A stretch of 63,735 nucleotides of DNA, taken from positions 1 through 63,735 of the forward strand of contig JANXOF010000072.1 of assembly GCA_025353725.1 (NCBI GenBank), read 5' to 3'. The position numbers and the translations under genes were made by a program. Positions 1-63,735 of the stretch are shown here, in pieces. A model generated the notes under the pieces. It was not told the DNA's origin, did not search any database, and was given only the letters and a program-made list of their open reading frames with translations. The stretch is from Polyangiaceae bacterium. Lineage in GTDB: Bacteria; Myxococcota_A; Polyangia; Polyangiales; Polyangiaceae. Each line of letters begins with the position of its first letter. Position 1 is the stretch's first letter.

Positions 1-2
1 AG

Positions 3-1079
3 CGGGACGATCTGCTCGCGTGCGATATGCGCGAGCGGCTCTTTCGCGTCCTGGATTACATGATCCCGGTCGCCTCGGCGGTCGAGTACGCGCACCTCAT
101 TCGCAATATCTGCCACCGCGACATCAAGCCGGCGAATATCCTGGTTGGATTGCCCGACGCGAGCCTCCGCGGCTCGACGCTCGAGATTCGCCTCGCGGAT
201 TTCAACGTCGCGAAGCTCGCCGACGAAGAGGTTCACTTCGGCCTCACTCAAATGAGAGCTGCGGTCCCCGGAACTCTCTTTTTCCAGAGCCCAGAGCAAG
301 AAACGAACATCATCGAACTTTTGGTGAACGTGCAGCAGGGACAGCCCGAGGTCGAGTACTTCGAGGACTTTTACATTCAAATTGCGAAGAACGACTCCTT
401 CTCCCTTTTCAACCGGGGCGAACAGTATCCAGTTCTTTACGCCGACCGCGCACGGAAGCGGCTCGTACTCGGCCGACCCTTCCGCGAATCATCCGAAACG
501 AACGTGCGCGCTCGGATCCAGAAAAGCGTCGGCCGACCCGCAGACATCTACTCCCTCGGTGCGACGCTCTACTACCTCACGAGCGGCGCCTACGCGAACC
601 CAAAGACGCTTTACGACGCGTTCCACAAGTTTATCGAATACGAGCGGGCGGACGAGAACAACACGATTGAGGCTTATCTGCGCCACGAATACAGTGTCAT
701 CAACTCGCTCCGCGCGCCAAAATCCCAGGACGGCACCCCGGAGGTGGCGCCTGCCGACCGATTCTTCTCCTACAAGCAGTTCCTCGATGGCAACGGCGAG
801 CTCATTGATCCGAGTGTCATGCTCATCATTGCAAAGTGCATGATCCGCAACAAGCCCGACAGTTACTGTCAAGCTCACGACCTCGAAACACGAGGGATCT
901 CTGACGTCGTCACCGACCTCATCAACCTTTACTCGCTCTACGGGTTCCAACCCGGCGCGCGACCGACACACCTCGTCCACCGAACCCACGCGACACGCGG
1001 AGCTTTCAAAGGCCGCGTCACGAGTCGCCTTCGTCGGATGTGGCTCGGATTCGCGGCCCTGTTTAGGAAACGACCGTAG
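3..1079 (+). CDS. Ser/Thr protein kinase, C-terminal part (left edge)
   Basis: The frame is open to the left edge, so the N-lobe (glycine loop and catalytic lysine) lies outside the window. The catalytic loop HRDIKPAN is at about 117-140, so the phosphotransfer Asp and Lys are present. The metal-binding DFG is replaced by DFN (LADFNVAKL, about 195-221). An APE-like SPEQE follows, then a long insertion, then DIYSLGATLYYL of the F-helix. The family is the Hanks-type (eukaryotic-like) kinases common in myxobacteria. The C-terminus is basic, with no membrane segment seen. The role is unknown; activity may be reduced by the DFN change. A strong hairpin follows the gene. Confident as a kinase, unsure whether fully active. 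Confidence 0.85.
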   Translation, partial: RDDLLACDMRERLFRVLDYMIPVASAVEYAHLIRNICHRDIKPANILVGLPDASLRGSTLEIRLADFNVAKLADEEVHFGLTQMRAAVPGTLFFQSPEQETNIIELLVNVQQGQPEVEYFEDFYIQIAKNDSFSLFNRGEQYPVLYADRARKRLVLGRPFRESSETNVRARIQKSVGRPADIYSLGATLYYLTSGAYANPKTLYDAFHKFIEYERADENNTIEAYLRHEYSVINSLRAPKSQDGTPEVAPADRFFSYKQFLDGNGELIDPSVMLIIAKCMIRNKPDSYCQAHDLETRGISDVVTDLINLYSLYGFQPGARPTHLVHRTHATRGAFKGRVTSRLRRMWLGFAALFRKRP

Positions 1080-1150
1080 CGCGCCCAACGGAGCTAGCTC
1101 ATCCAACGGCGAGGAACACGCAGCACGAATGCGCGCGGACAGAGGCGCAG

Positions 1151-1192
1151 AAACGCAAAAAGCGGTCCGAAGCTCGGGCCGCTTTTGCGTTT
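1151..1192. terminator. hairpin between convergent genes
   Basis: Left arm 1151-1168 and right arm 1176-1192 pair over about 17 bases with one bulged A and one G-T pair, around a 7-base loop. The arms carry A-rich and T-rich stretches on both strands. It lies between the kinase ending at 1079 and the H1-like gene ending at 1232 on the other strand, so it could terminate both. Confidence 0.7.
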
Positions 1193-1231
1193 GTGAATGC
1201 GAGCGTCGCCGCGATGGGCTGCCCGCGTCTC

Positions 1232-1495
1232 TTACTCTTCGCCGTCGTCACCCTTGCTGCCGCGTGCCTTCGCAGAGCGGTCGACGCCGGCGCTCACAAT
1301 GTCCCGAGAGCGTCCGCCGGTCGCTTTTTTGGCAGCGGCCTTCTTCGGTGCCGCTTTCTTAGCCGCCGGCTTCTTCGCCGCGACCTTTTTCGCCGGGCTC
1401 TTCTTTGCGACGGCCTTCTTGGCTGCCGGTTTCGGTGCTGCGCTCTTCTTGGCCGCGGGCTTCTTCGCCGCTGCCGCCTTCTTCTTTGCCGCCAT
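1232..1495 (-). CDS. histone H1-like Lys/Ala-rich protein
   Basis: Encodes 87 residues. Residues 1-58 are almost only Ala, Lys and Pro in AAKK/PAAKK units; the last 29 are mixed and end acidic (DDGEE). Start chosen at ATG 1495 because AAGGGAG sits a few bases upstream; the longer open frame upstream overlaps the permease gene and is not expected. Such proteins resemble the C-tail of eukaryotic H1 and bacterial histone-like proteins that bind DNA without a globular fold. It probably binds nucleic acid non-specifically. A second protein of this type lies at the right edge of the window. Function is inferred from composition only. Confidence 0.8.
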   Translation of the reverse strand: MAAKKKAAAAKKPAAKKSAAPKPAAKKAVAKKSPAKKVAAKKPAAKKAAPKKAAAKKATGGRSRDIVSAGVDRSAKARGSKGDDGEE

Positions 1496-1605
1496 GATAT
1501 CTCCCTTCACGAACTCAAAGCCGATCGTCGCCGAGTAGCGCGGGCCACTGCGGTAACGAACTACGCCAGCATATCCAGACAACAGAAAAGTAAGTCGAGA
1601 TAAAT

Positions 1606-2427
1606 TCAGCTGCGCCCTGCGACTCCGCGAAGAAGATGCTTCTGAGCGACGGCGAAGAGGACGAGCACGGGGGCCGAGAGGACAACGTTCCCGGCCATCA
1701 CGACGTGCCATCGAACTCCACTTCCAGGCTCTTTCAAGAGAGCAATTCCAAGCGGGAGCGTCCGTACGGTCTCGTCCGTGGTCATCACGAGAGGCCAGAA
1801 GTAGTCCGCGTAGTGGAAGACGAAGCTGACTAAAAAAATCGACACAAGGGTCGGCCATAGCAGCGGACCGAGGATGCGGTAGATGATCGTCAGCTCCGAA
1901 GCGCCGTCGAGTCGCGCGGCCTCGATGATCTCGTTCGGCACGGCAACGAGCGCCTGGCGCACGAGGAAGGTGCCAAGGGCGCTCGCGGCGAACGGCAACA
2001 CGAGCGCCGCGAAGGTGTTCGTGAGCGACACCTTCGAGAGCATGAGGAACACGGGGACGAAGGTGACTTGCGCCGGGACCAGCAGGCAAGCGACGACGAG
2101 CGCGAACGCCGTCTTTCGGCCGACGAACCGAAGCTTGGCGAGGGCGTACCCCGCAGGTAACGCCAGGACTATCTGTAGGAGGCCAATCGTCGTCGCCGTC
2201 GCCAACGACACCGCGAGGTAGCGCGCGACCGGTAGGAGCTCGAAGACTTCGCGGTAGGCGCTCAGTTGAGCATGCTCCGGAAACGGAGCCGCCGGATGGC
2301 GCGCGATTTCGCCGAGCGTTTTCAGCGACGTCGTCACCATCCAGCCGTAGGGAAGCAACCAAACGGCCGCAGCGAAGGAGGCGAGGACCTTGACGCCGAC
2401 GAGCGAGGGAGGCCGACGAACGCTCAA
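1606..2427 (-). CDS. carbohydrate ABC transporter permease, MalG/UgpE type
   Basis: Inner-membrane permease of about 273 residues with around six hydrophobic segments and the EAA loop EAARLDGASELTIIYR that contacts the ATPase. The start TTG at 2427 overlaps the TGA of the upstream permease (TTGA), which decides the start; the longer open frame runs into that gene. It is the last gene of an operon of ATPase, binding protein, permease, permease. It belongs to the CUT1 group (sugars, glycerol-3-phosphate, oligosaccharides). The substrate cannot be read from sequence. Confidence 0.88.
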   Translation of the reverse strand: MSVRRPPSLVGVKVLASFAAAVWLLPYGWMVTTSLKTLGEIARHPAAPFPEHAQLSAYREVFELLPVARYLAVSLATATTIGLLQIVLALPAGYALAKLRFVGRKTAFALVVACLLVPAQVTFVPVFLMLSKVSLTNTFAALVLPFAASALGTFLVRQALVAVPNEIIEAARLDGASELTIIYRILGPLLWPTLVSIFLVSFVFHYADYFWPLVMTTDETVRTLPLGIALLKEPGSGVRWHVVMAGNVVLSAPVLVLFAVAQKHLLRGVAGRS

Positions 2428-3299
2428 CCGCCACGCTCCACACCACGTGCCCGCCACGCCCGAAGCTGGACGATCGCGAGGAGCGAAAGTGCGAGAAAGT
2501 ACACCACGGAAAGCGCGCTGGCGCGTCCGACACGCAGGTTCATAAAGGCCTCCTCGTAGATGGCATAGACAAAGAGCGTCGTGGCTCGAGCCGGACCGCC
2601 GCCGGTCATGATGCGCACGACGTCGAAGGCCTGAAAACTCACGACGAGGCTCGTGGTCGCGACGAACGCAGCCGTTGGCTTGAGGCTTGGCCACGTAATC
2701 CACCGAAACCGCGCGAGTGCTCGTGCGCCGTCGAGCGAGGCTGCCTCGTGGAGAGCGCGGGGGACCGACCGGAGGCCCGCGAGAAACACCACCATCGCAT
2801 AGCCCGTGACCTTCCAGATGGTCACGCCCGCGAGGGTAAGAAGAGCCGTGCGCGGGTCCGAAAGAAAGCCGATACGCGGCAGGTGCAACGCCCGTAAACC
2901 GGCGGCGACGACTCCGCGATCGGCGTCGAGCAGCAGCATCCACAGGAGCGCGACGGCGACCCAGCTCACGACGTAAGCGCTAAAAATGCACGTGCGGACG
3001 AAGGCGAAGAACCGACCCGGCCGGTCGAGAAGCAGCGCGAGCCCCAGCCCGAGCGCCATGGACCCACTGACGACGAGCGCGCTGTATCCGAGGGTACGAC
3101 CGAGGATGCGCGTGAGGTCTCCATCGTCTCCAAGCGCAACGTAGTTGCTCGCGCCTACGAACGTGGGCGGTGTCAGCATGTCCCACGCAAACAGACTTTC
3201 GTAGGCCGCAAGGCCAAGAGGGACGAACACGAAGAGCGTCCACACCACGACGGAAGGACCGAGCATAAGCCACGGGTGGCTCGCGGAGCGGGGCTTCAT
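2424..3299 (-). CDS. carbohydrate ABC transporter permease, MalF/UgpA type
   Basis: A 291-residue integral membrane protein with an N-terminal segment around WLMLGPSVVVWTLFVF, about six membrane spans and the EAA loop EAASLDGARALARFRWI. Its ATG overlaps the stop of the binding-protein gene by 4 bases (ATGA), and its own stop overlaps the next permease start, so translation is likely coupled. With the MalG-type partner it would form the channel of a CUT1 importer. Length fits UgpA-like permeases. Confidence 0.9.
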   Translation of the reverse strand: MKPRSASHPWLMLGPSVVVWTLFVFVPLGLAAYESLFAWDMLTPPTFVGASNYVALGDDGDLTRILGRTLGYSALVVSGSMALGLGLALLLDRPGRFFAFVRTCIFSAYVVSWVAVALLWMLLLDADRGVVAAGLRALHLPRIGFLSDPRTALLTLAGVTIWKVTGYAMVVFLAGLRSVPRALHEAASLDGARALARFRWITWPSLKPTAAFVATTSLVVSFQAFDVVRIMTGGGPARATTLFVYAIYEEAFMNLRVGRASALSVVYFLALSLLAIVQLRAWRARGVERGG

Positions 3300-4584
3300 C
3301 GGGCTCGAGCCGCGAGCGCGCGCGCCTCGCGAAGCACTACCCGCGCGTCACGGTCGACAAGCACGGCCTCCTCGAGACGCGGGTCGACGATGTCGCGCTC
3401 GATGCGAAAGAGCATCGGATCCCACGGCCACGCGTCGACGTTGACAAGCTGGCGCTGCGCGACGTCGTCGTTGGGGTGCTTCGTAAAAAACCCCGACGAG
3501 CGCATCCGCTCAACCGCGGCGGTCGTGATCGGGAGGTAGCCCGTGCGCGTGGCCATGAACGCCGCTTGCTCCGCGTCGCAAAAGAAGCGAAGAAAGGACG
3601 CCGCCGCCGCCTTCTCCTCGCCCGCGGCCTGCTTGACGACCACAAAAAAGGTCCCTCCCGTCGGAACGGAATACCGAATGTCTTTCGGGAGCGCCGCGGC
3701 GACCACCGGAAAGGCGGCGTTGTCTTCGAGGTAGCGAATGTAGGCCGTGCTCGTCCAAATAAACGCCGCACGTCCTCCGAGGAAGTCCTGATTGACGACG
3801 TTCCACGCGTCATAGTCGCGCCCCGGGGGAGGAGACATCACCTTGTCTCGGTGAACGAGATCTTGCCAAAGGCGGAGCGCCTTGATGCCTGCTTCGTCGC
3901 CTAAGGTCGGGCGGCCCTTGTCGTCGACAAGGGAGCCTCCGGCTTGCCCCAGCAGGGCGACCCAAAACCACCACGAAATAGGCACTTCGTAGCCCCAGCG
4001 GCGTCCTGGAACCGTGAGGGCCTTGGCGGTCTCGACGAGCTCGAGCCACGTCGTCGGCGGGCGCAGACCGGCTTTGTCGAAGATTTCGACGTTGCAATAC
4101 ATGAGGGGCGTCGAACGGTTGAGCGGAATGCCCACGAGCGGGCGCTCGGCGCCGCCGTGAAAGGCTCCAGACTGCGCGAGCGCGTCGACAAACGGGATCC
4201 CCCGCATTCCCGGGTAGTCATCGAGCGCCTCGAGGGTCCCCGCGCGCGCGAGGTAGGGCACGACCTCCGCCACGACATGACTGAGCGCGGGCGCCACGTT
4301 CGCCGCGATGGCCGTGCGCAACTTCGCGAGCGATTCGAAGTAGTCACCCTGGTAAACCGGCTCGACGACAATCTCGTCTTGCGACGCGTGAAAGCGCTTG
4401 ACGATTTCAAGGAGAACTTCGCGGTTTCGACCGCCGAGCGAAAACCAGAGACGTAGTCTTACGCGTCCCTTGGCGTCGCGCGTCGCGCGCTTGCAGCCCG
4501 ACGTCGTTCCCAACGCGGCAAGCGCCGCGAGCGAACCACCCGCCAAGAACCCCCGACGCGAGACGGAATGCCGCTCGCGGTCGC

Positions 4585-4588
<4 letters not shown>
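3296..4588 (-). CDS. ABC transporter solute-binding lipoprotein (Tat-type signal)
   Basis: A 430-residue extracellular solute-binding protein, family 1. The N-terminus has twin arginines (SVSRRGFLAGG, R11-R12), then a hydrophobic stretch and a lipobox ending at Cys32 (TTSGC). It should therefore be exported folded by Tat and lipid-anchored. The mature part shows typical family elements such as LRLWFSLGG near the N-terminus and SFLRFFCDAEQAAFM near the C-terminus. The start overlaps the ATPase stop by 4 bases. It would capture a carbohydrate-type ligand for the two permeases. Ligand unknown. Confidence 0.9.
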
Positions 4589-5733
<1,145 letters not shown>

Positions 5734-5782
5734 GTGCGCGTGGTGAGCGCGAAGACCGAGGAATGCATGCGCCGCGGAGCCG

Positions 5783-6538
5783 TCACGAGCCTCCCTCCCA
5801 CCACGACTTCGCGAACGCGAGATCCTGAAGTGTGTCGAGTTCCATATACCCGCCGTGGGTGTCGACCCGATGAAACGCGGAGCCGCGTTGAATCATTCGT
5901 TGAAACAAGTGAATGAGGTAGGCCTTGGCAAAAGGTCGATCGCCAAGCGTCGCGCAGTGGGCCTTTGCCTCGTCGTAGGCCTCCATCAGCTCAAGCGCGC
6001 CCGCGGGCGAGAACTTGGCTACGCCAATGAACTCCCCCGACGCCTCTTCCGAACGAATCGTGCGCGACATGTCGACCACGCGATCGCCCTCCGCACGCAT
6101 CTTTTCGGCGTCGCTTTCAGGATGATTCGTACGGCGCACGTAACGCCTTCGCCAGTCCGTATCGCACGCCACTACCTTGTCTGCACGTGAAGCAACAAGT
6201 GCGCTCACCACCGCACCTCGATAGAGAATGTCCGTGTACGACGACACGAATCCCGTGCCGAGGTACGCGCGTGCGTACATCAGCGAGGCGAGAATATTGT
6301 TATTGGGCCAATCCGTGTTTTCGACAAAGGTGAATTCCGGATAGCGCGCGCGAAGAACCTCGGCTTTGTAGCCGCAGATGTAAACGACATCTTTTCTAGC
6401 AAATCCCGCCTCGCCAAGTGAATCGAGAATCCACTCGATCATCGGCTTGCCCATCACGTGGACGAGCGTTTTGGGAAGGTCGTCCGTCTGGTGCTCGAGC
6501 CGGCTGCCGCGACCGGCACCAATCAAAATAGGGCGCAT
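5783..6538 (-). CDS. sugar-phosphate/phosphocholine-type nucleotidyltransferase
   Basis: A 251-residue nucleotidyltransferase of the GT-A-like fold. The start opens directly into the nucleotide-binding loop: MRPILIGAGRGSRL, followed by DLPKTLVHVMGKPMIEW. The later SSYTDILY matches the segment that binds the metal in choline-phosphate cytidylyltransferase-like (LicC-type) enzymes. ATG 6538 was chosen because the fold starts there and AGAAGG lies just upstream; ATG 6562 is an alternative. It precedes the ABC importer by 49 bases, so the two may share a transcript. The activated alcohol or sugar phosphate is not determined. An IGAG loop replaces the usual LAAG. Confidence 0.8.
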   Translation of the reverse strand: MRPILIGAGRGSRLEHQTDDLPKTLVHVMGKPMIEWILDSLGEAGFARKDVVYICGYKAEVLRARYPEFTFVENTDWPNNNILASLMYARAYLGTGFVSSYTDILYRGAVVSALVASRADKVVACDTDWRRRYVRRTNHPESDAEKMRAEGDRVVDMSRTIRSEEASGEFIGVAKFSPAGALELMEAYDEAKAHCATLGDRPFAKAYLIHLFQRMIQRGSAFHRVDTHGGYMELDTLQDLAFAKSWWEGGS

Positions 6539-6636
6539 GAGACCTTCTGTTCTATCGGCCATCGCCTCGCATCTCAACCCCGAGCGGCGTGCCTCCCGCT
6601 TCTGCGCCATCGACACGATGGTGATACGGTTCCGGC

Positions 6637-7443
6637 GTGAGTCTTACGCTCGGCTTCGTGACAGACCTGCACTTCGGCCCAGAGGCCTATCACGAGGGCA
6701 AACTGCGCAAGCTGTCGCATCAGGCCGAAGCGCTCACGCGTGACGTGGTGCATCGAATGAACGAGCGTTGGCGGCCGGATCTGCTGGTGAACCTCGGCGA
6801 CGTCGTAGAAGACGAGAGCCGAGAGGTGGACCTCACCCGATACGCGGCATGCCAAGGCATTCTCCGGCAAGCCAATGCGGAGCTTGTGAACGTCGCGGGC
6901 AACCACGATCTGGTCCACCTCACCCGAACGGATCTCTCGCGCTTTTGGCAACGCGAGGGACCCCTTTTCTACGCACTCGACCGCGAGGGCTTTCACTTGA
7001 TCGTCCTTCACACGATGGAGCGAAAAGACGTCGACGTGTGCCTTCCCAAGGCGCAGCTCGAATGGTTAAAGAACGACCTCGCGCGCACCAAGAGCCCGAC
7101 CGTCGTACTCATGCACCACAGCGCGAGCGAGCAAGATCTCAACGACTCTTTTTGGTTCCACAACGCCCCCCACCTCGCGCGGGTCAAAGAGCGCGCCGAC
7201 TTGCGGTCGATTCTGCAAGAAAGCGGGCGCGTGCGAGCCGTTTTTAACGGCCACTTGCATCGCAATCACCTCGACGTCATCGGTGGCATTCCCTACATTA
7301 CCCTCCAAAGTCTGATTGAGAACCTCGACGAAGACGCACCGGGCCGGCCCGCAGCTTCGCACGCCGTAGCGACACTCACGGACTCGCGGCTCGTGGTCCG
7401 CGTGCACGGGAACGACCCGGCGCGCTACCAATTCGACGTTTGA
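6637..7443 (+). CDS. metallophosphoesterase
   Basis: A 268-residue calcineurin-like phosphoesterase with all metal motifs in order: DLH (D10, H12), LGDVVED, AGNHD, MHHS and GHLHRNH. No signal peptide, so cytoplasmic. The start is GTG 6637. It is divergent from the nucleotidyltransferase with 98 bases between starts, which could hold a shared control region. Family members hydrolyse phosphomono- or diesters (including cyclic nucleotides and glycerophosphodiesters). The neighbourhood suggests the ester arriving by the importer, but this is inference. Confidence 0.88.
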   Translation: MSLTLGFVTDLHFGPEAYHEGKLRKLSHQAEALTRDVVHRMNERWRPDLLVNLGDVVEDESREVDLTRYAACQGILRQANAELVNVAGNHDLVHLTRTDLSRFWQREGPLFYALDREGFHLIVLHTMERKDVDVCLPKAQLEWLKNDLARTKSPTVVLMHHSASEQDLNDSFWFHNAPHLARVKERADLRSILQESGRVRAVFNGHLHRNHLDVIGGIPYITLQSLIENLDEDAPGRPAASHAVATLTDSRLVVRVHGNDPARYQFDV

Positions 7444-7448
7444 AAAGG

Positions 7449-8861
7449 CTATTCAGTGCGACCCGTGCGACCTGTGCGAGCTGTGCGAGCTGTGCGAGCT
7501 GTGCGAGTCTTGGAGGCGAACAGGAGATAGACCGGCGCTCCTGCTAAAAGCACGCCGAAACTCTTGAGGCATTCGGCCGGACGAGCCCATACCATTGAGA
7601 CGGCAATCGCAAGATTGGCAAGGATGTAAAGTGCCGGAACCCACGGGTACCCTGCCGCGCGGTACGGCCGTGCGCGGGTCGGGTCGCGAAAGCGAAGCAC
7701 ATAGAGCGCGCTGGTATCCGCGAGGGTCGCGAGGACAATCGCAAACGTTGTGTACTCAAGCACCCGGCGGAGGTTGCCCTGAAACACGAGCACAAGGACC
7801 GACGCCGTGAGCGCCTGCACGATGACGGCAAGCCAAGGGGTCTTCGCGCGCGCGCTAAGTGAGGCTGCCACGCGGAAGAAGAGGCCGTCTTTTGCCATCG
7901 CATAAGCGATTCGAGGACCGACGAGCACATTGGCATTCAAACAGCCGAAGATCGACACGAGCATGATGGCCGCGACGAGACGGCCGCCGATGGAACCAAA
8001 GAGCACACTGCCGGCGACAGGCCCCACGGCCGGCATGCCCTCCTCCCCTGCGGAAAGCGCCGTCATCCCCACGGCGTAGACAAACGTAGTCGTGACGAGC
8101 AAGTAGATCGCCGTGCACACGCCAAGCCCCCAAAAAAGCGACCGGGGAAGGTTCCGGCCAGGCTTGTCGATCTCACCTGCGACGTACACACTCGCATTCC
8201 ACCCGAGGTACGAAAAGATGACCGGGGCGAGCGCTGCGCCAAAGTCTGCCAACGTCACGTGCCCCTTACCCGCGAACGGATTCACCGCCGCGCGAGCGTG
8301 TCCGACAAGAGGACCGAGCACGACGACGAGCACGAGCGCCGCGATTTTCAAGTAGGCCGTTATCGTGTTGAGCTTCGCGCCCGCCTTGGTCGCATAAGCG
8401 TTGACCGCCGTGGCGATCCAGATCAGCGCAATAGCGACGGCCAGTGCGGCGCGCGGCCCGACGTCGACGAAACTCGAAAGCGAAATTGTGAAGCCAAGCG
8501 CGAGAGTCGCGACGGTTCCGGCGAAGATCGCAAAGAACGAAAGCCACCCGACGAGGAATCCCGCCATCGGGTGGTAGGCCGCGCGTAAGTAGACATAATT
8601 ACCGCCCGCTTTGGGGAACATCGCACCGAGCTCGGCGTTTGCGAGGGCTCCTGCGAGGGCGAGAACTCCGCCCGCGAGCCACGCCGCCGCGAACCACGCC
8701 GGGTGTGGGAGGAGCTTTGCGACACCCCCGGGCGTGAGGAAAATGCCGACACCAATGACCGAAGAGACGACAAGCATGGTCGCATCTCTCAACGAGAGAA
8801 TGCGCGGGAGGTCGGCCTCTGTCTCGCTTTCGTTCTCGGCGCGTTCGCCCGGCTGCGCCAT
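7449..8861 (-). CDS. APC-family amino acid permease
   Basis: About 470 residues with some twelve hydrophobic segments. The first contains the substrate-binding GVGIFLTPGGVA, and YVYLRAAYHPMAGFLVGW follows, typical of the amino acid/polyamine/organocation family. Start chosen at ATG 8861 (MAQPGERAEN); the open frame upstream lacks a membrane segment. The C-terminal tail is a run of Thr-Ala-Arg and Thr-Gly-Arg triplets coded by a 9-base tandem repeat. Probably an amino acid importer or exchanger in the inner membrane. Convergent with the metallophosphoesterase, 5 bases apart. Confidence 0.88.
   Translation of the reverse strand: MAQPGERAENESETEADLPRILSLRDATMLVVSSVIGVGIFLTPGGVAKLLPHPAWFAAAWLAGGVLALAGALANAELGAMFPKAGGNYVYLRAAYHPMAGFLVGWLSFFAIFAGTVATLALGFTISLSSFVDVGPRAALAVAIALIWIATAVNAYATKAGAKLNTITAYLKIAALVLVVVLGPLVGHARAAVNPFAGKGHVTLADFGAALAPVIFSYLGWNASVYVAGEIDKPGRNLPRSLFWGLGVCTAIYLLVTTTFVYAVGMTALSAGEEGMPAVGPVAGSVLFGSIGGRLVAAIMLVSIFGCLNANVLVGPRIAYAMAKDGLFFRVAASLSARAKTPWLAVIVQALTASVLVLVFQGNLRRVLEYTTFAIVLATLADTSALYVLRFRDPTRARPYRAAGYPWVPALYILANLAIAVSMVWARPAECLKSFGVLLAGAPVYLLFASKTRTARTARTARTGRTGRTE
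7456..7509. repeat. 9-bp tandem repeat at the permease 3' end
   Basis: Six copies of a 9-base unit starting gtgcga; three copies (7474-7500) are identical (gtgcgagct). It encodes the TAR/TGR tail of the permease. Copy-number change would lengthen or shorten the tail without breaking the frame. Confidence 0.85.
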
Positions 8862-8946
8862 AGCCGTCACTGTAGGAGCAAACGCTTCCCGCGTTTCACG
8901 GAAACGAAGGCCGAAGACTGTGCCCGCGCAACCAAGGGAGGTAGAA

Positions 8947-9612
8947 ATGGCGACCATGACTTCCCGTGTCGATGTGCGCGCCTCACGTGCTCTAGGTTAC
9001 CGTCGTCTTGCGACTCCACTGACTCAGCTTGGAAGATGGCTAACCGTTGCGGCGTTCTCGCTGCCGGTTACCACGACGTTCGCCACGGCGATCGCCACGA
9101 CGGCGTGCGCCCCGCGAGCCACCGAGGACCCGAGCACGCCCGTTCAAGCCCGCACGAGCGAGACAACGATCGGAGCGTTTGCAGTGTCGACGGAGAACCT
9201 GAACGTCGACAAAGTGGGGCTCCGCGATGGTTTTCTCAAACCTGACGGCAATCGGGACCTTGCGTTCACGGCCACGATCAACGGGCCGTTCAAAGCGCTT
9301 TTCGTCGTCTCGACGAATGTGAAAGGTGAGCCGGTCTACGGCTTGCGCGCCGACACGCTGGTCGGTTCGGACGAAATCCCGCCCGAGCTCGGAGGGGTCA
9401 TCGACACGGGCAAGATGACGATCGGCATCGGCGTTGTCGAAGACGGAAAGTTCATCAACGCAGACAGCGGCGCGGCCCGCGGCGGTTCTGGCCCCCACAG
9501 CCTAACTCTTTACGTCGCGAATACGGCGACACTCCAGGCTGGCAGCTACGTCCGGGTTTACGTCAAGACCGAGGACAATGCGATCCTTTCGGGACCGATT
9601 ACTCCCTACTGA
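8947..9612 (+). CDS. hypothetical exported or lipid-anchored protein
   Basis: A 221-residue protein of unknown function. ATG 8947 is preceded by AGGGAGG at good spacing. The N-terminus is basic, then a hydrophobic stretch (VAAFSLPVTTTFATAIATTAC) ending at a cysteine that could be a weak lipobox. The mature part has two similar beta-rich halves, with TATINGPFKALFVVS and the C-terminal YVRVYVKTEDNAILSGP, suggesting an immunoglobulin-like sandwich. Its start lies 85 bases from that of the divergent permease. No family recognised. Confidence 0.75.
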   Translation: MATMTSRVDVRASRALGYRRLATPLTQLGRWLTVAAFSLPVTTTFATAIATTACAPRATEDPSTPVQARTSETTIGAFAVSTENLNVDKVGLRDGFLKPDGNRDLAFTATINGPFKALFVVSTNVKGEPVYGLRADTLVGSDEIPPELGGVIDTGKMTIGIGVVEDGKFINADSGAARGGSGPHSLTLYVANTATLQAGSYVRVYVKTEDNAILSGPITPY

Positions 9613-9681
9613 GCGCCGGTTGCGTCGTGAACGCAGGGAGAGGCTTCGCGAAGCCGTTTTCGTAGTCTAGAGTGCTGAGTC

Positions 9682-10107
9682 ATGACGATCCGCGGCTGGA
9701 ATGATTCGTGGCAGGCCGTGTTCGAGGCTCTCGGGCGCATGAAGGCGTCGTGGCCGACGCGCGGGTGGAGCTGGGACCCGCGTCTCCACTGCTGCACGTC
9801 CTCCTTCACGACGGAACAAGAACCTGCCGCACGGGCCGCCACGCAGCTCGCCCTCCCGACGGAGTGGGTGCCTGCGACGATCGTTCGGGCGCCGCAGCCA
9901 CTGCGCGACGTGGTCGAGCGCGCCGGAGGTGTGCGACAAGGGCAGCTCGTGCTCTCTAGCGGTCCTCACGGCGGTCTCCTGGTCTACGGTCTTTGGTGGC
10001 CGTGGGGCGACGGTGAAACCGTTTCGCTTCGCGTGGGCCTCGCGGATGTCGACCCCCTACGCGAGCCTTCGCTCAAGTTCCGGGACGTGTTCGGCGTGAC
10101 GTTCTAA
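9682..10107 (+). CDS. hypothetical protein
   Basis: A 141-residue cytosolic protein with no signal peptide or membrane segment. Several Trp residues (RGWNDSWQAVFEAL, GLWWPWGDGE) and a predicted alpha/beta mix. Codon use matches the neighbours, and the gene ends 4 bases into the convergent exonuclease gene. No family recognised. Confidence 0.7.
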   Translation: MTIRGWNDSWQAVFEALGRMKASWPTRGWSWDPRLHCCTSSFTTEQEPAARAATQLALPTEWVPATIVRAPQPLRDVVERAGGVRQGQLVLSSGPHGGLLVYGLWWPWGDGETVSLRVGLADVDPLREPSLKFRDVFGVTF

Positions 10108-11006
10108 GGGTCTGACGCGTCCGCTCGAAACCGCGTGGGCCGTCGTCTGAGGTCCGTGGTACCGAGCCGCGAGCAAAGCTCATTGAACGCCTCGCGAGGA
10201 ACACCGTTGAAGGCAAGGTCTTCGAGGGACTCGGCGAGTGGAACCGTCCTAACAAGCGTCGCAAGCTTCTTGTAAAGGAGCGCATCTTGCCGCTGCTCCG
10301 AAAGCGTGGCGGCTAGCCGCGCAGCAGAGGCGACGTGCACGTCCCAGTGTGCGGACACGTCCGGAATCTGCTCCAGGGTTCCCCACCGCGCGAGCAGCGC
10401 CGCGGCTGATTTGGCTCCAAATCCGGCAAGGCCGGGTATGCCGTCGGCCGCATCGCCGACGAGGGCGAGAAAATCGGGGAGGCTCGCGGGGCTTACGCCG
10501 TGCTTCGCGCGCACTTTGGGCTCGTCGATGAGCACCTTGCGAATCCGATCGACTTGTACAATGTGGGACCCGCTCACTACTTGGCCAAGGTCTTTGTCGG
10601 GCGTGAGAATCCTCACCTGCGAGGCGAACGGCGCGAACCGCACGGCGCCGGTGGCGAGCGCGTCGTCGGCTTCGAAGCGATTCATCGACCAAACGACCAA
10701 CCCGAGGGCGCGCATCGCCTGCTCGGCCAGGTCGAACTGCGCCCGGATCGCCGGAAGGACTCCTTCGTCGCTCTTGTATCCAGGAAAGAGCTCGTTGCGG
10801 AACGACGCTATCGGGTTATCAAAAGCGATAGCGATGTGGGTGACGCTCTCCTCCGAATCACGGAGCAACGCCAGCATGCTCGCGACGAGACCCGTGGTGG
10901 CCTTTACGTCTACAAGGGCGCCGTTCACGTCGGCGACTTTGCTCGGGCGATGAGAAAAGTGGGCTCGAAAGAGCTCGAACGTTCCGTCGACGAGGTGGAC
11001 GCGCAT
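10104..11006 (-). CDS. 5'-3' exonuclease (flap/polymerase I N-domain type)
   Basis: A 300-residue stand-alone 5'-3' exonuclease of the FEN superfamily. It opens with MRVHLVDGTFELFRAHF (first metal Asp). A central FEADDALATGA follows, then ILTPDKDLGQVV and GDAADGIPGLAGFGAKSA, the helix-hairpin-helix region that grips DNA. ATG 11006 was chosen because the fold begins there; the longer open frame is antisense to the kinase. It would cut flaps or primers in replication and repair. Its start is 48 bases from the divergent kinase start. Confidence 0.88.
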   Translation of the reverse strand: MRVHLVDGTFELFRAHFSHRPSKVADVNGALVDVKATTGLVASMLALLRDSEESVTHIAIAFDNPIASFRNELFPGYKSDEGVLPAIRAQFDLAEQAMRALGLVVWSMNRFEADDALATGAVRFAPFASQVRILTPDKDLGQVVSGSHIVQVDRIRKVLIDEPKVRAKHGVSPASLPDFLALVGDAADGIPGLAGFGAKSAAALLARWGTLEQIPDVSAHWDVHVASAARLAATLSEQRQDALLYKKLATLVRTVPLAESLEDLAFNGVPREAFNELCSRLGTTDLRRRPTRFRADASDP

Positions 11007-11054
11007 CGGGGTCTCGCATGGTACGCTTTTAGGCTCGTAGCCAGGAGGGAAGGT

Positions 11055-12965
11055 TTGGCGGAGAACGCGCATCCCGCGACAGCGGCCGTACACAAGCGTG
11101 TCGGTTCCGTGGTTCGCGGCAAGTACCGAGTCGAGGCGTTTCTCGCGACGGGAACGATGGCGAACGTATATGCCGCGACGCACCGCAACGGCTCCAAAGT
11201 CGCACTGAAAATTTTACACAAGTCGCTGGCGAGCGACGTCGCACTTTGCGAACGCTTCGCGCGTGAAGGGTACTTCGCCAACGCTATCGGACACCCAGGA
11301 GTCGTCCGCGCCATCGACGACGACATGACCGAAGACGGGTGCCCGTTCCTTGTGCTGGAGCTCCTGGAAGGCGAGACACTCGACGAACGACGGCGACGCG
11401 AAGGTGGGACCCTTCCGCTCGCGTGGTTGCTCCCCGTCGCGGACTCGATTCTCGACGTCCTCGCGGCGGCTCACGCCCACGAGATTGTGCATCGCGACGT
11501 TAAACCGTCGAACATTTTCATCACCAGCGCCGGTGTCGTGAAGGTTCTCGATTTCGGCGTCGCCCGTTGGAACGATGGCAAAAGCTCGAGCCCCATGACC
11601 AAAGTCGGGATGGTCGTTGGAACGCCGGCCTATATGCCTCCCGAGCAAGCGCTCGGCCGACGCGAAGAGGTCGACGCAAAGAGCGACCTTTGGGCTGTCG
11701 GTGCGACGCTGTTCATGGCGCTCTCGGGGGAATCCGTTCATGCAGGGGGCGACGCAAAGGCGAAGCTCATTGCGACCGCTCGCTCAGCCGCGCGCCCGCT
11801 CCGTGACGTCGCGCCCGACGTCCCGCGCGCCGTCGCTGCCGTCATCGACCGAGCACTCGCCTTCCACAAGGGAGCACGATGGGCCGACGCCGAATCCATG
11901 CGTGAAGCGTTGCGCTGGGCGGGCCTCAACCGCGACGGCGCACCAAGCCAGAGCCCCGAGACGTTGCAGCCAGACACGCGGCGCATGCGGCCCCCCGCGC
12001 CCACACGGAGGGCCGAGGAGGACGGTCCCTCCGTGGTGCGCGCTTTCGCGAACGCCATCGCGAGCGAGCACACGCCCGAGCCGAGCGCCGTGACCTGTCC
12101 GGTTCCGTCGGTATCCGCGCCGCTTACACTTCGCGACGCGCCGTCACCTGTCTCTACACGTGCACCTGTCCCGGGTGCACATCCTACGCCCGTCGCGTTG
12201 TGCGGACTCCCTCCCATAGTTGCCGTGGGACGCGAAAAGGCGGACTCCGAAGACCAGGAAACAGCGAACTTCCCCACGCTAGAGAGCCTTAGCAAGCGCA
12301 TGGAGGTAGGTCTCAACGTGACCCAGCCCATGCAAGCGGTTACCGCAGTGCCACCCCTCGCGTCGCGCTCGCGGCCCTCCGTCTCGAGAGTGCCCGTCGT
12401 CCGAGGGAGCGCCGAGAGCGCCCCCGAAGCGCCCCCAGAGTCCATCTCCGTCGCGGTGCCCTATCCGTCGCGTCCGCCGTCGAGTCCAGGGCCGCTGCTC
12501 TCCGAAATCGTCGAACCGCGCCGTGGTGGGTTCGCGCGAGGCTTGCTTGTTTTTCTACTCGCGCTCGTGATCGCCATGGGCGTCGCGGTCGTGTACGGGC
12601 GCCTGCATGAAACCATCCATGAAAACGCGTCTTTTACGACCCCCGTTCCCGTTCCGCTGAGGGCCGCAACGTCGGCGTCCGCGGGCATGGCGGAGGTAGC
12701 GCTGACGAGCGACGCCGTCCCTGTCGTAGAGCTTTTGGATGCGAGCGTCGCCCCCGACGTGCTCGCCGACGCGAGCGCGAAATCCACGCTGAGCCCAGCG
12801 CCGAGTGCGTCGGAGACCAAGCGAGCCAAACCAAAACCACGAAGAAAGGCAGTGCCGAAGCCCGCGCCCGCCGCTGCCGCGAGCGAAGGCCCCCCCGTCG
12901 ACACGACGGCCGAGGTCCCGCCCGTCGCCGAAAAATCACAGCCGCCGCAGCTGCCTCCATTTTAG
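11055..12965 (+). CDS. membrane-anchored Ser/Thr protein kinase
   Basis: About 636 residues. Kinase domain at about 24-290: a degenerate glycine loop ([10 protein letters not shown]), catalytic lysine in VALKIL (K52), HRDVKPSN loop (H146, D148), intact DFG (D166) and the PPEQ activation-segment end. A Pro/Ala/Ser-rich linker of about 200 residues follows, then one membrane helix near 496-514 ([18 protein letters not shown]) and an Ala/Pro/Lys-rich outer tail. TTG 11055 is chosen since AGGAGGGAAGG lies just upstream; the longer frame crosses the exonuclease gene. A PknB-like sensor kinase without PASTA repeats; signal unknown. Confidence 0.9.
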
Positions 12966-13023
12966 GTCACCAACGACGAAGGCAAGCTGGCCAGTCGACA
13001 GGTTCCGCGCTTATTCTCGCCAG

Positions 13024-14703
13024 ATGTCCAAGCTGACGTCTTCACCCGCATGGCAGGCGCTTACGAAGCACAGAGACGACGTCGGGGAGCTCTCGATGAG
13101 GGACCTCTTCGCCGGGGATCCCGGGCGTTTCGCGCGGATGTCGAATGAGGCATGCGGCTTGTTCGTGGACTATTCGAAGCACAGAACGACGGACGAAACG
13201 CTGACTCTCCTCCTTGCGCTTGCCAAGCAGGCCGACGTCGAGTCCGCGCGCGATGCGATGTTTTCGGGACAACTTATTAACGGCACGGAGGGGCGCGCGG
13301 TTCTCCACGTCGCGCTACGAAATCGCTCGCCCTCCGCTATTTTCGAAGGCGGCCGAGACGTCATGCCAGGCGTTCGAACCGTGCTCGCGAGAATGCGCGC
13401 TTTCTCGGACAAGGTTCGCAACGGCGCATGGCTCGGCCATACCGGCAAGACAATCACCGACATCGTGAACATCGGTATCGGAGGTTCGGACCTCGGGCCA
13501 GTGATGGTGACAGAGGCCCTGCGGCCTTATTGGCAAGTGGGAATGAACGCGCACTTCGTGTCGAACATCGACGGTACCCAGATTACCGAAACACTCCGGC
13601 GCGTAGACCCCGAGCGAACTCTCTTTATCGTCGCCTCGAAGACGTTCACGACCCAAGAGACGCTCACGAACGCGAGTACGGCGCGTGCGTGGCTGCTTCA
13701 GACCCCCGGGTTCGAGGAGAGCGCAGTCGCTAAGCACTTTGTCGCGGTCTCCACCAACGCCAAAGAAGTTTCGGCGTTCGGTATCGATACCGCAAATATG
13801 TTCGAATTTTGGGACTGGGTAGGAGGGCGCTACTCACTTTGGAGCGCTATCGGCCTTCCTATCGCTCTGATGATCGGAATGGACGACTTCGAGCAACTGC
13901 TGGAGGGCGGCCATGCGATGGACCTGCATTTCAAGGAGACGCCTCTCGAGAAGAACCTTCCTGTCATCCTTGCCGTCCTGGGTCTCTGGTATGCCAACTT
14001 CGGACCGCTCAACATGCGGGCTGCGACGCACGCCATCTTGCCGTATGACCAATCCTTGCATCGGTTCGCGGCCTACCTCCAGCAGGCGGACATGGAGTCG
14101 AATGGAAAAGGCGTCGACCGTCAGGGACACGTGATTACCGACTACACGACGGGACCCGTGATCTGGGGCGAACCAGGGACGAACGGGCAGCACGCGTTTT
14201 ACCAGCTCATTCACCAGGGGACGCGTCTCATCCCGTGTGACTTTATCGCCCCTATCGAGACCCACCACCCGACAGGGGCGCACCACGAGATCTTGCTCGC
14301 TAACTTCTTCGCGCAACCCGAGGCACTGATGCGCGGAAAGACGTCGGGCGAAGCGCGCCTCGAGCTGGAACATCAGGGGTTAGCCAAAGACCGAGTGGAT
14401 GCGCTTGTCCCGCACAAGACGTTCCCTGGAAACCGACCCACGACGTCGATTCTTGTCCAGAAGCTGACGCCGAAGGCCCTCGGATCGCTCGTGGCGCTCT
14501 ATGAGCACAAGATCTTCGTTCAAGGCATCGTTTGGAACGTCTTCAGTTTTGACCAATGGGGTGTTGAGCTCGGAAAGCAGCTCGCGAATAGGCTCCTCCC
14601 CGAGCTTCGAGCGGAAGGCCCCGTAACGACACACGACGCCTCGACCAACGGACTCGTTAACGTCTACAAGTCGCGCGCGCCGTCCTCGGGCCGGCGGACC
14701 TGA
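13024..14703 (+). CDS. pgi: glucose-6-phosphate isomerase
   Basis: A 559-residue phosphoglucose isomerase that interconverts glucose-6-phosphate and fructose-6-phosphate in the cytosol. Diagnostic segments are GIGGSDLGP (sugar-phosphate loop), [16 protein letters not shown] (signature 1), the catalytic-region [14 protein letters not shown] and [13 protein letters not shown] (signature 2). Length fits the long bacterial/eukaryotic form. ATG 13024 follows the kinase by 58 bases; the upstream frame is antisense or in the kinase. 6-phosphogluconate dehydrogenase lies 15 kb away, so hexose-phosphate genes are not clustered. Confidence 0.96.
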
Positions 14704-14728
14704 CGCGCCTAGGGCAAGGGAGGAAGCG

Positions 14729-15166
14729 TCACGTCGCGTCGAGACTCCTGGTCTTGTCGAGCAGCGAGGGCATCTCCCCTTTGAGGCGCTTTTGCCAATC
14801 GATGCAGTCCGTCTTGTGCTCGCCGTTTGGTGCGTACTGCAGATAACGTTGGAGCATCGAGACGGCAGCGGCGACGCTCCTCACGGCCTCTTTCCGCGAG
14901 GCCGCGAGGAGCGCGCTGAAGTAAGCGTCGTCGATCGTGAAGGGGTCGATTTCTTGCTCCGCGCCGTTCTTGACGAGCGCGAGCTCAAAGTCCGCCACGG
15001 CCTCCGCATAACGCTCGGCGAGATCGTACGCGGTTGCGCGGTCGAACAGCGGCTCGGGGCCGGCGTCCCCCTCCGCGATACACTGCGTTGCAGCCACAAT
15101 CGCAGCCTCGTACTCGCCGTCCTCAATGGACTTTTTTGCAAACGACATCCCGTAACGTCCTGCCAT
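14729..15166 (-). CDS. TPR-like hypothetical protein
   Basis: A 145-residue helical protein with one or two tetratricopeptide-like repeats: GEYEAAIVAATQCIAEG followed by FDRATAYDLAERYAEAVADFELAL. No signal peptide. It lies just downstream of the FHA gene on the same strand (39 bases apart), so it may be co-transcribed and act as a partner in the same signalling complex. Exact role unknown. Confidence 0.78.
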   Translation of the reverse strand: MAGRYGMSFAKKSIEDGEYEAAIVAATQCIAEGDAGPEPLFDRATAYDLAERYAEAVADFELALVKNGAEQEIDPFTIDDAYFSALLAASRKEAVRSVAAAVSMLQRYLQYAPNGEHKTDCIDWQKRLKGEMPSLLDKTRSLDAT

Positions 15167-15205
15167 GCGCCGGAAGCTACCACGCCTCCGGCATAGCCCT
15201 CGCTT

Positions 15206-16549
15206 TCAGGCGACGATCTCTAGCGCAAGGCGAGTCCTACCGACCAGGATTTCGTCCCCTGCCACGAGCTCCTGTTCGCCTTTGATGCGCACAAAGACGC
15301 CGGAACGCGAGTCCAGGTCGGTGAGAAGGATGGCACCCGCCTGCTCCTCGACAAGGCAGTGCTGGTCGTCGACAAGCGGGTCCGCAGTAAAAACAAAATC
15401 GCCGATGGTCGAACCTATTTGCAGCGTGGTTCCGCGAGCGACCACACACCCGCCTTTCGCCCCGCCCTCAAAAAGCTGAACGACCCGAAACGATGACGAC
15501 CACTTCGGCGACGAGTAAAAGTACGTCGGGCCGTCTCCGGGGCCGTCGTTCGGTTCGGGATTACGTTCAATCGTAAGCAACTGGTCGCCGACGATGAATT
15601 CGTCGCCGATTTCGAGTTCGACAGGCTGCCGTATGCGCAGGAAAACGCCGTTCCCGTGCTCAAGATCGTCGAGCCAAACCCTACCCGCGACCCAGCGAAG
15701 GCGAGCTTCTTGAGCGTGACAAAAAGGCTCATTCGGAAGCGCGATCTCACCTTTCGAACCCAAAACGGCGGTGTCGCCGACCGGCTCGTAAGCGTTGGGG
15801 CCGCTCGGTAGGCTTCGCTGTACGAGGAGTCGAAAGCGAACTTTGCGCGCGACGTCCTCGAGTGCCTTGGGAGGCGACGAGAGCGACTTCGTAGCCGGCG
15901 CAACGTCCTCTTTCTTCGTCGCTAGCTTTTGAATCTCGAGTCGTGGCGGCTCGACCAAGAGGTGCATGCCCCCGATGGCGCGGCCCGCGATGACCTCGTC
16001 GAACTTTCCCTCCCGCAGAAGAATCGCCATCTCCATATGCTGCCCCTTCATGAGTTGGCGAACATACGGCGCGATGTCGTCGCGCTTCACGTGGTCGGCA
16101 TAAGAGCGCTTGTTGCTCTTGATGATCCGCCCTCCGTCCGCAAAGAGGTGAGTGATGACGTGCGGGCGATCGAGCCCCGAGTCTTCGGTCTGAATATGAA
16201 AGACGTTGCCCCCGTACTTCACGTTGTTGTTGAAGCCGACCTGCGCACGCATGAAGTTCGGGCGGGCGATTTGCTTTTCAAGCTTCGCTATTTCCTCAGG
16301 CGTCCACTGGACGATACAGGCGTCGAGCGCCGCGCGATCTTTCGTCTCAACGCCCTCCATCTTCTCGAAGGCAAGCTGCGCGAGCTCTGAGCCAGGGTCG
16401 AGCCGATACGCCTCGGCAAGGAGTTCTTGGCCCTCCGTGTCGTTCGCGCCCTGGGCAGCCCACGCACATAGGAGGGCCACCGCGTCTTCGCGTTTTTCCT
16501 TGGAGACGAGCCAGCGCGCGACCTTGGCCGCGGAGCTTCGCGAAGACAT
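15206..16549 (-). CDS. tandem FHA-domain protein
   Basis: About 447 residues in three parts. Residues 1-80 are helical and TPR-like (EDAVALLCAWAAQG). A conserved middle part contains NNNVKYGGNVFHIQTEDSG and THLFADGGRII, a segment that often precedes FHA domains in myxobacterial proteins. Two FHA phosphothreonine-binding folds follow, the second clear from VDDQHCLVEE, LLTDLDSRSGVFVRI and LVAGDEILVGRTR. It would read out Ser/Thr kinase signalling, although no kinase is adjacent. Start chosen at ATG 16549; no good ribosome site is visible. Confidence 0.82.
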   Translation of the reverse strand: MSSRSSAAKVARWLVSKEKREDAVALLCAWAAQGANDTEGQELLAEAYRLDPGSELAQLAFEKMEGVETKDRAALDACIVQWTPEEIAKLEKQIARPNFMRAQVGFNNNVKYGGNVFHIQTEDSGLDRPHVITHLFADGGRIIKSNKRSYADHVKRDDIAPYVRQLMKGQHMEMAILLREGKFDEVIAGRAIGGMHLLVEPPRLEIQKLATKKEDVAPATKSLSSPPKALEDVARKVRFRLLVQRSLPSGPNAYEPVGDTAVLGSKGEIALPNEPFCHAQEARLRWVAGRVWLDDLEHGNGVFLRIRQPVELEIGDEFIVGDQLLTIERNPEPNDGPGDGPTYFYSSPKWSSSFRVVQLFEGGAKGGCVVARGTTLQIGSTIGDFVFTADPLVDDQHCLVEEQAGAILLTDLDSRSGVFVRIKGEQELVAGDEILVGRTRLALEIVA

Positions 16550-16721
16550 GCACCAGCATCTTCGGGCGGAGCCACCTCTCGTGCAAGCCCCATCGACCAT
16601 AGGGGTGGCTTCGAGCTCCGGCGCCGCATCGCCGCGAGGGTCCGTGTCGGAGCGTTCGAGCGTCCGGTCGAGGCAAACACGGTTGACGGATGACGTCTCG
16701 CCACGCACTCTGCACCACGCG

Positions 16722-18362
16722 ATGCAAGAACGAGCTACGGTGACTGCGGAAGCGAGCGTTGTCGTACGACCTGCCACGCTAAGCACGGAAGGTACGTTAG
16801 GCGACCTGACGGCTTCCGCAGCGCCCACGATTCTGACGTCGGCGGCCTTGGAGTTCGTCGGCGACCTCGTGCGCACGTTCCGCCCTCGCCTTGACGAGCT
16901 TCTAAAGGCTCGAAGGGAGCGCCAAGTCCGTTTCGACGGGGGTGAGCTTCCCGACTTCTTACGCGATACCGTAGGCGTGAGAACCGGCGATTGGAGATGT
17001 GCCGACGTACCTCCTCTGCTCCGCGATCGCCGCGTGGAAATCACCGGACCGGTCGATCGTAAGATGATTATCAACGCACTCAATGCGGGTGCGAGCGTGT
17101 TCATGGCTGACTTCGAGGATTCGACAACGCCGACCTGGACGAACCTGATCGAGGGACAACAGAACCTCTACGACGCGATTCGGCGAACCATAGCCTTTCA
17201 GCAAGGAGCAAAGGCCTACACGCTCAACGAAACCACGGCGGTCCTGTTCGTCAGACCGCGCGGCTGGCACTTGCCCGAAGCGCACGTGTGGGTCGACGGA
17301 GCGGTCGCACCAGGCGCACTCGTCGACTTCGGCCTCTACTTCTTCCACAACGCGAAAGAACTCGTTTCTCGCGGTGCTGGCCCGTTTTTCTACTTACCGA
17401 AGCTCGAGAGTCATCTCGAGGCGCGGCTTTGGAATGATGTGTTCATCCGCGCGCAGGACAGACTCGGAATTCCACGCGGAACGATCAAAGCGACAGTTCT
17501 TATCGAGACGCTCCCCGCCGCGTTCGAGATGGACGAAATCCTCAACGAGCTCCGCGAGCACTCCGCAGGCCTCAATTGCGGGCGATGGGACTATATTTTT
17601 AGCTTTATCAAGAAGCGCGCGAACGACCCTTTGGCCGTCCTTCCCGACCGAGGCCAGGTCACGATGGACAAGGCGTTTCTTAGTGCTTACGTGCGTCTCC
17701 TCATCAAGACCTGTCACCGCCGCGGCGTGCACGCAATGGGCGGAATGGCGGCTCAAATCCCGATCAAAGACGACGCTGAGAAGAACGAGCAGGCGCGGGC
17801 TCTCGTGCGTGCTGACAAACTTCGCGAGGTCATGAGTGGTCACGACGGCACGTGGGTGGCCCATCCGGGGCTAGTCACCCTGGCGCGCGAGGTGTTCGAT
17901 ACCCACATGCCAGGGCCCAATCAGCTCGGCAAAGCTCGTGAAGATGTCAACGTAAGCCAGCGCGATCTGCTCGAGGTAACCTCGGGTACGCGAACCGAAG
18001 CGGGACTGAGACACAATGTTCGTGTCGGTGTACAGTACATCGAGTCGTGGCTTCGCGGCGCTGGATGCGTTCCGATTTACAACTTGATGGAGGACGCGGC
18101 GACGGCCGAAATTTCCCGCGCTCAAGTCTGGCAGTGGGTCAAACACCGCGCCAAGCTTGACGACGGTTCGGTCGTGTCGGCGGAGCGACTTCACGCGCTG
18201 GTTGACGAAGAGATGGGGCGCATAGCCCTCGAGGTCGGAGACGCGCGCTTCACGCACGGCAAGTTCAGCGACGCACGCGCTCTTTTTGAGCGCCTTTCGG
18301 TGGCTCCCGCCTTCGAAGAGTTTCTCACGATCCCGGCCTACGCACTCGTCACCGCAAGCTGA
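16722..18362 (+). CDS. aceB: malate synthase
   Basis: A 546-residue malate synthase A, condensing glyoxylate with acetyl-CoA in the glyoxylate shunt. Key segments: VFMADFEDSTTPTW, the catalytic-region IETLPAAFEMDEIL, GLNCGRWDYIFSFIK, HAMGGMAAQIPI and GTWVAHPGL. ATG 16722 was chosen because family similarity begins soon after and the longer frame is antisense to the FHA gene. 21 bases separate it from isocitrate lyase, which acts in the same pathway. Together they allow growth on acetate or fatty acids. Confidence 0.95.
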   Translation: MQERATVTAEASVVVRPATLSTEGTLGDLTASAAPTILTSAALEFVGDLVRTFRPRLDELLKARRERQVRFDGGELPDFLRDTVGVRTGDWRCADVPPLLRDRRVEITGPVDRKMIINALNAGASVFMADFEDSTTPTWTNLIEGQQNLYDAIRRTIAFQQGAKAYTLNETTAVLFVRPRGWHLPEAHVWVDGAVAPGALVDFGLYFFHNAKELVSRGAGPFFYLPKLESHLEARLWNDVFIRAQDRLGIPRGTIKATVLIETLPAAFEMDEILNELREHSAGLNCGRWDYIFSFIKKRANDPLAVLPDRGQVTMDKAFLSAYVRLLIKTCHRRGVHAMGGMAAQIPIKDDAEKNEQARALVRADKLREVMSGHDGTWVAHPGLVTLAREVFDTHMPGPNQLGKAREDVNVSQRDLLEVTSGTRTEAGLRHNVRVGVQYIESWLRGAGCVPIYNLMEDAATAEISRAQVWQWVKHRAKLDDGSVVSAERLHALVDEEMGRIALEVGDARFTHGKFSDARALFERLSVAPAFEEFLTIPAYALVTAS

Positions 18363-18383
18363 TCCCCCAGGAGACGTCACATC

Positions 18384-19661
18384 ATGAGCGCTGCGCGCAC
18401 CCCCGATGCTTCGGACACTTCGGCCCTCCACGCTTCACGTTTCGACGGTATTGTCCGCCCTTACGCGAAGGCCGATGTCGAGAAACTGCGTGGCTCGTTT
18501 CAAATCGAGCACACGGTTGCAACCCTTGGCGCCAAGCGCCTTTGGGAAATGCTGCACACGGAGCCTTACGTCCACGCGCTCGGGGCGCTCACGGGCAACA
18601 TGGCCGTGCAGCAGGTTCGAGCGGGGCTCAGGGCGATCTACCTCTCGGGCTGGCAGGTCGCGGCCGACGCGAACACCGCGGGCCACATGTACCCTGACCA
18701 GAGTCTCTACCCTGCCGATAGCGTGCCGGCCGTCGTCAAGCGCGTAAATCAAGCGTTGCTTCGCGCCGACCAGATCGAGCACGCCGAAGGTAAGCGAGAA
18801 CACTATTGGCTCGCGCCCATTATGGCCGACGCCGAAGCCGGATTTGGCGGCCCGCTCAATGCCTTTGAGCTCATGAAAGCCATGATTGAGGCCGGAGCCG
18901 CTGGGGTTCATTTCGAGGACCAGCTCGCAAGTGAGAAGAAGTGCGGTCACATGGGCGGCAAGGTCCTCGTCCCGACGAGCCAGTTTCTGCGCACGCTTAC
19001 CGCGGCTCGACTCGCCGCCGACGTGCTCAACGTGCCGACCCTCCTCGTCGCTCGCACCGACGCGGACAGCGCAAAGCTTCTCACGAGCGATATCGACGAG
19101 CGAGACCGCCCCTTCATCGAAAAGGGTGATCGGACCCCCGAAGGCTTCTATCGTATGAAAAGTGGTGTCGATACGGCGATCGCGCGCGGCCTCGCGTACG
19201 CGCCTTACGCCGACCTCGTGTGGTGCGAAACGTCGACGCCGGACCTCAGCTTGGCCAAGCGTTTCGCCGAAGGGATACGCAAGGAATTCCCTGGCAAGAT
19301 GCTTGCTTACAACTGCTCACCCTCGTTCAATTGGAAAAAGAACCTCGACGACGCGACCATTGCCAAGTTTCAGCGCGAGCTCGGCGCGATGGGTTACAAA
19401 TTTCAATTCGTTACCCTCGCGGGTTTCCACGCGTTGAACTTTGGCATGTTCGACCTCGCGCGGCGCTACAACGCAGACGGGATGAAAGCGTATTCCGAGT
19501 TCCAGCAAACCGAATTCGCCGCTGAGCCCTTTGGCTACACGGCGACGCGGCATCAGCGTGAAGTGGGAACCGGGTACTTTGACCAGGTCGCGGAGGTCAT
19601 TTCGGGAGGCAAGTCGACCACGCTCGCCCTCGAAGACTCCACCGAGAAGCATCAGTTTTAG
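18384..19661 (+). CDS. aceA: isocitrate lyase
   Basis: A 425-residue isocitrate lyase splitting isocitrate to succinate and glyoxylate. Active-site loop KKCGHMGGK with Cys187, metal-binding region [11 protein letters not shown], and [19 protein letters not shown] ribosome site (AGGAGA) precedes the ATG. Directly downstream of malate synthase and in the same direction, so an ace operon. No aceK-type kinase/phosphatase is present here. Confidence 0.96.
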
Positions 19662-19673
19662 CCCCTTAAATCC

Positions 19674-20228
19674 ATGGCCGACACAAAGACCCCCCCACCG
19701 AAGCCTTCGCGCATCGAGGCGCCAAGTCCTCCCAAGGATGCCTTGCTCCGAACGGTGAAAATGAGCTCGCGGCCGGGGGCACGGCGCGCGACTCTTGGGG
19801 AGTCGTGTGACGCTCACGGCGTCGAGGTTATCGTGGTCAACGAGGTACACGTCGACGGTGCCGCGCCGCGGGCGTGGCGAGCCGCCGAGGTTTGGACCAA
19901 GCGCCGCGTCTATGCGCTCGACTCGAGTTTTCGCTGTGTCGAGGTCAAGGTGCGCGAGACGGACGTGATCGAGGCGGGCCACGAGATGCTGGGCGCGCGT
20001 CTCAGCGGCGGGCGAATCCGCAGCGAGGGCGCCGTTCGCTTTAGCTATCCACTTCCCCTGCCAGGCATGGAGGCGATGTTTTCAAGAAGCAAAAAACACG
20101 GCTACACGTCTCCTGTCGAGCGCATGGTCGTACGGATACGACTCGTGGAGACGTCGTCCGAGCAGGCTCCTCCCTCGTCGTGGGACGACGCCGCCGTCCG
20201 GTGGTCGGAGGCGCCACCAAAGCCGTGA
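19674..20228 (+). CDS. hypothetical protein in the ace operon
   Basis: A 184-residue protein of unknown function, 12 bases after isocitrate lyase and overlapping the next gene. The N-terminal 30 residues are Pro/Lys/Ser-rich and probably disordered. A compact domain follows with EVIVVNEVHVDGA and a Ser-Tyr-Pro-Leu-Pro-Leu-Pro motif. No signal peptide, no cysteine pair and no known family. The overlap suggests translation with the thioredoxin-like gene. Confidence 0.7.
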   Translation: MADTKTPPPKPSRIEAPSPPKDALLRTVKMSSRPGARRATLGESCDAHGVEVIVVNEVHVDGAAPRAWRAAEVWTKRRVYALDSSFRCVEVKVRETDVIEAGHEMLGARLSGGRIRSEGAVRFSYPLPLPGMEAMFSRSKKHGYTSPVERMVVRIRLVETSSEQAPPSSWDDAAVRWSEAPPKP

Positions 20229-20839
20229 AGAGCGGACGGCGAATCGCGATGGTCCTCGCGAGTGGCGCGTTCCTTTGCTGCAGTCGTGCCGACACGGCTC
20301 AGAAGCCGGGCCCCGCAACGGTCGCCTCGGTCGCCTCGGTCGCCTCGGTCGCGCCGGTCGAGAGGAGCCCATCCAGTGGTTCGCCGGACGCGAGCCCCGC
20401 GCTTCCCTCGTCGAACGCACGCGGCGTTCGCATGGTCCGCGCGCGCGCGGGACTGGATACCGACACGGCCGCGTTGGTGCGCGAAGAAACGAGGAAAGCC
20501 GCGATGGCGGGCCGCGAGCTCGTCGTCTATGTGGGAGCGTCTTGGTGCGAGCCGTGCCGGTACTTCCATCAAACCGCTGCGAGAGGAGACCTTGACCGTG
20601 AGTTCCCTAACCTCACGCTTCTCGAATTCGACCTTGACGAAGCCAAGGAAGCGCTGTCGTCGGCAGGCTACATCTCGCAGCTGATTCCGCTTTTTGCAGT
20701 CCCGGCGCCGGATGGTAGGGCGTCGGCGCACACGTTTGAAGGGTCGATCAAAGGCGAGGGCGCAGTCGCCAACCTCACGCCGCGCCTCCGCGAGCTTTTA
20801 CGGCATTTGCCGCACGCCCCACTCGGACCAAAGCCGTAG
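20225..20839 (+). CDS. thioredoxin-fold exported protein
   Basis: About 204 residues. GTG 20225 overlaps the stop of the upstream gene (GTGA), which decides the start. Residues 6-19 are hydrophobic and end in CC, so a signal peptide or lipoprotein anchor is likely. A short linker with three Val-Ala-Ser repeats follows. The fold then shows VVYVGASWCEPC, with redox pair C108/C111. DLDEAKEALSSAGY and LIPLFAVPAPDGR follow, including the expected cis-proline region. Probably a periplasmic thiol-disulfide oxidoreductase; partner unknown. Confidence 0.8.
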   Translation: MKSGRRIAMVLASGAFLCCSRADTAQKPGPATVASVASVASVAPVERSPSSGSPDASPALPSSNARGVRMVRARAGLDTDTAALVREETRKAAMAGRELVVYVGASWCEPCRYFHQTAARGDLDREFPNLTLLEFDLDEAKEALSSAGYISQLIPLFAVPAPDGRASAHTFEGSIKGEGAVANLTPRLRELLRHLPHAPLGPKP

Positions 20840-20867
20840 TTCGACATCGAACTTCGAGCGCCGTCAG

Positions 20868-21902
20868 TCACCGGGGCTTAGCGTCCGGTATCGCCGCGGC
20901 TACTTTCGTAACGGTGGGTGGCACCGGGCCCCCAAGGAGAAGCTCGCTCCCGGTCGTAAAGACTCGGTCGAACGTAATCGCGCCGTTTTCGCCTTGAAAG
21001 TCGAGCCACGCCGCGGCTCCTTTCAGGTTCGAGTCGGTGACCGTGTTGGGACCTTTGCCGGACCCGTAGATGGTGATGCCGTAGGTCGACTCGCTCGTGA
21101 CATGGTCGAACTCGAACGACTCCGAAGGCTGGATATGAATTCCGCAGTGCGATCCGGTGAACGTCGTGTACGACACCTTTACTTTCTTCGCCTCGTAGGC
21201 CGAAAGGAGATCGGCGCCACCTTTACCGTGGATCGTCGAGTCTTGAAGGTCGATCGTGCCGCCCTTTCCAATCCGAATCCCTTCACTCGCCTGCGCGTCG
21301 TAGTCGAGGCGGCTCGCGACGACTGTGCCCTCGACCTCCGCCTGCGAGGCCGCACCCGTGGTGACTTTTGCGGGCGTGGTGGCCATCACATTTGCCAGCG
21401 TCAGTTTGGAGTCTTTACTCACCACGAACGGCTTTAGCGTGTTGAGAAGCGATCCGTAGGCGTACGTCGACTCCAGCGCCCCCAGTGCTGTGGCGATTCC
21501 GACAGCGCCGTTTTCGAGATCGAGGCCCTCCAACTCCGCCACGCCGCCTGCGCTGACGACAACGCCGGCCCAGCGAGCGCTCGAGATCTTGGCGTGGTTG
21601 TCTTTCGCCTTCGCTCGAAGTGCACCCTGCACGTAAAGCGTCACGCCCTCGGCGCATGAAATTTTCGCGCCTGGCTCAATCGTCACGACACCGTCTTTCG
21701 CTATCGTCACGGCGCTCGTCAGCACCGTACCGTCCGTCCACACGTCGGCGCCGTGGATTTCGCCCGATCGCGCCTTTGGGTTCGCCGCTTGAACGACGAC
21801 GTCCCCCACGGCAGGCAGCGGGGGGCCCTCTTTCGACGACGCGCACGCCGAGAGCGAAACGAGTGCCGCACTAAGCCGAAGGAAGTCTCGTGGTGTCCTC
21901 AT
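20868..21902 (-). CDS. right-handed beta-helix lipoprotein
   Basis: A 344-residue lipoprotein with signal peptide and lipobox (LVSLSAC, C20). The mature chain has repeated short turns (VTIEPGAKISCAEGV, GTIDLQDSTIHGKGG, SFEFDHVTSESTYGITIY) that fit the parallel beta-helix of pectate-lyase-like proteins. No catalytic residues can be assigned. Expected at the cell envelope or surface. Convergent with the thioredoxin-like gene. Confidence 0.78.
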   Translation of the reverse strand: MRTPRDFLRLSAALVSLSACASSKEGPPLPAVGDVVVQAANPKARSGEIHGADVWTDGTVLTSAVTIAKDGVVTIEPGAKISCAEGVTLYVQGALRAKAKDNHAKISSARWAGVVVSAGGVAELEGLDLENGAVGIATALGALESTYAYGSLLNTLKPFVVSKDSKLTLANVMATTPAKVTTGAASQAEVEGTVVASRLDYDAQASEGIRIGKGGTIDLQDSTIHGKGGADLLSAYEAKKVKVSYTTFTGSHCGIHIQPSESFEFDHVTSESTYGITIYGSGKGPNTVTDSNLKGAAAWLDFQGENGAITFDRVFTTGSELLLGGPVPPTVTKVAAAIPDAKPR

Positions 21903-22061
21903 CTCTCAAGCAAACCTGTCCCGCGTGGGGTGTGTCAATGCCGTGGATTCGCTAAAGGCACGCCCTGATTGACGTACATCGACCACGATAGAGGTCGTGC
22001 GGTCGAATAAAGTTGCTGGCGCTCGGCGACTGTAGGCCTTCTCCGTGCGGAGGTTTCATCC

Positions 22062-23093
22062 GTGCCTAACGCCTACATTTCGGGTACCGGCTTCTACGTC
22101 CCACCGCGTGTCGTCACCAACGACGACCTGCGTACGCAGTACGGGATCGACACAACGCACGAGTGGATCGTGCAGCGTACGGGCATCGAGGAGCGCCGGT
22201 TCGCCGACGAGGGTGTGGGCCCGGCCGATCTGGGGGCATTGGCCGCTGAGAAAGCCATCGCCAACGCCGGGATCGACAAAACCGACCTCGACATGATCAT
22301 CTTCGCGACACTTTCGCCGGAGCACTGCTTCCCGGGTTCGGGCGTTTACATGCAGCGGAAACTTGGTCTCTGCGAGGGAACCAACGCGAAATTCGTCCCG
22401 GCCCTCGACGTGCGAAACCAGTGCAGCGGATTCCTTTACGCACTCGCTACGGCCTCTTCGATGGTCAAGGCGGGTGCGCTAAAGCACGTCCTGGTCGTCG
22501 GCGCCGAAGTGCACTCGGCGGCACTCGACCTTTCTACGCGAGGCCGCAACATCGCGTCGCTCTTCGGCGACGGCGCCGGGGCGGTCGTTGTGAGCGCCAC
22601 CGAGGAGGACCGCGGCGTACGCCACTGGAAGCTCGGCGCGGATGGCCGTTTCGCAGACGTGCTTGCACAGCGCGTCTGGGACACGCGCAAAAGGCCTTTT
22701 ATCCCGGTCGATGCGGCTGGCATCGGCCACGTCGAGCCCGAGATGATGTGGGCTCAGATGGAAGGAAAGCTCGTTTTCAAAAACGCCGTCGAGCGAATGA
22801 TGACCGTCCTGATGGAGGCCTGCATCGCGAACAACATTACCGGCGCCGACATCGATCTGTTCTGCTTTCACCAGGCCAATCTTCGCATCAACCAATACAT
22901 CCAAAACGCCTTGGGCATCCCCGACGAAAAGATCGTTCACAACATCCAGCGCTACGGGAACACGACAGCCGCGACGATCCCGATCCTCCTTGCGGAGGCC
23001 GTCGAAAGCGGAAAGTTGAAGCGAGGTATGAAGGTCGCGTGCTGCGCCTTCGGCTCCGGGTTCACATGGGGCGCCGCCGTCATCGACTGGTGA
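22062..23093 (+). CDS. fabH: 3-oxoacyl-ACP synthase III (KAS III)
   Basis: A 343-residue condensing enzyme that starts fatty acid chains from acyl-CoA and malonyl-ACP. The full catalytic triad is seen: C121 in RNQCSGFLYA, H270 in CFHQANLR and N300 in RYGNTTAATIP. GTG 22062 has GGAGG upstream. It stands alone, away from other fab genes, so it could be a KAS III-like enzyme serving a special primer or secondary metabolism rather than the housekeeping copy. Confidence 0.9.
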   Translation: MPNAYISGTGFYVPPRVVTNDDLRTQYGIDTTHEWIVQRTGIEERRFADEGVGPADLGALAAEKAIANAGIDKTDLDMIIFATLSPEHCFPGSGVYMQRKLGLCEGTNAKFVPALDVRNQCSGFLYALATASSMVKAGALKHVLVVGAEVHSAALDLSTRGRNIASLFGDGAGAVVVSATEEDRGVRHWKLGADGRFADVLAQRVWDTRKRPFIPVDAAGIGHVEPEMMWAQMEGKLVFKNAVERMMTVLMEACIANNITGADIDLFCFHQANLRINQYIQNALGIPDEKIVHNIQRYGNTTAATIPILLAEAVESGKLKRGMKVACCAFGSGFTWGAAVIDW

Positions 23094-23102
23094 ATCGCGA
23101 GC

Positions 23103-23867
23103 CTAATCGGACCCGCAAAAGAGCGAGACGATGCGCTCGTAGTAGGGTCCGATGGCCGTCCCGTCGTGGAAGCACGAGAGCGTGCCTGCGTCGGCGTTCT
23201 TGTAGCCCTCGCACTCGTTGAGACTTGCGCGTTCGTAGTCCAAGCAGAGTCCGACTTTGCTCGCGGCTTTCTGACACTCCGTGAACTGGTCGTACGAGCC
23301 GCCGGCGCCAAAACAGTACGAACAAGAAGCACGTCCACATTGCACGGCTTCGCTAAAGGCCTGACCACACCGTTGCGGCTGGGGAAGCGACGCTTGCGCG
23401 AGCGCTATGCAGCCACCGATGTTCGTTGTGTAGAAGCTCACGTCGCCGCGGTCCCACTGAATCGGACCGGACTTGTCCGTCGGCTCGGCGCATGCTCCGC
23501 ATTCCGGATTGTCGGTCTTGAACTTTGCGCATGTGCCATCGGATTCCGTCTGGGACGGCTTTGCGAGACATGCCGCGACGTAGCTTTTGACGAGTGCCGG
23601 CGTGCATACCGCGCGTTTGACAGGCGCCTTCCAAACCGTAGAAAGCGCGCCGGGGAGCTTGGGTGCGCATGCTCCAAGTCCAGATTCGAGCGAGCCGTCG
23701 ACCGGATCCGGGATCTTCCCGAACCCACCTCCGCCGTCGGCCTCTGCGTCGGGCTTCGGTGGCTCACCAGGGAACTCGCTGCTCGAAGAGGAACTGCACG
23801 CGATGGCGATGGCAGCACCTGCGAGGAGAGACGCTACCGCGAAGGACGAAAGAGCAAAAGGCTTCAT
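23103..23867 (-). CDS. Cys-rich lipoprotein, unknown function
   Basis: A 254-residue lipoprotein: signal peptide with lipobox at AIAIAC, then a Ser-run linker, an Asp/Ala/Gly-rich linker, and a domain with many cysteines (CGACAEP, CGRASCSYCFG, CLDYERASLNEC) that probably form disulfides. ATG 23867 chosen for the signal peptide. The layout is typical of myxobacterial surface lipoproteins. No family recognised. Confidence 0.78.
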   Translation of the reverse strand: MKPFALSSFAVASLLAGAAIAIACSSSSSSEFPGEPPKPDAEADGGGGFGKIPDPVDGSLESGLGACAPKLPGALSTVWKAPVKRAVCTPALVKSYVAACLAKPSQTESDGTCAKFKTDNPECGACAEPTDKSGPIQWDRGDVSFYTTNIGGCIALAQASLPQPQRCGQAFSEAVQCGRASCSYCFGAGGSYDQFTECQKAASKVGLCLDYERASLNECEGYKNADAGTLSCFHDGTAIGPYYERIVSLFCGSD

Positions 23868-24200
23868 GAGAGTCCATCGTGCACGTTTAGAGCCATGTTC
23901 GTCTCCCCCGTTGTGGCGTGGAGTGTTGCTTTTTTGCTCTTGTTGCAAGGCGCGATAGGCGAACATGTGTCACGAAGAGGGATGTAGAATTACATTGTCT
24001 CTGCACGGCTCAATGCACGACTCCATGCGAAGGTCACGGGGCCGTGGTGCAGGGTTGGATCGGGCGGCGGTGCGACGTCGATCCAGAGCGCTGCCAGAAC
24101 CCCGCAGGAGGACACCACGCCCACATTCATAAACATCGCGAAGTTTCGAAAAAAGGGGAGCCGGCGCCGCTGGCCCTGTACGTGCACTATCCCTTGTCAC
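23868..24200. other. intergenic region without a clear gene
   Basis: Lies between the divergent starts of two lipoprotein genes. Somewhat AT-richer near 23,900-23,990. A 48-residue frame on the minus strand (23990-24136) starts with a hydrophobic stretch but has no other support. Expected to hold promoters for both neighbours; none could be assigned with confidence. Confidence 0.4.
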
Positions 24201-24260
24201 ACGACGGGCGAATCGGCAGGGACGCAAAGCGGCGTCGCTACTGTAATCGCCGTCCAACCA
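24201..24260 (+). promoter_or_regulatory. candidate GEMM-like (c-di-GMP-I type) riboswitch
   Basis: The core GGGACGCAAAGC at 24219-24230 matches the most conserved part of GEMM riboswitches. It is preceded by GGGCGAATC (compare the family's GGCAAACC) and followed by a CTAC segment and ATCGCCG. An outer helix can form between 24203-24212 and 24246-24254 with one bulge. It sits 27 bases upstream of the ATG of the repeat lipoprotein, with AGAGG between. GEMM elements bind c-di-GMP or cGAMP. The P2 stem is shorter than usual, so this is a candidate only. Confidence 0.45.
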
Positions 24261-24286
24261 ACTCGCGTGACAGAGGTATAGTGACT

Positions 24287-25849
24287 ATGAAAAAGCAGGT
24301 TCTTGCAGCAGCGGGCGTCGGCGCCCTCGTCAGTTGCCTTGGCGCCATCGTCGCTTGCGGAACCCCCGCGTCGGACGAGCAAACGGTCGAGGCCAAAATC
24401 GCGACCGCGAAGACAGCCCTCGTGTCGATTGACGCGCTCGACGCGAATGGCGCGGTCATCGCGCACGGAGTCGGCACGCTCATCGGGCAAAACACGGTCA
24501 TCACGGTCGCAACCCTCGCCAACGCGGCGAGTTGGCGCGTCACCTCCTCCGACGGCAAGCAGGTCGCCGTCGGTGACCGGACGCACGTCGCCGACGTCGT
24601 TGACTACATGAGCTCGAACAACGCTCACGTTCGCTACTCCGCCGTCGCCACGATGAGGCTCTCGGCAGGTGGCATTCATCTCGACAGGTATGCGACGGTC
24701 GACATGAGCAAGGTCGCAGCGGGAACTGAAGCGCTACGACTTGGCTTTGTCGATGGCAAGCCGTCGAGCATCGCGTCGGTGGTCTCAAGGTTCAAAGGCT
24801 CACCCAAGACGATCGCGTCGAAGATCGCGGAGGGCGCGGCGTGGGAGCCGGGCTCACCAACGGTCGATGCTCGGACCGGCAAAATCGTTGCCATGGCGCT
24901 TGGTGTCGGCTCGGACACTCGAATGCTGCACTCTGCAGCCATTGGGTCGGCGTCGAAGTTCCTTTCAGGAACGGTTGCCTGCCTAGCCAACAATAATAGC
25001 CTGAGCACGCGCACCTACACGGCTCCCCCGCCGAAGCCCGGCTGCGACGCGGGCACCCCCGGCTCGAGCAGCGGCAACAACCCGGGCTCAAGCAGCGGGA
25101 GCAACCCGGGCTCAAGCAGCGGCAACACGCCCGGCTCAAGCAGTGGCGATAACCCGGGCTCAAGCAGCGGGAGCAACCCGGGCTCAAGCAGCGGGAGCAA
25201 CCCGGGCTCAAGCAGCGGCGACAACCCCAGTGGTTCGAGCAGTGGCTCAACCCCCGGGGGCAACACGCCCGGTGAAGAGTGCGAAGGCAGCCCTCCCGGC
25301 GGCACCCCCGGCTCGTCGAGCGGCAGCGACGGGACACCAGGCACGTCCTCGAGCAGCTCGGGGAATCCAGGCTCGTCGAGTGGCACTTCCGGTACGCCAG
25401 GGTCCTCGAGCGGCAGCGAAGGTACGCCCGGCACCTCCTCGAGCAGCTCCGGTAACCCAGGCTCGTCGAGTGGCACTTCCGGTACCCCAGGGTCGTCAAG
25501 CGGCACTTCCGGTACCCCAGGGTCCTCGAGCGGCAGCGAAGGTACGCCTGGAACGACGTCCGGCGGGCCGGGCACAACGTCTGGCGGGCCGGGCACAACG
25601 TCTGGCGGACCGGGCACAACGTCCGGCGGACCGGGAACGACATCCGGTGGACCGGGAAGCAGCTCAGGCGGGCCACCCGATGTGGAGGTTTGCGAAGGTC
25701 CGAACGACAACGCTGAAGTTTGCCCGCCCGAACCGGTCAACTGCAAGGGCTCAAAGTGCGGCGGCGGAGCACCGGATAAGACGATCGATTACGGCAATTG
25801 CACCTGCGCCTCGAAGCTCCGAACAGGAGCGCTCCCCGACCTCCACTGA
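24287..25849 (+). CDS. repeat-tailed lipoprotein (Pro-Gly-Ser-rich)
   Basis: A 520-residue lipoprotein: signal and lipobox (LGAIVAC, C24). Residues about 35-245 form a domain with GVGTLIGQNTVITVATLA, reminiscent of the first beta-barrel of trypsin-like proteases, although the usual catalytic His and Ser are not seen. Residues about 256-465 are Pro-Gly-Ser-Ser-Ser-Gly and Pro-Gly-Thr repeats. A short Cys-containing C-terminus (CKGSKCGGG, CTCASKL) closes the protein. The tail probably spans or decorates the cell surface. A possible riboswitch precedes the gene and a perfect hairpin follows it. Confidence 0.82.
   Translation: MKKQVLAAAGVGALVSCLGAIVACGTPASDEQTVEAKIATAKTALVSIDALDANGAVIAHGVGTLIGQNTVITVATLANAASWRVTSSDGKQVAVGDRTHVADVVDYMSSNNAHVRYSAVATMRLSAGGIHLDRYATVDMSKVAAGTEALRLGFVDGKPSSIASVVSRFKGSPKTIASKIAEGAAWEPGSPTVDARTGKIVAMALGVGSDTRMLHSAAIGSASKFLSGTVACLANNNSLSTRTYTAPPPKPGCDAGTPGSSSGNNPGSSSGSNPGSSSGNTPGSSSGDNPGSSSGSNPGSSSGSNPGSSSGDNPSGSSSGSTPGGNTPGEECEGSPPGGTPGSSSGSDGTPGTSSSSSGNPGSSSGTSGTPGSSSGSEGTPGTSSSSSGNPGSSSGTSGTPGSSSGTSGTPGSSSGSEGTPGTTSGGPGTTSGGPGTTSGGPGTTSGGPGTTSGGPGSSSGGPPDVEVCEGPNDNAEVCPPEPVNCKGSKCGGGAPDKTIDYGNCTCASKLRTGALPDLH
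25052..25674. repeat. coding repeat array, PGSSSG / GGPGTTS units
   Basis: Imperfect 24-base units (coding GSNPGSSS) at 25052-25240, then longer mixed units of about 60-90 bases, then 18-base units coding GGPGTT at about 25550-25650. Several units are identical at DNA level, so recombination or slippage could change tail length in frame. Confidence 0.85.
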
Positions 25850-25868
25850 ACGAGGAGGTAACCTCGAC

Positions 25869-25900
25869 GTAGACGCGTGACACGAAAGTCACGCGTCTAC
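25869..25900. terminator. perfect 13-bp inverted repeat between convergent genes
   Basis: Arms 25869-25881 and 25888-25900 are perfectly complementary, with a 6-base loop. It follows the repeat lipoprotein by 20 bases and faces the convergent gene ending at 25978. The T tract is weak (TCTACT), but the stem is strong, so a bidirectional terminator is likely. Confidence 0.75.
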
Positions 25901-25977
25901 TCTACTGCTCAATGCCGCTCGACGCGCTCGGGCGGCGTTTTGCGTTGGTCTCCGCCACGACACGAATGTCGCGATGC

Positions 25978-26823
25978 CTAATGCCTAACGTCGGCACAAC
26001 AGCGAAACCCGATGTCGTTAGCGGTCGCATGACGAGGTAAACTAAAGACAGTGTCGCATCCCGAACGGAGCGACTGACCGAACGCCGCACCTTTGAACTT
26101 CACGTCATCGTTCCGCGGCCCGGCCTCACTCGGCTTCTCGAGCAAGTCGTTCCACTCATGAACATTCCCGACCATCTCATAGAGGCCTGGGTAGCCCCCC
26201 TCACAGTCGGACGGAGTGCCAACACTGCGCGTCGATCCGAGCGCGCCACCATCCGCCTCAACCACGCACCGACCCTTTACGAACTCGTTCCCGTACGGAT
26301 ATTTTCGGGTGCCGTTGGCGCTGCACGCCGTCGCCCATTCCTCTGCACCTGAATCAACGTCCCGACGCGCGCCACAAAGTCGTTTCGCATTGTTTTCGCA
26401 AAACGCAAGCGCGTCACAAAAATCAATACCCACGACCGCCTTGCTCGAGCCACCAGGGAGAACCTGGCTCGGCTCAGGATTGTAATCGACATTCCAAGCG
26501 CAGCGGGGATCTCTATTCGTAAATCTTGAAGCGCGCACGAATGCCAAAAATTCGTCGTAGGCTGCCACGCTTACTTCGTAATTATCAATACAAAAGAGCC
26601 CCAAAACATTCGTCATCATGGGTAGACACGGCCCCACGGACGAGTCCATGAGCGTAGGCGGACCCCCGGCGTCAGCCATCAGAGCAAGATCTCCGGGTGC
26701 TTCGGAAAACGAGGTGCACGCGTGACCGGCAACAAGCGCGAGAGTGCCCGCGAGCGTCGAAAAACCTGCCAGCACCCGTCGACGCACCTCGCAAGCGTAG
26801 CGAAGCCGACGAGGACAGTCCAA
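25978..26823 (-). CDS. formylglycine-generating-enzyme-like (SUMF1-type) lipoprotein
   Basis: A 281-residue protein with a basic N-terminus, hydrophobic segment and probable lipobox (LVAGHAC). The rest resembles the SUMF1/FGE sulfatase-modifying fold: FCIDNYEVSVAAYDEFL near the start, ATACSANGTRKYPYGN and YPGLYEMVGNVHEW in the core, and DIGFRCCADV at the end. In myxobacteria many such proteins are non-catalytic surface or binding lipoproteins, and no sulfatase is nearby. The start could instead be GTG 26787, just before VRRRVLAGF. Divergent from mscL. Confidence 0.82.
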   Translation of the reverse strand: MDCPRRLRYACEVRRRVLAGFSTLAGTLALVAGHACTSFSEAPGDLALMADAGGPPTLMDSSVGPCLPMMTNVLGLFCIDNYEVSVAAYDEFLAFVRASRFTNRDPRCAWNVDYNPEPSQVLPGGSSKAVVGIDFCDALAFCENNAKRLCGARRDVDSGAEEWATACSANGTRKYPYGNEFVKGRCVVEADGGALGSTRSVGTPSDCEGGYPGLYEMVGNVHEWNDLLEKPSEAGPRNDDVKFKGAAFGQSLRSGCDTVFSLPRHATANDIGFRCCADVRH

Positions 26824-26876
26824 GAACGAAGGCGACGCGAGGTGACATTCGTCGATTTCTGTGCGACTCGGCTTCT

Positions 26877-27224
26877 ATGAAGAAACAGGTCAAGGACTTT
26901 GTCGAATTCGTTCGCGAGCAAGGGATCATCGGCCTTGCCATCGGCTTAGTCCTTGGTGTCGCCGTGAAAAATGTGGTCGACCAACTCGTCGCGAGCTTCG
27001 TCGATCCGTTCATCGGAATGATCGTCGGTGACCGAACCGGTCTCGAAGAGGCGAAATACACGCTCACCATCGGAAACCGCTCAGGCGACTTTGCGTGGGG
27101 CAAGTTTGTCAGCGTGTCGATCCAATTTCTCGCCGTATGCCTTGTTGTCTACGTCGCCGTTCGCTTCTTGAAAGTGAATCGCGACAACGTCAAAGAGATG
27201 AGCAAAGAGCGAGCAAAAAGCTAA
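26877..27224 (+). CDS. mscL: large-conductance mechanosensitive channel
   Basis: A 115-residue inner-membrane channel that opens under osmotic downshock. Pore helix TM1 carries the small-residue pattern IGLAIGLVLGVAVKNVVDQL, followed by VDPFIGMIVG; TM2 is VSIQFLAVCLVVYVAVRFL. The C-terminal bundle is short compared with E. coli MscL (about 136 residues). ATG 26877 is the natural start (MKKQVKDFVEFV). Confidence 0.88.
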   Translation: MKKQVKDFVEFVREQGIIGLAIGLVLGVAVKNVVDQLVASFVDPFIGMIVGDRTGLEEAKYTLTIGNRSGDFAWGKFVSVSIQFLAVCLVVYVAVRFLKVNRDNVKEMSKERAKS

Positions 27225-27233
27225 CGGGGGGGC

Positions 27234-28865
27234 TCAGCCACTCGCGGTGTCGCGAAGCGCTTTTCGAACTTCTTTCGCGACGCGTTCGCCCGATTGAACC
27301 GCTCCGTTCATAAATCCTTGGTAGTCGAGACTCGTGTGCTCACCGGCAAAGTGCACGTTTCCTTCGATGACGAGCTCGGAGCCCACGAACGTCGTCCAAT
27401 TGCCGGGGGCGAAGCACGCGTAACTTCCCTCGAAGTGGGTCGCCGTCGCCCAGCTCATGCGCGTGGCCACCCCGGTAAACGCCGCTTGAGTCCCAGGAAA
27501 GACCTTGTCGAGTTGACGCACGAACTCCTCGGCGCGCGCACTCAGGCCTCCTGAACCGACGGAAAGGCCACGCTTTCCTCCCGTAAACGACGTCATGACG
27601 CCGCCCGCGGTCGCGAACCCGCGCGAGGTGTCCCACGACTCGTTGTAGGCGGCGTCCGTGAACGACGTGCCCGTCGCGCCTTCGGTCTGCCAGGGACGCG
27701 AGTTCGTAGCGACCATTAGCTTCGTGTTTGTGCCGTACGGCATCGAAGCGATGGAGAGCTTCTTCTCAGGCGTAAGTGACAAGGAGGAAAGCTCGCACTT
27801 GCGAAGTTGAGTGAACGGCAACGCGAGGACAAGCTTGTCGGCGAGGACGTGGACCGTGCGACCTCGGTGGTCGAATACGACGTCGAGCGTTCCGTCGGCG
27901 CGGGCGCGTACAGCCACAAGCGAATGCTCGAGCGTCACCTCTTGTGAAAGCCTCTCGGCCATGCGCGTGGCGACGGCGTCGTTGCCTTCTAGAATCGTAT
28001 ATTTTTCGTCGCTCTCGCCGAAAATTTGGAACGGCGGAGGCTTGCGCCCGATGAGATAAAGAAGATTGAGATAGCTCTGCTCCCCGATGTCACGACCATA
28101 TTCGCTCGTGTACGCCGTATCGAGAAGAGAACGCAGCGCGCCGCTCACGCCATGCTTGTCGAGCCAATCCGCGAGACTTAGGCGGTCGAGGAGCTGAGCG
28201 GTCGGTGTCGGGTGCTCGAACGTCGTAAACGTCGATCCCTGCGCCCGCCAGTCTCGCCTCAAGATTTTCGCGAGTGGCACGAAGTCTTCAAGGACTTGTT
28301 GTTCAGTGTAAACTGCACCGTTCAAAAAGTAGCGCTCGGGATCAAAGGCCGAAACTGCGCCCGCTTGGTCGAGGACGGTAAGGCCGAGCTCTCCCGCGAG
28401 CGTCCGAAGCTCCGTATGACCGGTATCGATAAGCTCGCCGCCCAGTTCCACCTTTGTCGGGAACCCGCGCCTTAGCGTGGACGTCCGACCTCCGACGCGC
28501 TTGCCCGCGTCGAATACGCTCGGCGCAAACCCGCGCTGCGAAAGCCTATAGGCCGCCGTGAGCCCCGCGAGCCCCGCCCCCACGACGACGACGCGAGCCG
28601 CCCTCACCTCGGAGCGGGCAACGCCGGAAACCGCCTCGGTCGAAGTCTCGCTCTCGGGCGTCGTTTCGCTCGCACACCCCACCCCGAGCGCGGTCATCGC
28701 CATCGCACCGGAGGTCACGCCGAGCGCCTGAAGCGCTTGTCGGCGCGAAAACGCAGACTCGGCACGCCGTTCAAGCGCTTCGCGAGCGCTCAGGCGTCGG
28801 TCAGACGCGTCCGCAGCAAGCCACAGCGTCTGACGGAGGCGTGCAAAAAGAGGAGACTTGGCCAT
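27234..28865 (-). CDS. Tat-exported FAD-dependent amine oxidase
   Basis: A 543-residue flavoprotein. The N-terminus carries a twin-arginine motif (FSRRQALQALG) and a lipobox-like GVGC. The dinucleotide fold begins at VVVVGAGLAGLTAAYRL, followed by GGRTSTLR, and the C-terminal FAD contact is VHFAGEHTSLDYQGFMNGAV, as in flavin monoamine oxidases. The substrate is unknown. Convergent with mscL, 9 bases apart. The first codons overlap the region upstream of the divergent patatin. Confidence 0.9.
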   Translation of the reverse strand: MAKSPLFARLRQTLWLAADASDRRLSAREALERRAESAFSRRQALQALGVTSGAMAMTALGVGCASETTPESETSTEAVSGVARSEVRAARVVVVGAGLAGLTAAYRLSQRGFAPSVFDAGKRVGGRTSTLRRGFPTKVELGGELIDTGHTELRTLAGELGLTVLDQAGAVSAFDPERYFLNGAVYTEQQVLEDFVPLAKILRRDWRAQGSTFTTFEHPTPTAQLLDRLSLADWLDKHGVSGALRSLLDTAYTSEYGRDIGEQSYLNLLYLIGRKPPPFQIFGESDEKYTILEGNDAVATRMAERLSQEVTLEHSLVAVRARADGTLDVVFDHRGRTVHVLADKLVLALPFTQLRKCELSSLSLTPEKKLSIASMPYGTNTKLMVATNSRPWQTEGATGTSFTDAAYNESWDTSRGFATAGGVMTSFTGGKRGLSVGSGGLSARAEEFVRQLDKVFPGTQAAFTGVATRMSWATATHFEGSYACFAPGNWTTFVGSELVIEGNVHFAGEHTSLDYQGFMNGAVQSGERVAKEVRKALRDTASG

Positions 28866-28932
28866 CGTCGTACAGGATGACAGAGCGCTCGGGCTTGTCT
28901 ACAACGCCGTGTCTGGGTGTATCACTAAGCGC

Positions 28933-29931
28933 ATGTGGAATCGCGAACACGCCGTGGGCGGTTTGGTCCTTGCGGGAGCCGTGGCCAAGGGTGCGTTCGA
29001 AGCGGGGGTCACTCGCGAGCTTGCAGAGCGCGGCTTCCGCTTCGACAGGTTCGTCGGCACGAGCGCGGGCGCGCTGAATGCGACCATCCTCGCGGCGGGG
29101 GCTGCCGCCGGAAAATCGCTCGAAGCGGCGCGGCTGCTCGAGGAACTTTGGCGGGAGAGCGGGAGCCTCTCGTCATTTTTGAGTCCGACGTTCGCGTTCG
29201 CGCGCGGCCTGTCTACGACGCAGACGCTTTCGAAACTCGTGCAGTCTGCACTTGCTAAGCTGGCCGAGACACCGCGAACCGAGGCGCCCATACGTACCTC
29301 GCTCCAGCTTATCACCACGAACCTGCGCGGCGCTCTCGACGCCGGTGAGCTCACACACGAGGACCGCTACGCCTTTAGCGAGCAGGACCTCCTCGACCCC
29401 GCCCAATGGCCAGCCCTTGCGGCCGTTGCCTCCGCGTCCGCGGCACTTCCCGGCTTGTTCGCACCGCCGGTGTTCGCCGACGGAGGCCAACGCGTCGACG
29501 GAGGAGCCGTGAACAATGCTCCTCTTTCGTGCGTGATGGATGACGAGCGAGAGATCAACCACATTGTTGTCGTCTCCGCAGAACTCCCGACCGTCCCACG
29601 CGAACCGCCGCTCGGCGGCACGCGCCTCTTGAGTCGTCTCATTCAAGTGCTTATCAACGAGCGCATCGGACGCGATCTCAAGGTCGCAAAAAAGCGTAAC
29701 GAGAGGCGAGCCGAACTCCTCACGACCCTAAGGGAAAGCGGCGTGAACGAAGAAGGCGCACGCGCGCTCGCGGACAAGTTTGGATTCCGGCAACTCGACG
29801 TTCTTCCCATCCGCCCGCAAGAAGCACTCGAAGGCGGCGCATTTGGGGGCTTTGTGTGGAAGCCGTATCGTATGGCGCAGCTCGCGGCCGGGAGGAAAGC
29901 CGCGAGTCGTGAACTCGAGCGCCAAGCCTAA
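28933..29931 (+). CDS. patatin-like phospholipase
   Basis: A 332-residue serine lipase. The oxyanion loop region is LAGAVAKGAFEAGV, the nucleophile elbow is GTSAG (Ser44), and the catalytic Asp is in the DGGAV motif of the dyad. ATG 28933 is chosen because the family starts just after; TTG 28858 is an alternative with AGGAG close by. No signal peptide, so cytosolic or exported by another route. It would hydrolyse phospholipid or acyl-ester substrates. Confidence 0.88.
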   Translation: MWNREHAVGGLVLAGAVAKGAFEAGVTRELAERGFRFDRFVGTSAGALNATILAAGAAAGKSLEAARLLEELWRESGSLSSFLSPTFAFARGLSTTQTLSKLVQSALAKLAETPRTEAPIRTSLQLITTNLRGALDAGELTHEDRYAFSEQDLLDPAQWPALAAVASASAALPGLFAPPVFADGGQRVDGGAVNNAPLSCVMDDEREINHIVVVSAELPTVPREPPLGGTRLLSRLIQVLINERIGRDLKVAKKRNERRAELLTTLRESGVNEEGARALADKFGFRQLDVLPIRPQEALEGGAFGGFVWKPYRMAQLAAGRKAASRELERQA

Positions 29932-29938
29932 GCCGTAG

Positions 29939-31357
29939 TCACTTCGCGGACCATTCGGTGTGGAAGCTTCCTGGCTTGTCGATGCGCTCGTAAGTGTGAG
30001 CGCCGAAGTAGTCGCGCTGGGCTTGCGTGAGATTGGCTGGCAATCGCTCGCGACGAAGCGAATCATAGTATCCGAGCGACCCGCTCATGGCCGTCACGGG
30101 CACACCGGCTAATGTGGCTTGCACGACCGTGCTTCGCCAGCCTCGTTGCCGCTCCGCGAGCTCCCGCTGAAAGTCGGCGTCAAGCAGCAGATTTCCGAGC
30201 GCCGGATCGCGATCATAAGCGTCTTTGATTCGGCCCAAAAACTGCGCGCGAATGATGCATCCACCCTTCCAAATACGTGCGAGCTCGCCGAGATTAATGC
30301 CCCACGCCCGCGTGTTCGACGCCGCACGAAGTAGGTTCATTCCCTGCGCGTAACTACACGCTTTCGCGGCGTAGAGAGCCGCTCGCACCTCGGCGATAAG
30401 AGCTTTTTTATCGGTCGAACCCGCGCGCATCGCAGGACCTACGAGGAGCTTCGACGCGGACGCCCGCCCCTTTCGATCAGCCGAAAGGATGCGCGCCTCA
30501 ACAGAAGACGCGATGGCCGGCACGGGCACCCCGAGTTCGGCGGCATCCTGAACCGTCCACTTGCCCGTTCCCTTGGCGGCAGCGGCATCGACGATCATGT
30601 CGATGAGATCGTTTCCGGTCTCGGGGTCCTTCTTCCGGAAAATATTTGCCGTAATCTCGATGAGAAACGACTGCAGCTCCCCCGCGTTCCATTCGGAAAA
30701 CGTGTCCGCGAGTTCGGCGTTCGTGAGGCCACCGAGCGTCTTCATGACGTCGTAGGCCTCGGCGATAAGTTGCATATCGGCATACTCAATGCCGTTGTGA
30801 ACCATCTTCACATAGTGCCCCGCGCCACCCGGGCCGCAGTACGTGACGCAGGGTCCGTCGACCTGCGCCGCGACTTTCTTTAGCATCGGGGCCATCGCGT
30901 CGTACCCGGCGCGATCCCCTCCGGGCATCATCGAGGGACCGTGCCGCGCACCTTCTTCGCCACCCGACACGCCCATCCCGAAGAACCGAATTTCGTGGAG
31001 GGCGAGCTCTTTCGCGCGCCGCTCGGTATTCTGAAAAAATTCATTTCCGGCGTCGACGATCATGTCGTCTTTGCTGAGCAGCGGCAGGAGCGCGGCGAGC
31101 GTCTTATCGACGACTTCCCCGGCCTTGACTAAGAGGATGATCCGACGAGGACGTCGCAGCGAAGCGACAAAGTCTTTCAACTCTTTGAAGCCCTTTACGT
31201 TCGTTGCGCCTTCACGTTCAGCCTTCGCGTCGAACTTATCGACCGGCTCCGGCCAGGCGTCCCAGCCTGCGCACGAGAAACCTTTTTCGTCGAGATTAAG
31301 CGCGAGGTTCTGCCCCATGACGCCCAACCCAACCATTCCTACTTCGTAATCACTCAT
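29939..31357 (-). CDS. gnd: 6-phosphogluconate dehydrogenase, decarboxylating
   Basis: A 472-residue enzyme of the oxidative pentose-phosphate pathway, converting 6-phosphogluconate and NADP+ to ribulose-5-phosphate, CO2 and NADPH. Nucleotide loop GLGVMGQNLALN, substrate segments GVSGGEEGARHGPSMMPGG and KMVHNGIEYADMQ, signature VDAAAAKGTGKWT. Length is that of the long (Gnd) form. A complete single-gene unit, convergent with the patatin. Confidence 0.96.
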   Translation of the reverse strand: MSDYEVGMVGLGVMGQNLALNLDEKGFSCAGWDAWPEPVDKFDAKAEREGATNVKGFKELKDFVASLRRPRRIILLVKAGEVVDKTLAALLPLLSKDDMIVDAGNEFFQNTERRAKELALHEIRFFGMGVSGGEEGARHGPSMMPGGDRAGYDAMAPMLKKVAAQVDGPCVTYCGPGGAGHYVKMVHNGIEYADMQLIAEAYDVMKTLGGLTNAELADTFSEWNAGELQSFLIEITANIFRKKDPETGNDLIDMIVDAAAAKGTGKWTVQDAAELGVPVPAIASSVEARILSADRKGRASASKLLVGPAMRAGSTDKKALIAEVRAALYAAKACSYAQGMNLLRAASNTRAWGINLGELARIWKGGCIIRAQFLGRIKDAYDRDPALGNLLLDADFQRELAERQRGWRSTVVQATLAGVPVTAMSGSLGYYDSLRRERLPANLTQAQRDYFGAHTYERIDKPGSFHTEWSAK

Positions 31358-31547
31358 GGCTCACCCCTAATCTTGACTTCGCTTGACGTTACGTCGATTA
31401 CGGTTGTCGCTGTTCGATGGTTGCGCTTCGCCGTTCGGTCGCCGCGTAGCGTACGAACTCTTCGTGTCGTTCACCAGACCTCGTCGCGGCGAGGAGATTC
31501 CGGTCCGTCATCGGCACGGACCGAGGTAGGGTCTCGCCGATGGAACT

Positions 31548-32216
31548 ATGGAACTGAGGAAGCTCGTCAAAGGAATCCATTCGTTCCAGCGAGGCTTCTT
31601 CACCACCCACAAAGAACTCTTCGAAAAGCTCGCGACCGAGGGACAAAACCCTGAAACTCTGTTCATCACGTGTTCGGACTCGCGCGTCGTGCCGAACCTC
31701 ATCACGGGCGCGGCACCGGGCGACCTCTTTATCGTGCGAAACGTGGGCAACATCGTGCCCGGGCTTACGCTCGCGGGCGGAACGGCGGCCGCCATCGAAT
31801 ACGCTACGGAGGTCCTCGAAGTGAAGGACATCGTCGTGTGTGGCCACACGCAGTGCGGGGCTGTCGAAGCCATCTTGAACCCCGAAAAGCTGAGCGCGCT
31901 TCCGACCGTGAAGCGATGGCTCGCCGAAGCCTCCACCGTTCGCGACATCCTTGACCATCGCTACGGAGACCTCCTTCCCGCTGAGAGGGCGATTGTGGCG
32001 GTCGAAGAGAACGTCCTTTCCCAGCTCGAGCACCTTCGCGAGTACCCCTCGGTGTCCACCCGTTTGGAGGCCGGCAATCTTAAGCTGAGCGGTTGGGTCT
32101 TTGACATTGCGACGGGCCAGGTGTTCGAGTTCGACCCCGTAGAGATGCAATTCGTGCCGCTTAGCGCGGCGGAGGAGGCCGACCGCACCTCCCGAACCGC
32201 GGCCGCCATGCCCTGA
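31548..32216 (+). CDS. beta-class carbonic anhydrase
   Basis: A 222-residue zinc enzyme interconverting CO2 and bicarbonate. Zinc ligands C42 (CSDSR, with D44), H100 and C103 (HTQCG) are all present, as is the substrate-channel region NVGNIVPG. No signal peptide. ATG 31548 lies after a 190-base intergenic region. Provides bicarbonate for carboxylases such as those of fatty acid synthesis. Confidence 0.94.
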   Translation: MELRKLVKGIHSFQRGFFTTHKELFEKLATEGQNPETLFITCSDSRVVPNLITGAAPGDLFIVRNVGNIVPGLTLAGGTAAAIEYATEVLEVKDIVVCGHTQCGAVEAILNPEKLSALPTVKRWLAEASTVRDILDHRYGDLLPAERAIVAVEENVLSQLEHLREYPSVSTRLEAGNLKLSGWVFDIATGQVFEFDPVEMQFVPLSAAEEADRTSRTAAAMP

Positions 32217-32279
32217 CGGTAAAGGGCGAGTGCCTTTCCGGCTAGCACCGTGTTGCCAGCCTGCTATGAGACCGCAAGC

Positions 32280-33644
32280 ATGGGAAGCGGTCTAGAACAT
32301 CTCCTCACGGAGGGGGTCATCAGCGAGGTTCTCGCGCGCCTACAGAGCGGCAAAGAGGCGGAGGTCTACGTCGTCCGCTTCGGCGGCAAGGTGGTCGCAG
32401 CCAAAGTCTACAAAGACCGCGCGACGCGAAGCTTCAAGAACAATGCGGAATACAAAGAGGGCCGCGCCGTCCGTAACTCCCGCTCCCAACGAGCGATTAA
32501 CAGCGGTTCGCGATTCGGCAAGGCCGCCGCGGAGGACGCCTGGAAGACCGCCGAAGCCGATGCGCTCTACAAGCTTCACGCGGCCGAAGTTCGCGTTCCT
32601 GTCCCCGTTCTTTTTATCGATGGCGTGCTGCTCATGGAGCTCGTGCTCGACGAAACGGGCAACCCGGCGCGGAGACTGATCGATACGGACCTCACCGCCG
32701 CGCAAGCAAATGAGGCCTACCACGACATGCTTGGGCAGCTCGTGCGCATTCTGTCGTGTGACTTGATTCACGGAGATCTGTCGCCGTACAACGTACTTTG
32801 GGGCGCTGCGGGGCCGACCGTGATCGATTTTCCGCAAATCGTTTCAGCCTCGCACAACAGCAGTTCGGAGCGTTTTTTCCGCCGCGACGCGGAAACGATT
32901 CTTGGCCACTTCGCGAACATCGATCGTAGCCTCGCGAGTCGTCGTGGTGACGTTTCGGAGATCTGGAACGCTTTTCTACGGCGGGAGCTGAGCCCCGATT
33001 TCCGTCCCTCGGGTACGGGTCGCGCGTTCGCACGGGACACGCGGGGTCCGCATGTTTCCCGAGAGGTACGTCAGGCCACACAGGGGCACGCGGAGCCAGC
33101 GCGCGACGCACGCCGAGACACCCCGAACCAAGCGATCCCGCGACGCGGACACGACCAGCCCGCGCAGGCGCAACACGGGCCCCAAGCTCCTGCACACTCG
33201 CGCGGGTTGCGCGATCGCCCGCAAGCACCTCGCGAGCAGCAACACGGGCCTCGCGCTCTAGGGCAGGCACCTCGCGACCCGCATCAAATACCTCGCGATC
33301 AGCACCAAGGGCCACGCGGGCAGCACGAGGCACCTCGCGGTCAGCACCAGGCACCTCGCGGTCAGCACCAAGCACCTCGCGGTCAGCACCAAGCCCCTCG
33401 CGATCAGCACCAAGCGCCACGCGGTCAGCAGGGGCAGGCGACGCAACCCAGCAGGCGAGGTCCGCCGTCCGCCACGGCCGCGGCGAATTCCCCTCGCGTT
33501 TCCGCTCCGTCGGGCGGCGCGAACCAGCATCGGCCGCGGCGGCCCGAAGTCATCGTTCTTCGACGTCGGCCTTCCGAGGGCGCCGCGCTTGAGGCAGAGA
33601 AGTCGCCGGCAGCTCCGGAGAGTACACGCGCCACACGCTCGTGA
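32280..33644 (+). CDS. RIO-type kinase with Gln/Pro/Arg/His repeat tail
   Basis: A 454-residue protein. Residues 10-240 are a RIO kinase: nucleotide loop SGKEAEVYVV (replacing the glycine loop), lysine K42 in AAKVYK, RIO insert SFKNNAEYKEGRAVRNSR, catalytic HGDLSPYN (D166) and metal loop VIDFPQ (D183), the latter like RIO2. Residues about 240-420 are low-complexity QAPRGQH/QAPRDQH-type repeats, probably disordered, and the C-terminus is basic. RIO kinases act in small ribosomal subunit maturation in eukaryotes and archaea; the bacterial role is poorly known. The stop overlaps the dioxygenase start. Confidence 0.88.
   Translation: MGSGLEHLLTEGVISEVLARLQSGKEAEVYVVRFGGKVVAAKVYKDRATRSFKNNAEYKEGRAVRNSRSQRAINSGSRFGKAAAEDAWKTAEADALYKLHAAEVRVPVPVLFIDGVLLMELVLDETGNPARRLIDTDLTAAQANEAYHDMLGQLVRILSCDLIHGDLSPYNVLWGAAGPTVIDFPQIVSASHNSSSERFFRRDAETILGHFANIDRSLASRRGDVSEIWNAFLRRELSPDFRPSGTGRAFARDTRGPHVSREVRQATQGHAEPARDARRDTPNQAIPRRGHDQPAQAQHGPQAPAHSRGLRDRPQAPREQQHGPRALGQAPRDPHQIPRDQHQGPRGQHEAPRGQHQAPRGQHQAPRGQHQAPRDQHQAPRGQQGQATQPSRRGPPSATAAANSPRVSAPSGGANQHRPRRPEVIVLRRRPSEGAALEAEKSPAAPESTRATRS
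33222..33434. repeat. 21-bp coding tandem repeats in the RIO kinase tail
   Basis: Repeated units of about 21 bases containing cacctcgcggtcagcac encode APRGQHQ-like heptads. Three or more units around 33330-33400 are nearly identical. In-frame length variation is likely. Confidence 0.8.
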
Positions 33645-34414
33645 CGGAGTGCCGCCAGACGGATCATTCCGGAGACCAAAGCTCGTGCGCGCTCGACTCA
33701 GCAGGTACGTTCTTCCTCGAACGCGCTCCTCTGAAAGCGCGTGCAAAAGCGGTCCAGGACGCGTACCAGCAATCGCGTCCCTTCCCGCACGCCGTGTTCG
33801 ACAACTTCCTCGGCCCTGTACGCGCGACCGCGCTCGCCGCGCGATTTCCGAACCCGACTCATGAAGGCTGGATGCGCCGCGATTATCGCGAGCAATCGGC
33901 GCGATTCGGGCAATTGCAGCGGACGGGCTTCGAGGGCGTGGATGCCTCGATTCGGCATCTGCTTTCCGAGCTTTGCGGGATGGCCTTTCTCGACTTTCTC
34001 GCCACGCTCACGGGGATAGACGGCCTCATTCCTGACGCGCACTTCCGCGGTGCGGGGCCGTCATTGACCTTGCCTGGAGGCCATCTCGCGCTCCACGCCG
34101 ACTTCAACCAGGACCGTAAACGCAACCTCAAGCGCCGTGTGACGGCCCTTTACTACCTTTGCGAAGATTGGGAGCCCGAGTGGGGCGGGGCTCTCGAGCT
34201 GTGGGACGAGGCGCAAACCCGATGCGAATCGCAGTATCTGCCACTTCTCGATCGACTCATCGTGATGGCGCACGGGGACACGTATTGGCACGGGCACCCC
34301 TCCCCGCTTACGTGCCCGGCGGGTCGGTATCGAGCCTCTATAGCCTCCTATTATTATACCGCGACTCCGCTGCCTGATGTGGAAGGCGCCCACGGCGCGG
34401 TTTGGGCGCCTTAG
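33641..34414 (+). CDS. 2OG-Fe(II) dioxygenase, prolyl-hydroxylase-like
   Basis: A 257-residue dioxygenase of the double-stranded beta-helix fold. Iron ligands H152-x-D154 in LALHADFNQD and a distal His in WHGHP (H217 or H219); R231 in RYRASIASYYY would bind 2-oxoglutarate. PFPHAVFDNFL near residue 50 is typical of the prolyl 4-hydroxylase/Tpa1-like group. GTG 33641 overlaps the RIO kinase stop (GTGA), so the two are translationally coupled. Substrate unknown: a ribosomal protein, or the Pro/His repeats of the coupled kinase, are hypotheses. Confidence 0.88.
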   Translation: MTECRQTDHSGDQSSCALDSAGTFFLERAPLKARAKAVQDAYQQSRPFPHAVFDNFLGPVRATALAARFPNPTHEGWMRRDYREQSARFGQLQRTGFEGVDASIRHLLSELCGMAFLDFLATLTGIDGLIPDAHFRGAGPSLTLPGGHLALHADFNQDRKRNLKRRVTALYYLCEDWEPEWGGALELWDEAQTRCESQYLPLLDRLIVMAHGDTYWHGHPSPLTCPAGRYRASIASYYYTATPLPDVEGAHGAVWAP

Positions 34415-34643
34415 CGAGCGGCGCGGCAGGAAGCTTCACCTCTCGACGAGAGCAGGTGCGCGTCCAGGAAGCGCGCTCTTAGGCGCGTTTGCCGAAAGCG
34501 TAAAGTACTACGCGAATGCGAATTCAATTTCGCACCTTGCCCTTCTAAACGTTTGAAATCACACGAGCGGCAGACTCGAGCTGCTCGGAACGAGTCTTGC
34601 TTGTGCTCGATATTGGTTCAACCACTCAAGGAGTCTACCAATA

Positions 34644-36269
34644 TTGAGACGCATATTCTTTCCGGACGCCGCATTTCTGGGGTCCGTGGCCGCAATGGCG
34701 GTCTCGACGCCCGCCTCAGTGCGCGCTGAGCCGCGCGAGCCCGAAGCTACAGACGGAACCATCGTCGCGCTCGACGCGGGTGACTTCGTCGTCGACGTTG
34801 GCGCAACCAAGGGCGCACACGACGGGGACGTCGTCGACGTATGGCGACCCGTACGCCTTCGGCATCCTGTAAGCGGACTCGTGCTGCTGGATCGCTTTCG
34901 CATCGGAGCGCTGCGCCTTGTCCAGGTGCGGCGCACGCTTTCCCTCGCCATTGTGGAGGGAAAAACCTCTCGTACCCCTGTCGCTGGAGACGTTCTCGTT
35001 CTCGCGGAGGCACGCGACCCGAGCGCGGATGGGACACCTGGAAAGGTCGATAGAGTCCACGAGCGAGTCGCCCCTTTGGCACCGGAACCCATCGTCGCGG
35101 CCGCGAAGCTGACGCCCGGTTCCGGCTCGAACGCAGGCCTCGCGGACGACGCCGAAGCACGCGATCTCGCGAAGCTGATGACATCACTGACGGGAAGCGA
35201 GCCGGGGCACCGCGCCGTCGCGTACGAAATGTTTGTCCGCGCCCATGCCTCGAGCCGGTTCGCGACTGTTTTGCGTGAAGAAACGGCCGCCCTGCGCGCG
35301 CCACGCGAAGTCGAGCGGCAGTACCTTGCCTCCGCACCGAAGCTCGGTCGCGTGCGGGCAGGCGTGCCGCAACGTTTTGCGGTCGAACTTGACCCACTGT
35401 TTGTCGGAGCCGTAGTGCACGTACGCCGACGAGGAGCGGCGTCATACCGTTCGATACCAATGGGAAGTAGTGGTCCGCGCTACTGGACGGCGACTCTTCC
35501 AGGCGACGCCATGACCAACGACGGAATGGAGTATTTCGTCGAAGGCCTACCGAAAGCCAGCCCGCCCGTCGCCATCGTGGGTAAACCCGAGACGCCGCGG
35601 CGTGTCGAAGTCGACGCGCTCCCCGGACCGCTGCGCGTCACGGGCACGAAGGCCTCGGTCTCGGTCCAAAGCGAATTTGCGTCGTTCAATGTCACGCGTG
35701 CGAACGATTACGTATGGCAAACAGAGGGTTCCGTCGGCTGGCGACTTCGAGACGAAGGGCTACGTGCCGTGCGCTCTGGCTTTGGAGTCCTGCGCGGTCA
35801 AGGCGGCTCGCTGGATGACCTTGACAGGCTGCAACGCGACCCGTCACCGGTCGGACTTACGTACGGCTACGTCGAAGCGGAGATCGCGCTATCTCCCACG
35901 TTTTCAATCCTCGCGCGGCCCGTGCTCGGCCTTCGTGAGCGTGGCGTGACGGGAGGCGCCCAAGGCTTCGTACGCATCGGAAGCGACCTTCGTACGAACT
36001 TGTCCGTCGGCGGTGAAGTCCTCGGCAGCGTCGGTCAACGAGGCATCGTACAGCTCGATTGGCGCACGCTCAGACGACTGCCCATAGCGCTCCGCACCGA
36101 AGTCACGAATCAGCCCGCCGACGGGAGCGATGTAGGCGCTCGCGCCATCATCCAGGTTGGTTACGAGGTGACACCCGAATTCGCCCTCGCCGCGCGTGTG
36201 TCTTATCAAGGTCGAACCATTCATCATGCGGGCCCGGGGACGGGACTCGCCGTGAGCTATCAATGGTAG
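34644..36269 (+). CDS. outer-membrane barrel-like protein with N-terminal domains
   Basis: A 541-residue exported protein. A signal peptide (residues 1-28) is followed by a small beta domain, DGTIVALDAGDFVVDVGATKGAHDGDVVDVWR, resembling the SH3-like folds of FlgT-type proteins. A helical part and an Ig-like segment (FVGAVVHVRRRG) come next, and finally alternating hydrophobic strands ending in YQW. A C-terminal aromatic is typical of outer-membrane barrels. TTG 34644 has AAGGAG upstream. Coupled to a paralogue of the same design. Function unknown. Confidence 0.72.
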   Translation: MRRIFFPDAAFLGSVAAMAVSTPASVRAEPREPEATDGTIVALDAGDFVVDVGATKGAHDGDVVDVWRPVRLRHPVSGLVLLDRFRIGALRLVQVRRTLSLAIVEGKTSRTPVAGDVLVLAEARDPSADGTPGKVDRVHERVAPLAPEPIVAAAKLTPGSGSNAGLADDAEARDLAKLMTSLTGSEPGHRAVAYEMFVRAHASSRFATVLREETAALRAPREVERQYLASAPKLGRVRAGVPQRFAVELDPLFVGAVVHVRRRGAASYRSIPMGSSGPRYWTATLPGDAMTNDGMEYFVEGLPKASPPVAIVGKPETPRRVEVDALPGPLRVTGTKASVSVQSEFASFNVTRANDYVWQTEGSVGWRLRDEGLRAVRSGFGVLRGQGGSLDDLDRLQRDPSPVGLTYGYVEAEIALSPTFSILARPVLGLRERGVTGGAQGFVRIGSDLRTNLSVGGEVLGSVGQRGIVQLDWRTLRRLPIALRTEVTNQPADGSDVGARAIIQVGYEVTPEFALAARVSYQGRTIHHAGPGTGLAVSYQW

Positions 36270-37339
36270 CCGCAAAGCGCTTCGGAAACGCAGCCTTCAT
36301 TGCATTCGCGTTGGCGCTCCTGTTCGAAAGCCAGGCGCGCGCGGATGCTCCGGCAGCGGTCGTGGAATTCGAGATTCCCGCGCTTCACCACGCTCCGATC
36401 GTTACCGCGCAGATGGCCGAGCCGTTGACGATTGGCGCATCGATCGACCGAGCCGACCTGGTGAGGCGAGCCCGCCTTGTGTTTCGTAGCGCGCGCGCGC
36501 AGGGCGAAGTCGACTTCGAGCGATCCTCGGACAGGGAACTCCGCTACGTCGCCATGATTCCCGCCAACGCGGTCCGCCCCGGGCTTGCTTACTCGATCGA
36601 ACTCGAGACCACGAAGGGCGCAACGCTGCCTGTTTTTGCGACGCGCACCGCGCCCCACGCGGTAACGGTGCTCGATACGCCGGAGGATAGCCGTGAGGCG
36701 GCTCAACTCGCACGACTCAACGGGCGGCGCTCCGTAATCCAGTCGTCAGGCGAGTACGCAACCTTCGGAACCTCATCGTCAGGCGTCCGCGATGGCTTCT
36801 TTCGAATGGAGGGAAGCTACACCTATCGTCTGTTGAGTACCGTCGCTGAGTTTGGCCTCCGCGCCGGCGTGGTGAGAGGAAGCTCAGGCCTCGCCACCAC
36901 GTCGGATCCAAGCCTGGCGGAGGTCGGTTTGAATTACGCTGCGCCGCGCATCCGCCTCCGCGCAGCCGACGGACTTCACGTGGAAGGCGAACTTCTCACG
37001 AGCGTCACGGAGGTGGGTTTCGCCGTCGGCGGAGGTGGCGCGATTTTATTCGGAGACGTTTACGGATCGAATTTCGTTGTCGGGGTCGAGGGTATTCAAG
37101 TCTTCGGCGTGCGCGCCTATACACGCCTCGATCTCGTCGCCAACGCGCGTCTCACGGTCGCGCCGTTGGTAGAGGTAACGACGATGCCACACGCGAGCGT
37201 CGCTGGCCTAAGGCTGCTCGGGGAAGCCGCCATCGACCTGGGCTTAGGCCTGCGCCTCGACCTGCGTGCGGGGTACCAAGCCCGGCACTTCAACGACGGA
37301 GGACCCACCGTTGGAGGCGGTTTCGCGTACGCGTTTTGA
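36263..37339 (+). CDS. outer-membrane barrel-like protein, paralogue
   Basis: A 358-residue exported protein: signal peptide (about 1-28, ending QARADA), an Ig-like segment (ARLVFRSARAQGEVDFE), a central linker, then strands of alternating polarity and a C-terminal Phe (FAYAF). ATG 36263 lies inside the last codons of the upstream gene, so the two are coupled. The Ig-plus-barrel order repeats that of the upstream protein, but the FlgT-like N-terminal domain is missing. Function unknown. Confidence 0.72.
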   Translation: MVAAKRFGNAAFIAFALALLFESQARADAPAAVVEFEIPALHHAPIVTAQMAEPLTIGASIDRADLVRRARLVFRSARAQGEVDFERSSDRELRYVAMIPANAVRPGLAYSIELETTKGATLPVFATRTAPHAVTVLDTPEDSREAAQLARLNGRRSVIQSSGEYATFGTSSSGVRDGFFRMEGSYTYRLLSTVAEFGLRAGVVRGSSGLATTSDPSLAEVGLNYAAPRIRLRAADGLHVEGELLTSVTEVGFAVGGGGAILFGDVYGSNFVVGVEGIQVFGVRAYTRLDLVANARLTVAPLVEVTTMPHASVAGLRLLGEAAIDLGLGLRLDLRAGYQARHFNDGGPTVGGGFAYAF

Positions 37340-37363
37340 GGCTCGAACGAGGGCAGCCGCTTT

Positions 37364-38149
37364 TCAGTGGCAGCTCTCGACTTTCACGGATTTCACGCTG
37401 TGTTCGGTGACGGAGTCGGTCGCCGAAGCCGTGAAGCCAAAGTAGCCAAGCGCGGGCGCGGTCGACGCAAGGTCGCGAGAGAACTGTGTTTTTGAGTCCA
37501 AACTTCCCGCGATGCGGTTGGCGCCAATGTCAAACGACAATGTATGGTCATTGGAAAACAACGTCGTAGGGCTCTTCGGCTGCTCCGCGCACGTCGCAGC
37601 ATCGAGAACGAAAAGCTGTTTATCTCTCGTGTCCGCAACAACGGCATAGCCGCTCAGTCCAGTTCTGCAAAATCCGAACTCCTGCCCAGGCCTTCCGAGG
37701 CCAAAAGCGCCGGCTTCGCCCCACGCATCGATCCAAGTAATCGCGATACCATGGCCAATTTTGCCAAGAGTACTATCAATGGCCGTGCTGAGCTTCACTG
37801 TCACTCGAAGTATCGCATCGCGACCTATACGTTCGCCCCACCAGGCGGCCCCATTCGTTCCCTTCACTGGAGGCGTCAGAACGAGCTTTCCCGTCTCAAT
37901 TCGAGCGTCTAAAGCCAAGTTCCACTTACTCGAAGGTGTAGCGAAGTCCTCGTCGATAACCACATCGCAGCGCAGCCCCTGTCCCGCATCCGCGATGTCG
38001 CCGCTGTCCACCACCGGGACGCTCGCCTCGTTCGGGAGCTTTCGCTCCGGTACGAGTTCGGTAGCTGGCTCCGCCTGTTCTAGTGCGGCGACCTCACTGA
38101 ATGGCTTGCAGGATGTCACCAAGCACGCCGCTATCAGGAAGTTCTTCAC
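37364..38149 (-). CDS. lectin-like lipoprotein A
   Basis: About 261 residues. GTG 38149 gives a signal peptide with lipobox (KNFLIAACLVTSC). The mature domain is beta-rich, with GKLVLTPPVKGTNGAAWW, GYAVVADTRDKQLFVLDA and ALGYFGFTASATDS near the end, a pattern of concanavalin-like sandwiches such as legume lectins. It is a paralogue of the next gene on the same strand, with the same start layout. A carbohydrate-binding role fits the neighbouring deacetylase but is inferred. Confidence 0.75.
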   Translation of the reverse strand: MKNFLIAACLVTSCKPFSEVAALEQAEPATELVPERKLPNEASVPVVDSGDIADAGQGLRCDVVIDEDFATPSSKWNLALDARIETGKLVLTPPVKGTNGAAWWGERIGRDAILRVTVKLSTAIDSTLGKIGHGIAITWIDAWGEAGAFGLGRPGQEFGFCRTGLSGYAVVADTRDKQLFVLDAATCAEQPKSPTTLFSNDHTLSFDIGANRIAGSLDSKTQFSRDLASTAPALGYFGFTASATDSVTEHSVKSVKVESCH

Positions 38150-38291
38150 GCCATTCAAGGCTAACGAATCTGGCGAAGTAGGCTCATGAAACTTAACGAC
38201 CGAGGGCCCTAAGTAAGGAAAGCCGACAGCGTGCACTACGGTGAAAGGTTCAACTTACCTCGTAGCCTTCGCTTGCCGCCTGGCCACAGCG

Positions 38292-39065
38292 TTAGCGGCA
38301 ACTCTCGACTTTCAAAGACGTAACGAGATGCGCCGTGCCATTTTTTGGCGTAGCTGCGGTGAAGCCAAAGTATCCGTTTGTAGGTATAGCCAACTCGCCA
38401 CCGTCGATAACGCGCGAAAAGCTCTGGCCATCGAACGTCCCTGACATTTCGTTCTTCGTAATGACTAAGGCGAGCACGTGCGCTCCTTCCACCGTGATGG
38501 TCGGTCTTGCTGGATAATCACAGCCCACGGCGTCAAGCACGAGCAACTGACGATCTCGCGTATCCTCCGCAACGGCGTAGCCGGTCATCCCGCCCGTACA
38601 AAGTCCAAAGCTTTGGCCCTGGCTTCCAAGACGAGCTCCGTTTTTCGCGTCTACCCAAGCGACGGTGAGCCCTTCTCCTAAGACGTGCGACGGCGCGGTC
38701 GTGCTCGTGAATTCTGCTGTTACGCGAAGGCTGGCTTCGAGGGTGAGCTCGGCCTTCCACCACGCCGCGCCTGCGGTCTGTTCTCCCTCACCTGAGGTGA
38801 GAACGAACTTCTCAGCCTCAACACGAGCGCCACCAAGCGTAGACCACCGGGCAGCTTCCGTCGCAAGGTTACCGCCAATCATGACTCTGCACGGCCCCGC
38901 ATCCACCTCGGATCCGGCGTCCAAAAGTGGGGAAGCAGGAATGTCTGGAGGTTGGGGAGCGACGCCGCCATCCGGAGCTGATCCAGCGCCGCCTGGCAGT
39001 GTCGTTTCTCCAAAGGAAGTGCACGAGCTCACTATCCACAGCACCGCGAACGCGCTCTTCTTCAC
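38292..39065 (-). CDS. lectin-like lipoprotein B
   Basis: About 257 residues; GTG 39065 gives a signal peptide with lipobox (FAVLWIVSSC). An Asp/Pro/Ala-rich linker is followed by the same beta-sandwich as its neighbour: GAAWWKAELTLEASLRVT, GYAVAEDTRDRQLLVLDA and NGYFGFTAATPKNG. A tandem duplication; 142 bases separate the two. Divergent from the polysaccharide deacetylase. Expected on the cell surface, binding a glycan. Confidence 0.75.
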   Translation of the reverse strand: MKKSAFAVLWIVSSCTSFGETTLPGGAGSAPDGGVAPQPPDIPASPLLDAGSEVDAGPCRVMIGGNLATEAARWSTLGGARVEAEKFVLTSGEGEQTAGAAWWKAELTLEASLRVTAEFTSTTAPSHVLGEGLTVAWVDAKNGARLGSQGQSFGLCTGGMTGYAVAEDTRDRQLLVLDAVGCDYPARPTITVEGAHVLALVITKNEMSGTFDGQSFSRVIDGGELAIPTNGYFGFTAATPKNGTAHLVTSLKVESCR

Positions 39066-39167
39066 GTGAACGAAGCATAGCCGGACCGTGACGAAAGAGT
39101 CAGTAACGCGAGCTTTCTCCGGCGTCAGGGCCTTGCACTTGTTTCCCCACATGGTACAGCGCCGCGC

Positions 39168-40343
39168 ATGAACTTTCGCGACGTTGCAGTTCTCGGTGGA
39201 GTGGGTGCCGTACTTCTCGTCGCAAACGCGGCGTGCGCCCTTGCGCCCACGGACAGTGGCCCGGCCGACTCACAGGACAGAAGCGAGCGAGTCGAGCGCG
39301 TCGGGTTTGCCGAATCGGCGCTCCGTGCGACGTACGAGACCGGTGGTGAATCCTATCGGTTTATTGATACGCACGACCAATATGGCCATACGGGCCGAAT
39401 CGACAAAAACGACTTTTTATACTTTCACAAGGTCAATGGAAAGCGAGCGGTCGGCCTCACGATGGATTGCGCTTGGGTCGATGCCCCCAACGCGGCGGAA
39501 GTTTTGAATGTGCTGAAGGCGTACAGCACGAAGATCACGTTCTTCATCTCAGGCCCGTTTATCTTCCAAGACTACCGGCGTGGGCTTGAGGGCGGTCTCG
39601 ACCGATCGAACTTTGCCAACATCAAACGCATGGTCGACGATGGTCACGAGTTCGGTAACCACACGCAGACGCACCCGCACAACAACCAATCCATCAACTG
39701 GACGCGTGAAACCGAAGAGCTGGAACGCGGTTGGGATGCCGTCATTGCCGAAATTTACCGCGGACAAGCGTTGCCGACAAACGCTCGAATGACCAACTTC
39801 TGGCGCGCTCCGTATGGAGAATATGACACGCGCTCGCTTGGCCTTGCTTCGAAAGGAGGCTTTCCGAATCACTTCGGCTGGAACGTCGACGTCAAAGATT
39901 CCGTGGGGTATCCCGATTGCCGCGAAGAGCCCGCGAATCGCGCGTGCCTGAGTCCGAAGAAGCTGACGGACACCGTGCTCGCCTTCGCAGAGCAAAACGA
40001 GTGGTCGCTCGATGGTTTCGTCATCTTGTCGCATTTGCAAAACCCCTACAATTGGGGAAGCAAGCCTGAAGGCCTCGCTCGCCTGCTCGATACGGTTCGT
40101 GCGAAAGGGCACGTGGTCGCAAAAATTTCGGAGATGTTCGCGGAGACGATTCCTGACGGACCGCACGAGCCACCTCCCGCCGCAGACGCGGCCGAACCCG
40201 GTGACACGTGCGCGGAAGGCTGCATCTACTCGTCGTTTTGCGTCGACCGAAATGTGACCGCAAAGCGCTACGCAAGCGCCGACGGCACAAAGCTCGTCTG
40301 CGTGAAGCGCGGAGACTGCAGCGCGGCGTGCGTAGGCCCGTGA
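39168..40343 (+). CDS. polysaccharide deacetylase
   Basis: A 391-residue exported NodB-fold (carbohydrate esterase 4) protein with a signal peptide and probable lipobox (VANAAC). The metal His pair is in GHEFGNHTQTHPH, with RAPYGEYD as the third motif. The first motif, usually TFDD, reads GLTMDCAW, so only one of the two usual Asp residues is present. The C-terminal extension is Cys-rich (CAEGCIYSSFCVD, CVKRGDCSAAC) and may bind wall or glycan. Likely to deacetylate an envelope polysaccharide. Confidence 0.87.
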   Translation: MNFRDVAVLGGVGAVLLVANAACALAPTDSGPADSQDRSERVERVGFAESALRATYETGGESYRFIDTHDQYGHTGRIDKNDFLYFHKVNGKRAVGLTMDCAWVDAPNAAEVLNVLKAYSTKITFFISGPFIFQDYRRGLEGGLDRSNFANIKRMVDDGHEFGNHTQTHPHNNQSINWTRETEELERGWDAVIAEIYRGQALPTNARMTNFWRAPYGEYDTRSLGLASKGGFPNHFGWNVDVKDSVGYPDCREEPANRACLSPKKLTDTVLAFAEQNEWSLDGFVILSHLQNPYNWGSKPEGLARLLDTVRAKGHVVAKISEMFAETIPDGPHEPPPAADAAEPGDTCAEGCIYSSFCVDRNVTAKRYASADGTKLVCVKRGDCSAACVGP

Positions 40344-40356
40344 ATCGAAGGAAGTC

Positions 40357-41670
40357 TTAGTCGATGGGTCGGGCGTGCCAAATGACCGTCTCGGACTCTT
40401 TCGCGCACGATGAGCCATCGACCCATTGGGGTTCGCCTTGGCTGCGGCGGAGCTCGAGACCGAGCGCTACGAAGCTGGGTGCGCGGACGTCAAAGGCGCG
40501 CGAATCCAGCTTGTAGTGGCACCCCATGCACGCGTCGGGCGTGTGCTTGACGGCGTCGACGCGTAGCTTGGCGGGGAAAAAACCGTGCAACTCGCGGGCG
40601 CCGCTCGCACCGAACGACCAAAAGTCGAGAACACCGTTGGGGCGCTCCACGATGACTTCCGTTTCCCGAACTTCGCACGCTTCGCCAATCGACTCGGCGA
40701 CGGATATCTTGGTTTCGCGGCTCCGGTAGATTCGTCGCGCGGCCATTTTCGCCATGCTGATCGGGTGGAGTTCCGTCACCCACTTCCCGCTTTGCGCGAA
40801 ATCGCCGTAACGCGCTTTGAGTTCGTCGAGCGTCGCGGGTGCGTGGCGAACGATGGGCCCGCAGACCGCGAGAAAAGCCTTGATGTTCTGGTGCTCGAAG
40901 GGTTGCAAACCGCTTTCTTCGGTCGCGCGCGCGCGCGCTTCGGCGACCCGACGTGCCGGAAGCGCGGTATAGAGTGTCCCGAGCCTCGCCTCGGTGTCCA
41001 GCGTCGACCGCGAGGCTGCGTCGAGCTTGGAGGCCGTGTCCAAGAGGAACCACGGAACGGCGAGAGCGGCGCAACACGCCTCGGCAGTAGCCGAGGCTGA
41101 GGAACCTTCGCGGGCACCTGGCCCGGCGCACGCGGTGATCTGCGTTTCGAGATCCACAATGCGGCGCCCGACCGGGCTAAGCGGTAAATCGGGCGAGGCG
41201 CCATGCGCCCCTTCGAGAAGATGACGTCGGTACGATTCGCTCTGCGCGTCCGTCGCTTCGAGTGCGTAAATCGAAACTGTTCGCGAGGCAGGAACACCGC
41301 TCGCAGCCCCCAATGCGCCAAGCATGGTCGCCAAGGTCGACGGGTCTTCTCCGATTTCTACGTCGTCTTTCGACAGAGTCTGAACACCGTAGCGAGCATA
41401 GGCGACCGCATTTAGGACCCTCGCTTTCACGGCGCCTGGCGTCGTCGGGTCGAGTGCCTTGTCCTCGACGTGCACGTGCGGGTCAACGGGATAGGTCGCT
41501 TGAGGGAGTGCCCCTTCCGAGGCCACGTCCGAGGCTTGGGCTTGGGCTTGGGTTCGGCTCGCGTCTCCGCTCGGCGACGCGAGAGAACACGCCGCGCCGG
41601 CCGCGAGGGAGAGCACTGCGGCGACCATGGGGGCGCGAGCGATGCGCAGACGACAGCGAGGGGACGGCAT
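40357..41670 (-). CDS. lipoprotein with a single CxxCH haem-type motif
   Basis: A 437-residue lipoprotein; ATG 41670 gives a signal peptide with lipobox (LAAGAAC). The mature region is helical and unfamiliar. Near the C-terminus DACMGCHYKL has the CxxCH pattern of covalent haem c attachment, but no clear distal ligand can be assigned. Upstream of it, ELHPISMAKMAARRIYR is notable. It may be a monohaem periplasmic protein or simply a protein with a Cys pair. Function unknown. Confidence 0.7.
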   Translation of the reverse strand: MPSPRCRLRIARAPMVAAVLSLAAGAACSLASPSGDASRTQAQAQASDVASEGALPQATYPVDPHVHVEDKALDPTTPGAVKARVLNAVAYARYGVQTLSKDDVEIGEDPSTLATMLGALGAASGVPASRTVSIYALEATDAQSESYRRHLLEGAHGASPDLPLSPVGRRIVDLETQITACAGPGAREGSSASATAEACCAALAVPWFLLDTASKLDAASRSTLDTEARLGTLYTALPARRVAEARARATEESGLQPFEHQNIKAFLAVCGPIVRHAPATLDELKARYGDFAQSGKWVTELHPISMAKMAARRIYRSRETKISVAESIGEACEVRETEVIVERPNGVLDFWSFGASGARELHGFFPAKLRVDAVKHTPDACMGCHYKLDSRAFDVRAPSFVALGLELRRSQGEPQWVDGSSCAKESETVIWHARPID

Positions 41671-41816
41671 CGTTACGTTCACGTGCAGGTGGCATGCCTA
41701 CCTACGCTCTCTCGCCCGGCGTAAGAAAACCGGACCGCGCGTGGGGGGCGGCCGAGGTCCGCCGGGTGAGCTAATGATCCAGCCGCGGCACCTTCCGCTC
41801 GCGTTCCGCCCAGCCG

Positions 41817-42176
41817 TCAGTCGCCGCGCGCGTCGTGCCCCGCATCGGCCCCACCGGTGTCGACGGGCGCGCAGCGAACGGCGTTCGTCCCCTTGCAATG
41901 CGTCGAGGTAGCCGCATAGCCAGGAAGGCAGCGAACCGTCGTCGCCAGCTCGCATCCGCCACCACCGCCGCTACAACGGCCTTCGCCGCTCGGGCAATTG
42001 AGCAGGGAGATAGCGGTCACCCCGGGTCGGCACGTGAGCGACGTCAGTGCCTTGCACGGTGCGTCTTCAACATTCATGTCGTCGCCCGTCACGCCGGCGT
42101 CGTGCGCGGAGGCGCAGGCTGCGAAGGCGAAGGCAAGTGAAACGACAGCGGTGAGTCGAAAGGCGAACGTCCACAT
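41817..42176 (-). CDS. small Cys-rich lipoprotein
   Basis: A 119-residue protein with signal peptide and lipobox (AFAFAAC), then about ten cysteines (CKALTSLTCRPG, CSGGGGGCELATTVRC) that probably form disulfides, and an Asp/Gly/Ala tail. Resembles many short myxobacterial lipoproteins of unknown role. Confidence 0.6.
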   Translation of the reverse strand: MWTFAFRLTAVVSLAFAFAACASAHDAGVTGDDMNVEDAPCKALTSLTCRPGVTAISLLNCPSGEGRCSGGGGGCELATTVRCLPGYAATSTHCKGTNAVRCAPVDTGGADAGHDARGD

Positions 42177-42419
42177 AGGCGTACGCGGAGCAAAGTGTGC
42201 GCCAACGCCGCGACGGGTAAAGCCCCTACGTCGCCCGCTGGCCGCGCGCGCGTCGATTCTCGGCGCGTCGCAGGCGTGAACGCGCCGCCACCGGCGAAAA
42301 GCACAGCCGAGACTACCCGCACCTCCGCGCGCTAGGATTTGAGCCCTAGGTCGACGATCGAAGCGTCGCGCGCTCGTCGTCCTTGCAGCGGCATCATCGC
42401 CTGCGTTATCAGCTGCCGT

Positions 42420-42959
42420 ATGACGCTTCGTGATTCTCTCGACCGCCTTACCGCCGACTTCGCGCGCGACGTCATCAAAGCGCTGAGAAACGCGTCACTC
42501 GAGGAGCTCACCGGCCGAACGGCGACCACCCCCGCCCTCACCTCGGCGCCCGTTAGGCGCTTGGCGCCGCCTCAGGCTCAGTCTCAGGCACCTTCGCCGC
42601 GAAGCGTACGCGCAGTGCCGCGCGCGCAGCCGCCGCTCGAAAACGAGCCGTCGTATGACGAAGGCTTTGGAACGGAAGCCGCTGCCGAGCCGGTTGCGGC
42701 CGTTCACGTGGTCGTTCCACCCGAGATGCGCGCCGCTGCACTGAGGATTCTCGAAGATCGCGGCGGCAAGGGAGCAACCGCGGTGCAGCTCGACGCCGAA
42801 CTCTCACTTCAAGGTTTTGCGGCCTTGCCCGAATTGATGCGAAGCCTCGTCGAGACCGGCGCCGTCCGCGACACGGGCTTCCGTAGAGCCAGCGGCGGGA
42901 ACGCGACCTCCGCCGTTTACGTCCTCGCCGGAGGCTCCAGATCGCCAGTCGCGACTTAG
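42420..42959 (+). CDS. hypothetical protein with winged-helix-like C-terminus
   Basis: A 179-residue cytosolic protein. A helical N-terminus (RDSLDRLTADFARDVIKAL) is joined by a Pro/Ala/Gln-rich linker to a C-terminal domain, RAAALRILEDRGGKGATAVQLDAEL followed by LMRSLVETGAVRDTG, which has the helix-turn-helix-wing rhythm of small DNA-binding domains. ATG 42420 chosen; no strong ribosome site. Could be a regulator, but this is a guess from pattern. Confidence 0.6.
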   Translation: MTLRDSLDRLTADFARDVIKALRNASLEELTGRTATTPALTSAPVRRLAPPQAQSQAPSPRSVRAVPRAQPPLENEPSYDEGFGTEAAAEPVAAVHVVVPPEMRAAALRILEDRGGKGATAVQLDAELSLQGFAALPELMRSLVETGAVRDTGFRRASGGNATSAVYVLAGGSRSPVAT

Positions 42960-43156
42960 GATCCGCCCGAAGCCTGAGCTCCCCGGACGGCTACGCGACG
43001 CCGCGCTGACCGGTGCAGGCAACCGCGCGACGCCGGTGGAACGCCTCCGTGCTGTCCGAAAGCACCTCAACGATGAGAGTCGGACTAGAGACGCCAAGGG
43101 GGTCGTCTACGGAGTGCGCCGGCTTACCGCAAACGACAATCACGTCGGGGTAGGGT

Positions 43157-43429
43157 TCATAGTCCAGCCTGCTCGATGCGTACCCGCAAGTCTGAATTCG
43201 AGGCTCGGCAGGCCCTTCCGCGAAGTTGTCCGTTGAGCGGCGCTATCATCGCCCCGCCTAGCATGGCGTGGTTGTATATTCGTGTTTCATCGGTGAGGTC
43301 GTAGCCGAGCATCGTAAAGAGCGGGTCGATGAGACTATGCCGCGTCGCCTGCTCGTTGCCACACACGTGTTCAGCGAGCTCTTTCACGCGCTTTACGTAG
43401 GTTTCAATAGATTCGCGTAAATTCGACAC
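43157..43429 (-). pseudogene. fragment of HsdR-type N-terminal domain protein
   Basis: From GTG 43429, about 48 residues (NLRESIETYVKRVKEL, GNEQATRHSLIDPLF, LGYDLTD) resemble the start of proteins with the type I restriction HsdR N-terminal domain. The similarity then stops, and the remaining 40 residues are unrelated. The nuclease core is absent, so this is a remnant rather than a working gene. It lies in a stretch made of several unrelated fragments. Confidence 0.6.
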
Positions 43430-43520
43430 GGCATCACCCCCGCCAGAAGAAGCACAGGCTCCACAGGTCGACGCAAGATCGGATGCGCGGTCCGTAGCTC
43501 CGCGCCATCGCGCGGGATAC

Positions 43521-43634
43521 GTGACTTCCAGGCACTTGCAGCGCGTCTTCGCGGCCGAATTCGGCATCTCACCCGTTGCGTTTCTTCAGACTCAACGCCT
43601 GCTGACGGCAAAACGTCTACTCACGGATACCGAG
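43521..43634 (+). pseudogene. partial copy of the Ada/AlkA repair gene
   Basis: About 114 bases closely match the AraC-type helix-turn-helix part of the intact Ada/AlkA gene at 53430-53544, with only scattered substitutions. The protein-level match runs from VTSRHL through FLQTQRLLTAKRLLTDTE. Both flanks diverge, so it is an isolated fragment. The differences suggest an old copy or one from a related strain's gene. Confidence 0.8.
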
Positions 43635-43802
43635 CACCTCGCCGCTCGGGCGGATTACGCGAACCGTGTGCCCTGACGTATCGGCGACGTAGATGTTGCC
43701 CGAAGCGTCGACGCCAAGGCCGGTTGGCGTCCGGAAGAGCGCTGTTCCAGCCGTCCCACCTGCGACGCCAGCTACCCCACTTCGGCATGCGTGCGTACTC
43801 AC
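43617..43802 (-). pseudogene. NHL-repeat protein fragment
   Basis: A 61-residue frame with one NHL beta-propeller blade: TPTGLGVDASGNIYVADTSG followed by HTVRVIRPSGEV. Whole NHL proteins have about six blades, so this is a remnant. It abuts the repair-gene fragment and the antitoxin fragment. Confidence 0.6.
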
Positions 43803-44100
43803 ATCGCCATTAAAAATGACTTTCTGGCCTCAAGAAGCTCAACGGGCGTTTTTCCGCCGACGCGCTCGCTCGGACCGACCCACCATGACGCGACCCCCCA
43901 AGGATCGACGGCGGCGCCGAGCCTTTTGTTGATGCAGGCCGCGGCGGGACGGAAAGCCTTGCGACGGCGATCGAGCTGGAAGACGGGGAAGACGAACGTA
44001 TTCCGAAGGGGCAATCCGAGCAGCTCGCCGCGCTTGCGCGCGTGATTAGGAGTAGGGGCGCTAGACGAAAGCGGGATAACGACCGCATTGCATGCGATGC
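43799..44100 (-). pseudogene. C-terminal fragment of an Xre/DUF2384-type antitoxin
   Basis: The last 65 residues contain FVFPVFQLDRR, DPWGVASWWVGPSE and GGKTPVELLEAR, the toxin-binding C-terminal pattern of Xre/MbcA/ParS-type antitoxins. No N-terminal half or convincing start is present, and no RES-type toxin is next to it. The fragment runs into the 3' end of the MFS gene. Confidence 0.5.
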
Positions 44101-44144
44101 GCCTAGCGCTCGTTTCAATGCAATCGACGACGTAGTGCGCCTCG

Positions 44145-45347
44145 CTATCTGCGCGGCGCCGCAACGCGCATCGCGATGAACAGAGCTGCGACCGAGAGCG
44201 CGGCGGCAACGAAGAACGGCGCGCCCGGCAGCGTGCGCTCGAAGGCGCCGAACACCTGCGTCAGGACAATGGGGCCGAAGATGGACGAGAGGCTCTCGGC
44301 CGCGCCGATGCTGCCCTGAAGTCGACCTTGCGCGTCGTCGGGGGCGAGCTTCGACATCCACGCGTTCATCGCGGGCATGGCGACGCCAGACGGTGACGAG
44401 ACGACGATGACGGCGAACACCATCCAGCTTCGAGAGGCAAGCCCGGTCAAGACGAAGCACGCCACAGTGAGGCTGAGCCCGACTATCGCTGTCTTGCGAT
44501 CGCCCCATCGGTTCGTGAAGTACCCAACGAGCACCGCTTGCGTCAGCGTATTGCTCACGCCGTAGGCAGCGAGTGACAGGCCGATCATCCCGGGGCTCCA
44601 GCCGAACCGCGCGGTTCCCCAGAACGCCCACACCGCGGGATACACGGACGAGCCGAGGAAGAGCACGAACAGCGCAAGGACGAGTGTTCGCACGCTCTTG
44701 CCGCCGGGAATGCTTGCGATCGCGCCGAAGGGATGGATCTGCGAGAGCTTCAGCTGCCGCCGCTTTTCCTTCGGATGCGTTTCCGGGAGGAACACGAGGC
44801 CGTACAAAAAGTTCGCGAGCGAGAGGCCTCCCGCGACGAAGAAGGGAACGCGTGGCCCGAAGCCGCCCAGGAGCCCGCCGATCGCCGGGCCGACGACGAA
44901 GCCGACGCCGAAGGCGGCGCCGAGCATTCCGAACGCCTTACCGCGCTCTTCGGGCGGAGTGACATCGACGATGTACGCGTTCGCGGTCGTGAACGAAGCG
45001 CCGAAGGTGCCGGCGATGATGCGCCCCACGAACAGCCAGACGATCGTAGGCGCGAGTGCCGTGAGCGCGTAATCGATGCCGAGGCCGAGCACCGCCAAGA
45101 GCAGTACCGGCCGGCGTCCAAACGCATCGGACAGACCACCAATGACGGGCGCGCAGAAAAACTGCATCGCGGCGTACGCAAAGAAAAGCCAGCCACCGTA
45201 GACCGACGCGTGCGCGGCGTCGGCCCCGGTTAGCTCCCGCAAGAGGGCCGGGAGTATCGGCATGATGAGGCCGAGGCCGACCATATCGAGCAAGACCGTA
45301 AACCACACGAACGCAAACGCTTGCTTGGTCGAACGCGTGAGGGCCAT
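44145..45347 (-). CDS. MFS exporter, TetA-like
   Basis: A 400-residue inner-membrane transporter with about 12 membrane helices. The loop 2-3 motif GGLSDAFGRRPVLLL and motif C (GFVVGPAIGGLLGGFGP) mark a drug:H+ antiporter. LLDMVGLGLIMPILP at the N-terminus is the pattern of TetA(A/B/C)-like proteins. No TetR-type repressor is visible beside it. Substrate could be tetracycline-like compounds or other small molecules; unknown. Confidence 0.88.
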   Translation of the reverse strand: MALTRSTKQAFAFVWFTVLLDMVGLGLIMPILPALLRELTGADAAHASVYGGWLFFAYAAMQFFCAPVIGGLSDAFGRRPVLLLAVLGLGIDYALTALAPTIVWLFVGRIIAGTFGASFTTANAYIVDVTPPEERGKAFGMLGAAFGVGFVVGPAIGGLLGGFGPRVPFFVAGGLSLANFLYGLVFLPETHPKEKRRQLKLSQIHPFGAIASIPGGKSVRTLVLALFVLFLGSSVYPAVWAFWGTARFGWSPGMIGLSLAAYGVSNTLTQAVLVGYFTNRWGDRKTAIVGLSLTVACFVLTGLASRSWMVFAVIVVSSPSGVAMPAMNAWMSKLAPDDAQGRLQGSIGAAESLSSIFGPIVLTQVFGAFERTLPGAPFFVAAALSVAALFIAMRVAAPRR

Positions 45348-46358
45348 TCTGCTCAGCCCGCTTCGGCGGAACGCGCCGATGGCTCGGCGTCGCGAGTGAG
45401 GTCGTCGGCCATCATCCTGGGTATCTTAGCGAGCCCGCACGCGCCTGGCCTCATCGATGGACGGCGTGGCGAGGCGCCGCAACCCGCGAGCCGACTCTCG
45501 CGGCGCCGATCGTGTCACCGCTCGCTACGAGGATAGCGTCATTTTTGGACAACTTCGCTTCCTGCACGATAGCGCGGAGCCTTGCGAGATCGACGCACCC
45601 GGCCAAGCGACGCAGGAAATCCAGAGACGCGCCCGCGCGAAAACAGTTCTCGCCGCCCACCTGCACACGCCCGTCGAGCGGCCGTGGCCCTCCGCGCACT
45701 CAGTCGGGGAATTCGAACGCGAGGTCGTCTATGCCAATGCCATATACGTCGTGTATGTTCGTGATGACGAGCTTCGCGAAAACGGAAGCAGCATTAGATT
45801 CGAGCATACGCGCAACCACATTGCGGCTCTCACTCATGGAATTTGAAGAGCTTATATCCGCGAGGATACTCAAAGGCGCGATACATGGCCTAAGTGTACC
45901 ATGCAAATAACCTGGGAGGTTCCGCAGGCGCGTGTAAACTGCGCGCCGATCGATCCTGCCGGCTTTTCAATCATGCTTACTTCGATGTCAATTTTTTCCT
46001 CCATGCATTGCTATGCGGAGCCGCCGCGAAAGCGAGCGCGTGACGGGGGGAACGCTCGCGGCACGCGAAACGTTTGGCAACTACGCGTCAGGATTGAAAC
46101 CTGTAAAACAGGTAGTCATGCGAAAACCGAACGCCACCGGAACGACTCCGCGCCTACATCCGGGATCACGATCCGAAGATCCAGGCCGTGAGTCCGTTGA
46201 GCTCCGATCTCTGGCTTATCGGCCGTCGATTTGGGACCTCGGTACGCGGGCACGCGGAATGCACACGCACTCGGGGCAGGCACTAAAGTGTCCGCAAACA
46301 TTCCGAGGTGATTGACTTGAGCCTTTAGCGAGCGCCTTTGCATTTTCCGGGAGACACT
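45348..46358. other. 1-kb region without a convincing gene
   Basis: A minus-strand frame spanning 45451-45906 is open except for one TGA at 45700-45702. Its upper half (NVVARMLESNAASVFAKLV, IDDLAFEFPD) looks protein-like but matches no family I know, so it may be a decayed gene. From about 45,850 to 46,060 the sequence is more AT-rich. Near 46,090-46,110 a short inverted repeat (aacctgtaaaacaggt) is seen. The last 100 bases should hold the promoter of the glycosidase-like gene. Confidence 0.4.
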
Positions 46359-47591
46359 ATGCGAACATCGACTCATATTTTCATCGGATCCGCGCTGCTA
46401 ATCGCCTGCAGTGTTGGGGAGAGCGAAGCGTACACGGACGCTGAATCTAGGGTGAGGGCTCCAAAGCCAGCCGCTGCAGTCAAAGCTGTCGGATCGAAGT
46501 CGAATATTGACGCGAGCGGTACATTTGTCGTAGACGGGCAGAAATTCTTCCCGCTTGGGTTCTATGGAGTTCAATGGCGGCAGCCGTTTGCCGACCGCTT
46601 GAAGGCGCTCGTTACCATCGGGGACGCCGGATTCAACACCATGGTGGCCGAGGACATTTCGACGGACGCCTTCGGCGACCTGCTCGACGAGGCAGAGCGG
46701 CGTAAAGTCAAAGTGCTCGTCGGTAGCGCGAGCTTGGATGATCTCCAATATATCGGTGCGACGGTCGACAAGTACAAAGCGAAACCCTCCGTGCTCGGTT
46801 GGTCGCTCTTCGACGATGCCGATAATGGTGCCTTGTCCATCTCTAGCCTCAAGGAACGAAGTGATTATGTCAAAGCCAAAGACCCCGATCACGTCACATT
46901 CTCCAGCCTCACGGGCTACTACACAGGCCGTCGGAACGCGAAGAATGACTGGATTTCAGCAAGCGATTCCAGCGGCCTTCAAATGTACCCCATCGGGCCG
47001 CCGTCGGACTTCTCTTACGACTATGGAGGAGATCCTCTAGTCGAGTCATATAGGGTCACAAGAGATTACGTCGAAGCGTCCGAGCAGGTCCGTAAGCCGT
47101 TCGTCGTGAGCTCTCAGATGTACAACTGGGAAGGTAATGGCGGGGTAGGCAGTCGCTATCCAACCGGCAAGGAACTCAGAAACATGGTTTACGGGCAGAT
47201 TATGGCAGGCGCCAAAGGTATTGCCAGTTTTGAATACACAAACGATCTTTTCGACAATCAAAAGGAGCTCTGGAACGAATACGTGGCCGTTAAAAATGAC
47301 GTCGTCAACCTGCTCTGGAGCCCCATCCTCGAGGGCAAACTCACCCGGTCGGACGCAAGCACAAATGGCGTCGTGTATTCTATTTGGGAATACAAGAATG
47401 AGTGCATCGTAGCAATCCTCAATACGTCGAGCAGCGAGGCAAAAGAAGCACGAATCCCTCTACCGTCCACGTGCGCTCGACAGAGCTCGTCGCTGGTAGC
47501 CCGGTTGCCGAGCACAATGCAACTCGAAAACGCAACGCTTCAAGGGACGATCGACCGCGCGGATGTTCAAGTTTACAAGACGGCACCTTAA
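46359..47591 (+). CDS. glycoside-hydrolase-like lipoprotein
   Basis: A 410-residue lipoprotein: signal with lipobox (ALLIAC), then a TIM-barrel-like domain with GTFVVDGQKFFPLGFYG, LVTIGDAGFNTMVAED, KPSVLGWSLFDDADNG and GAKGIASFEYTNDL, and a C-terminal beta domain. The layout fits (beta/alpha)8 glycosidases of the GH5/GH2-like clan; catalytic acids cannot be assigned safely. Base composition is less GC-rich than the neighbours, and it lies next to an IS element, so it may have been acquired. Secreted or surface role in glycan breakdown is likely. Confidence 0.72.
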   Translation: MRTSTHIFIGSALLIACSVGESEAYTDAESRVRAPKPAAAVKAVGSKSNIDASGTFVVDGQKFFPLGFYGVQWRQPFADRLKALVTIGDAGFNTMVAEDISTDAFGDLLDEAERRKVKVLVGSASLDDLQYIGATVDKYKAKPSVLGWSLFDDADNGALSISSLKERSDYVKAKDPDHVTFSSLTGYYTGRRNAKNDWISASDSSGLQMYPIGPPSDFSYDYGGDPLVESYRVTRDYVEASEQVRKPFVVSSQMYNWEGNGGVGSRYPTGKELRNMVYGQIMAGAKGIASFEYTNDLFDNQKELWNEYVAVKNDVVNLLWSPILEGKLTRSDASTNGVVYSIWEYKNECIVAILNTSSSEAKEARIPLPSTCARQSSSLVARLPSTMQLENATLQGTIDRADVQVYKTAP

Positions 47592-47837
47592 AGGAACGCG
47601 CCTCTACTCTCCCTTGAGCACGCGGATGCGGGCTTCGGTGAAGTGGACCCCATTCTTCGGACCAGATGGGCATCAGGTTAAGGTGGAGCCTGCGTGTTCT
47701 TTCTTGGTCTTGGTCGAATCATAAATCATTCTAAATTTGTAATCGCTAGGCGACAGCGTGCGATCCAAAGCGGTATGTCACCTGACGCAAAGCGTAGGTC
47801 GCGGCCCGGCACTCCAAGGCTTCCGTAGCTCCGCGGC

Positions 47838-48310
47838 TCATGCCGCTCGCTTGGTCGCTCGTTTTGCAATGTCGTGTTCGTAGAAGGCCTTGGGCGTCAT
47901 GCAGCAAAGCGCCTGGTGCGGTCTATCGTCGTTGTAGAGTTTAAGATAGCGGCCGATACCAGCGCGGGCATCTTTCGGGTCGTCGTACGCATGCATGTAG
48001 ACTTCTTCGTACTTCACGGGGCGCCAAAGTCTCTCGATGAAGATGTTGTCGAGAAATCGGCCTTTGCCGTCCATGCTTATGGCGGTGCCGTGCTTTTTGA
48101 GCACGCCGGTGAACGCGTCGCTTGTGAATTGGGCGCCTTGGTCGGTGTTGAAAATGTTGGGTGATCCATAGCGCTGCAAGGCCTCACGGAGCGCATCGAT
48201 GCAGAAATCGGTATCCATCGTCGTCGACAGACGCCACGACAAGACGCGCCTCGAGAACCAGTCCATCACGCAGACGAGGTAGACGAAGCCGGACTTCATG
48301 GGGATGTACG
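47838..48310 (-). CDS. IS3 transposase orfB, 3' exon (integrase core)
   Basis: Encodes the last 157 residues of the DDE transposase: YIPMKSGFVYLVCVMDWFSR, then FNTDQGAQFTS with the second catalytic Asp, then DNIFIERLWRPVKYEEVY with the catalytic Glu. It joins the 5' exon ending at 50144: with the intron removed, the coding length is 409 + 473 = 882 bases, in frame, and the junction codon gives Asp-Ile-Thr-Tyr-Ile, as in intact relatives. Without splicing the transposase is broken. Confidence 0.85.
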
Positions 48311-50143
48311 GGTGAGTAGGCCGGGGCATTTCAGCCCCAGCCCCTCGCAGAACCGGACGTGAACCTCTCGACTCATCCGGCTCCTATTATCGAGCCCTAG
48401 GAATAATCCCCATTTCCCAATGCACGAACGACCGTGGTGCGCCCTCTGCGAGAAGTCCAAGCGCCCGGGAAGCGCGGATTACTCCGCGCGCCAGCCGCTT
48501 GTATTTCCGTTGCATCCATCGCACCAGATAATCGTTTACGTGTCTCCACAACGGCCTCATTGCGGATGCATAGAATCGACCATAGTAGTTCGCCCAGCCC
48601 CGAAGGACTGGGTTGAACATGTTCGACAGGTCGCGTAACTTCTTGTCATTCATGAGCTGAACGTGCCACTTTCGAACGGTTTGCCTTATGCTCGAAAGAG
48701 CGTCGCGACTGACTCCGGGAGCGAAGTTCACGTAGACGCCGCCATACTCGTCGACCGACTTTCGGGGCCGAAACGTGTAGCCAAGAAACGTGAACTGGAT
48801 GCTCGGATAATCGCCTGTTCGATTAGCGTCTCGACAGTATATTATCTTCGTCTTCTCCGGATGCAGTTCAAGTCCGCACTCGCGAAGCCTCTCTCCGAGC
48901 CGCCTCAACACGAGTCGGGCCTGCACTTCACTCCGGCAGTGAACGACGCCGTCGTCCGCGTAGCGACAGAAACGTACGCTACGAAGTTCACGTCGCATCC
49001 GCGCGTCCAGCGCCAAGTGCAGGAAAAGGTTTGCGAGAAGCGGGCTCACGACTCCCCCTTGCGGGATACCTCGATCACGGCAACGAGCATTCCATCTTGT
49101 GTCTGCATGGGCGCTTTCAGCCATCTCTCAATGGACAAGAGCAGCCACGCAGTCCGACAGTGTCTTCGTACAGCTCGCAGAAGCAGCTCGTGGTCGATAT
49201 TGTCAAATAGACCTTTGATGTCGAACTCGACAACCCAGTCATAGTTCCAGCTTCGACGCCTCACAAGCTCTACCGCATCGAGCGCGGAGCGCCCGGGCCG
49301 ATAGCCAAATGAGTCGCGATCGAAAACCGGCTCGAGCACGGGCTCGAGGACCATCTTTACCACCGTTTGTGCAACTCGATCGGCAACGGTTGGAACACCC
49401 AACAACCTTGTTCCCCCGCTCTTCTTTGGGATCGGAACGGCCTTGACTGGCGGCGGGAAATAGCTGCCAGAGCCCATGCGATTCCAACGTTTGTACAGGT
49501 TGTCACCGATCTTCTGCTCGAACTCTTCGATCGATTCTCGATCTATACCCGCACTTCCTCCGTTCGCTTTGACTCGCTGGAATGCCTTCCAGACGAGCAT
49601 CTTCGGGATATCGAAGGACTTTGTCATTGGCCCACGCTCCTCCTGCTTTCGCAGTTGACGTAAACCTCCGACTCGATAACGCGACCCCTTCGCTCCACCA
49701 CCATTACGGTAGCTTCAGCGCTACTACGAGTCGCTCCGCCCCTTGGTCGCACATCGGTACTGTCGGCCTCGCGTTTTGCGCTTGTGCCTTTCACTTTGCA
49801 TTGCGTCCGAAGGTTCCCGCAGTTCAACGTAAGAGCCCGAACCAGGCTGGCGCTGCCTCTATGCCGGACGCCGCGTGGCCAATAGACAGGCACCCGCCAC
49901 GCTGATCCCGGGTTAACATCAACGCCCGGTTTCGACGTCATCTGAACACTTTCGGCAATTGAACGGCAGTTCACGTTTGTTCGCCTTCCTGATCCTCAGC
50001 TGATGCCTTTTGGGCACCTTTTCCGTAACGCTCACGACCGGGGCTTTTGACCCAAGCCGCTTACGGTGGTTTGCAACCTGCTCCTGCAAGCCGATTACGA
50101 GGGGGCCAATCCCTCATCTCCTACGCCGCTTTCTGCGGCACAC
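48311..50143 (-). ncRNA. group II intron
   Basis: The 5' end (at 50143) starts GTGTG, the group II consensus. The 3' end has a textbook 34-base domain V at 48350-48383 (GAGCCGGATGAG arm, GTTC end), followed by a domain VI hairpin and CTACTCAC. About 515 bases of 5' ribozyme (domains I-III) precede the intron-encoded protein at 48387-49627. Length is about 1.83 kb. The 3' boundary is uncertain by one base (48311 or 48312); 48311 restores the transposase frame. Confidence 0.9.
48387..49627 (-). pseudogene. group II intron reverse transcriptase/maturase, one frameshift
   Basis: Two overlapping frames make one protein of about 413 residues. The first covers the fingers (NGGSAGIDRESIEEFE, SFGYRPGRSALDAV) and the second the palm, with the catalytic RYADD, and the maturase X domain (LRGWANYYGRFYAS). 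A single missing base near 49084 (GTTGCCGTGATC, where GCC CGT GAT is expected) breaks the frame just before GIPQGGVVSPLL. No C-terminal endonuclease domain is present. The protein would normally splice and mobilise the intron. Confidence 0.88.
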
Positions 50144-50552
50144 TGATGTCCCAGCTCCACACTTGGTTCGGCGCCGTTGCGATGTGCGCATCGACGCTTC
50201 GCGCGGTGCGCGGCCTCGCGCGACCGCGGTGGGTGTTTTGCCCTTCCGCACGCAGAACCCCATAGAGTGTGGACTCCGAAGCAAGGTAGCGGCCCTCGTC
50301 GGCGAGGCGCGGAATGACCTGTTTTGGAGGCAGGTCGCGAAACTCGGGTGAGTTGACGACCTCAAGCAGCTTCACGCGTTCTGCCGCTGTAAGAGCATTG
50401 GCAGGCCGTGTTGTTGGACCTGCCCGATAGTCGTCTCCCACGTCTACGTTCCGCCAGCGTTGCATGCAGCGCTCCGTGAGCCCGAGCTGGAGACACGCAC
50501 GCTCTCGCCGCGCACCCGCGGCCACGGCTTCGTCGACAAGGCCGAGAATCAC
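50144..50552 (-). CDS. IS3 transposase orfB, 5' exon
   Basis: GTG 50552 with GAGGGGA upstream starts ILGLVDEAVAAGARRERAC, the usual N-terminal helix-turn-helix of IS3 OrfB. RGRARPRTARSVDAH and NQVWSWDI follow, where the integrase core normally continues. The exon ends inside the Thr codon at 50144 and the group II intron begins at the next base. Confidence 0.85.
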
Positions 50553-50590
50553 TTCGCGTTCCCCTCGCCGGTGCCGTCGTCCCCGTCCCC

Positions 50591-51100
50591 CTAAATCTCG
50601 TGGACTTTTTTTTGGAGCACCAGCAACGCCGCTGTCTCCGCGAGCGCCCGGTCTTTGCGTCGAAGCTCACGTTCAAGGTCCTTAATTCGCCGCGTGTCGG
50701 CGCCGCGCGCTACGGACCGTGGCGTGCCGTTCTCCAGCGCCAAGGTTGCTCCTTGAGCGACAGCCTCGCGCCAATGCTGAAGGTCGGCTTCGTGCACGCC
50801 CTCGCGACGTAGAAACACACCGAGTTCGTCGGGCCCAATCGTGGCCGCCGCCATCACGATGCGTAGCTTTTCTTTGGCCGTTCGTGCCCGGCTATCCGTC
50901 TGCACCACGTGATTCACCGGTGAGTCCTTGCTCATTGGACCTACCGTACGAGCCACTGAAACCCAGCGCGAGAGACATGATCGCGCGACGCCAACCTCCT
51001 TCGATAGCTTGGCCGCGCTGATCGCATTGGGCACCGATAATCGCGGAACCTTCTTTGCTTTGAAGCTGTCCGTGTAGATCAAAATAAATTTCCAGTTCAT
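50591..51100 (-). CDS. IS3-family transposase orfA
   Basis: A 169-residue helix-turn-helix protein. YTDSFKAKKVPRL and LSKEVGVARSCLSRWV at the N-terminus, TAKEKLRIVMAAATIGPDEL in the middle, and a coiled-coil RRIKDLERELRRKDRALAE at the end, as in OrfA of IS3 elements. In the family, OrfB is made by -1 frameshifting or reinitiation from OrfA. The true start may lie a few codons further in than ATG 51100. Confidence 0.82.
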   Translation of the reverse strand: MNWKFILIYTDSFKAKKVPRLSVPNAISAAKLSKEVGVARSCLSRWVSVARTVGPMSKDSPVNHVVQTDSRARTAKEKLRIVMAAATIGPDELGVFLRREGVHEADLQHWREAVAQGATLALENGTPRSVARGADTRRIKDLERELRRKDRALAETAALLVLQKKVHEI

Positions 51101-51130
51101 GCACCCAGAAGAAGAAGTGCCCTCACGCCG

Positions 51131-51545
51131 CTACGCGACGGAGGCGACAACTTCCCTGACACTGGGCGCGACGGCCTCCGTCACGCGGCCGGGCGGCTCG
51201 GGCGGCTCGGAGTCGGCGGGCTCGCAGGTATCCTTCGCCGTCTCGAGCGTGCCTCGCTGCATCCCGGCGAGAGTCATGGCTTCGCGCTGGCTGTACGCGG
51301 GCGCCTCGTTCGAGGCGTCGTCGTTGCGCAAGAGGCCGCGGCGCGCGAGCCATTGACGCACGCGTGCGCAAACGTACGCCAGTGTCTCCTCGAGCTCCTC
51401 GCGCGAGGGCACGGCCTCGAAGCGCAACGTACCGCTTTCGGCTTCGGCTTCGACGTACACGCCATCGAGGCAGAGCACGTGGAAGTGCACGTGCACATCA
51501 AGGCTCGCCCCCGCGCGGTGCACCCCCGGCACCGCGCCGGTCTCC
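51131..51545 (-). pseudogene. IS91-type (HUH) transposase remnant 1
   Basis: About 138 residues with GASLDVHVHFHVLCLDGVY, containing the HUH-type His pair of Y2/rolling-circle transposases, then LRFEAVPSREELEETLAYVCARVRQWLARRGLL. The N-terminal zinc finger, the catalytic tyrosine region and the C-terminus are missing, and the frame ends next to the IS3 element. A broken copy, probably truncated by the later insertion. Confidence 0.72.
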
Positions 51546-52368
51546 ACGCGCGTAGTCGCGTGCCCCGCACGCCTCTCGTGACACGCTGATTGTAGGCGAC
51601 CGTTAGCTCGTAGGTGGTCGGGTCTCGAAGCTCCACGACGACTTTGGTGGGCGCTTCGAGGTCGACGGGCGAAGTATTTCCACAACCGTTCGTGCACGGC
51701 GCGACGGTCTCGTCTTCCCGCTTACGCCGAAGCCATCACTAGAGTGCGGCAGGAGCCACACGAAGAGGTGCCGCGACGAAAAAAACTATTTCCTCGCTAC
51801 GCGAGGCTCGTACGCGCTTACGACTCGCTCTCGACGGTCGATTGAACGCGGGCCGGGCACGCATCGTTTTTGATCACGCCTAGCGCATCCAAGCAAGCGA
51901 ACTCTGGGATTACTGCCCGCCGCTCAGGCATTTGAACTGGTTTTTTTGCTTTTGAATCTCCCCCGGAAGCTGAGTGCCAGCGGGTAGCTCGCTCGAGCTG
52001 CACGGTGACCCAGCCACTGGGCAGTTGGCAGTGCACGAGGTCCAGGTCGTTGAGAACTTGCTCGCCTTTGCCGCTTCACCAGAAGCGATGTAGACTGCGG
52101 AGACGGAAGTGCCGGAACCGCTCGAAAGTCCGGCCGTAAGCACAGCCGGCGCAGGGTCGAAATCAATTCCCACCCCGGATCCGTTCTGTACGTATGTGTG
52201 CAAGAACGGACGGATTCTTGGCCAGAGTTGCCTGTGACTCGCAAGGGAATGGCGCCGAGCTGGCGCGGGAGGCGTTGCGGTCCAACATGCCGCTTTTACT
52301 GGACGGAGGGGATATATCAGGTCGAGCGTTGGCGAAAACGCAGACAAGGCGCGACGTGCCGCGCAAAA
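51546..52368. other. non-coding or decayed stretch between two IS91 remnants
   Basis: No intact gene. On the minus strand 51590-51680 reads VVVELRDPTTYELTVAYNQ, which looks like the end of some envelope protein. At 51910-52200 a frame with VGIDFDPAPAVLTAGL and several Cys/Pro/Ser looks like part of a secreted protein. Neither has a start or a recognisable family. Confidence 0.35.
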
Positions 52369-52600
52369 TCAGGCGGAGCTCAGGCCGCGACGGGCTGGCG
52401 AGCGCGAGCGACGTAGCGCGCTGAGCCTACGGGCGATGGACGCCGGGGCCGTCACGACGGCGCGGACCGTCACGACAGCGCGGACCGTCATCCGCCCTCC
52501 GCAAGCGAGACAGCGCTTCACGTTGACGTCGAAGCTACCCGTTTCAACGCGGCGTTCGTCGTCCGTCCGCACTGGCCTTGCCAGCTCCTCCCGTGCCCTG
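52369..52600 (-). pseudogene. IS91-type transposase remnant 2 (C-terminus)
   Basis: The fragment DVNVKRCLACGGRMTVRAVV continuing to TAPASIARRLSALR matches the C-terminal end of IS91-type transposases. It contains an in-frame 18-base duplication (VRAVVTVRAVVT). It lies upstream, on the same strand, of remnant 1, which is internal, so the two cannot be one simple copy. From 52,600 to 53,030 no gene is supported. Confidence 0.55.
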
Positions 52601-53030
52601 GAACACCTCAGACTCGGGAGTGCGGCCTTGCGTGGGTACGGACCCCACCCGCGGGCTTGCGGCGGCCATGGCCAAGGGTCCCGTCGCGCTCGTGGTCCCC
52701 GCGGCCGCAACGCTTGCGGCTCTTTTTTCGCAACGATCTCTACGCCCATTTTTACGTCGCGAAACTCCGCGAGGCTTAAGCGTTTTTCTCCTCCTCGTCG
52801 CGCCTTCGTACGTCGCCGTGTACGCCCGCCATGGCAGACAGAGGACGCCCGTCGGAACCGATTTATGGGATAACTTGCGTGTCCGAATCCGGCGAGACAG
52901 GAGTTCCCTCGAAGCCTAAAACGACGCCCATGAAGTGCACGTCCGAGTGGCCCCAACGGTTCCATGCGAAGCCGATCCAGAACCGCGTAGCGCAAACGTC
53001 TTTATGCGCGATTCGTCGGTCGCCCATTCA

Positions 53031-54536
53031 ATGACGGACCACGTGAAGGCGGCGCGACGGTCTCACGTGACGGGCGTGGCGAGCCTGACGAACGTGACGA
53101 GCGCGGAATCAGCGCGTTTTTACGAGGCGCTCGTCAGCGGCGACGCGCGGTTCGACGGGCGCTTCTTTGTCGGCGTTTCCTCCACGGGCATTTATTGTCG
53201 TCCCGTATGTCGCGCCCGAAAGCCTCGACGCGACAACTGCATATGCTACGCGAGCGCCGCTGCGGCAGAGGGCGCTGGGTTTCGACCTTGCCTACGCTGC
53301 CGTCCGGAGCTTGCGCCTGGAAGCGCCCCCGTAGACGCGTCCTCGCGCCTGGCTCATCGCGCGGCCATGGCCCTGCAATCCATCGACGAAACCGACGGAG
53401 GCATGAACGCTGTCGCGGCGCGCCTGTCGGTGACTTCCAGGCACTTGCGGCGCGTTTTCGCGACCGAATTCGGCGTCTCACCCGTTGCGTTTCTTCAGAC
53501 TCAACGCCTGCTGACGGCAAAGCGTCTACTCACCGACACCGAGATGACCGTCGTTGGCGTGGCCTTGACGAGCGGCTTTTCGAGCCTCCGGCGCTTCAAC
53601 GCGGTCTTTCGCGAGCGCTATCGAATGAATCCCTCCGATATGCGCAAAGGTCGTACGCCGCCCAATTCGACGCACGGGTTTCGCTTCGCACTCGCCTTTC
53701 GACCTCCGTACGACGTTACGCGGATGCTGGCGTTCCTGAGACTTCGCGCCATTCCCGGTGTCGAATCCGTGGACGAAACCACGTATCGACGCATCGTCGC
53801 GTTAAGCGTGCGAGGTGCACGGTTTCAGGGTTGGATTTCGGCTCGCTTCAGCCCGTCGACGCCGGCGCTCGAAGTCGTCGTCAGTCCTTCCCTCGTCGGT
53901 GTGCTTCCGCAGGTCCTTGCTCGACTTTCGCACTTGTTCGACTTGGGAGGTCAGCCTGCGGAGGTCTCCGAAGGCCTCGGAGCCCTCGCAGAGCCACGCC
54001 CTGGATTGCGCGTGCCTGGCGCCATGAATGGATTCGAGCTCGCCGTGCGCGCGGTGCTTGGTCAGCAAATCACCGTGAAGGCCGCTCGCACGCTCGCGTG
54101 GAGAATCGTCGAAGCGTTTGGCGACCGCGTGCCTTCGCCTTTCGAAGGGCTCGATAAGGCCTTTCCCGCACCCGAGCAAATCGCGCAGGTGACCTCCGCC
54201 GAGCTGGGCGCCCTGGGCATCCTTCGAACCCGAAGCGCAACCCTTCAGGCTCTCGCGAGGGGCGTCGTTGACCAATCGCTGCGCTTGGAAGCGGATGTGG
54301 ACGTGGAAGAAACAATTCAGGCGCTGATGCGCCTGCCGGGCATCGGTGAGTGGACCGCGCAGTACATCGCCATGCGAGCGCTGGCCTGGCCTGACGCCTT
54401 CCTGCGCACCGATCATGGCGTGCGCATGGCGCTGCCTGGGCTCGAAGCCTCTAAAATCAAAGCGCGCGCCGATGCCTGGAGACCATGGCGGTCCTACGCC
54501 GTCATGCATCTCTGGGCCTCCTTGGAAAAAATATGA
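53031..54536 (+). CDS. Ada-type activator fused to 3-methyladenine DNA glycosylase II
   Basis: A 501-residue three-part repair protein. Residues 25-95 are the Ada N-terminal zinc domain, with CRPVC (C56, C60) and CLRC (C87, C90). Residues about 100-200 form the AraC-type double helix-turn-helix. Residues 215-500 are the AlkA glycosylase: VRAVLGQQITVKAART, helix-hairpin-helix LPGIGEWTAQYIAMRAL and the catalytic-Asp region WPDAFLRTDHGVR. It should sense alkyl groups, activate its operon and excise alkylated bases. ATG 53004 is an alternative start. Overlaps ogt by 4 bases. Confidence 0.92.
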   Translation: MTDHVKAARRSHVTGVASLTNVTSAESARFYEALVSGDARFDGRFFVGVSSTGIYCRPVCRARKPRRDNCICYASAAAAEGAGFRPCLRCRPELAPGSAPVDASSRLAHRAAMALQSIDETDGGMNAVAARLSVTSRHLRRVFATEFGVSPVAFLQTQRLLTAKRLLTDTEMTVVGVALTSGFSSLRRFNAVFRERYRMNPSDMRKGRTPPNSTHGFRFALAFRPPYDVTRMLAFLRLRAIPGVESVDETTYRRIVALSVRGARFQGWISARFSPSTPALEVVVSPSLVGVLPQVLARLSHLFDLGGQPAEVSEGLGALAEPRPGLRVPGAMNGFELAVRAVLGQQITVKAARTLAWRIVEAFGDRVPSPFEGLDKAFPAPEQIAQVTSAELGALGILRTRSATLQALARGVVDQSLRLEADVDVEETIQALMRLPGIGEWTAQYIAMRALAWPDAFLRTDHGVRMALPGLEASKIKARADAWRPWRSYAVMHLWASLEKI

Positions 54537-55042
54537 ACCTGTTTGTCACGCACGTTGAAAGTCCACTTGGTAAAATAGCTATTGTCTCGAACGGGACGGC
54601 CCTCACGGGGCTCTACTTCGAGGGACAAAAGCACTTTCCGGCGGATACGTCAGAATGGATACGAGACGCGAGCCCCGCTTTACACACGAAGACCGTCGAC
54701 GCGTTATCGAACTATTTCGTGGGATGTACCGACTCGTTCAAGCTTCCGCTGGAGCCCGCAGGAACGCTTTTTCAACGTCGCGTGTGGACGGAGCTCGAAG
54801 CTATTCCCCGTGGCGGAACCCTCGCCTACTCCGAATTGGCCGCGCGTCTCGGAACGCCGTCCGCGACGAGGGCCATCGGCTCAGCGGTAGGCCGGAATCC
54901 GCTCTCCATCCTTATCCCCTGCCATCGCGTCATCGGACGCAACGGCGACTTACGCGGCTATGCTGGAGGCCTTACGAGGAAAGCCGCTTTATTGAAGCTG
55001 GAGGGCGCGCCACTCAGTCTTAGTTACCGAGTCACGGTATGA
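54533..55042 (+). CDS. ogt: methylated-DNA-protein-cysteine methyltransferase
   Basis: A 169-residue suicide methyltransferase that removes methyl from O6-methylguanine. Active-site PCHRV with Cys130, upstream FQRRVWTELEAIPRGGTLAYSELA (DNA-binding helix) and GSAVGRNPLSILI. ATG 54533 overlaps the stop of the Ada/AlkA gene (ATGA), so the two make an alkylation-repair operon. Confidence 0.94.
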   Translation: MNLFVTHVESPLGKIAIVSNGTALTGLYFEGQKHFPADTSEWIRDASPALHTKTVDALSNYFVGCTDSFKLPLEPAGTLFQRRVWTELEAIPRGGTLAYSELAARLGTPSATRAIGSAVGRNPLSILIPCHRVIGRNGDLRGYAGGLTRKAALLKLEGAPLSLSYRVTV

Positions 55043-55812
55043 GCCTCGGAACGAGAGGCAACCCCGCGCACAGCGCGTCGGCGGAGCATGACGGCGGGAG
55101 GCTTTGCTCATTGCCCGCGAGGAAGGCCGTGACGATCTCATCGGCGCACCCGCCGCCGTTGAGGTAGGAGAAATGGCCGATATACGCTGGGAGCAGAACC
55201 TCCTTTGAATTCGTGAAGCGTGTCCTCACGAGATCGGTCTCGCCGGGCTGCGTTTGCGTATCCAGCGCGCCGTTCAAAAAGAGCGTGGGCAGCGTGAAGC
55301 GCGCGTTGAGTTTGAACGCGTCCGCCGTATAAACGTCGCGGGCGAGCGAAGCGCAGATCGTATCGGCGCCAAAAGATTGCAAGTCGAAACATGACTTCAC
55401 AGTGTTGGTTACGGCCACCGTCGAGGCGGCGAGTCCATCGACGAACCGGCGCACGGCCTTTGCTCCGTCAGCCGTGCTCCCGCGCCCCACTGCCGCGAGC
55501 CACGCGCTCATTGCCGACGAGTCGGACGGCGGTAGGCCCTGTCCCGCGCGAGAAGCGCTCGACGTACACATCGAACTCAGGAGCCATGCCATCCGTCCGC
55601 CGGCGTGAGGCAGAAACGCGGACGCTGCCGCATATGCGCGTCCACGTCGACGGCACTTGCACGGCGAGCATGCAAGACCCTTGGGAAAAGCGCGCGGACG
55701 CGGTCTTAGGCACGACCGGTCCAGGCGGGGTAGACGTGGAGGATGTGGGGTCATTGCGGCACGCGGCAGTGACGAGCAGGACCGCGACGGTTGCGAGGCT
55801 CAAATTGGTCAT
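55032..55812 (-). pseudogene. decayed alpha/beta-hydrolase lipoprotein
   Basis: The start (55812) encodes a lipoprotein signal (VAVLLVTAAC) and about 65 further residues. A second frame covers 55032 to about 55510 and carries the end of a TAP-like hydrolase: NARFTLPTLFLNGALDTQTQPG (Asp region) and PAYIGHFSYLNGGGC (His region). The central hydrolase core with the nucleophile is missing and the frames do not join. An internal deletion plus frame change is the simplest reading. Confidence 0.65.
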
Positions 55813-55821
55813 AGGTGGGGA

Positions 55822-56445
55822 TTACGCGCCGCGAGGCCGAGCCTCTTGGACGTTTCCGACAGTCGGAGGCCGGCCGAGGTACATCGCGGACGCGAGCTTC
55901 GCGTGGTAGCGCGACGGGCTGGTCCCCGCGAACTCCTTAAACTCGCGAGTCAGGTGCCCTTGATCGGCATACCCGCCCGCCGACGCAACGGCCGCCAGCG
56001 TTGCCGAAGGCGCGTCTCCCATCGCGCGCGCGACGGCGCGGAAGCGGTAAAGCCGCTGGAGTTCCTTCGGCGTGAGCCCGATGCGCTGCGCAAACGCGCG
56101 CTGGGCCTGGCGATCGGAGAGCCCGGCGCTGGACACGATCGCGGGCACGGACACGTCCGGGTTCACGGTGGGAAACGCCCGCAGCGCCTGCCGGAGCCGG
56201 AGGTCCGGCAGCCCGACGTCGGCGAACACCTGCACCAATAGCCGCTGTATAGAATGCCCGAGCTCGATGGTCGGCGCGATCTCTCCCTTCGAGGCGATGC
56301 TGCTCGGCACGTCGTGGTCTCCCGAGCACCGCGCGTTCGTCAACCGCGCGGCCGCTTTTTTGATCGAGCGGGCACTCGTCCACGGTTCACCTACGGTGCA
56401 CAACAAGAGCGAGCGCGCGTCCGCGTCCGCTTGGCCGGCCCTCAC
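55822..56445 (-). CDS. AraC-family regulator, probably N-terminally truncated
   Basis: A 207-residue protein. The last 110 residues are an AraC-type DNA-binding domain (LSDRQAQRAFAQRIGLTPKEL, ASAGGYADQGHLTREFKEFAGTSPSRY). The first 60 residues are of odd composition and overlap a fragment on the other strand, so the usual ligand domain seems lost. Its promoter side faces the prenyltransferase-like remnant. It may be inactive. Confidence 0.6.
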   Translation of the reverse strand: MRAGQADADARSLLLCTVGEPWTSARSIKKAAARLTNARCSGDHDVPSSIASKGEIAPTIELGHSIQRLLVQVFADVGLPDLRLRQALRAFPTVNPDVSVPAIVSSAGLSDRQAQRAFAQRIGLTPKELQRLYRFRAVARAMGDAPSATLAAVASAGGYADQGHLTREFKEFAGTSPSRYHAKLASAMYLGRPPTVGNVQEARPRGA

Positions 56446-56797
56446 TTTCCCGAGGTTCTACGTCTACGACGTCTTGCGCGGGCTCGCCGCGCTCGTCCGC
56501 TGGGCGGAGCGGACCGAGACAGCGCTACCGCGTGCCGCCGTGCAGAGCGTCGTCGACGAGCTCATTGCGCGCTGCCCCGACGGGGTCGTGCGTGTAGAAC
56601 GCGATGGGCTCGCCGGCTACACGACAATCCTCCCTACCGCCGATCGCTCTCCGAGCCCACGCGCGGCCGCCTCGACATTTCCACTTCTCGCGGCGGTAAG
56701 CGTGATCGGTGCGCCGTCAGAGGCACTCACGCGCCAGTGGTCCGAAGCGCGCAAGGGCCTGCTTCGTCTGGAGAATGCGGGACGCCTCGTCGGGTAG
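56300..56797 (+). pseudogene. C-terminal fragment of a prenyltransferase/squalene-oxidase-like protein
   Basis: The frame contains HRAFVNRAAAFLIERALVHG, then LTFPRFYVYDVLRGLAALVRW and SEARKGLLRLENAGR, the helical-toroid pattern seen in terpene-cyclase-like hypothetical proteins. Nothing upstream encodes the rest, since it runs into the antisense of the AraC gene. A remnant; no activity expected. Confidence 0.5.
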
Positions 56798-57022
56798 CAG
56801 GCACCGAGCGGCGGCGCGGCGGAATCTCTGGTGCCAGCCCACCCACACGACGCGCGCCTCGGGTCGGGAGGAGCCGCGCGCCTACCCGTGGTAGAAAAAC
56901 CCGTCGACATCAACGAAAGTGAATTGCGGCTATGCCAATGACGCCGGCTGCGCGGGCACTACCGCCAAAGTGGTAACGCTTTGAGCGACGTCGGCGATTC
57001 GTACGTCGGCGCGCATGCGCGA

Positions 57023-58165
57023 TTACGGTGGAAGCCAAGGAGGTGCGGCGTCCCCTAGCCCATTGAAATTTTCGGGTGCCTCGGCCGCCCACTTTGCCAA
57101 AACCTGGTGCGATGCATCCGAAGGAATCGACCGATTGCCTTGACTCATGAATTCAAGCTTCGTCCGTAGAAAAGGCGGGAGCGCACTCCTTCCGTCGGTC
57201 CGGGGATTCTGGGCGCAAAGTCTCTTCAACTTTGCATCGAGGAGGGGTGACGGGGAGGCACGGGCACGTTCAACGGAAACGGCAAAGTGGGAAACTCCCC
57301 CGGTTGCGGATACCGCTAGTTCGCTGCGCATTCCCTTGGTCTCCACGAGACCGTTCGGCAAATGAAACTGCGATCGTTCGAAGGACGCGCAATCGAAGAC
57401 ATCAGAGAAGATGGCTGCGAATGTGTGGACAGGGCTTTCGTGGCGCGAAAAATCGACCAGGAAAAAGGAATGCAGAGCTCCGACGGACATCGCAGCAAAG
57501 GAGGTGTCGCAAAGCAGTACGTCATGAAGATCTTCACGACGGCTCACTTTGCAGGTCGAGGCGTGCATCGACCCTTCGTAGCGAAGCACTCGAAAGCGCC
57601 CGGCGTTTTGCTCGACCAACAGGGCGCTCTCGGAGTTGAACGCGTTCGACTCAAAGCCGTCGGTGTCACCTTCGTAGCAGGGCCCGAACGCGAGCACGGC
57701 CTGCACCGCCCCAGGACGCGAAAACGCTCCCCGGTAGAGCGCCGTCAGCTCGCAGAATTTCATCGGATCCCCTGTGTGCACGGGCAACGTGCCGTCGGGC
57801 AATGCCTCTCGCCTCTCAAACGGCGGGTGCGACCGACACCCTAAAACGGGTCCACGGGCGCTCGGCGTATAGCCTGCGGCGCAGACCGAGCTCAAGATCG
57901 CCAACTCATCGCGATTCGCGCCGATCGGCGCCGAGGGAAGCGCGAGCGCCTCCTCCGCCGGAGACGCGCTGGACGCGTCGATCGGACGGAACGACCCGTC
58001 CAGCGGGAATGCGGGGCCGTCCGAACCGTCGGTTTGAGCCACCACCGAAGGAGGAGCGACCGATGCGCTGTGGGGCTTGGGCGAAGCCTTGCATCCGGAT
58101 GAGACGATAAAAAAGCCAAGAGGTATTGCGCACCGAAAGGCCCACCCGCTGTGTTCGCTTATCAA
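57023..58165 (-). CDS. hypothetical lipoprotein
   Basis: About 380 residues from TTG 58165, which gives a signal peptide with lipobox (GFFIVSSGC). A Pro/Ser/Asp linker follows, then a domain with YTPSARGPVLGCRSHPPFE, KFCELTALYRGAF and AVLAFGPCYEG. Several Cys may pair. The open frame continues upstream to 58312, and that extension resembles another sequence at 60.4 kb, so the gene may be fused to a remnant. No family recognised. Confidence 0.62.
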   Translation of the reverse strand: MISEHSGWAFRCAIPLGFFIVSSGCKASPKPHSASVAPPSVVAQTDGSDGPAFPLDGSFRPIDASSASPAEEALALPSAPIGANRDELAILSSVCAAGYTPSARGPVLGCRSHPPFERREALPDGTLPVHTGDPMKFCELTALYRGAFSRPGAVQAVLAFGPCYEGDTDGFESNAFNSESALLVEQNAGRFRVLRYEGSMHASTCKVSRREDLHDVLLCDTSFAAMSVGALHSFFLVDFSRHESPVHTFAAIFSDVFDCASFERSQFHLPNGLVETKGMRSELAVSATGGVSHFAVSVERARASPSPLLDAKLKRLCAQNPRTDGRSALPPFLRTKLEFMSQGNRSIPSDASHQVLAKWAAEAPENFNGLGDAAPPWLPP

Positions 58166-58249
58166 GAGTTGATGATCCGAAGCGTGGGTCGTGATGCGCG
58201 CTCGCCGCGGCACGGCGCTCCATCGCGCACGCCGCGGCGCTTCCTCGAG

Positions 58250-58370
58250 CGCGCCACTCGCAATCTCATAAACCGCGTCAACCTCGGGTCGTCCTTTCCA
58301 ATTTTCCGACAAACCTGCGCTTCGAGCGGAGTCTTACGCAACCATCAGTGGCGACCGCGCAAGCCAGATG
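58250..58370 (-). repeat. diverged duplicate segment, copy 1
   Basis: On the minus strand this encodes GLSENWKGRPEVDAVYEIASG and resembles GLSELPNQNPASNAVYELTSG encoded at about 60370-60440. Several positions and the spacing are conserved, so both derive from one family. An in-frame stop precedes this copy. From 58370 to 58690 no gene is supported. Confidence 0.45.
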
Positions 58371-58685
58371 AGTTGCGAGCTGGCGGCGTTGCCTTTGTTG
58401 ACACTCAAAGTGAACGCCGGACCGGAAAAGCCGGACGCCTTGGCGTATCCGAAATCCGTTATGTGGATCACATGAAATTTTTACCGCGTTCATTGCTGGA
58501 GTGTAGTTCAACATGTTGGCTCGGGCGCGCGATCGAGTTTAGAGGTTATTCGAGCCGCAACTAGATTCGCAGACGTTAGGGTATACGCTTCCAAGCGTTC
58601 TGAGCGCCCCGGCGTCACGCGCATCGTCATCTCGGCGTAGCCTACGTGCGCGCGCTTCCACACCTGGCGCGTCGGCACGTGGCAA

Positions 58686-58935
58686 GTGATGCTTTGCCAC
58701 ATGCCGGAACCGAAAAGCTCCGAAGAATCGATGGCCCGCATGACGGCCTACCTCGGCGGACGCTCGGTGCTCAAGCGCACCCTAGCCTCGCGGCTCGACC
58801 TCGTGCCCATGCTCCCCACGGGCTTGCCCTTCGGCGTGCTCGCGGCCGTCGGCGCGCGGCTCGCCCTTTCCGTCGATGCCGTACCTCGGTCGCGACGTGC
58901 TAAGCGAGCAGCGCTGTCCGCGTCGGATTTGATCG
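58686..58935 (+). pseudogene. N-terminal fragment of an Xre/DUF2384-type antitoxin
   Basis: SMARMTAYLGGRSVLKRTL, then DLVPMLPTGLPFGVLAAVGARLALS and RAKRAALSASDL match the N-terminal and middle part of Xre/MbcA/ParS-type antitoxins. The C-terminal toxin-binding domain is absent: the frame runs into antisense of another remnant. A C-terminal piece of this family occurs separately near 43.9 kb. Confidence 0.5.
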
Positions 58936-58939
58936 GAGC

Positions 58940-59258
58940 GGTGATCGGATACTGTTTGGCGAGCGCATCGCAGTCGACCCGAACCGAAAGCTTTGCCGGC
59001 GCGGGGTCGCTCGCAGTTCCTGCAATATGAGCGGTCAGCGCGAGGTCGGCGGTTGCCATGCCGGTCCGGAATGCGCCGGAAGGCGTCGTTCGACACGAGC
59101 TCGAGAGGCTTACATCGAAGACGAACTTCGTCCCTTTTTCCGGGACCGACGCCGCGTCGGACCGAACGCCGCCCACCACCGGTGCGACCGCGAGCTCGCC
59201 GTTCAGGTGAAGCCAGAGGATCGAGACTGGCAAATAAGCCTCGAGTTCGGAGGAGAGC
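58940..59258 (-). pseudogene. remnant of an unidentified beta-rich protein
   Basis: A frame reads TVAVTLSSELEAYLPVSILWL, VFDVSLSSSCRTTPSGAFRT and ADLALTAHIAGTASD, a beta-strand-rich pattern of secreted proteins, but without start, signal or known family. Flanked by antitoxin and AbiEii remnants. Confidence 0.35.
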
Positions 59259-59259
59259 G

Positions 59260-59893
59260 TTACCGCGACCGTCCCCAATTCGCTCGGCTTCGCGGAGCGA
59301 AGCTCTCCCACAGTGCTGCGAGCATCATGGGGAGTGGGGCGAGTGGAAACTGACCGAGCAGCCATGCCAGAATCCCCGGATCTATGCCTGCGTCCTTCTG
59401 CGAGGCTAACTCCAGATCCGCTTCAGGTGGGTAGCCCAATCGGTCAAGAAAAAGCAGGTCGACGAGATCTCGGGGCTCGGAGCGCGACAGAAGACACGTC
59501 AGCTTTGAGGCGCGCAAGTTCGTCAGCGATTCGAGAGCGACCGTTTCGAGCGAGTCACGTGGCTCAGGAGGCGACGTCGATTCGTACACCGCGTCGAGTT
59601 CGAGGGAGCCGGTCGCGGTGACCACGTTCGCGCGGATGAGCGTCCCGGCGTCGCGAACCAGAACGATCTTCGCGTCCGTGCTTCGAGCGATCTCAGGAAA
59701 ATCGCGCACGAGCGAGCGCACGTCTTCGGGGCGGCGGCACACCAGGTCGACGTCGCGCGATAGACGGGTGTCCGAGGTGCGCGCCGCTCAACGCGGCCCC
59801 ACCGCCGAGTGTACACGGAACGCGCTCCTGGCAGGCGCGGAGGACCGCGAGGACCTCGCCCGAGACTACGCGAGCGTCGAACTTGCTAAACAT
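59260..59893 (-). pseudogene. AbiEii-type nucleotidyltransferase (toxin-like), frameshifted
   Basis: Starts at ATG 59893, overlapping the antitoxin stop. The first frame gives LRACQERVPCTLGGGAALSG (nucleotidyltransferase GG/GS region). An extra C in the run at 59766-59768 shifts the frame; removing it gives HLGHRLSRDVDLV, the metal-binding motif, and the rest follows (LRASKLTCLLSRSEPRDLVD, DPGILAWLLGQFPLAPLP). Corrected length is 633 bases. AbiEii-type proteins act in abortive infection or toxin-antitoxin systems. The last 15 residues differ from the usual end. Confidence 0.72.
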
Positions 59894-60202
59894 ATCTAGC
59901 TTCGAACGGCGGCCACGCGGGTTCGGGCATTCGGAGTAGGTACGCCCACATTTCGCGCGCGCTTCCCAGGTAGCGAACGAGACTGGGCCAAAGTTGACGG
60001 TCTCGCTCACAGTGACGAAGAGCCAGACGTCGCGGGTATTCGCCTCGCGAAGGAGAGCCCCCATCCAGTACGCGCGCTCTTCGAGATCCGGTGACGCGAG
60101 ATGCGCGCGCAGATCCGCAACAGTCCCATCCGTCCAGAACAGGAAGTACGGGCGAGCGTCATCGCGAAGAAGGTCCAGCGTCGTTGGGCCGAGTCGGGCC
60201 AT
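59886..60202 (-). pseudogene. putative antitoxin partner, frameshifted
   Basis: From ATG 60202: MARLGPTTLDLLRDDARPYF, then HLASPDLEERAYWMGALLRE. Near 59996-60003 one base is missing; adding it continues as LWPSLVRYLGSAREMWAYL to a TAG stop that overlaps the toxin ATG. Corrected length is 318 bases (105 residues). This short helical protein typically precedes AbiEii-like genes. With its partner it forms a decayed two-gene cassette. Confidence 0.65.
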
Positions 60203-60229
60203 GCATTGGAAATCTAACACGGCGACGAG

Positions 60230-60480
60230 GCTTTACCCTCGCGATCCGTCCGTTGTCGCAGAGCCACGCCAACACGGGCCCTCCCTTGTCAGCGATGTAC
60301 GCCGCGCTCCGCAATGGGCTCACGTTTCCTGCCGTTTTCGACCACTGAAGAATCGCTCCCTTGAGCGAGCCACTCGTAAGCTCGTAGACCGCGTTAGACG
60401 CTGGGTTTTGGTTCGGAAGTTCCGACAAGCCTCCAGTGGGAGCAAGTTCCTCCGCAGCGATCGGTGGAGACGCAACGGGA
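60230..60480 (-). pseudogene. diverged duplicate segment, copy 2
   Basis: Encodes GLSELPNQNPASNAVYELTSG and AYIADKGGPVLAWLCDNGRI before running into the antitoxin's 5' region. Related to the segment at 58250-58370. No start or family recognised; probably a truncated gene. Confidence 0.4.
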
Positions 60481-60520
60481 GGCGACCGCTACGCCTCCAG
60501 CGCTTGCGCAGCGAGGCCGG

Positions 60521-62107
60521 TCAGCGGCGAACCACGCGGCGCCACACGGTGATTCGAAGTGCTTCGGCGACTCCGTCGCGGCGCCAAGGGGCTTGGGGGC
60601 GCGCAGATATGGCGACGGCCTGGCCCATCCTGCGAATTTCGTAGTCCGCGGCTTGGACGGCTTCTTCCATGCGCGAAAAGCGTTCTTTCGGCTTCTCGTC
60701 GACGCTAACCTCCCACATTTTGCCGCGCGCACCACGTTTCAACACGACGATCTCACTCGGACGACCCGCGCGTCGTTCGAAGTGAATGCCCACGCCATGA
60801 CGCCCCAACGAAAACCAGGCGTTCGCCGAAATCGCACGCACCTCGGCGTCGGTACGGAGCGTAAGCGGGTCGAACGCGGCGGCGCGCGCTTGGATTTCCG
60901 GCAGCGTGAGCCTGCCCGCCTCGAGCTCGAACCCTTCGTGATCGAAGAGTAACTGCTGCCAGATGCGGGCGGCCTCGGTCACGTCTTCACCTTGCAAATC
61001 GAGGTCGCGTGGGGCGCCGAAGAGCGAGGGCAACGTGCACAAATTTAGTAAAGACACGTCGACGAAATCAAGAATCAAGCAATCGAACTTGCCGGGGAAC
61101 AAGCGTGTTCCACGACCCACGCATTGCGCGTAGAGTCCCTCCGATCGCGTCGGGCGGGCCATGGCGATACACGAAACTCCGGGATCGTCAAACCCCTCGG
61201 TCAGAACACCTACGTTGGTGAGCGCCTGCGTACGACCTTCGCGAAAGTCGAGGAGCGCTTTTGCTCGCGTCTCGCTCGGCATAGCACCGTGGACAATCCC
61301 CGCGGGAACACCAATTCTGTTGAGTGAACGTGCGAGGTTCCGCGCGTGATTTACCGTCACGCAAAATGCGATGGTGCGCCGGTCCCGCGCGAGTTCTTGA
61401 ATAGACCGCGCGACCAGTGCATTACGCTCCTCGATGTCGACGGCTTCGGCGAGTTCTTCTTCGCGAAAGTCGATTCCCCCTGGCGCGAGTGTCGTCAGAT
61501 CGGACGCCGTGGATACCCGAAACCCGCGGAGCTTCGCGAGATAGCCGTCGCGAATCATCAACGGGAGCGTGCGCGTATACACGATGCGCTCAAACACCTT
61601 GTCGAGCGCCTTCCCGTCGCCCCTTTCCGTTGTCGCCGTAAATCCGAGCAGCGTTCCGGTCCAGGCGTCGTCGAAGACGCCGAGCTGACGAAGGACGCGA
61701 AGGTTGTCCTCAGCCGCGGCATGGTGACATTCGTCGTAGATGACAAGACCCACGTCGCGACCGCGAATGACTCGGGTGAGTCGCTCCTCGTGAAGCGAAC
61801 GAATGGAGCATACGAGTACCTTGGCGTCCGCGGACGCGCGCACCGCTCCGCGTTCTATCGCGACAACACCGTCTCCTTCCATGGCTCGCTCGAGTTTCTC
61901 GCGGGCCTGGCCGAGGAGCTCCTCACGGTGCGCAAGAACGAGGACCTGCCGACGCGCGAGCCTCGCGAGGTGCGAAAAAATGACGGTCTTGCCGGCTCCG
62001 GTCGGGAGGCAAACGACCATCCGGCGCGTACCACTCCGCCGGGCCGCCAAAACCGCGGCAATCGCTTCGCGCTGGTACGGACGGAGGGTTGGGGTCTCGG
62101 ACGACAC
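60521..62107 (-). CDS. superfamily 2 DEAD/DEAH-box helicase
   Basis: A 528-residue helicase: motif Q region LRPYQREAIAAVL, Walker A PTGAGKT, motif II DECHH, motif III GFTAT, motif V VGVLTEGFDDPGVS and motif VI QCVGRGTR. The layout resembles the SSL2/XPB-like and type III restriction-like helicases without a nuclease. A C-terminal extension of about 150 residues is unassigned. GTG 62107 chosen since the motif Q region begins just after; the longer frame would oppose a small plus-strand gene. Role in DNA repair or RNA metabolism, unspecified. Confidence 0.88.
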   Translation of the reverse strand: MSSETPTLRPYQREAIAAVLAARRSGTRRMVVCLPTGAGKTVIFSHLARLARRQVLVLAHREELLGQAREKLERAMEGDGVVAIERGAVRASADAKVLVCSIRSLHEERLTRVIRGRDVGLVIYDECHHAAAEDNLRVLRQLGVFDDAWTGTLLGFTATTERGDGKALDKVFERIVYTRTLPLMIRDGYLAKLRGFRVSTASDLTTLAPGGIDFREEELAEAVDIEERNALVARSIQELARDRRTIAFCVTVNHARNLARSLNRIGVPAGIVHGAMPSETRAKALLDFREGRTQALTNVGVLTEGFDDPGVSCIAMARPTRSEGLYAQCVGRGTRLFPGKFDCLILDFVDVSLLNLCTLPSLFGAPRDLDLQGEDVTEAARIWQQLLFDHEGFELEAGRLTLPEIQARAAAFDPLTLRTDAEVRAISANAWFSLGRHGVGIHFERRAGRPSEIVVLKRGARGKMWEVSVDEKPKERFSRMEEAVQAADYEIRRMGQAVAISARPQAPWRRDGVAEALRITVWRRVVRR

Positions 62108-62141
62108 GTGAAGCCGAAGAGGGTATAGCGGTGCGAAGACG

Positions 62142-62378
62142 ATGAGCGACTTCAGAATCGACGCGATGGGAAATTGTAAGCTTCCTGACGACCTTAGCCG
62201 CGCGTCCGATGCGAACGTCGAAGACGTCGTCAGACGCGCCGCCGCGTTTTTAGGCTTTGAGACCGTCACGGTCACGCGCGTCGCGAGCGTGCTCGGCGGG
62301 AGCTGTATCGCGAGCACCGACGTCGTGGCGTACGCGTCGGGCGTCCCGATGGTCGTCGCAACACCTCGACTTTATTGA
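62142..62378 (+). CDS. small hypothetical protein
   Basis: A 78-residue frame, ATG 62142, divergent from the helicase by 34 bases. Composition is balanced, with DLSRASDANVEDVVRRAAAFLGF and GSCIASTDVVAYASG. No family or signal recognised. It could be a real small gene or chance; it also opposes the upstream extension of the helicase frame. Confidence 0.35.
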   Translation: MSDFRIDAMGNCKLPDDLSRASDANVEDVVRRAAAFLGFETVTVTRVASVLGGSCIASTDVVAYASGVPMVVATPRLY

Positions 62379-62483
62379 ACGAACAAGGGACTAACACGCG
62401 GTCAGCAATCGCTTGGTGCGAATGAAGCGTACGAAACGCTGTTCGGGATGGCGGGTCGCAAGGGCGCGCACCGGCGCCGCGAG

Positions 62484-63296
62484 CTACGGCGTCTTCACCG
62501 GCGTCTTCACTGGCTTTTTTCCTGGCTTCTTTCCAGCTCCGGGCTTTGCGCCCTTCTTCCCGCCTGCCTTTTTTGGCGGTGTTGCAGGAGTGGGTTCAGC
62601 CGCGTCACTGTTCGCCGCAACGGGCGGGCTGTCTGTTTTCGCAGGCGCTGGTGGAGGGTCGCTTGCGCTCGTTCCGCTTTTCGATGCGCTGTCACTGTCG
62701 CTCTTCGCTTTGACGGTCCCGCCGCCCTCGGCCGTGAGCGTTGCGAGCTCCTTCGCGATCGCGTCGGCCTCACCGTCGTGATAGCCGGCGTGAACGAAGC
62801 GGACTTTTCCGGTCACATCGAGAATGTAGGTGGTCGGCATAGAATCGACCTTCCAACGATTCGCAATCGAGTGTCCGTCATCCCAGCCGATCGGGAACGT
62901 CGCGCCGTTCGACTTTGCGAAATCAGCAACGCCGTCGGACTTATCGTCCACCGAGATCCCTACGACCTGGACCCTGCCGGAGTTTTGCTTCGCGAGCTCC
63001 TCGAGCTTCGGAAAGGACTGCTTACAGGGGCCGCACCAGGTGGCCCAGAAGTCGACAATGGCGACCTGGCCCTGCAGCGAGTCGAGCGTCACTTGCCCTT
63101 TCCCGTTCACCGTCTGGATCGAGAGATCCGGTGCGTTTTTGCCTACTTCGGCCGGACCCGCCTTGTTGTCAGCCCCAGCGGCCGCCGCCGCGCCGGGATC
63201 TTTTGCCGCGGGTTTCCCGCCGCCACACCCGCTCGTTACGCCGACTATTAGCGATAGCCCTGCGGCTGCGCTCACTCGCATTCGGAACCATGCCAT
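62484..63296 (-). CDS. TlpA-like thioredoxin lipoprotein with Lys/Pro tail
   Basis: A 270-residue lipoprotein: lipobox at C24 (GVTSGC) and a short Ala/Gly linker. Residues about 50-195 are a TlpA/ResA-type thioredoxin fold with WATWCGPCKQSF (C88, C91), the insertion VVGISVDDKSDGVADF and the cis-Pro region SMPTTYILD. The last 75 residues are Ser/Asp/Pro then Lys/Gly/Pro-rich (KKAGGKKGAKPGAGKKPGKK), like a histone H1 tail. Probably a periplasmic thiol reductase, e.g. for cytochrome c maturation. The basic tail is unusual. Confidence 0.88.
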   Translation of the reverse strand: MAWFRMRVSAAAGLSLIVGVTSGCGGGKPAAKDPGAAAAAGADNKAGPAEVGKNAPDLSIQTVNGKGQVTLDSLQGQVAIVDFWATWCGPCKQSFPKLEELAKQNSGRVQVVGISVDDKSDGVADFAKSNGATFPIGWDDGHSIANRWKVDSMPTTYILDVTGKVRFVHAGYHDGEADAIAKELATLTAEGGGTVKAKSDSDSASKSGTSASDPPPAPAKTDSPPVAANSDAAEPTPATPPKKAGGKKGAKPGAGKKPGKKPVKTPVKTP

Positions 63297-63454
63297 GCAC
63301 TAAACCTCCACGTGCTTCGAGTGTAGCAAAGGCTTTCAAGCAAGAAGCGAGCGCGTTTGACTGTCCGCCAAAACCACATCAGCGCCAACGCTTCCGTCGC
63401 TATGCCCACCGTCACCACGCCGCGGGTAGCCGAAACGCAGACATCGGACTCTCG

Positions 63455-63735
63455 TCAACGCCGAGACGGCTTCTTCACTGGGGCCACAGGCTTGCGGGCC
63501 GGTGCGATAGGCTTACGAGCCGGTGCGATAGGCTTACGAGCCGGAGCCACGGGCTTCTTCGAGGGCGCGACAGGCTTCTTCGAGGGCGCGACAGGCTTCT
63601 TCGCCGGCGCGACAGGCTTCTTCGCCGGCGCGACAGGCTTCTTCGCCGGCGCGACAGGCTTCTTCGAGGGCGCGACAGGCTTCTTCGCCGGCGCGACAGG
63701 CTTCTTCGCCGGCGCGACAGGCTTCTTCGCCGGCG
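63455..63735 (-). CDS. histone H1-like repeat protein, C-terminal part (right edge)
   Basis: Open to the right edge and ending with TGA at 63455-63457. Encodes heptads APAKKPV, APSKKPV and APARKPI, then VKKPSRR. The composition is that of a DNA-compacting H1-like protein, related in style to the gene at 1232-1495. The start lies outside the window. Between this gene and the TlpA-like gene (63297-63454) nothing else is seen. Confidence 0.75.
   Translation of the reverse strand, partial: PAKKPVAPAKKPVAPAKKPVAPSKKPVAPAKKPVAPAKKPVAPAKKPVAPSKKPVAPSKKPVAPARKPIAPARKPIAPARKPVAPVKKPSRR
63484..63735. repeat. 21-bp coding tandem repeat
   Basis: At least ten units of 21 bases (core ggcttcttcgccggcgcgaca) with only a few variant positions. 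They continue to the window edge. Each unit codes one APAKKPV heptad on the minus strand. Confidence 0.9.

Follow-up and report, generated by a model that had tools for sequence, protein, structure and literature searches.

In eukaryotes, the kinase RIO1 acts in the maturation of the small ribosomal subunit. We know of no such role for bacterial members of the RIO family, and our searches, judged from the results returned, yielded no literature on the function of bacterial RIO kinases (including those of Myxococcus and PA4780) and no description of a pair formed by a RIO kinase and a 2-oxoglutarate (2OG) oxygenase. Among the 2OG-Fe(II) oxygenases, the bacterial enzymes PolD and PasI presumably belong to nucleoside-type pathways, and the ligand of PasI is named in the title of its structure entry. 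Tpa1 of Saccharomyces cerevisiae and human OGFOD1 are prolyl 3-hydroxylases (P3Hs) of the ribosomal protein uS12, and Pseudomonas PPHD is a prolyl 4-hydroxylase (P4H) of EF-Tu. According to PMC4396695, peptidyl P3Hs and P4Hs share a common Arg (Arg322 in PHD2), P4Hs carry Tyr310 where P3Hs have a Leu (Leu152 in OGFOD1, Leu156 in Tpa1), and the first metal-binding His of OGFOD1, His155, lies three residues after Leu152. That source also states that the Leu/Tyr residue does not by itself settle the regiochemistry, and describes the OGFOD1 subfamily as having two DSBH domains and as occurring in eukaryotes only.

Here we compare these systems with a locus in a 63,735-nucleotide stretch of DNA (hereafter the window), which is one contig of a 6.6-Mb draft genome with 98 contigs. 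The window carries a gene for a RIO-type protein kinase, followed directly by one for a single-domain, prolyl-hydroxylase-like 2OG-Fe(II) oxygenase. The original prediction assigned the genes to these two families with intact active-site motifs, which was confirmed by Pfam scores above the cut-offs and by the residues described below. It further proposed an undescribed ribosome- or protein-modifying pair, a proposal that is not supported, as no conservation of the pair was found outside the window genome within Myxococcota. Comparison of the sequences instead makes it likely that two enzyme genes, both complete and probably active, have separate histories and came to lie side by side in one myxobacterial lineage, and nothing in it suggests that either protein depends on the other.

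The kinase gene (32280-33644, + strand) encodes 454 residues from an ATG, with an alternative GTG at 32250. Its catalytic domain (about 32280-33020) is followed by a low-complexity, basic tail rich in Pro, Gln and Arg, in which a 21-bp tandem repeat (33222-33430, + strand; 10 copies, 76% matches) has a consensus coding for QAPRGQH heptads. The oxygenase gene (33641-34414, + strand; 257 aa) starts at a GTG that shares bases with the TGA stop of the kinase, and the overlap predicted from the sequence is thus present as GTGA at 33641-33644. Overlaps of this type are common in bacterial operons. The GTG at 33641 is the earliest ATG, GTG or TTG in its frame and sits 23 residues ahead of a conserved FF motif, compared with 7-15 residues for the starts chosen in eight orthologues, which makes it a plausible, although not proven, start. 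Upstream, the carbonic anhydrase gene (31548-32216, + strand; PF00484) stops 63 bp short of the kinase ATG on the same strand, and is therefore the probable first gene of a likely transcription unit of carbonic anhydrase, kinase and oxygenase; the divergent neighbour is gnd, encoding 6-phosphogluconate dehydrogenase (29939-31357, - strand). A promoter and terminator scan of 31300-34800 returned no promoter-like sites and five terminator-like sites, against 3.6 (sd 2.0) in shuffled sequences. Judging from the overlap, the kinase and oxygenase genes probably share transcription and are translationally coupled in the window lineage.

Elsewhere in the window, parts of a group II intron RNA (RF00029 at 48311-48385 and RF01999 at 49999-50115) were located within 47838-51100 on the - strand, and two overlapping frames between these parts contain reverse-transcriptase-like ORFs (49046-49627 and 48387-49124; identities by eye). 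The integrase-like and HTH-like ORFs that flank the intron resemble an IS3-type element by eye, and the intron seems to lie inside it. Two adjacent ORFs on the - strand (37364-38236 and 38292-39152) also look alike by eye (GAAWW, DTRD-QL-VLDA), and probably arose by tandem duplication of a lipoprotein-like gene.

The kinase matched Pfam RIO1 with an E-value of 1.3e-33 (116.7 bits, cut-off 22). It retains SGKEAEVYVV, AAKVYKDR, HGDLSPYN and IDFPQ, which we take to be the P-loop, the Lys, the HGD and the metal-binding Asp motifs, and the protein probably acts as an ATP-dependent protein kinase or as an ATPase. Membership of the PA4780 equivalog was rejected, since the protein scored 280.2 bits over nearly the whole NF041645 model, below the curated cut-off of 350, and falls in a separate clade of the kinase tree. 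This tree contained 75 distinct catalytic-domain sequences, obtained from 86 loci, of which 77 had the full domain by motif and two were dropped as duplicates. The window kinase groups in a clade of 27 of these sequences (clade B, support 1.0) beside the kinase of the relative G044 (76% identical), and on this phylogeny is a member of a well-supported myxobacterial RIO clade. Eukaryotic RIO1 (PDB 4otp, E = 4.6e-16) and archaeal Rio1 (1zp9, E = 4.8e-10) were matched by sequence; the far better score on the bacterial RIO model and the bacterial clade indicate that the kinase has no special closeness to eukaryotic RIO1. Several Myxococcota RIO kinases from both clades likewise carry long tails of low complexity, with much Arg, Pro, Gln or Gly.

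The oxygenase matched PF13640 with an E-value of 9.9e-15 (55.7 bits, cut-off 27), is the sole match to this family in its genome at E 0.01, and carries the HxD...H...R site as H152-x-D154, H217 and R231, with S233 completing RxS. In 43 aligned rows (the window protein, 37 orthologues and five wider relatives), L149, H152, D154, R165, H217 and R231 are invariant, Y172 is Tyr in 40 (Phe in 3 of the 38 orthologue rows), and S233 is variable, being Ser in 14 of the 38 orthologue rows. The same six positions are kept in 34/34 rows reaching each in a second set, comprising all 33 oxygenase loci from the searches of 144 relatives and 329 genomes described below; this set includes L033, a frame-broken copy present as two pieces, each without part of the positions. 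A structural model was predicted from a 14-sequence alignment (A1), made up of the window protein and 13 of the 25 other oxygenase matches in the 144 relatives, mostly those on the + strand, and reached a mean pLDDT of 84.5 and a pTM of 0.84. Compared with solved structures, it matched Tpa1 best (Z 20.5), followed by OGFOD1 (19.9), PHD2 (19.3), PolD (19.2) and PasI (19.1), with Tpa1, PHD2, PolD and PasI spread within about 1.5 Z. By sequence profile, the order was PolD (9blq, E = 1.7e-12), OGFOD1 (4.7e-9), the PHDs (about 1e-6), 4iw3 (2e-4; this entry and 4j25 are presumably Pseudomonas PPHD) and Tpa1 (0.013).

R165 aligns with an Arg of OGFOD1, Trichoplax PHD, EGLN2 and Dictyostelium PHD, at a position that we take to be Arg322 in PHD2 numbering, and the Arg shared by prolyl hydroxylases is thereby present in all 43 rows. 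The genome's own uS12 carries the KPNSALRK loop, which is found in most uS12 proteins, so that a candidate hydroxylation site exists. L149, three residues before the first metal His, is the Leu expected of a prolyl 3-hydroxylase on the basis of PMC4396695, and together with R165 it favours a peptidyl-prolyl substrate, in keeping with the comparison with Tpa1 and OGFOD1. The likeness to these two enzymes that was originally pointed out is accordingly upheld by the best fold match, the P3H-type Leu and the prolyl-hydroxylase Arg. With 257 residues, the protein has room for one DSBH domain, and it is not claimed here for the OGFOD1 subfamily, since PMC4396695 characterizes that subfamily as two-DSBH and eukaryotic. 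The active site and predicted fold suggest a peptidyl-prolyl hydroxylase, which would use Fe(II), O2 and 2-oxoglutarate and, if the Leu is a guide, would be of the 3-hydroxylase type. A reasonable guess for its substrate is a conserved loop proline of a translation protein, such as uS12 or EF-Tu.

The best-placed alternative is that the oxygenase acts on a small-molecule or nucleoside-like substrate, as PolD and PasI do, and is unconnected with proteins. It draws on the sequence profiles, in which PolD ranks ahead of OGFOD1, and on the fold scores of PolD and PasI, which are near that of Tpa1. We regard this as possible but distinctly less likely, because the invariant R165 is aligned with Arg in prolyl hydroxylases and with Lys in PolD, and because no gene cluster travels with the oxygenase gene.

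The distribution of the oxygenase and its linkage to RIO kinases carry the argument for separate histories. When 84,980 species' genomes were scanned with the orthologue alignment and two short peptide patterns, which do not reach distant oxygenases, 37 oxygenase loci were returned; 36 bear myxobacterial titles, and the remaining one is labelled Comamonas sp. KCTC 72670. Among the titled loci, those closest to the window oxygenase belong to Myxococcota (Byssovorax, Labilithrix and others), and the orthologue group appears to be almost restricted to Myxococcota here and to be kept without a fixed neighbour. The Comamonas record (L116, BNCN01000001.1) carries a myxobacterial oxygenase (58%), and its RIO kinase (L137) nests among myxobacterial kinases; it is probably a mislabelled myxobacterium.

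Neither tblastn nor a six-frame RIO profile found a RIO kinase within up to 8 kb on either side of the orthologous oxygenases (0/37; 30 loci with at least 1.5 kb on both sides, seven with less on one side), and no carbonic anhydrase was matched in these 37 loci. In the reverse search, 94 RIO stretches were fetched, corresponding to 85 after removal of repeat fetches; most have about 1.5 kb of flank, and 31 of the 94 are shorter than 3,500 bases, mostly because the contig ends. The only oxygenase matched in them by the A1 profile, in picked ORFs as well as in all six frames, was that of the window itself. Genes around both loci were picked by a crude codon-position GC method, and the adjacency tests were redone on all six frames. 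Conserved RIO-2OG neighbours, in the form of a two-gene module linked across lineages, were thus not found within Myxococcota, and lack of conservation outside the strain was a result that the original prediction named as refuting the pair.

These results bear directly on the possibility of a functional pair, in which kinase and oxygenase would modify one target (the ribosome, a ribosomal protein or a translation factor) and coupling would match their amounts. The GTGA overlap fits such a pair and speaks against chance neighbours, as it is real and such overlaps can be open to selection; the Tpa1/OGFOD1-like fold of the oxygenase and the KPN proline kept in the genome's own uS12 also fit. Co-occurrence is partly in line with it: a RIO kinase was found somewhere in at least 26 of the 37 oxygenase genomes, including 20/20 of the Myxococcus/Corallococcus/Archangium type (by title, with the Comamonas record included) and at least 6 of the other 17. 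No match was obtained in the remaining 11, with at most 49 kinase candidates scored per genome at E 1e-20. As many genomes are drafts and only part of the candidates were scored, a missing kinase may be a gap or a miss.

Among 144 relatives, the oxygenase was found in 23 (E 1e-5 or better) and a RIO kinase in at least 36 (E of 1e-20 or lower, from no more than 16 scored candidates in each genome). Both genes occur in at least seven, namely the window genome and G007, G014, G044, G089, G104 and G122, and in the latter six they lie on separate contigs. A phylum-wide sample of 329 genomes (the oxygenase and kinase samples being taken as identical, with at most seven kinase candidates scored per genome) had the oxygenase in 12 (E 1e-40 or better), the kinase in at least 120, and both in at least three (G000, G089 and G387), on separate contigs except in the window. 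Archangium lansinium has the two genes about 8 Mb apart on apparently one 13.76-Mb contig. In one Myxococcus xanthus record, the oxygenase (L113) is accompanied by pieces of a kinase on other contigs. With kinship ignored in all three tests, co-occurrence in the 144 relatives was near chance for any RIO kinase with the oxygenase (7/23, one-sided p 0.34), remained close to it for orthologous oxygenases only (6/14, one-sided p 0.10), and was slightly raised for clade-B-like kinases, picked by score, with oxygenase orthologues (3/14 vs 6/130, one-sided p 0.04). Since the relatives examined carry the two genes apart, they are probably chance neighbours rather than a working pair. Given the lack of conserved linkage in both searches, the 11 oxygenase genomes lacking a RIO match and this near-chance co-occurrence, we consider a functional pair improbable.

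The gene order of the window, gnd followed by carbonic anhydrase, kinase and oxygenase, can be set beside that of the relative G007 (L065/L127), where a single short predicted ORF is all that separates the oxygenase from a nearby gnd homologue, 83% identical to the gene in the window. Neither a RIO kinase nor a carbonic anhydrase was found in that interval, and the G007 kinase, of PA4780 type, is on another contig. The simplest reading, inferred from these two genomes, is that carbonic anhydrase and kinase genes came to separate gnd from the oxygenase in the window lineage.

No widely recurring neighbour of either gene was found, the commonest families occurring in 6 of the 37 loci around the oxygenase and, around the kinase, in 10 of the 94 stretches, and no kinase neighbour was conserved beyond close relatives. 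A conserved partner immediately upstream was considered for the oxygenase and rejected, as the predicted ORFs at that place in 8 of the 37 loci, six of them in the orientation of the oxygenase and two reversed, are mutually unrelated: MarR, a PemK-like protein, DUF1801 with AHSA1, JmjC_2/cupin barely at the cut-off, and four without a Pfam family. A phage origin was likewise rejected, neither protein having a PHROG match at E 1e-3. In Pyxidicoccus caerfyrddinensis, the gene immediately ahead of the oxygenase orthologue encodes a PemK/MazF-like toxin (L103:7484-7888; PF02452, E = 1.6e-21). In Archangium violaceum, the orthologue has as its neighbour on the opposite strand a gene (L098:1510-2886, - strand) with a match, at 23 bits vs a cut-off of 22, to JmjC_2 (PF08007), presumably the family that includes the ribosomal oxygenases.

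A further proposal links the two proteins directly, with the oxygenase hydroxylating prolines in the kinase's own Pro-rich repeat tail and thereby tuning RNA or protein binding. The ten 21-bp repeats coding APRG-type motifs, and the long, often Pro-rich low-complexity tails of several Myxococcota RIO kinases, would suit it. We judge it very unlikely, because the tails vary in sequence between genomes, the complete kinase L160 of the other clade has hardly any (~16 residues), and many RIO-bearing genomes lack the oxygenase. An assembly artefact joining two unlinked genes, although no second genome shows the join, is just as hard to credit, given that both genes are complete, that their frames meet in a precise 4-base overlap, and that the PEVIV stretch ending the kinase tail is common to the 76% identical G044 kinase.

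The preferred reading is therefore of two members of known families together in one lineage, with the pair unsupported as a conserved system. The case illustrates that an operon overlap can look convincing in one genome and yet disappear once relatives are examined. The oxygenase group merits a biochemical test by itself. If it modifies uS12 or another translation protein, ribosomal proline hydroxylation of the Tpa1/OGFOD1 type would gain a bacterial counterpart, and Myxococcus and Corallococcus, in which it would occur, are open to cultivation and manipulation. Bolder, and with little probability in our estimation, is the idea that the Myxococcota group would consist of single-domain prolyl 3-hydroxylases acting on uS12 or a different translation protein, would be an extant relative of the ancestor of the two-domain eukaryotic enzymes Tpa1 and OGFOD1, and would in the window lineage have come under joint expression with a RIO kinase.

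Set against the known systems, the window kinase shares the RIO catalytic core with the PA4780 family of RIO1-like kinases (NF041645), from which its score below the 350-bit cut-off and its separate clade distinguish it; eukaryotic RIO1 and archaeal Rio1 have an RIO domain alike by sequence and are distant from it. Of the bacterial 2OG oxygenases, PolD (9blq) is the best profile match and, with PasI (9ei6/9ei7), has a Z of about 19; PolD differs in having Lys in place of Arg165 and, if THVD is its metal motif (a reading by eye), Val in place of Leu149. PHD2/EGLN1 (Z about 19) and Pseudomonas PPHD (4iw3, matched weakly by profile) are single-domain like the window oxygenase, whereas P4Hs, according to PMC4396695, have Tyr where the window oxygenase family has its invariant Leu. 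Relative to Tpa1 and OGFOD1, the window protein has one DSBH domain instead of two and 15-18% identity, the Ser of RxS varies among its orthologues, and it is bacterial, likened from sequence and predicted fold to a subfamily that PMC4396695 places in eukaryotes only. Tpa1 and OGFOD1 are nevertheless its best structural matches and share the HxD...H...R site, which includes RxS in the window protein. As in OGFOD1, for which PMC4396695 gives Leu152/His155, a Leu precedes the first metal His by three residues, an Arg stands at the start of the same strand, and Tyr172 takes the place of the 2OG-binding Tyr169.
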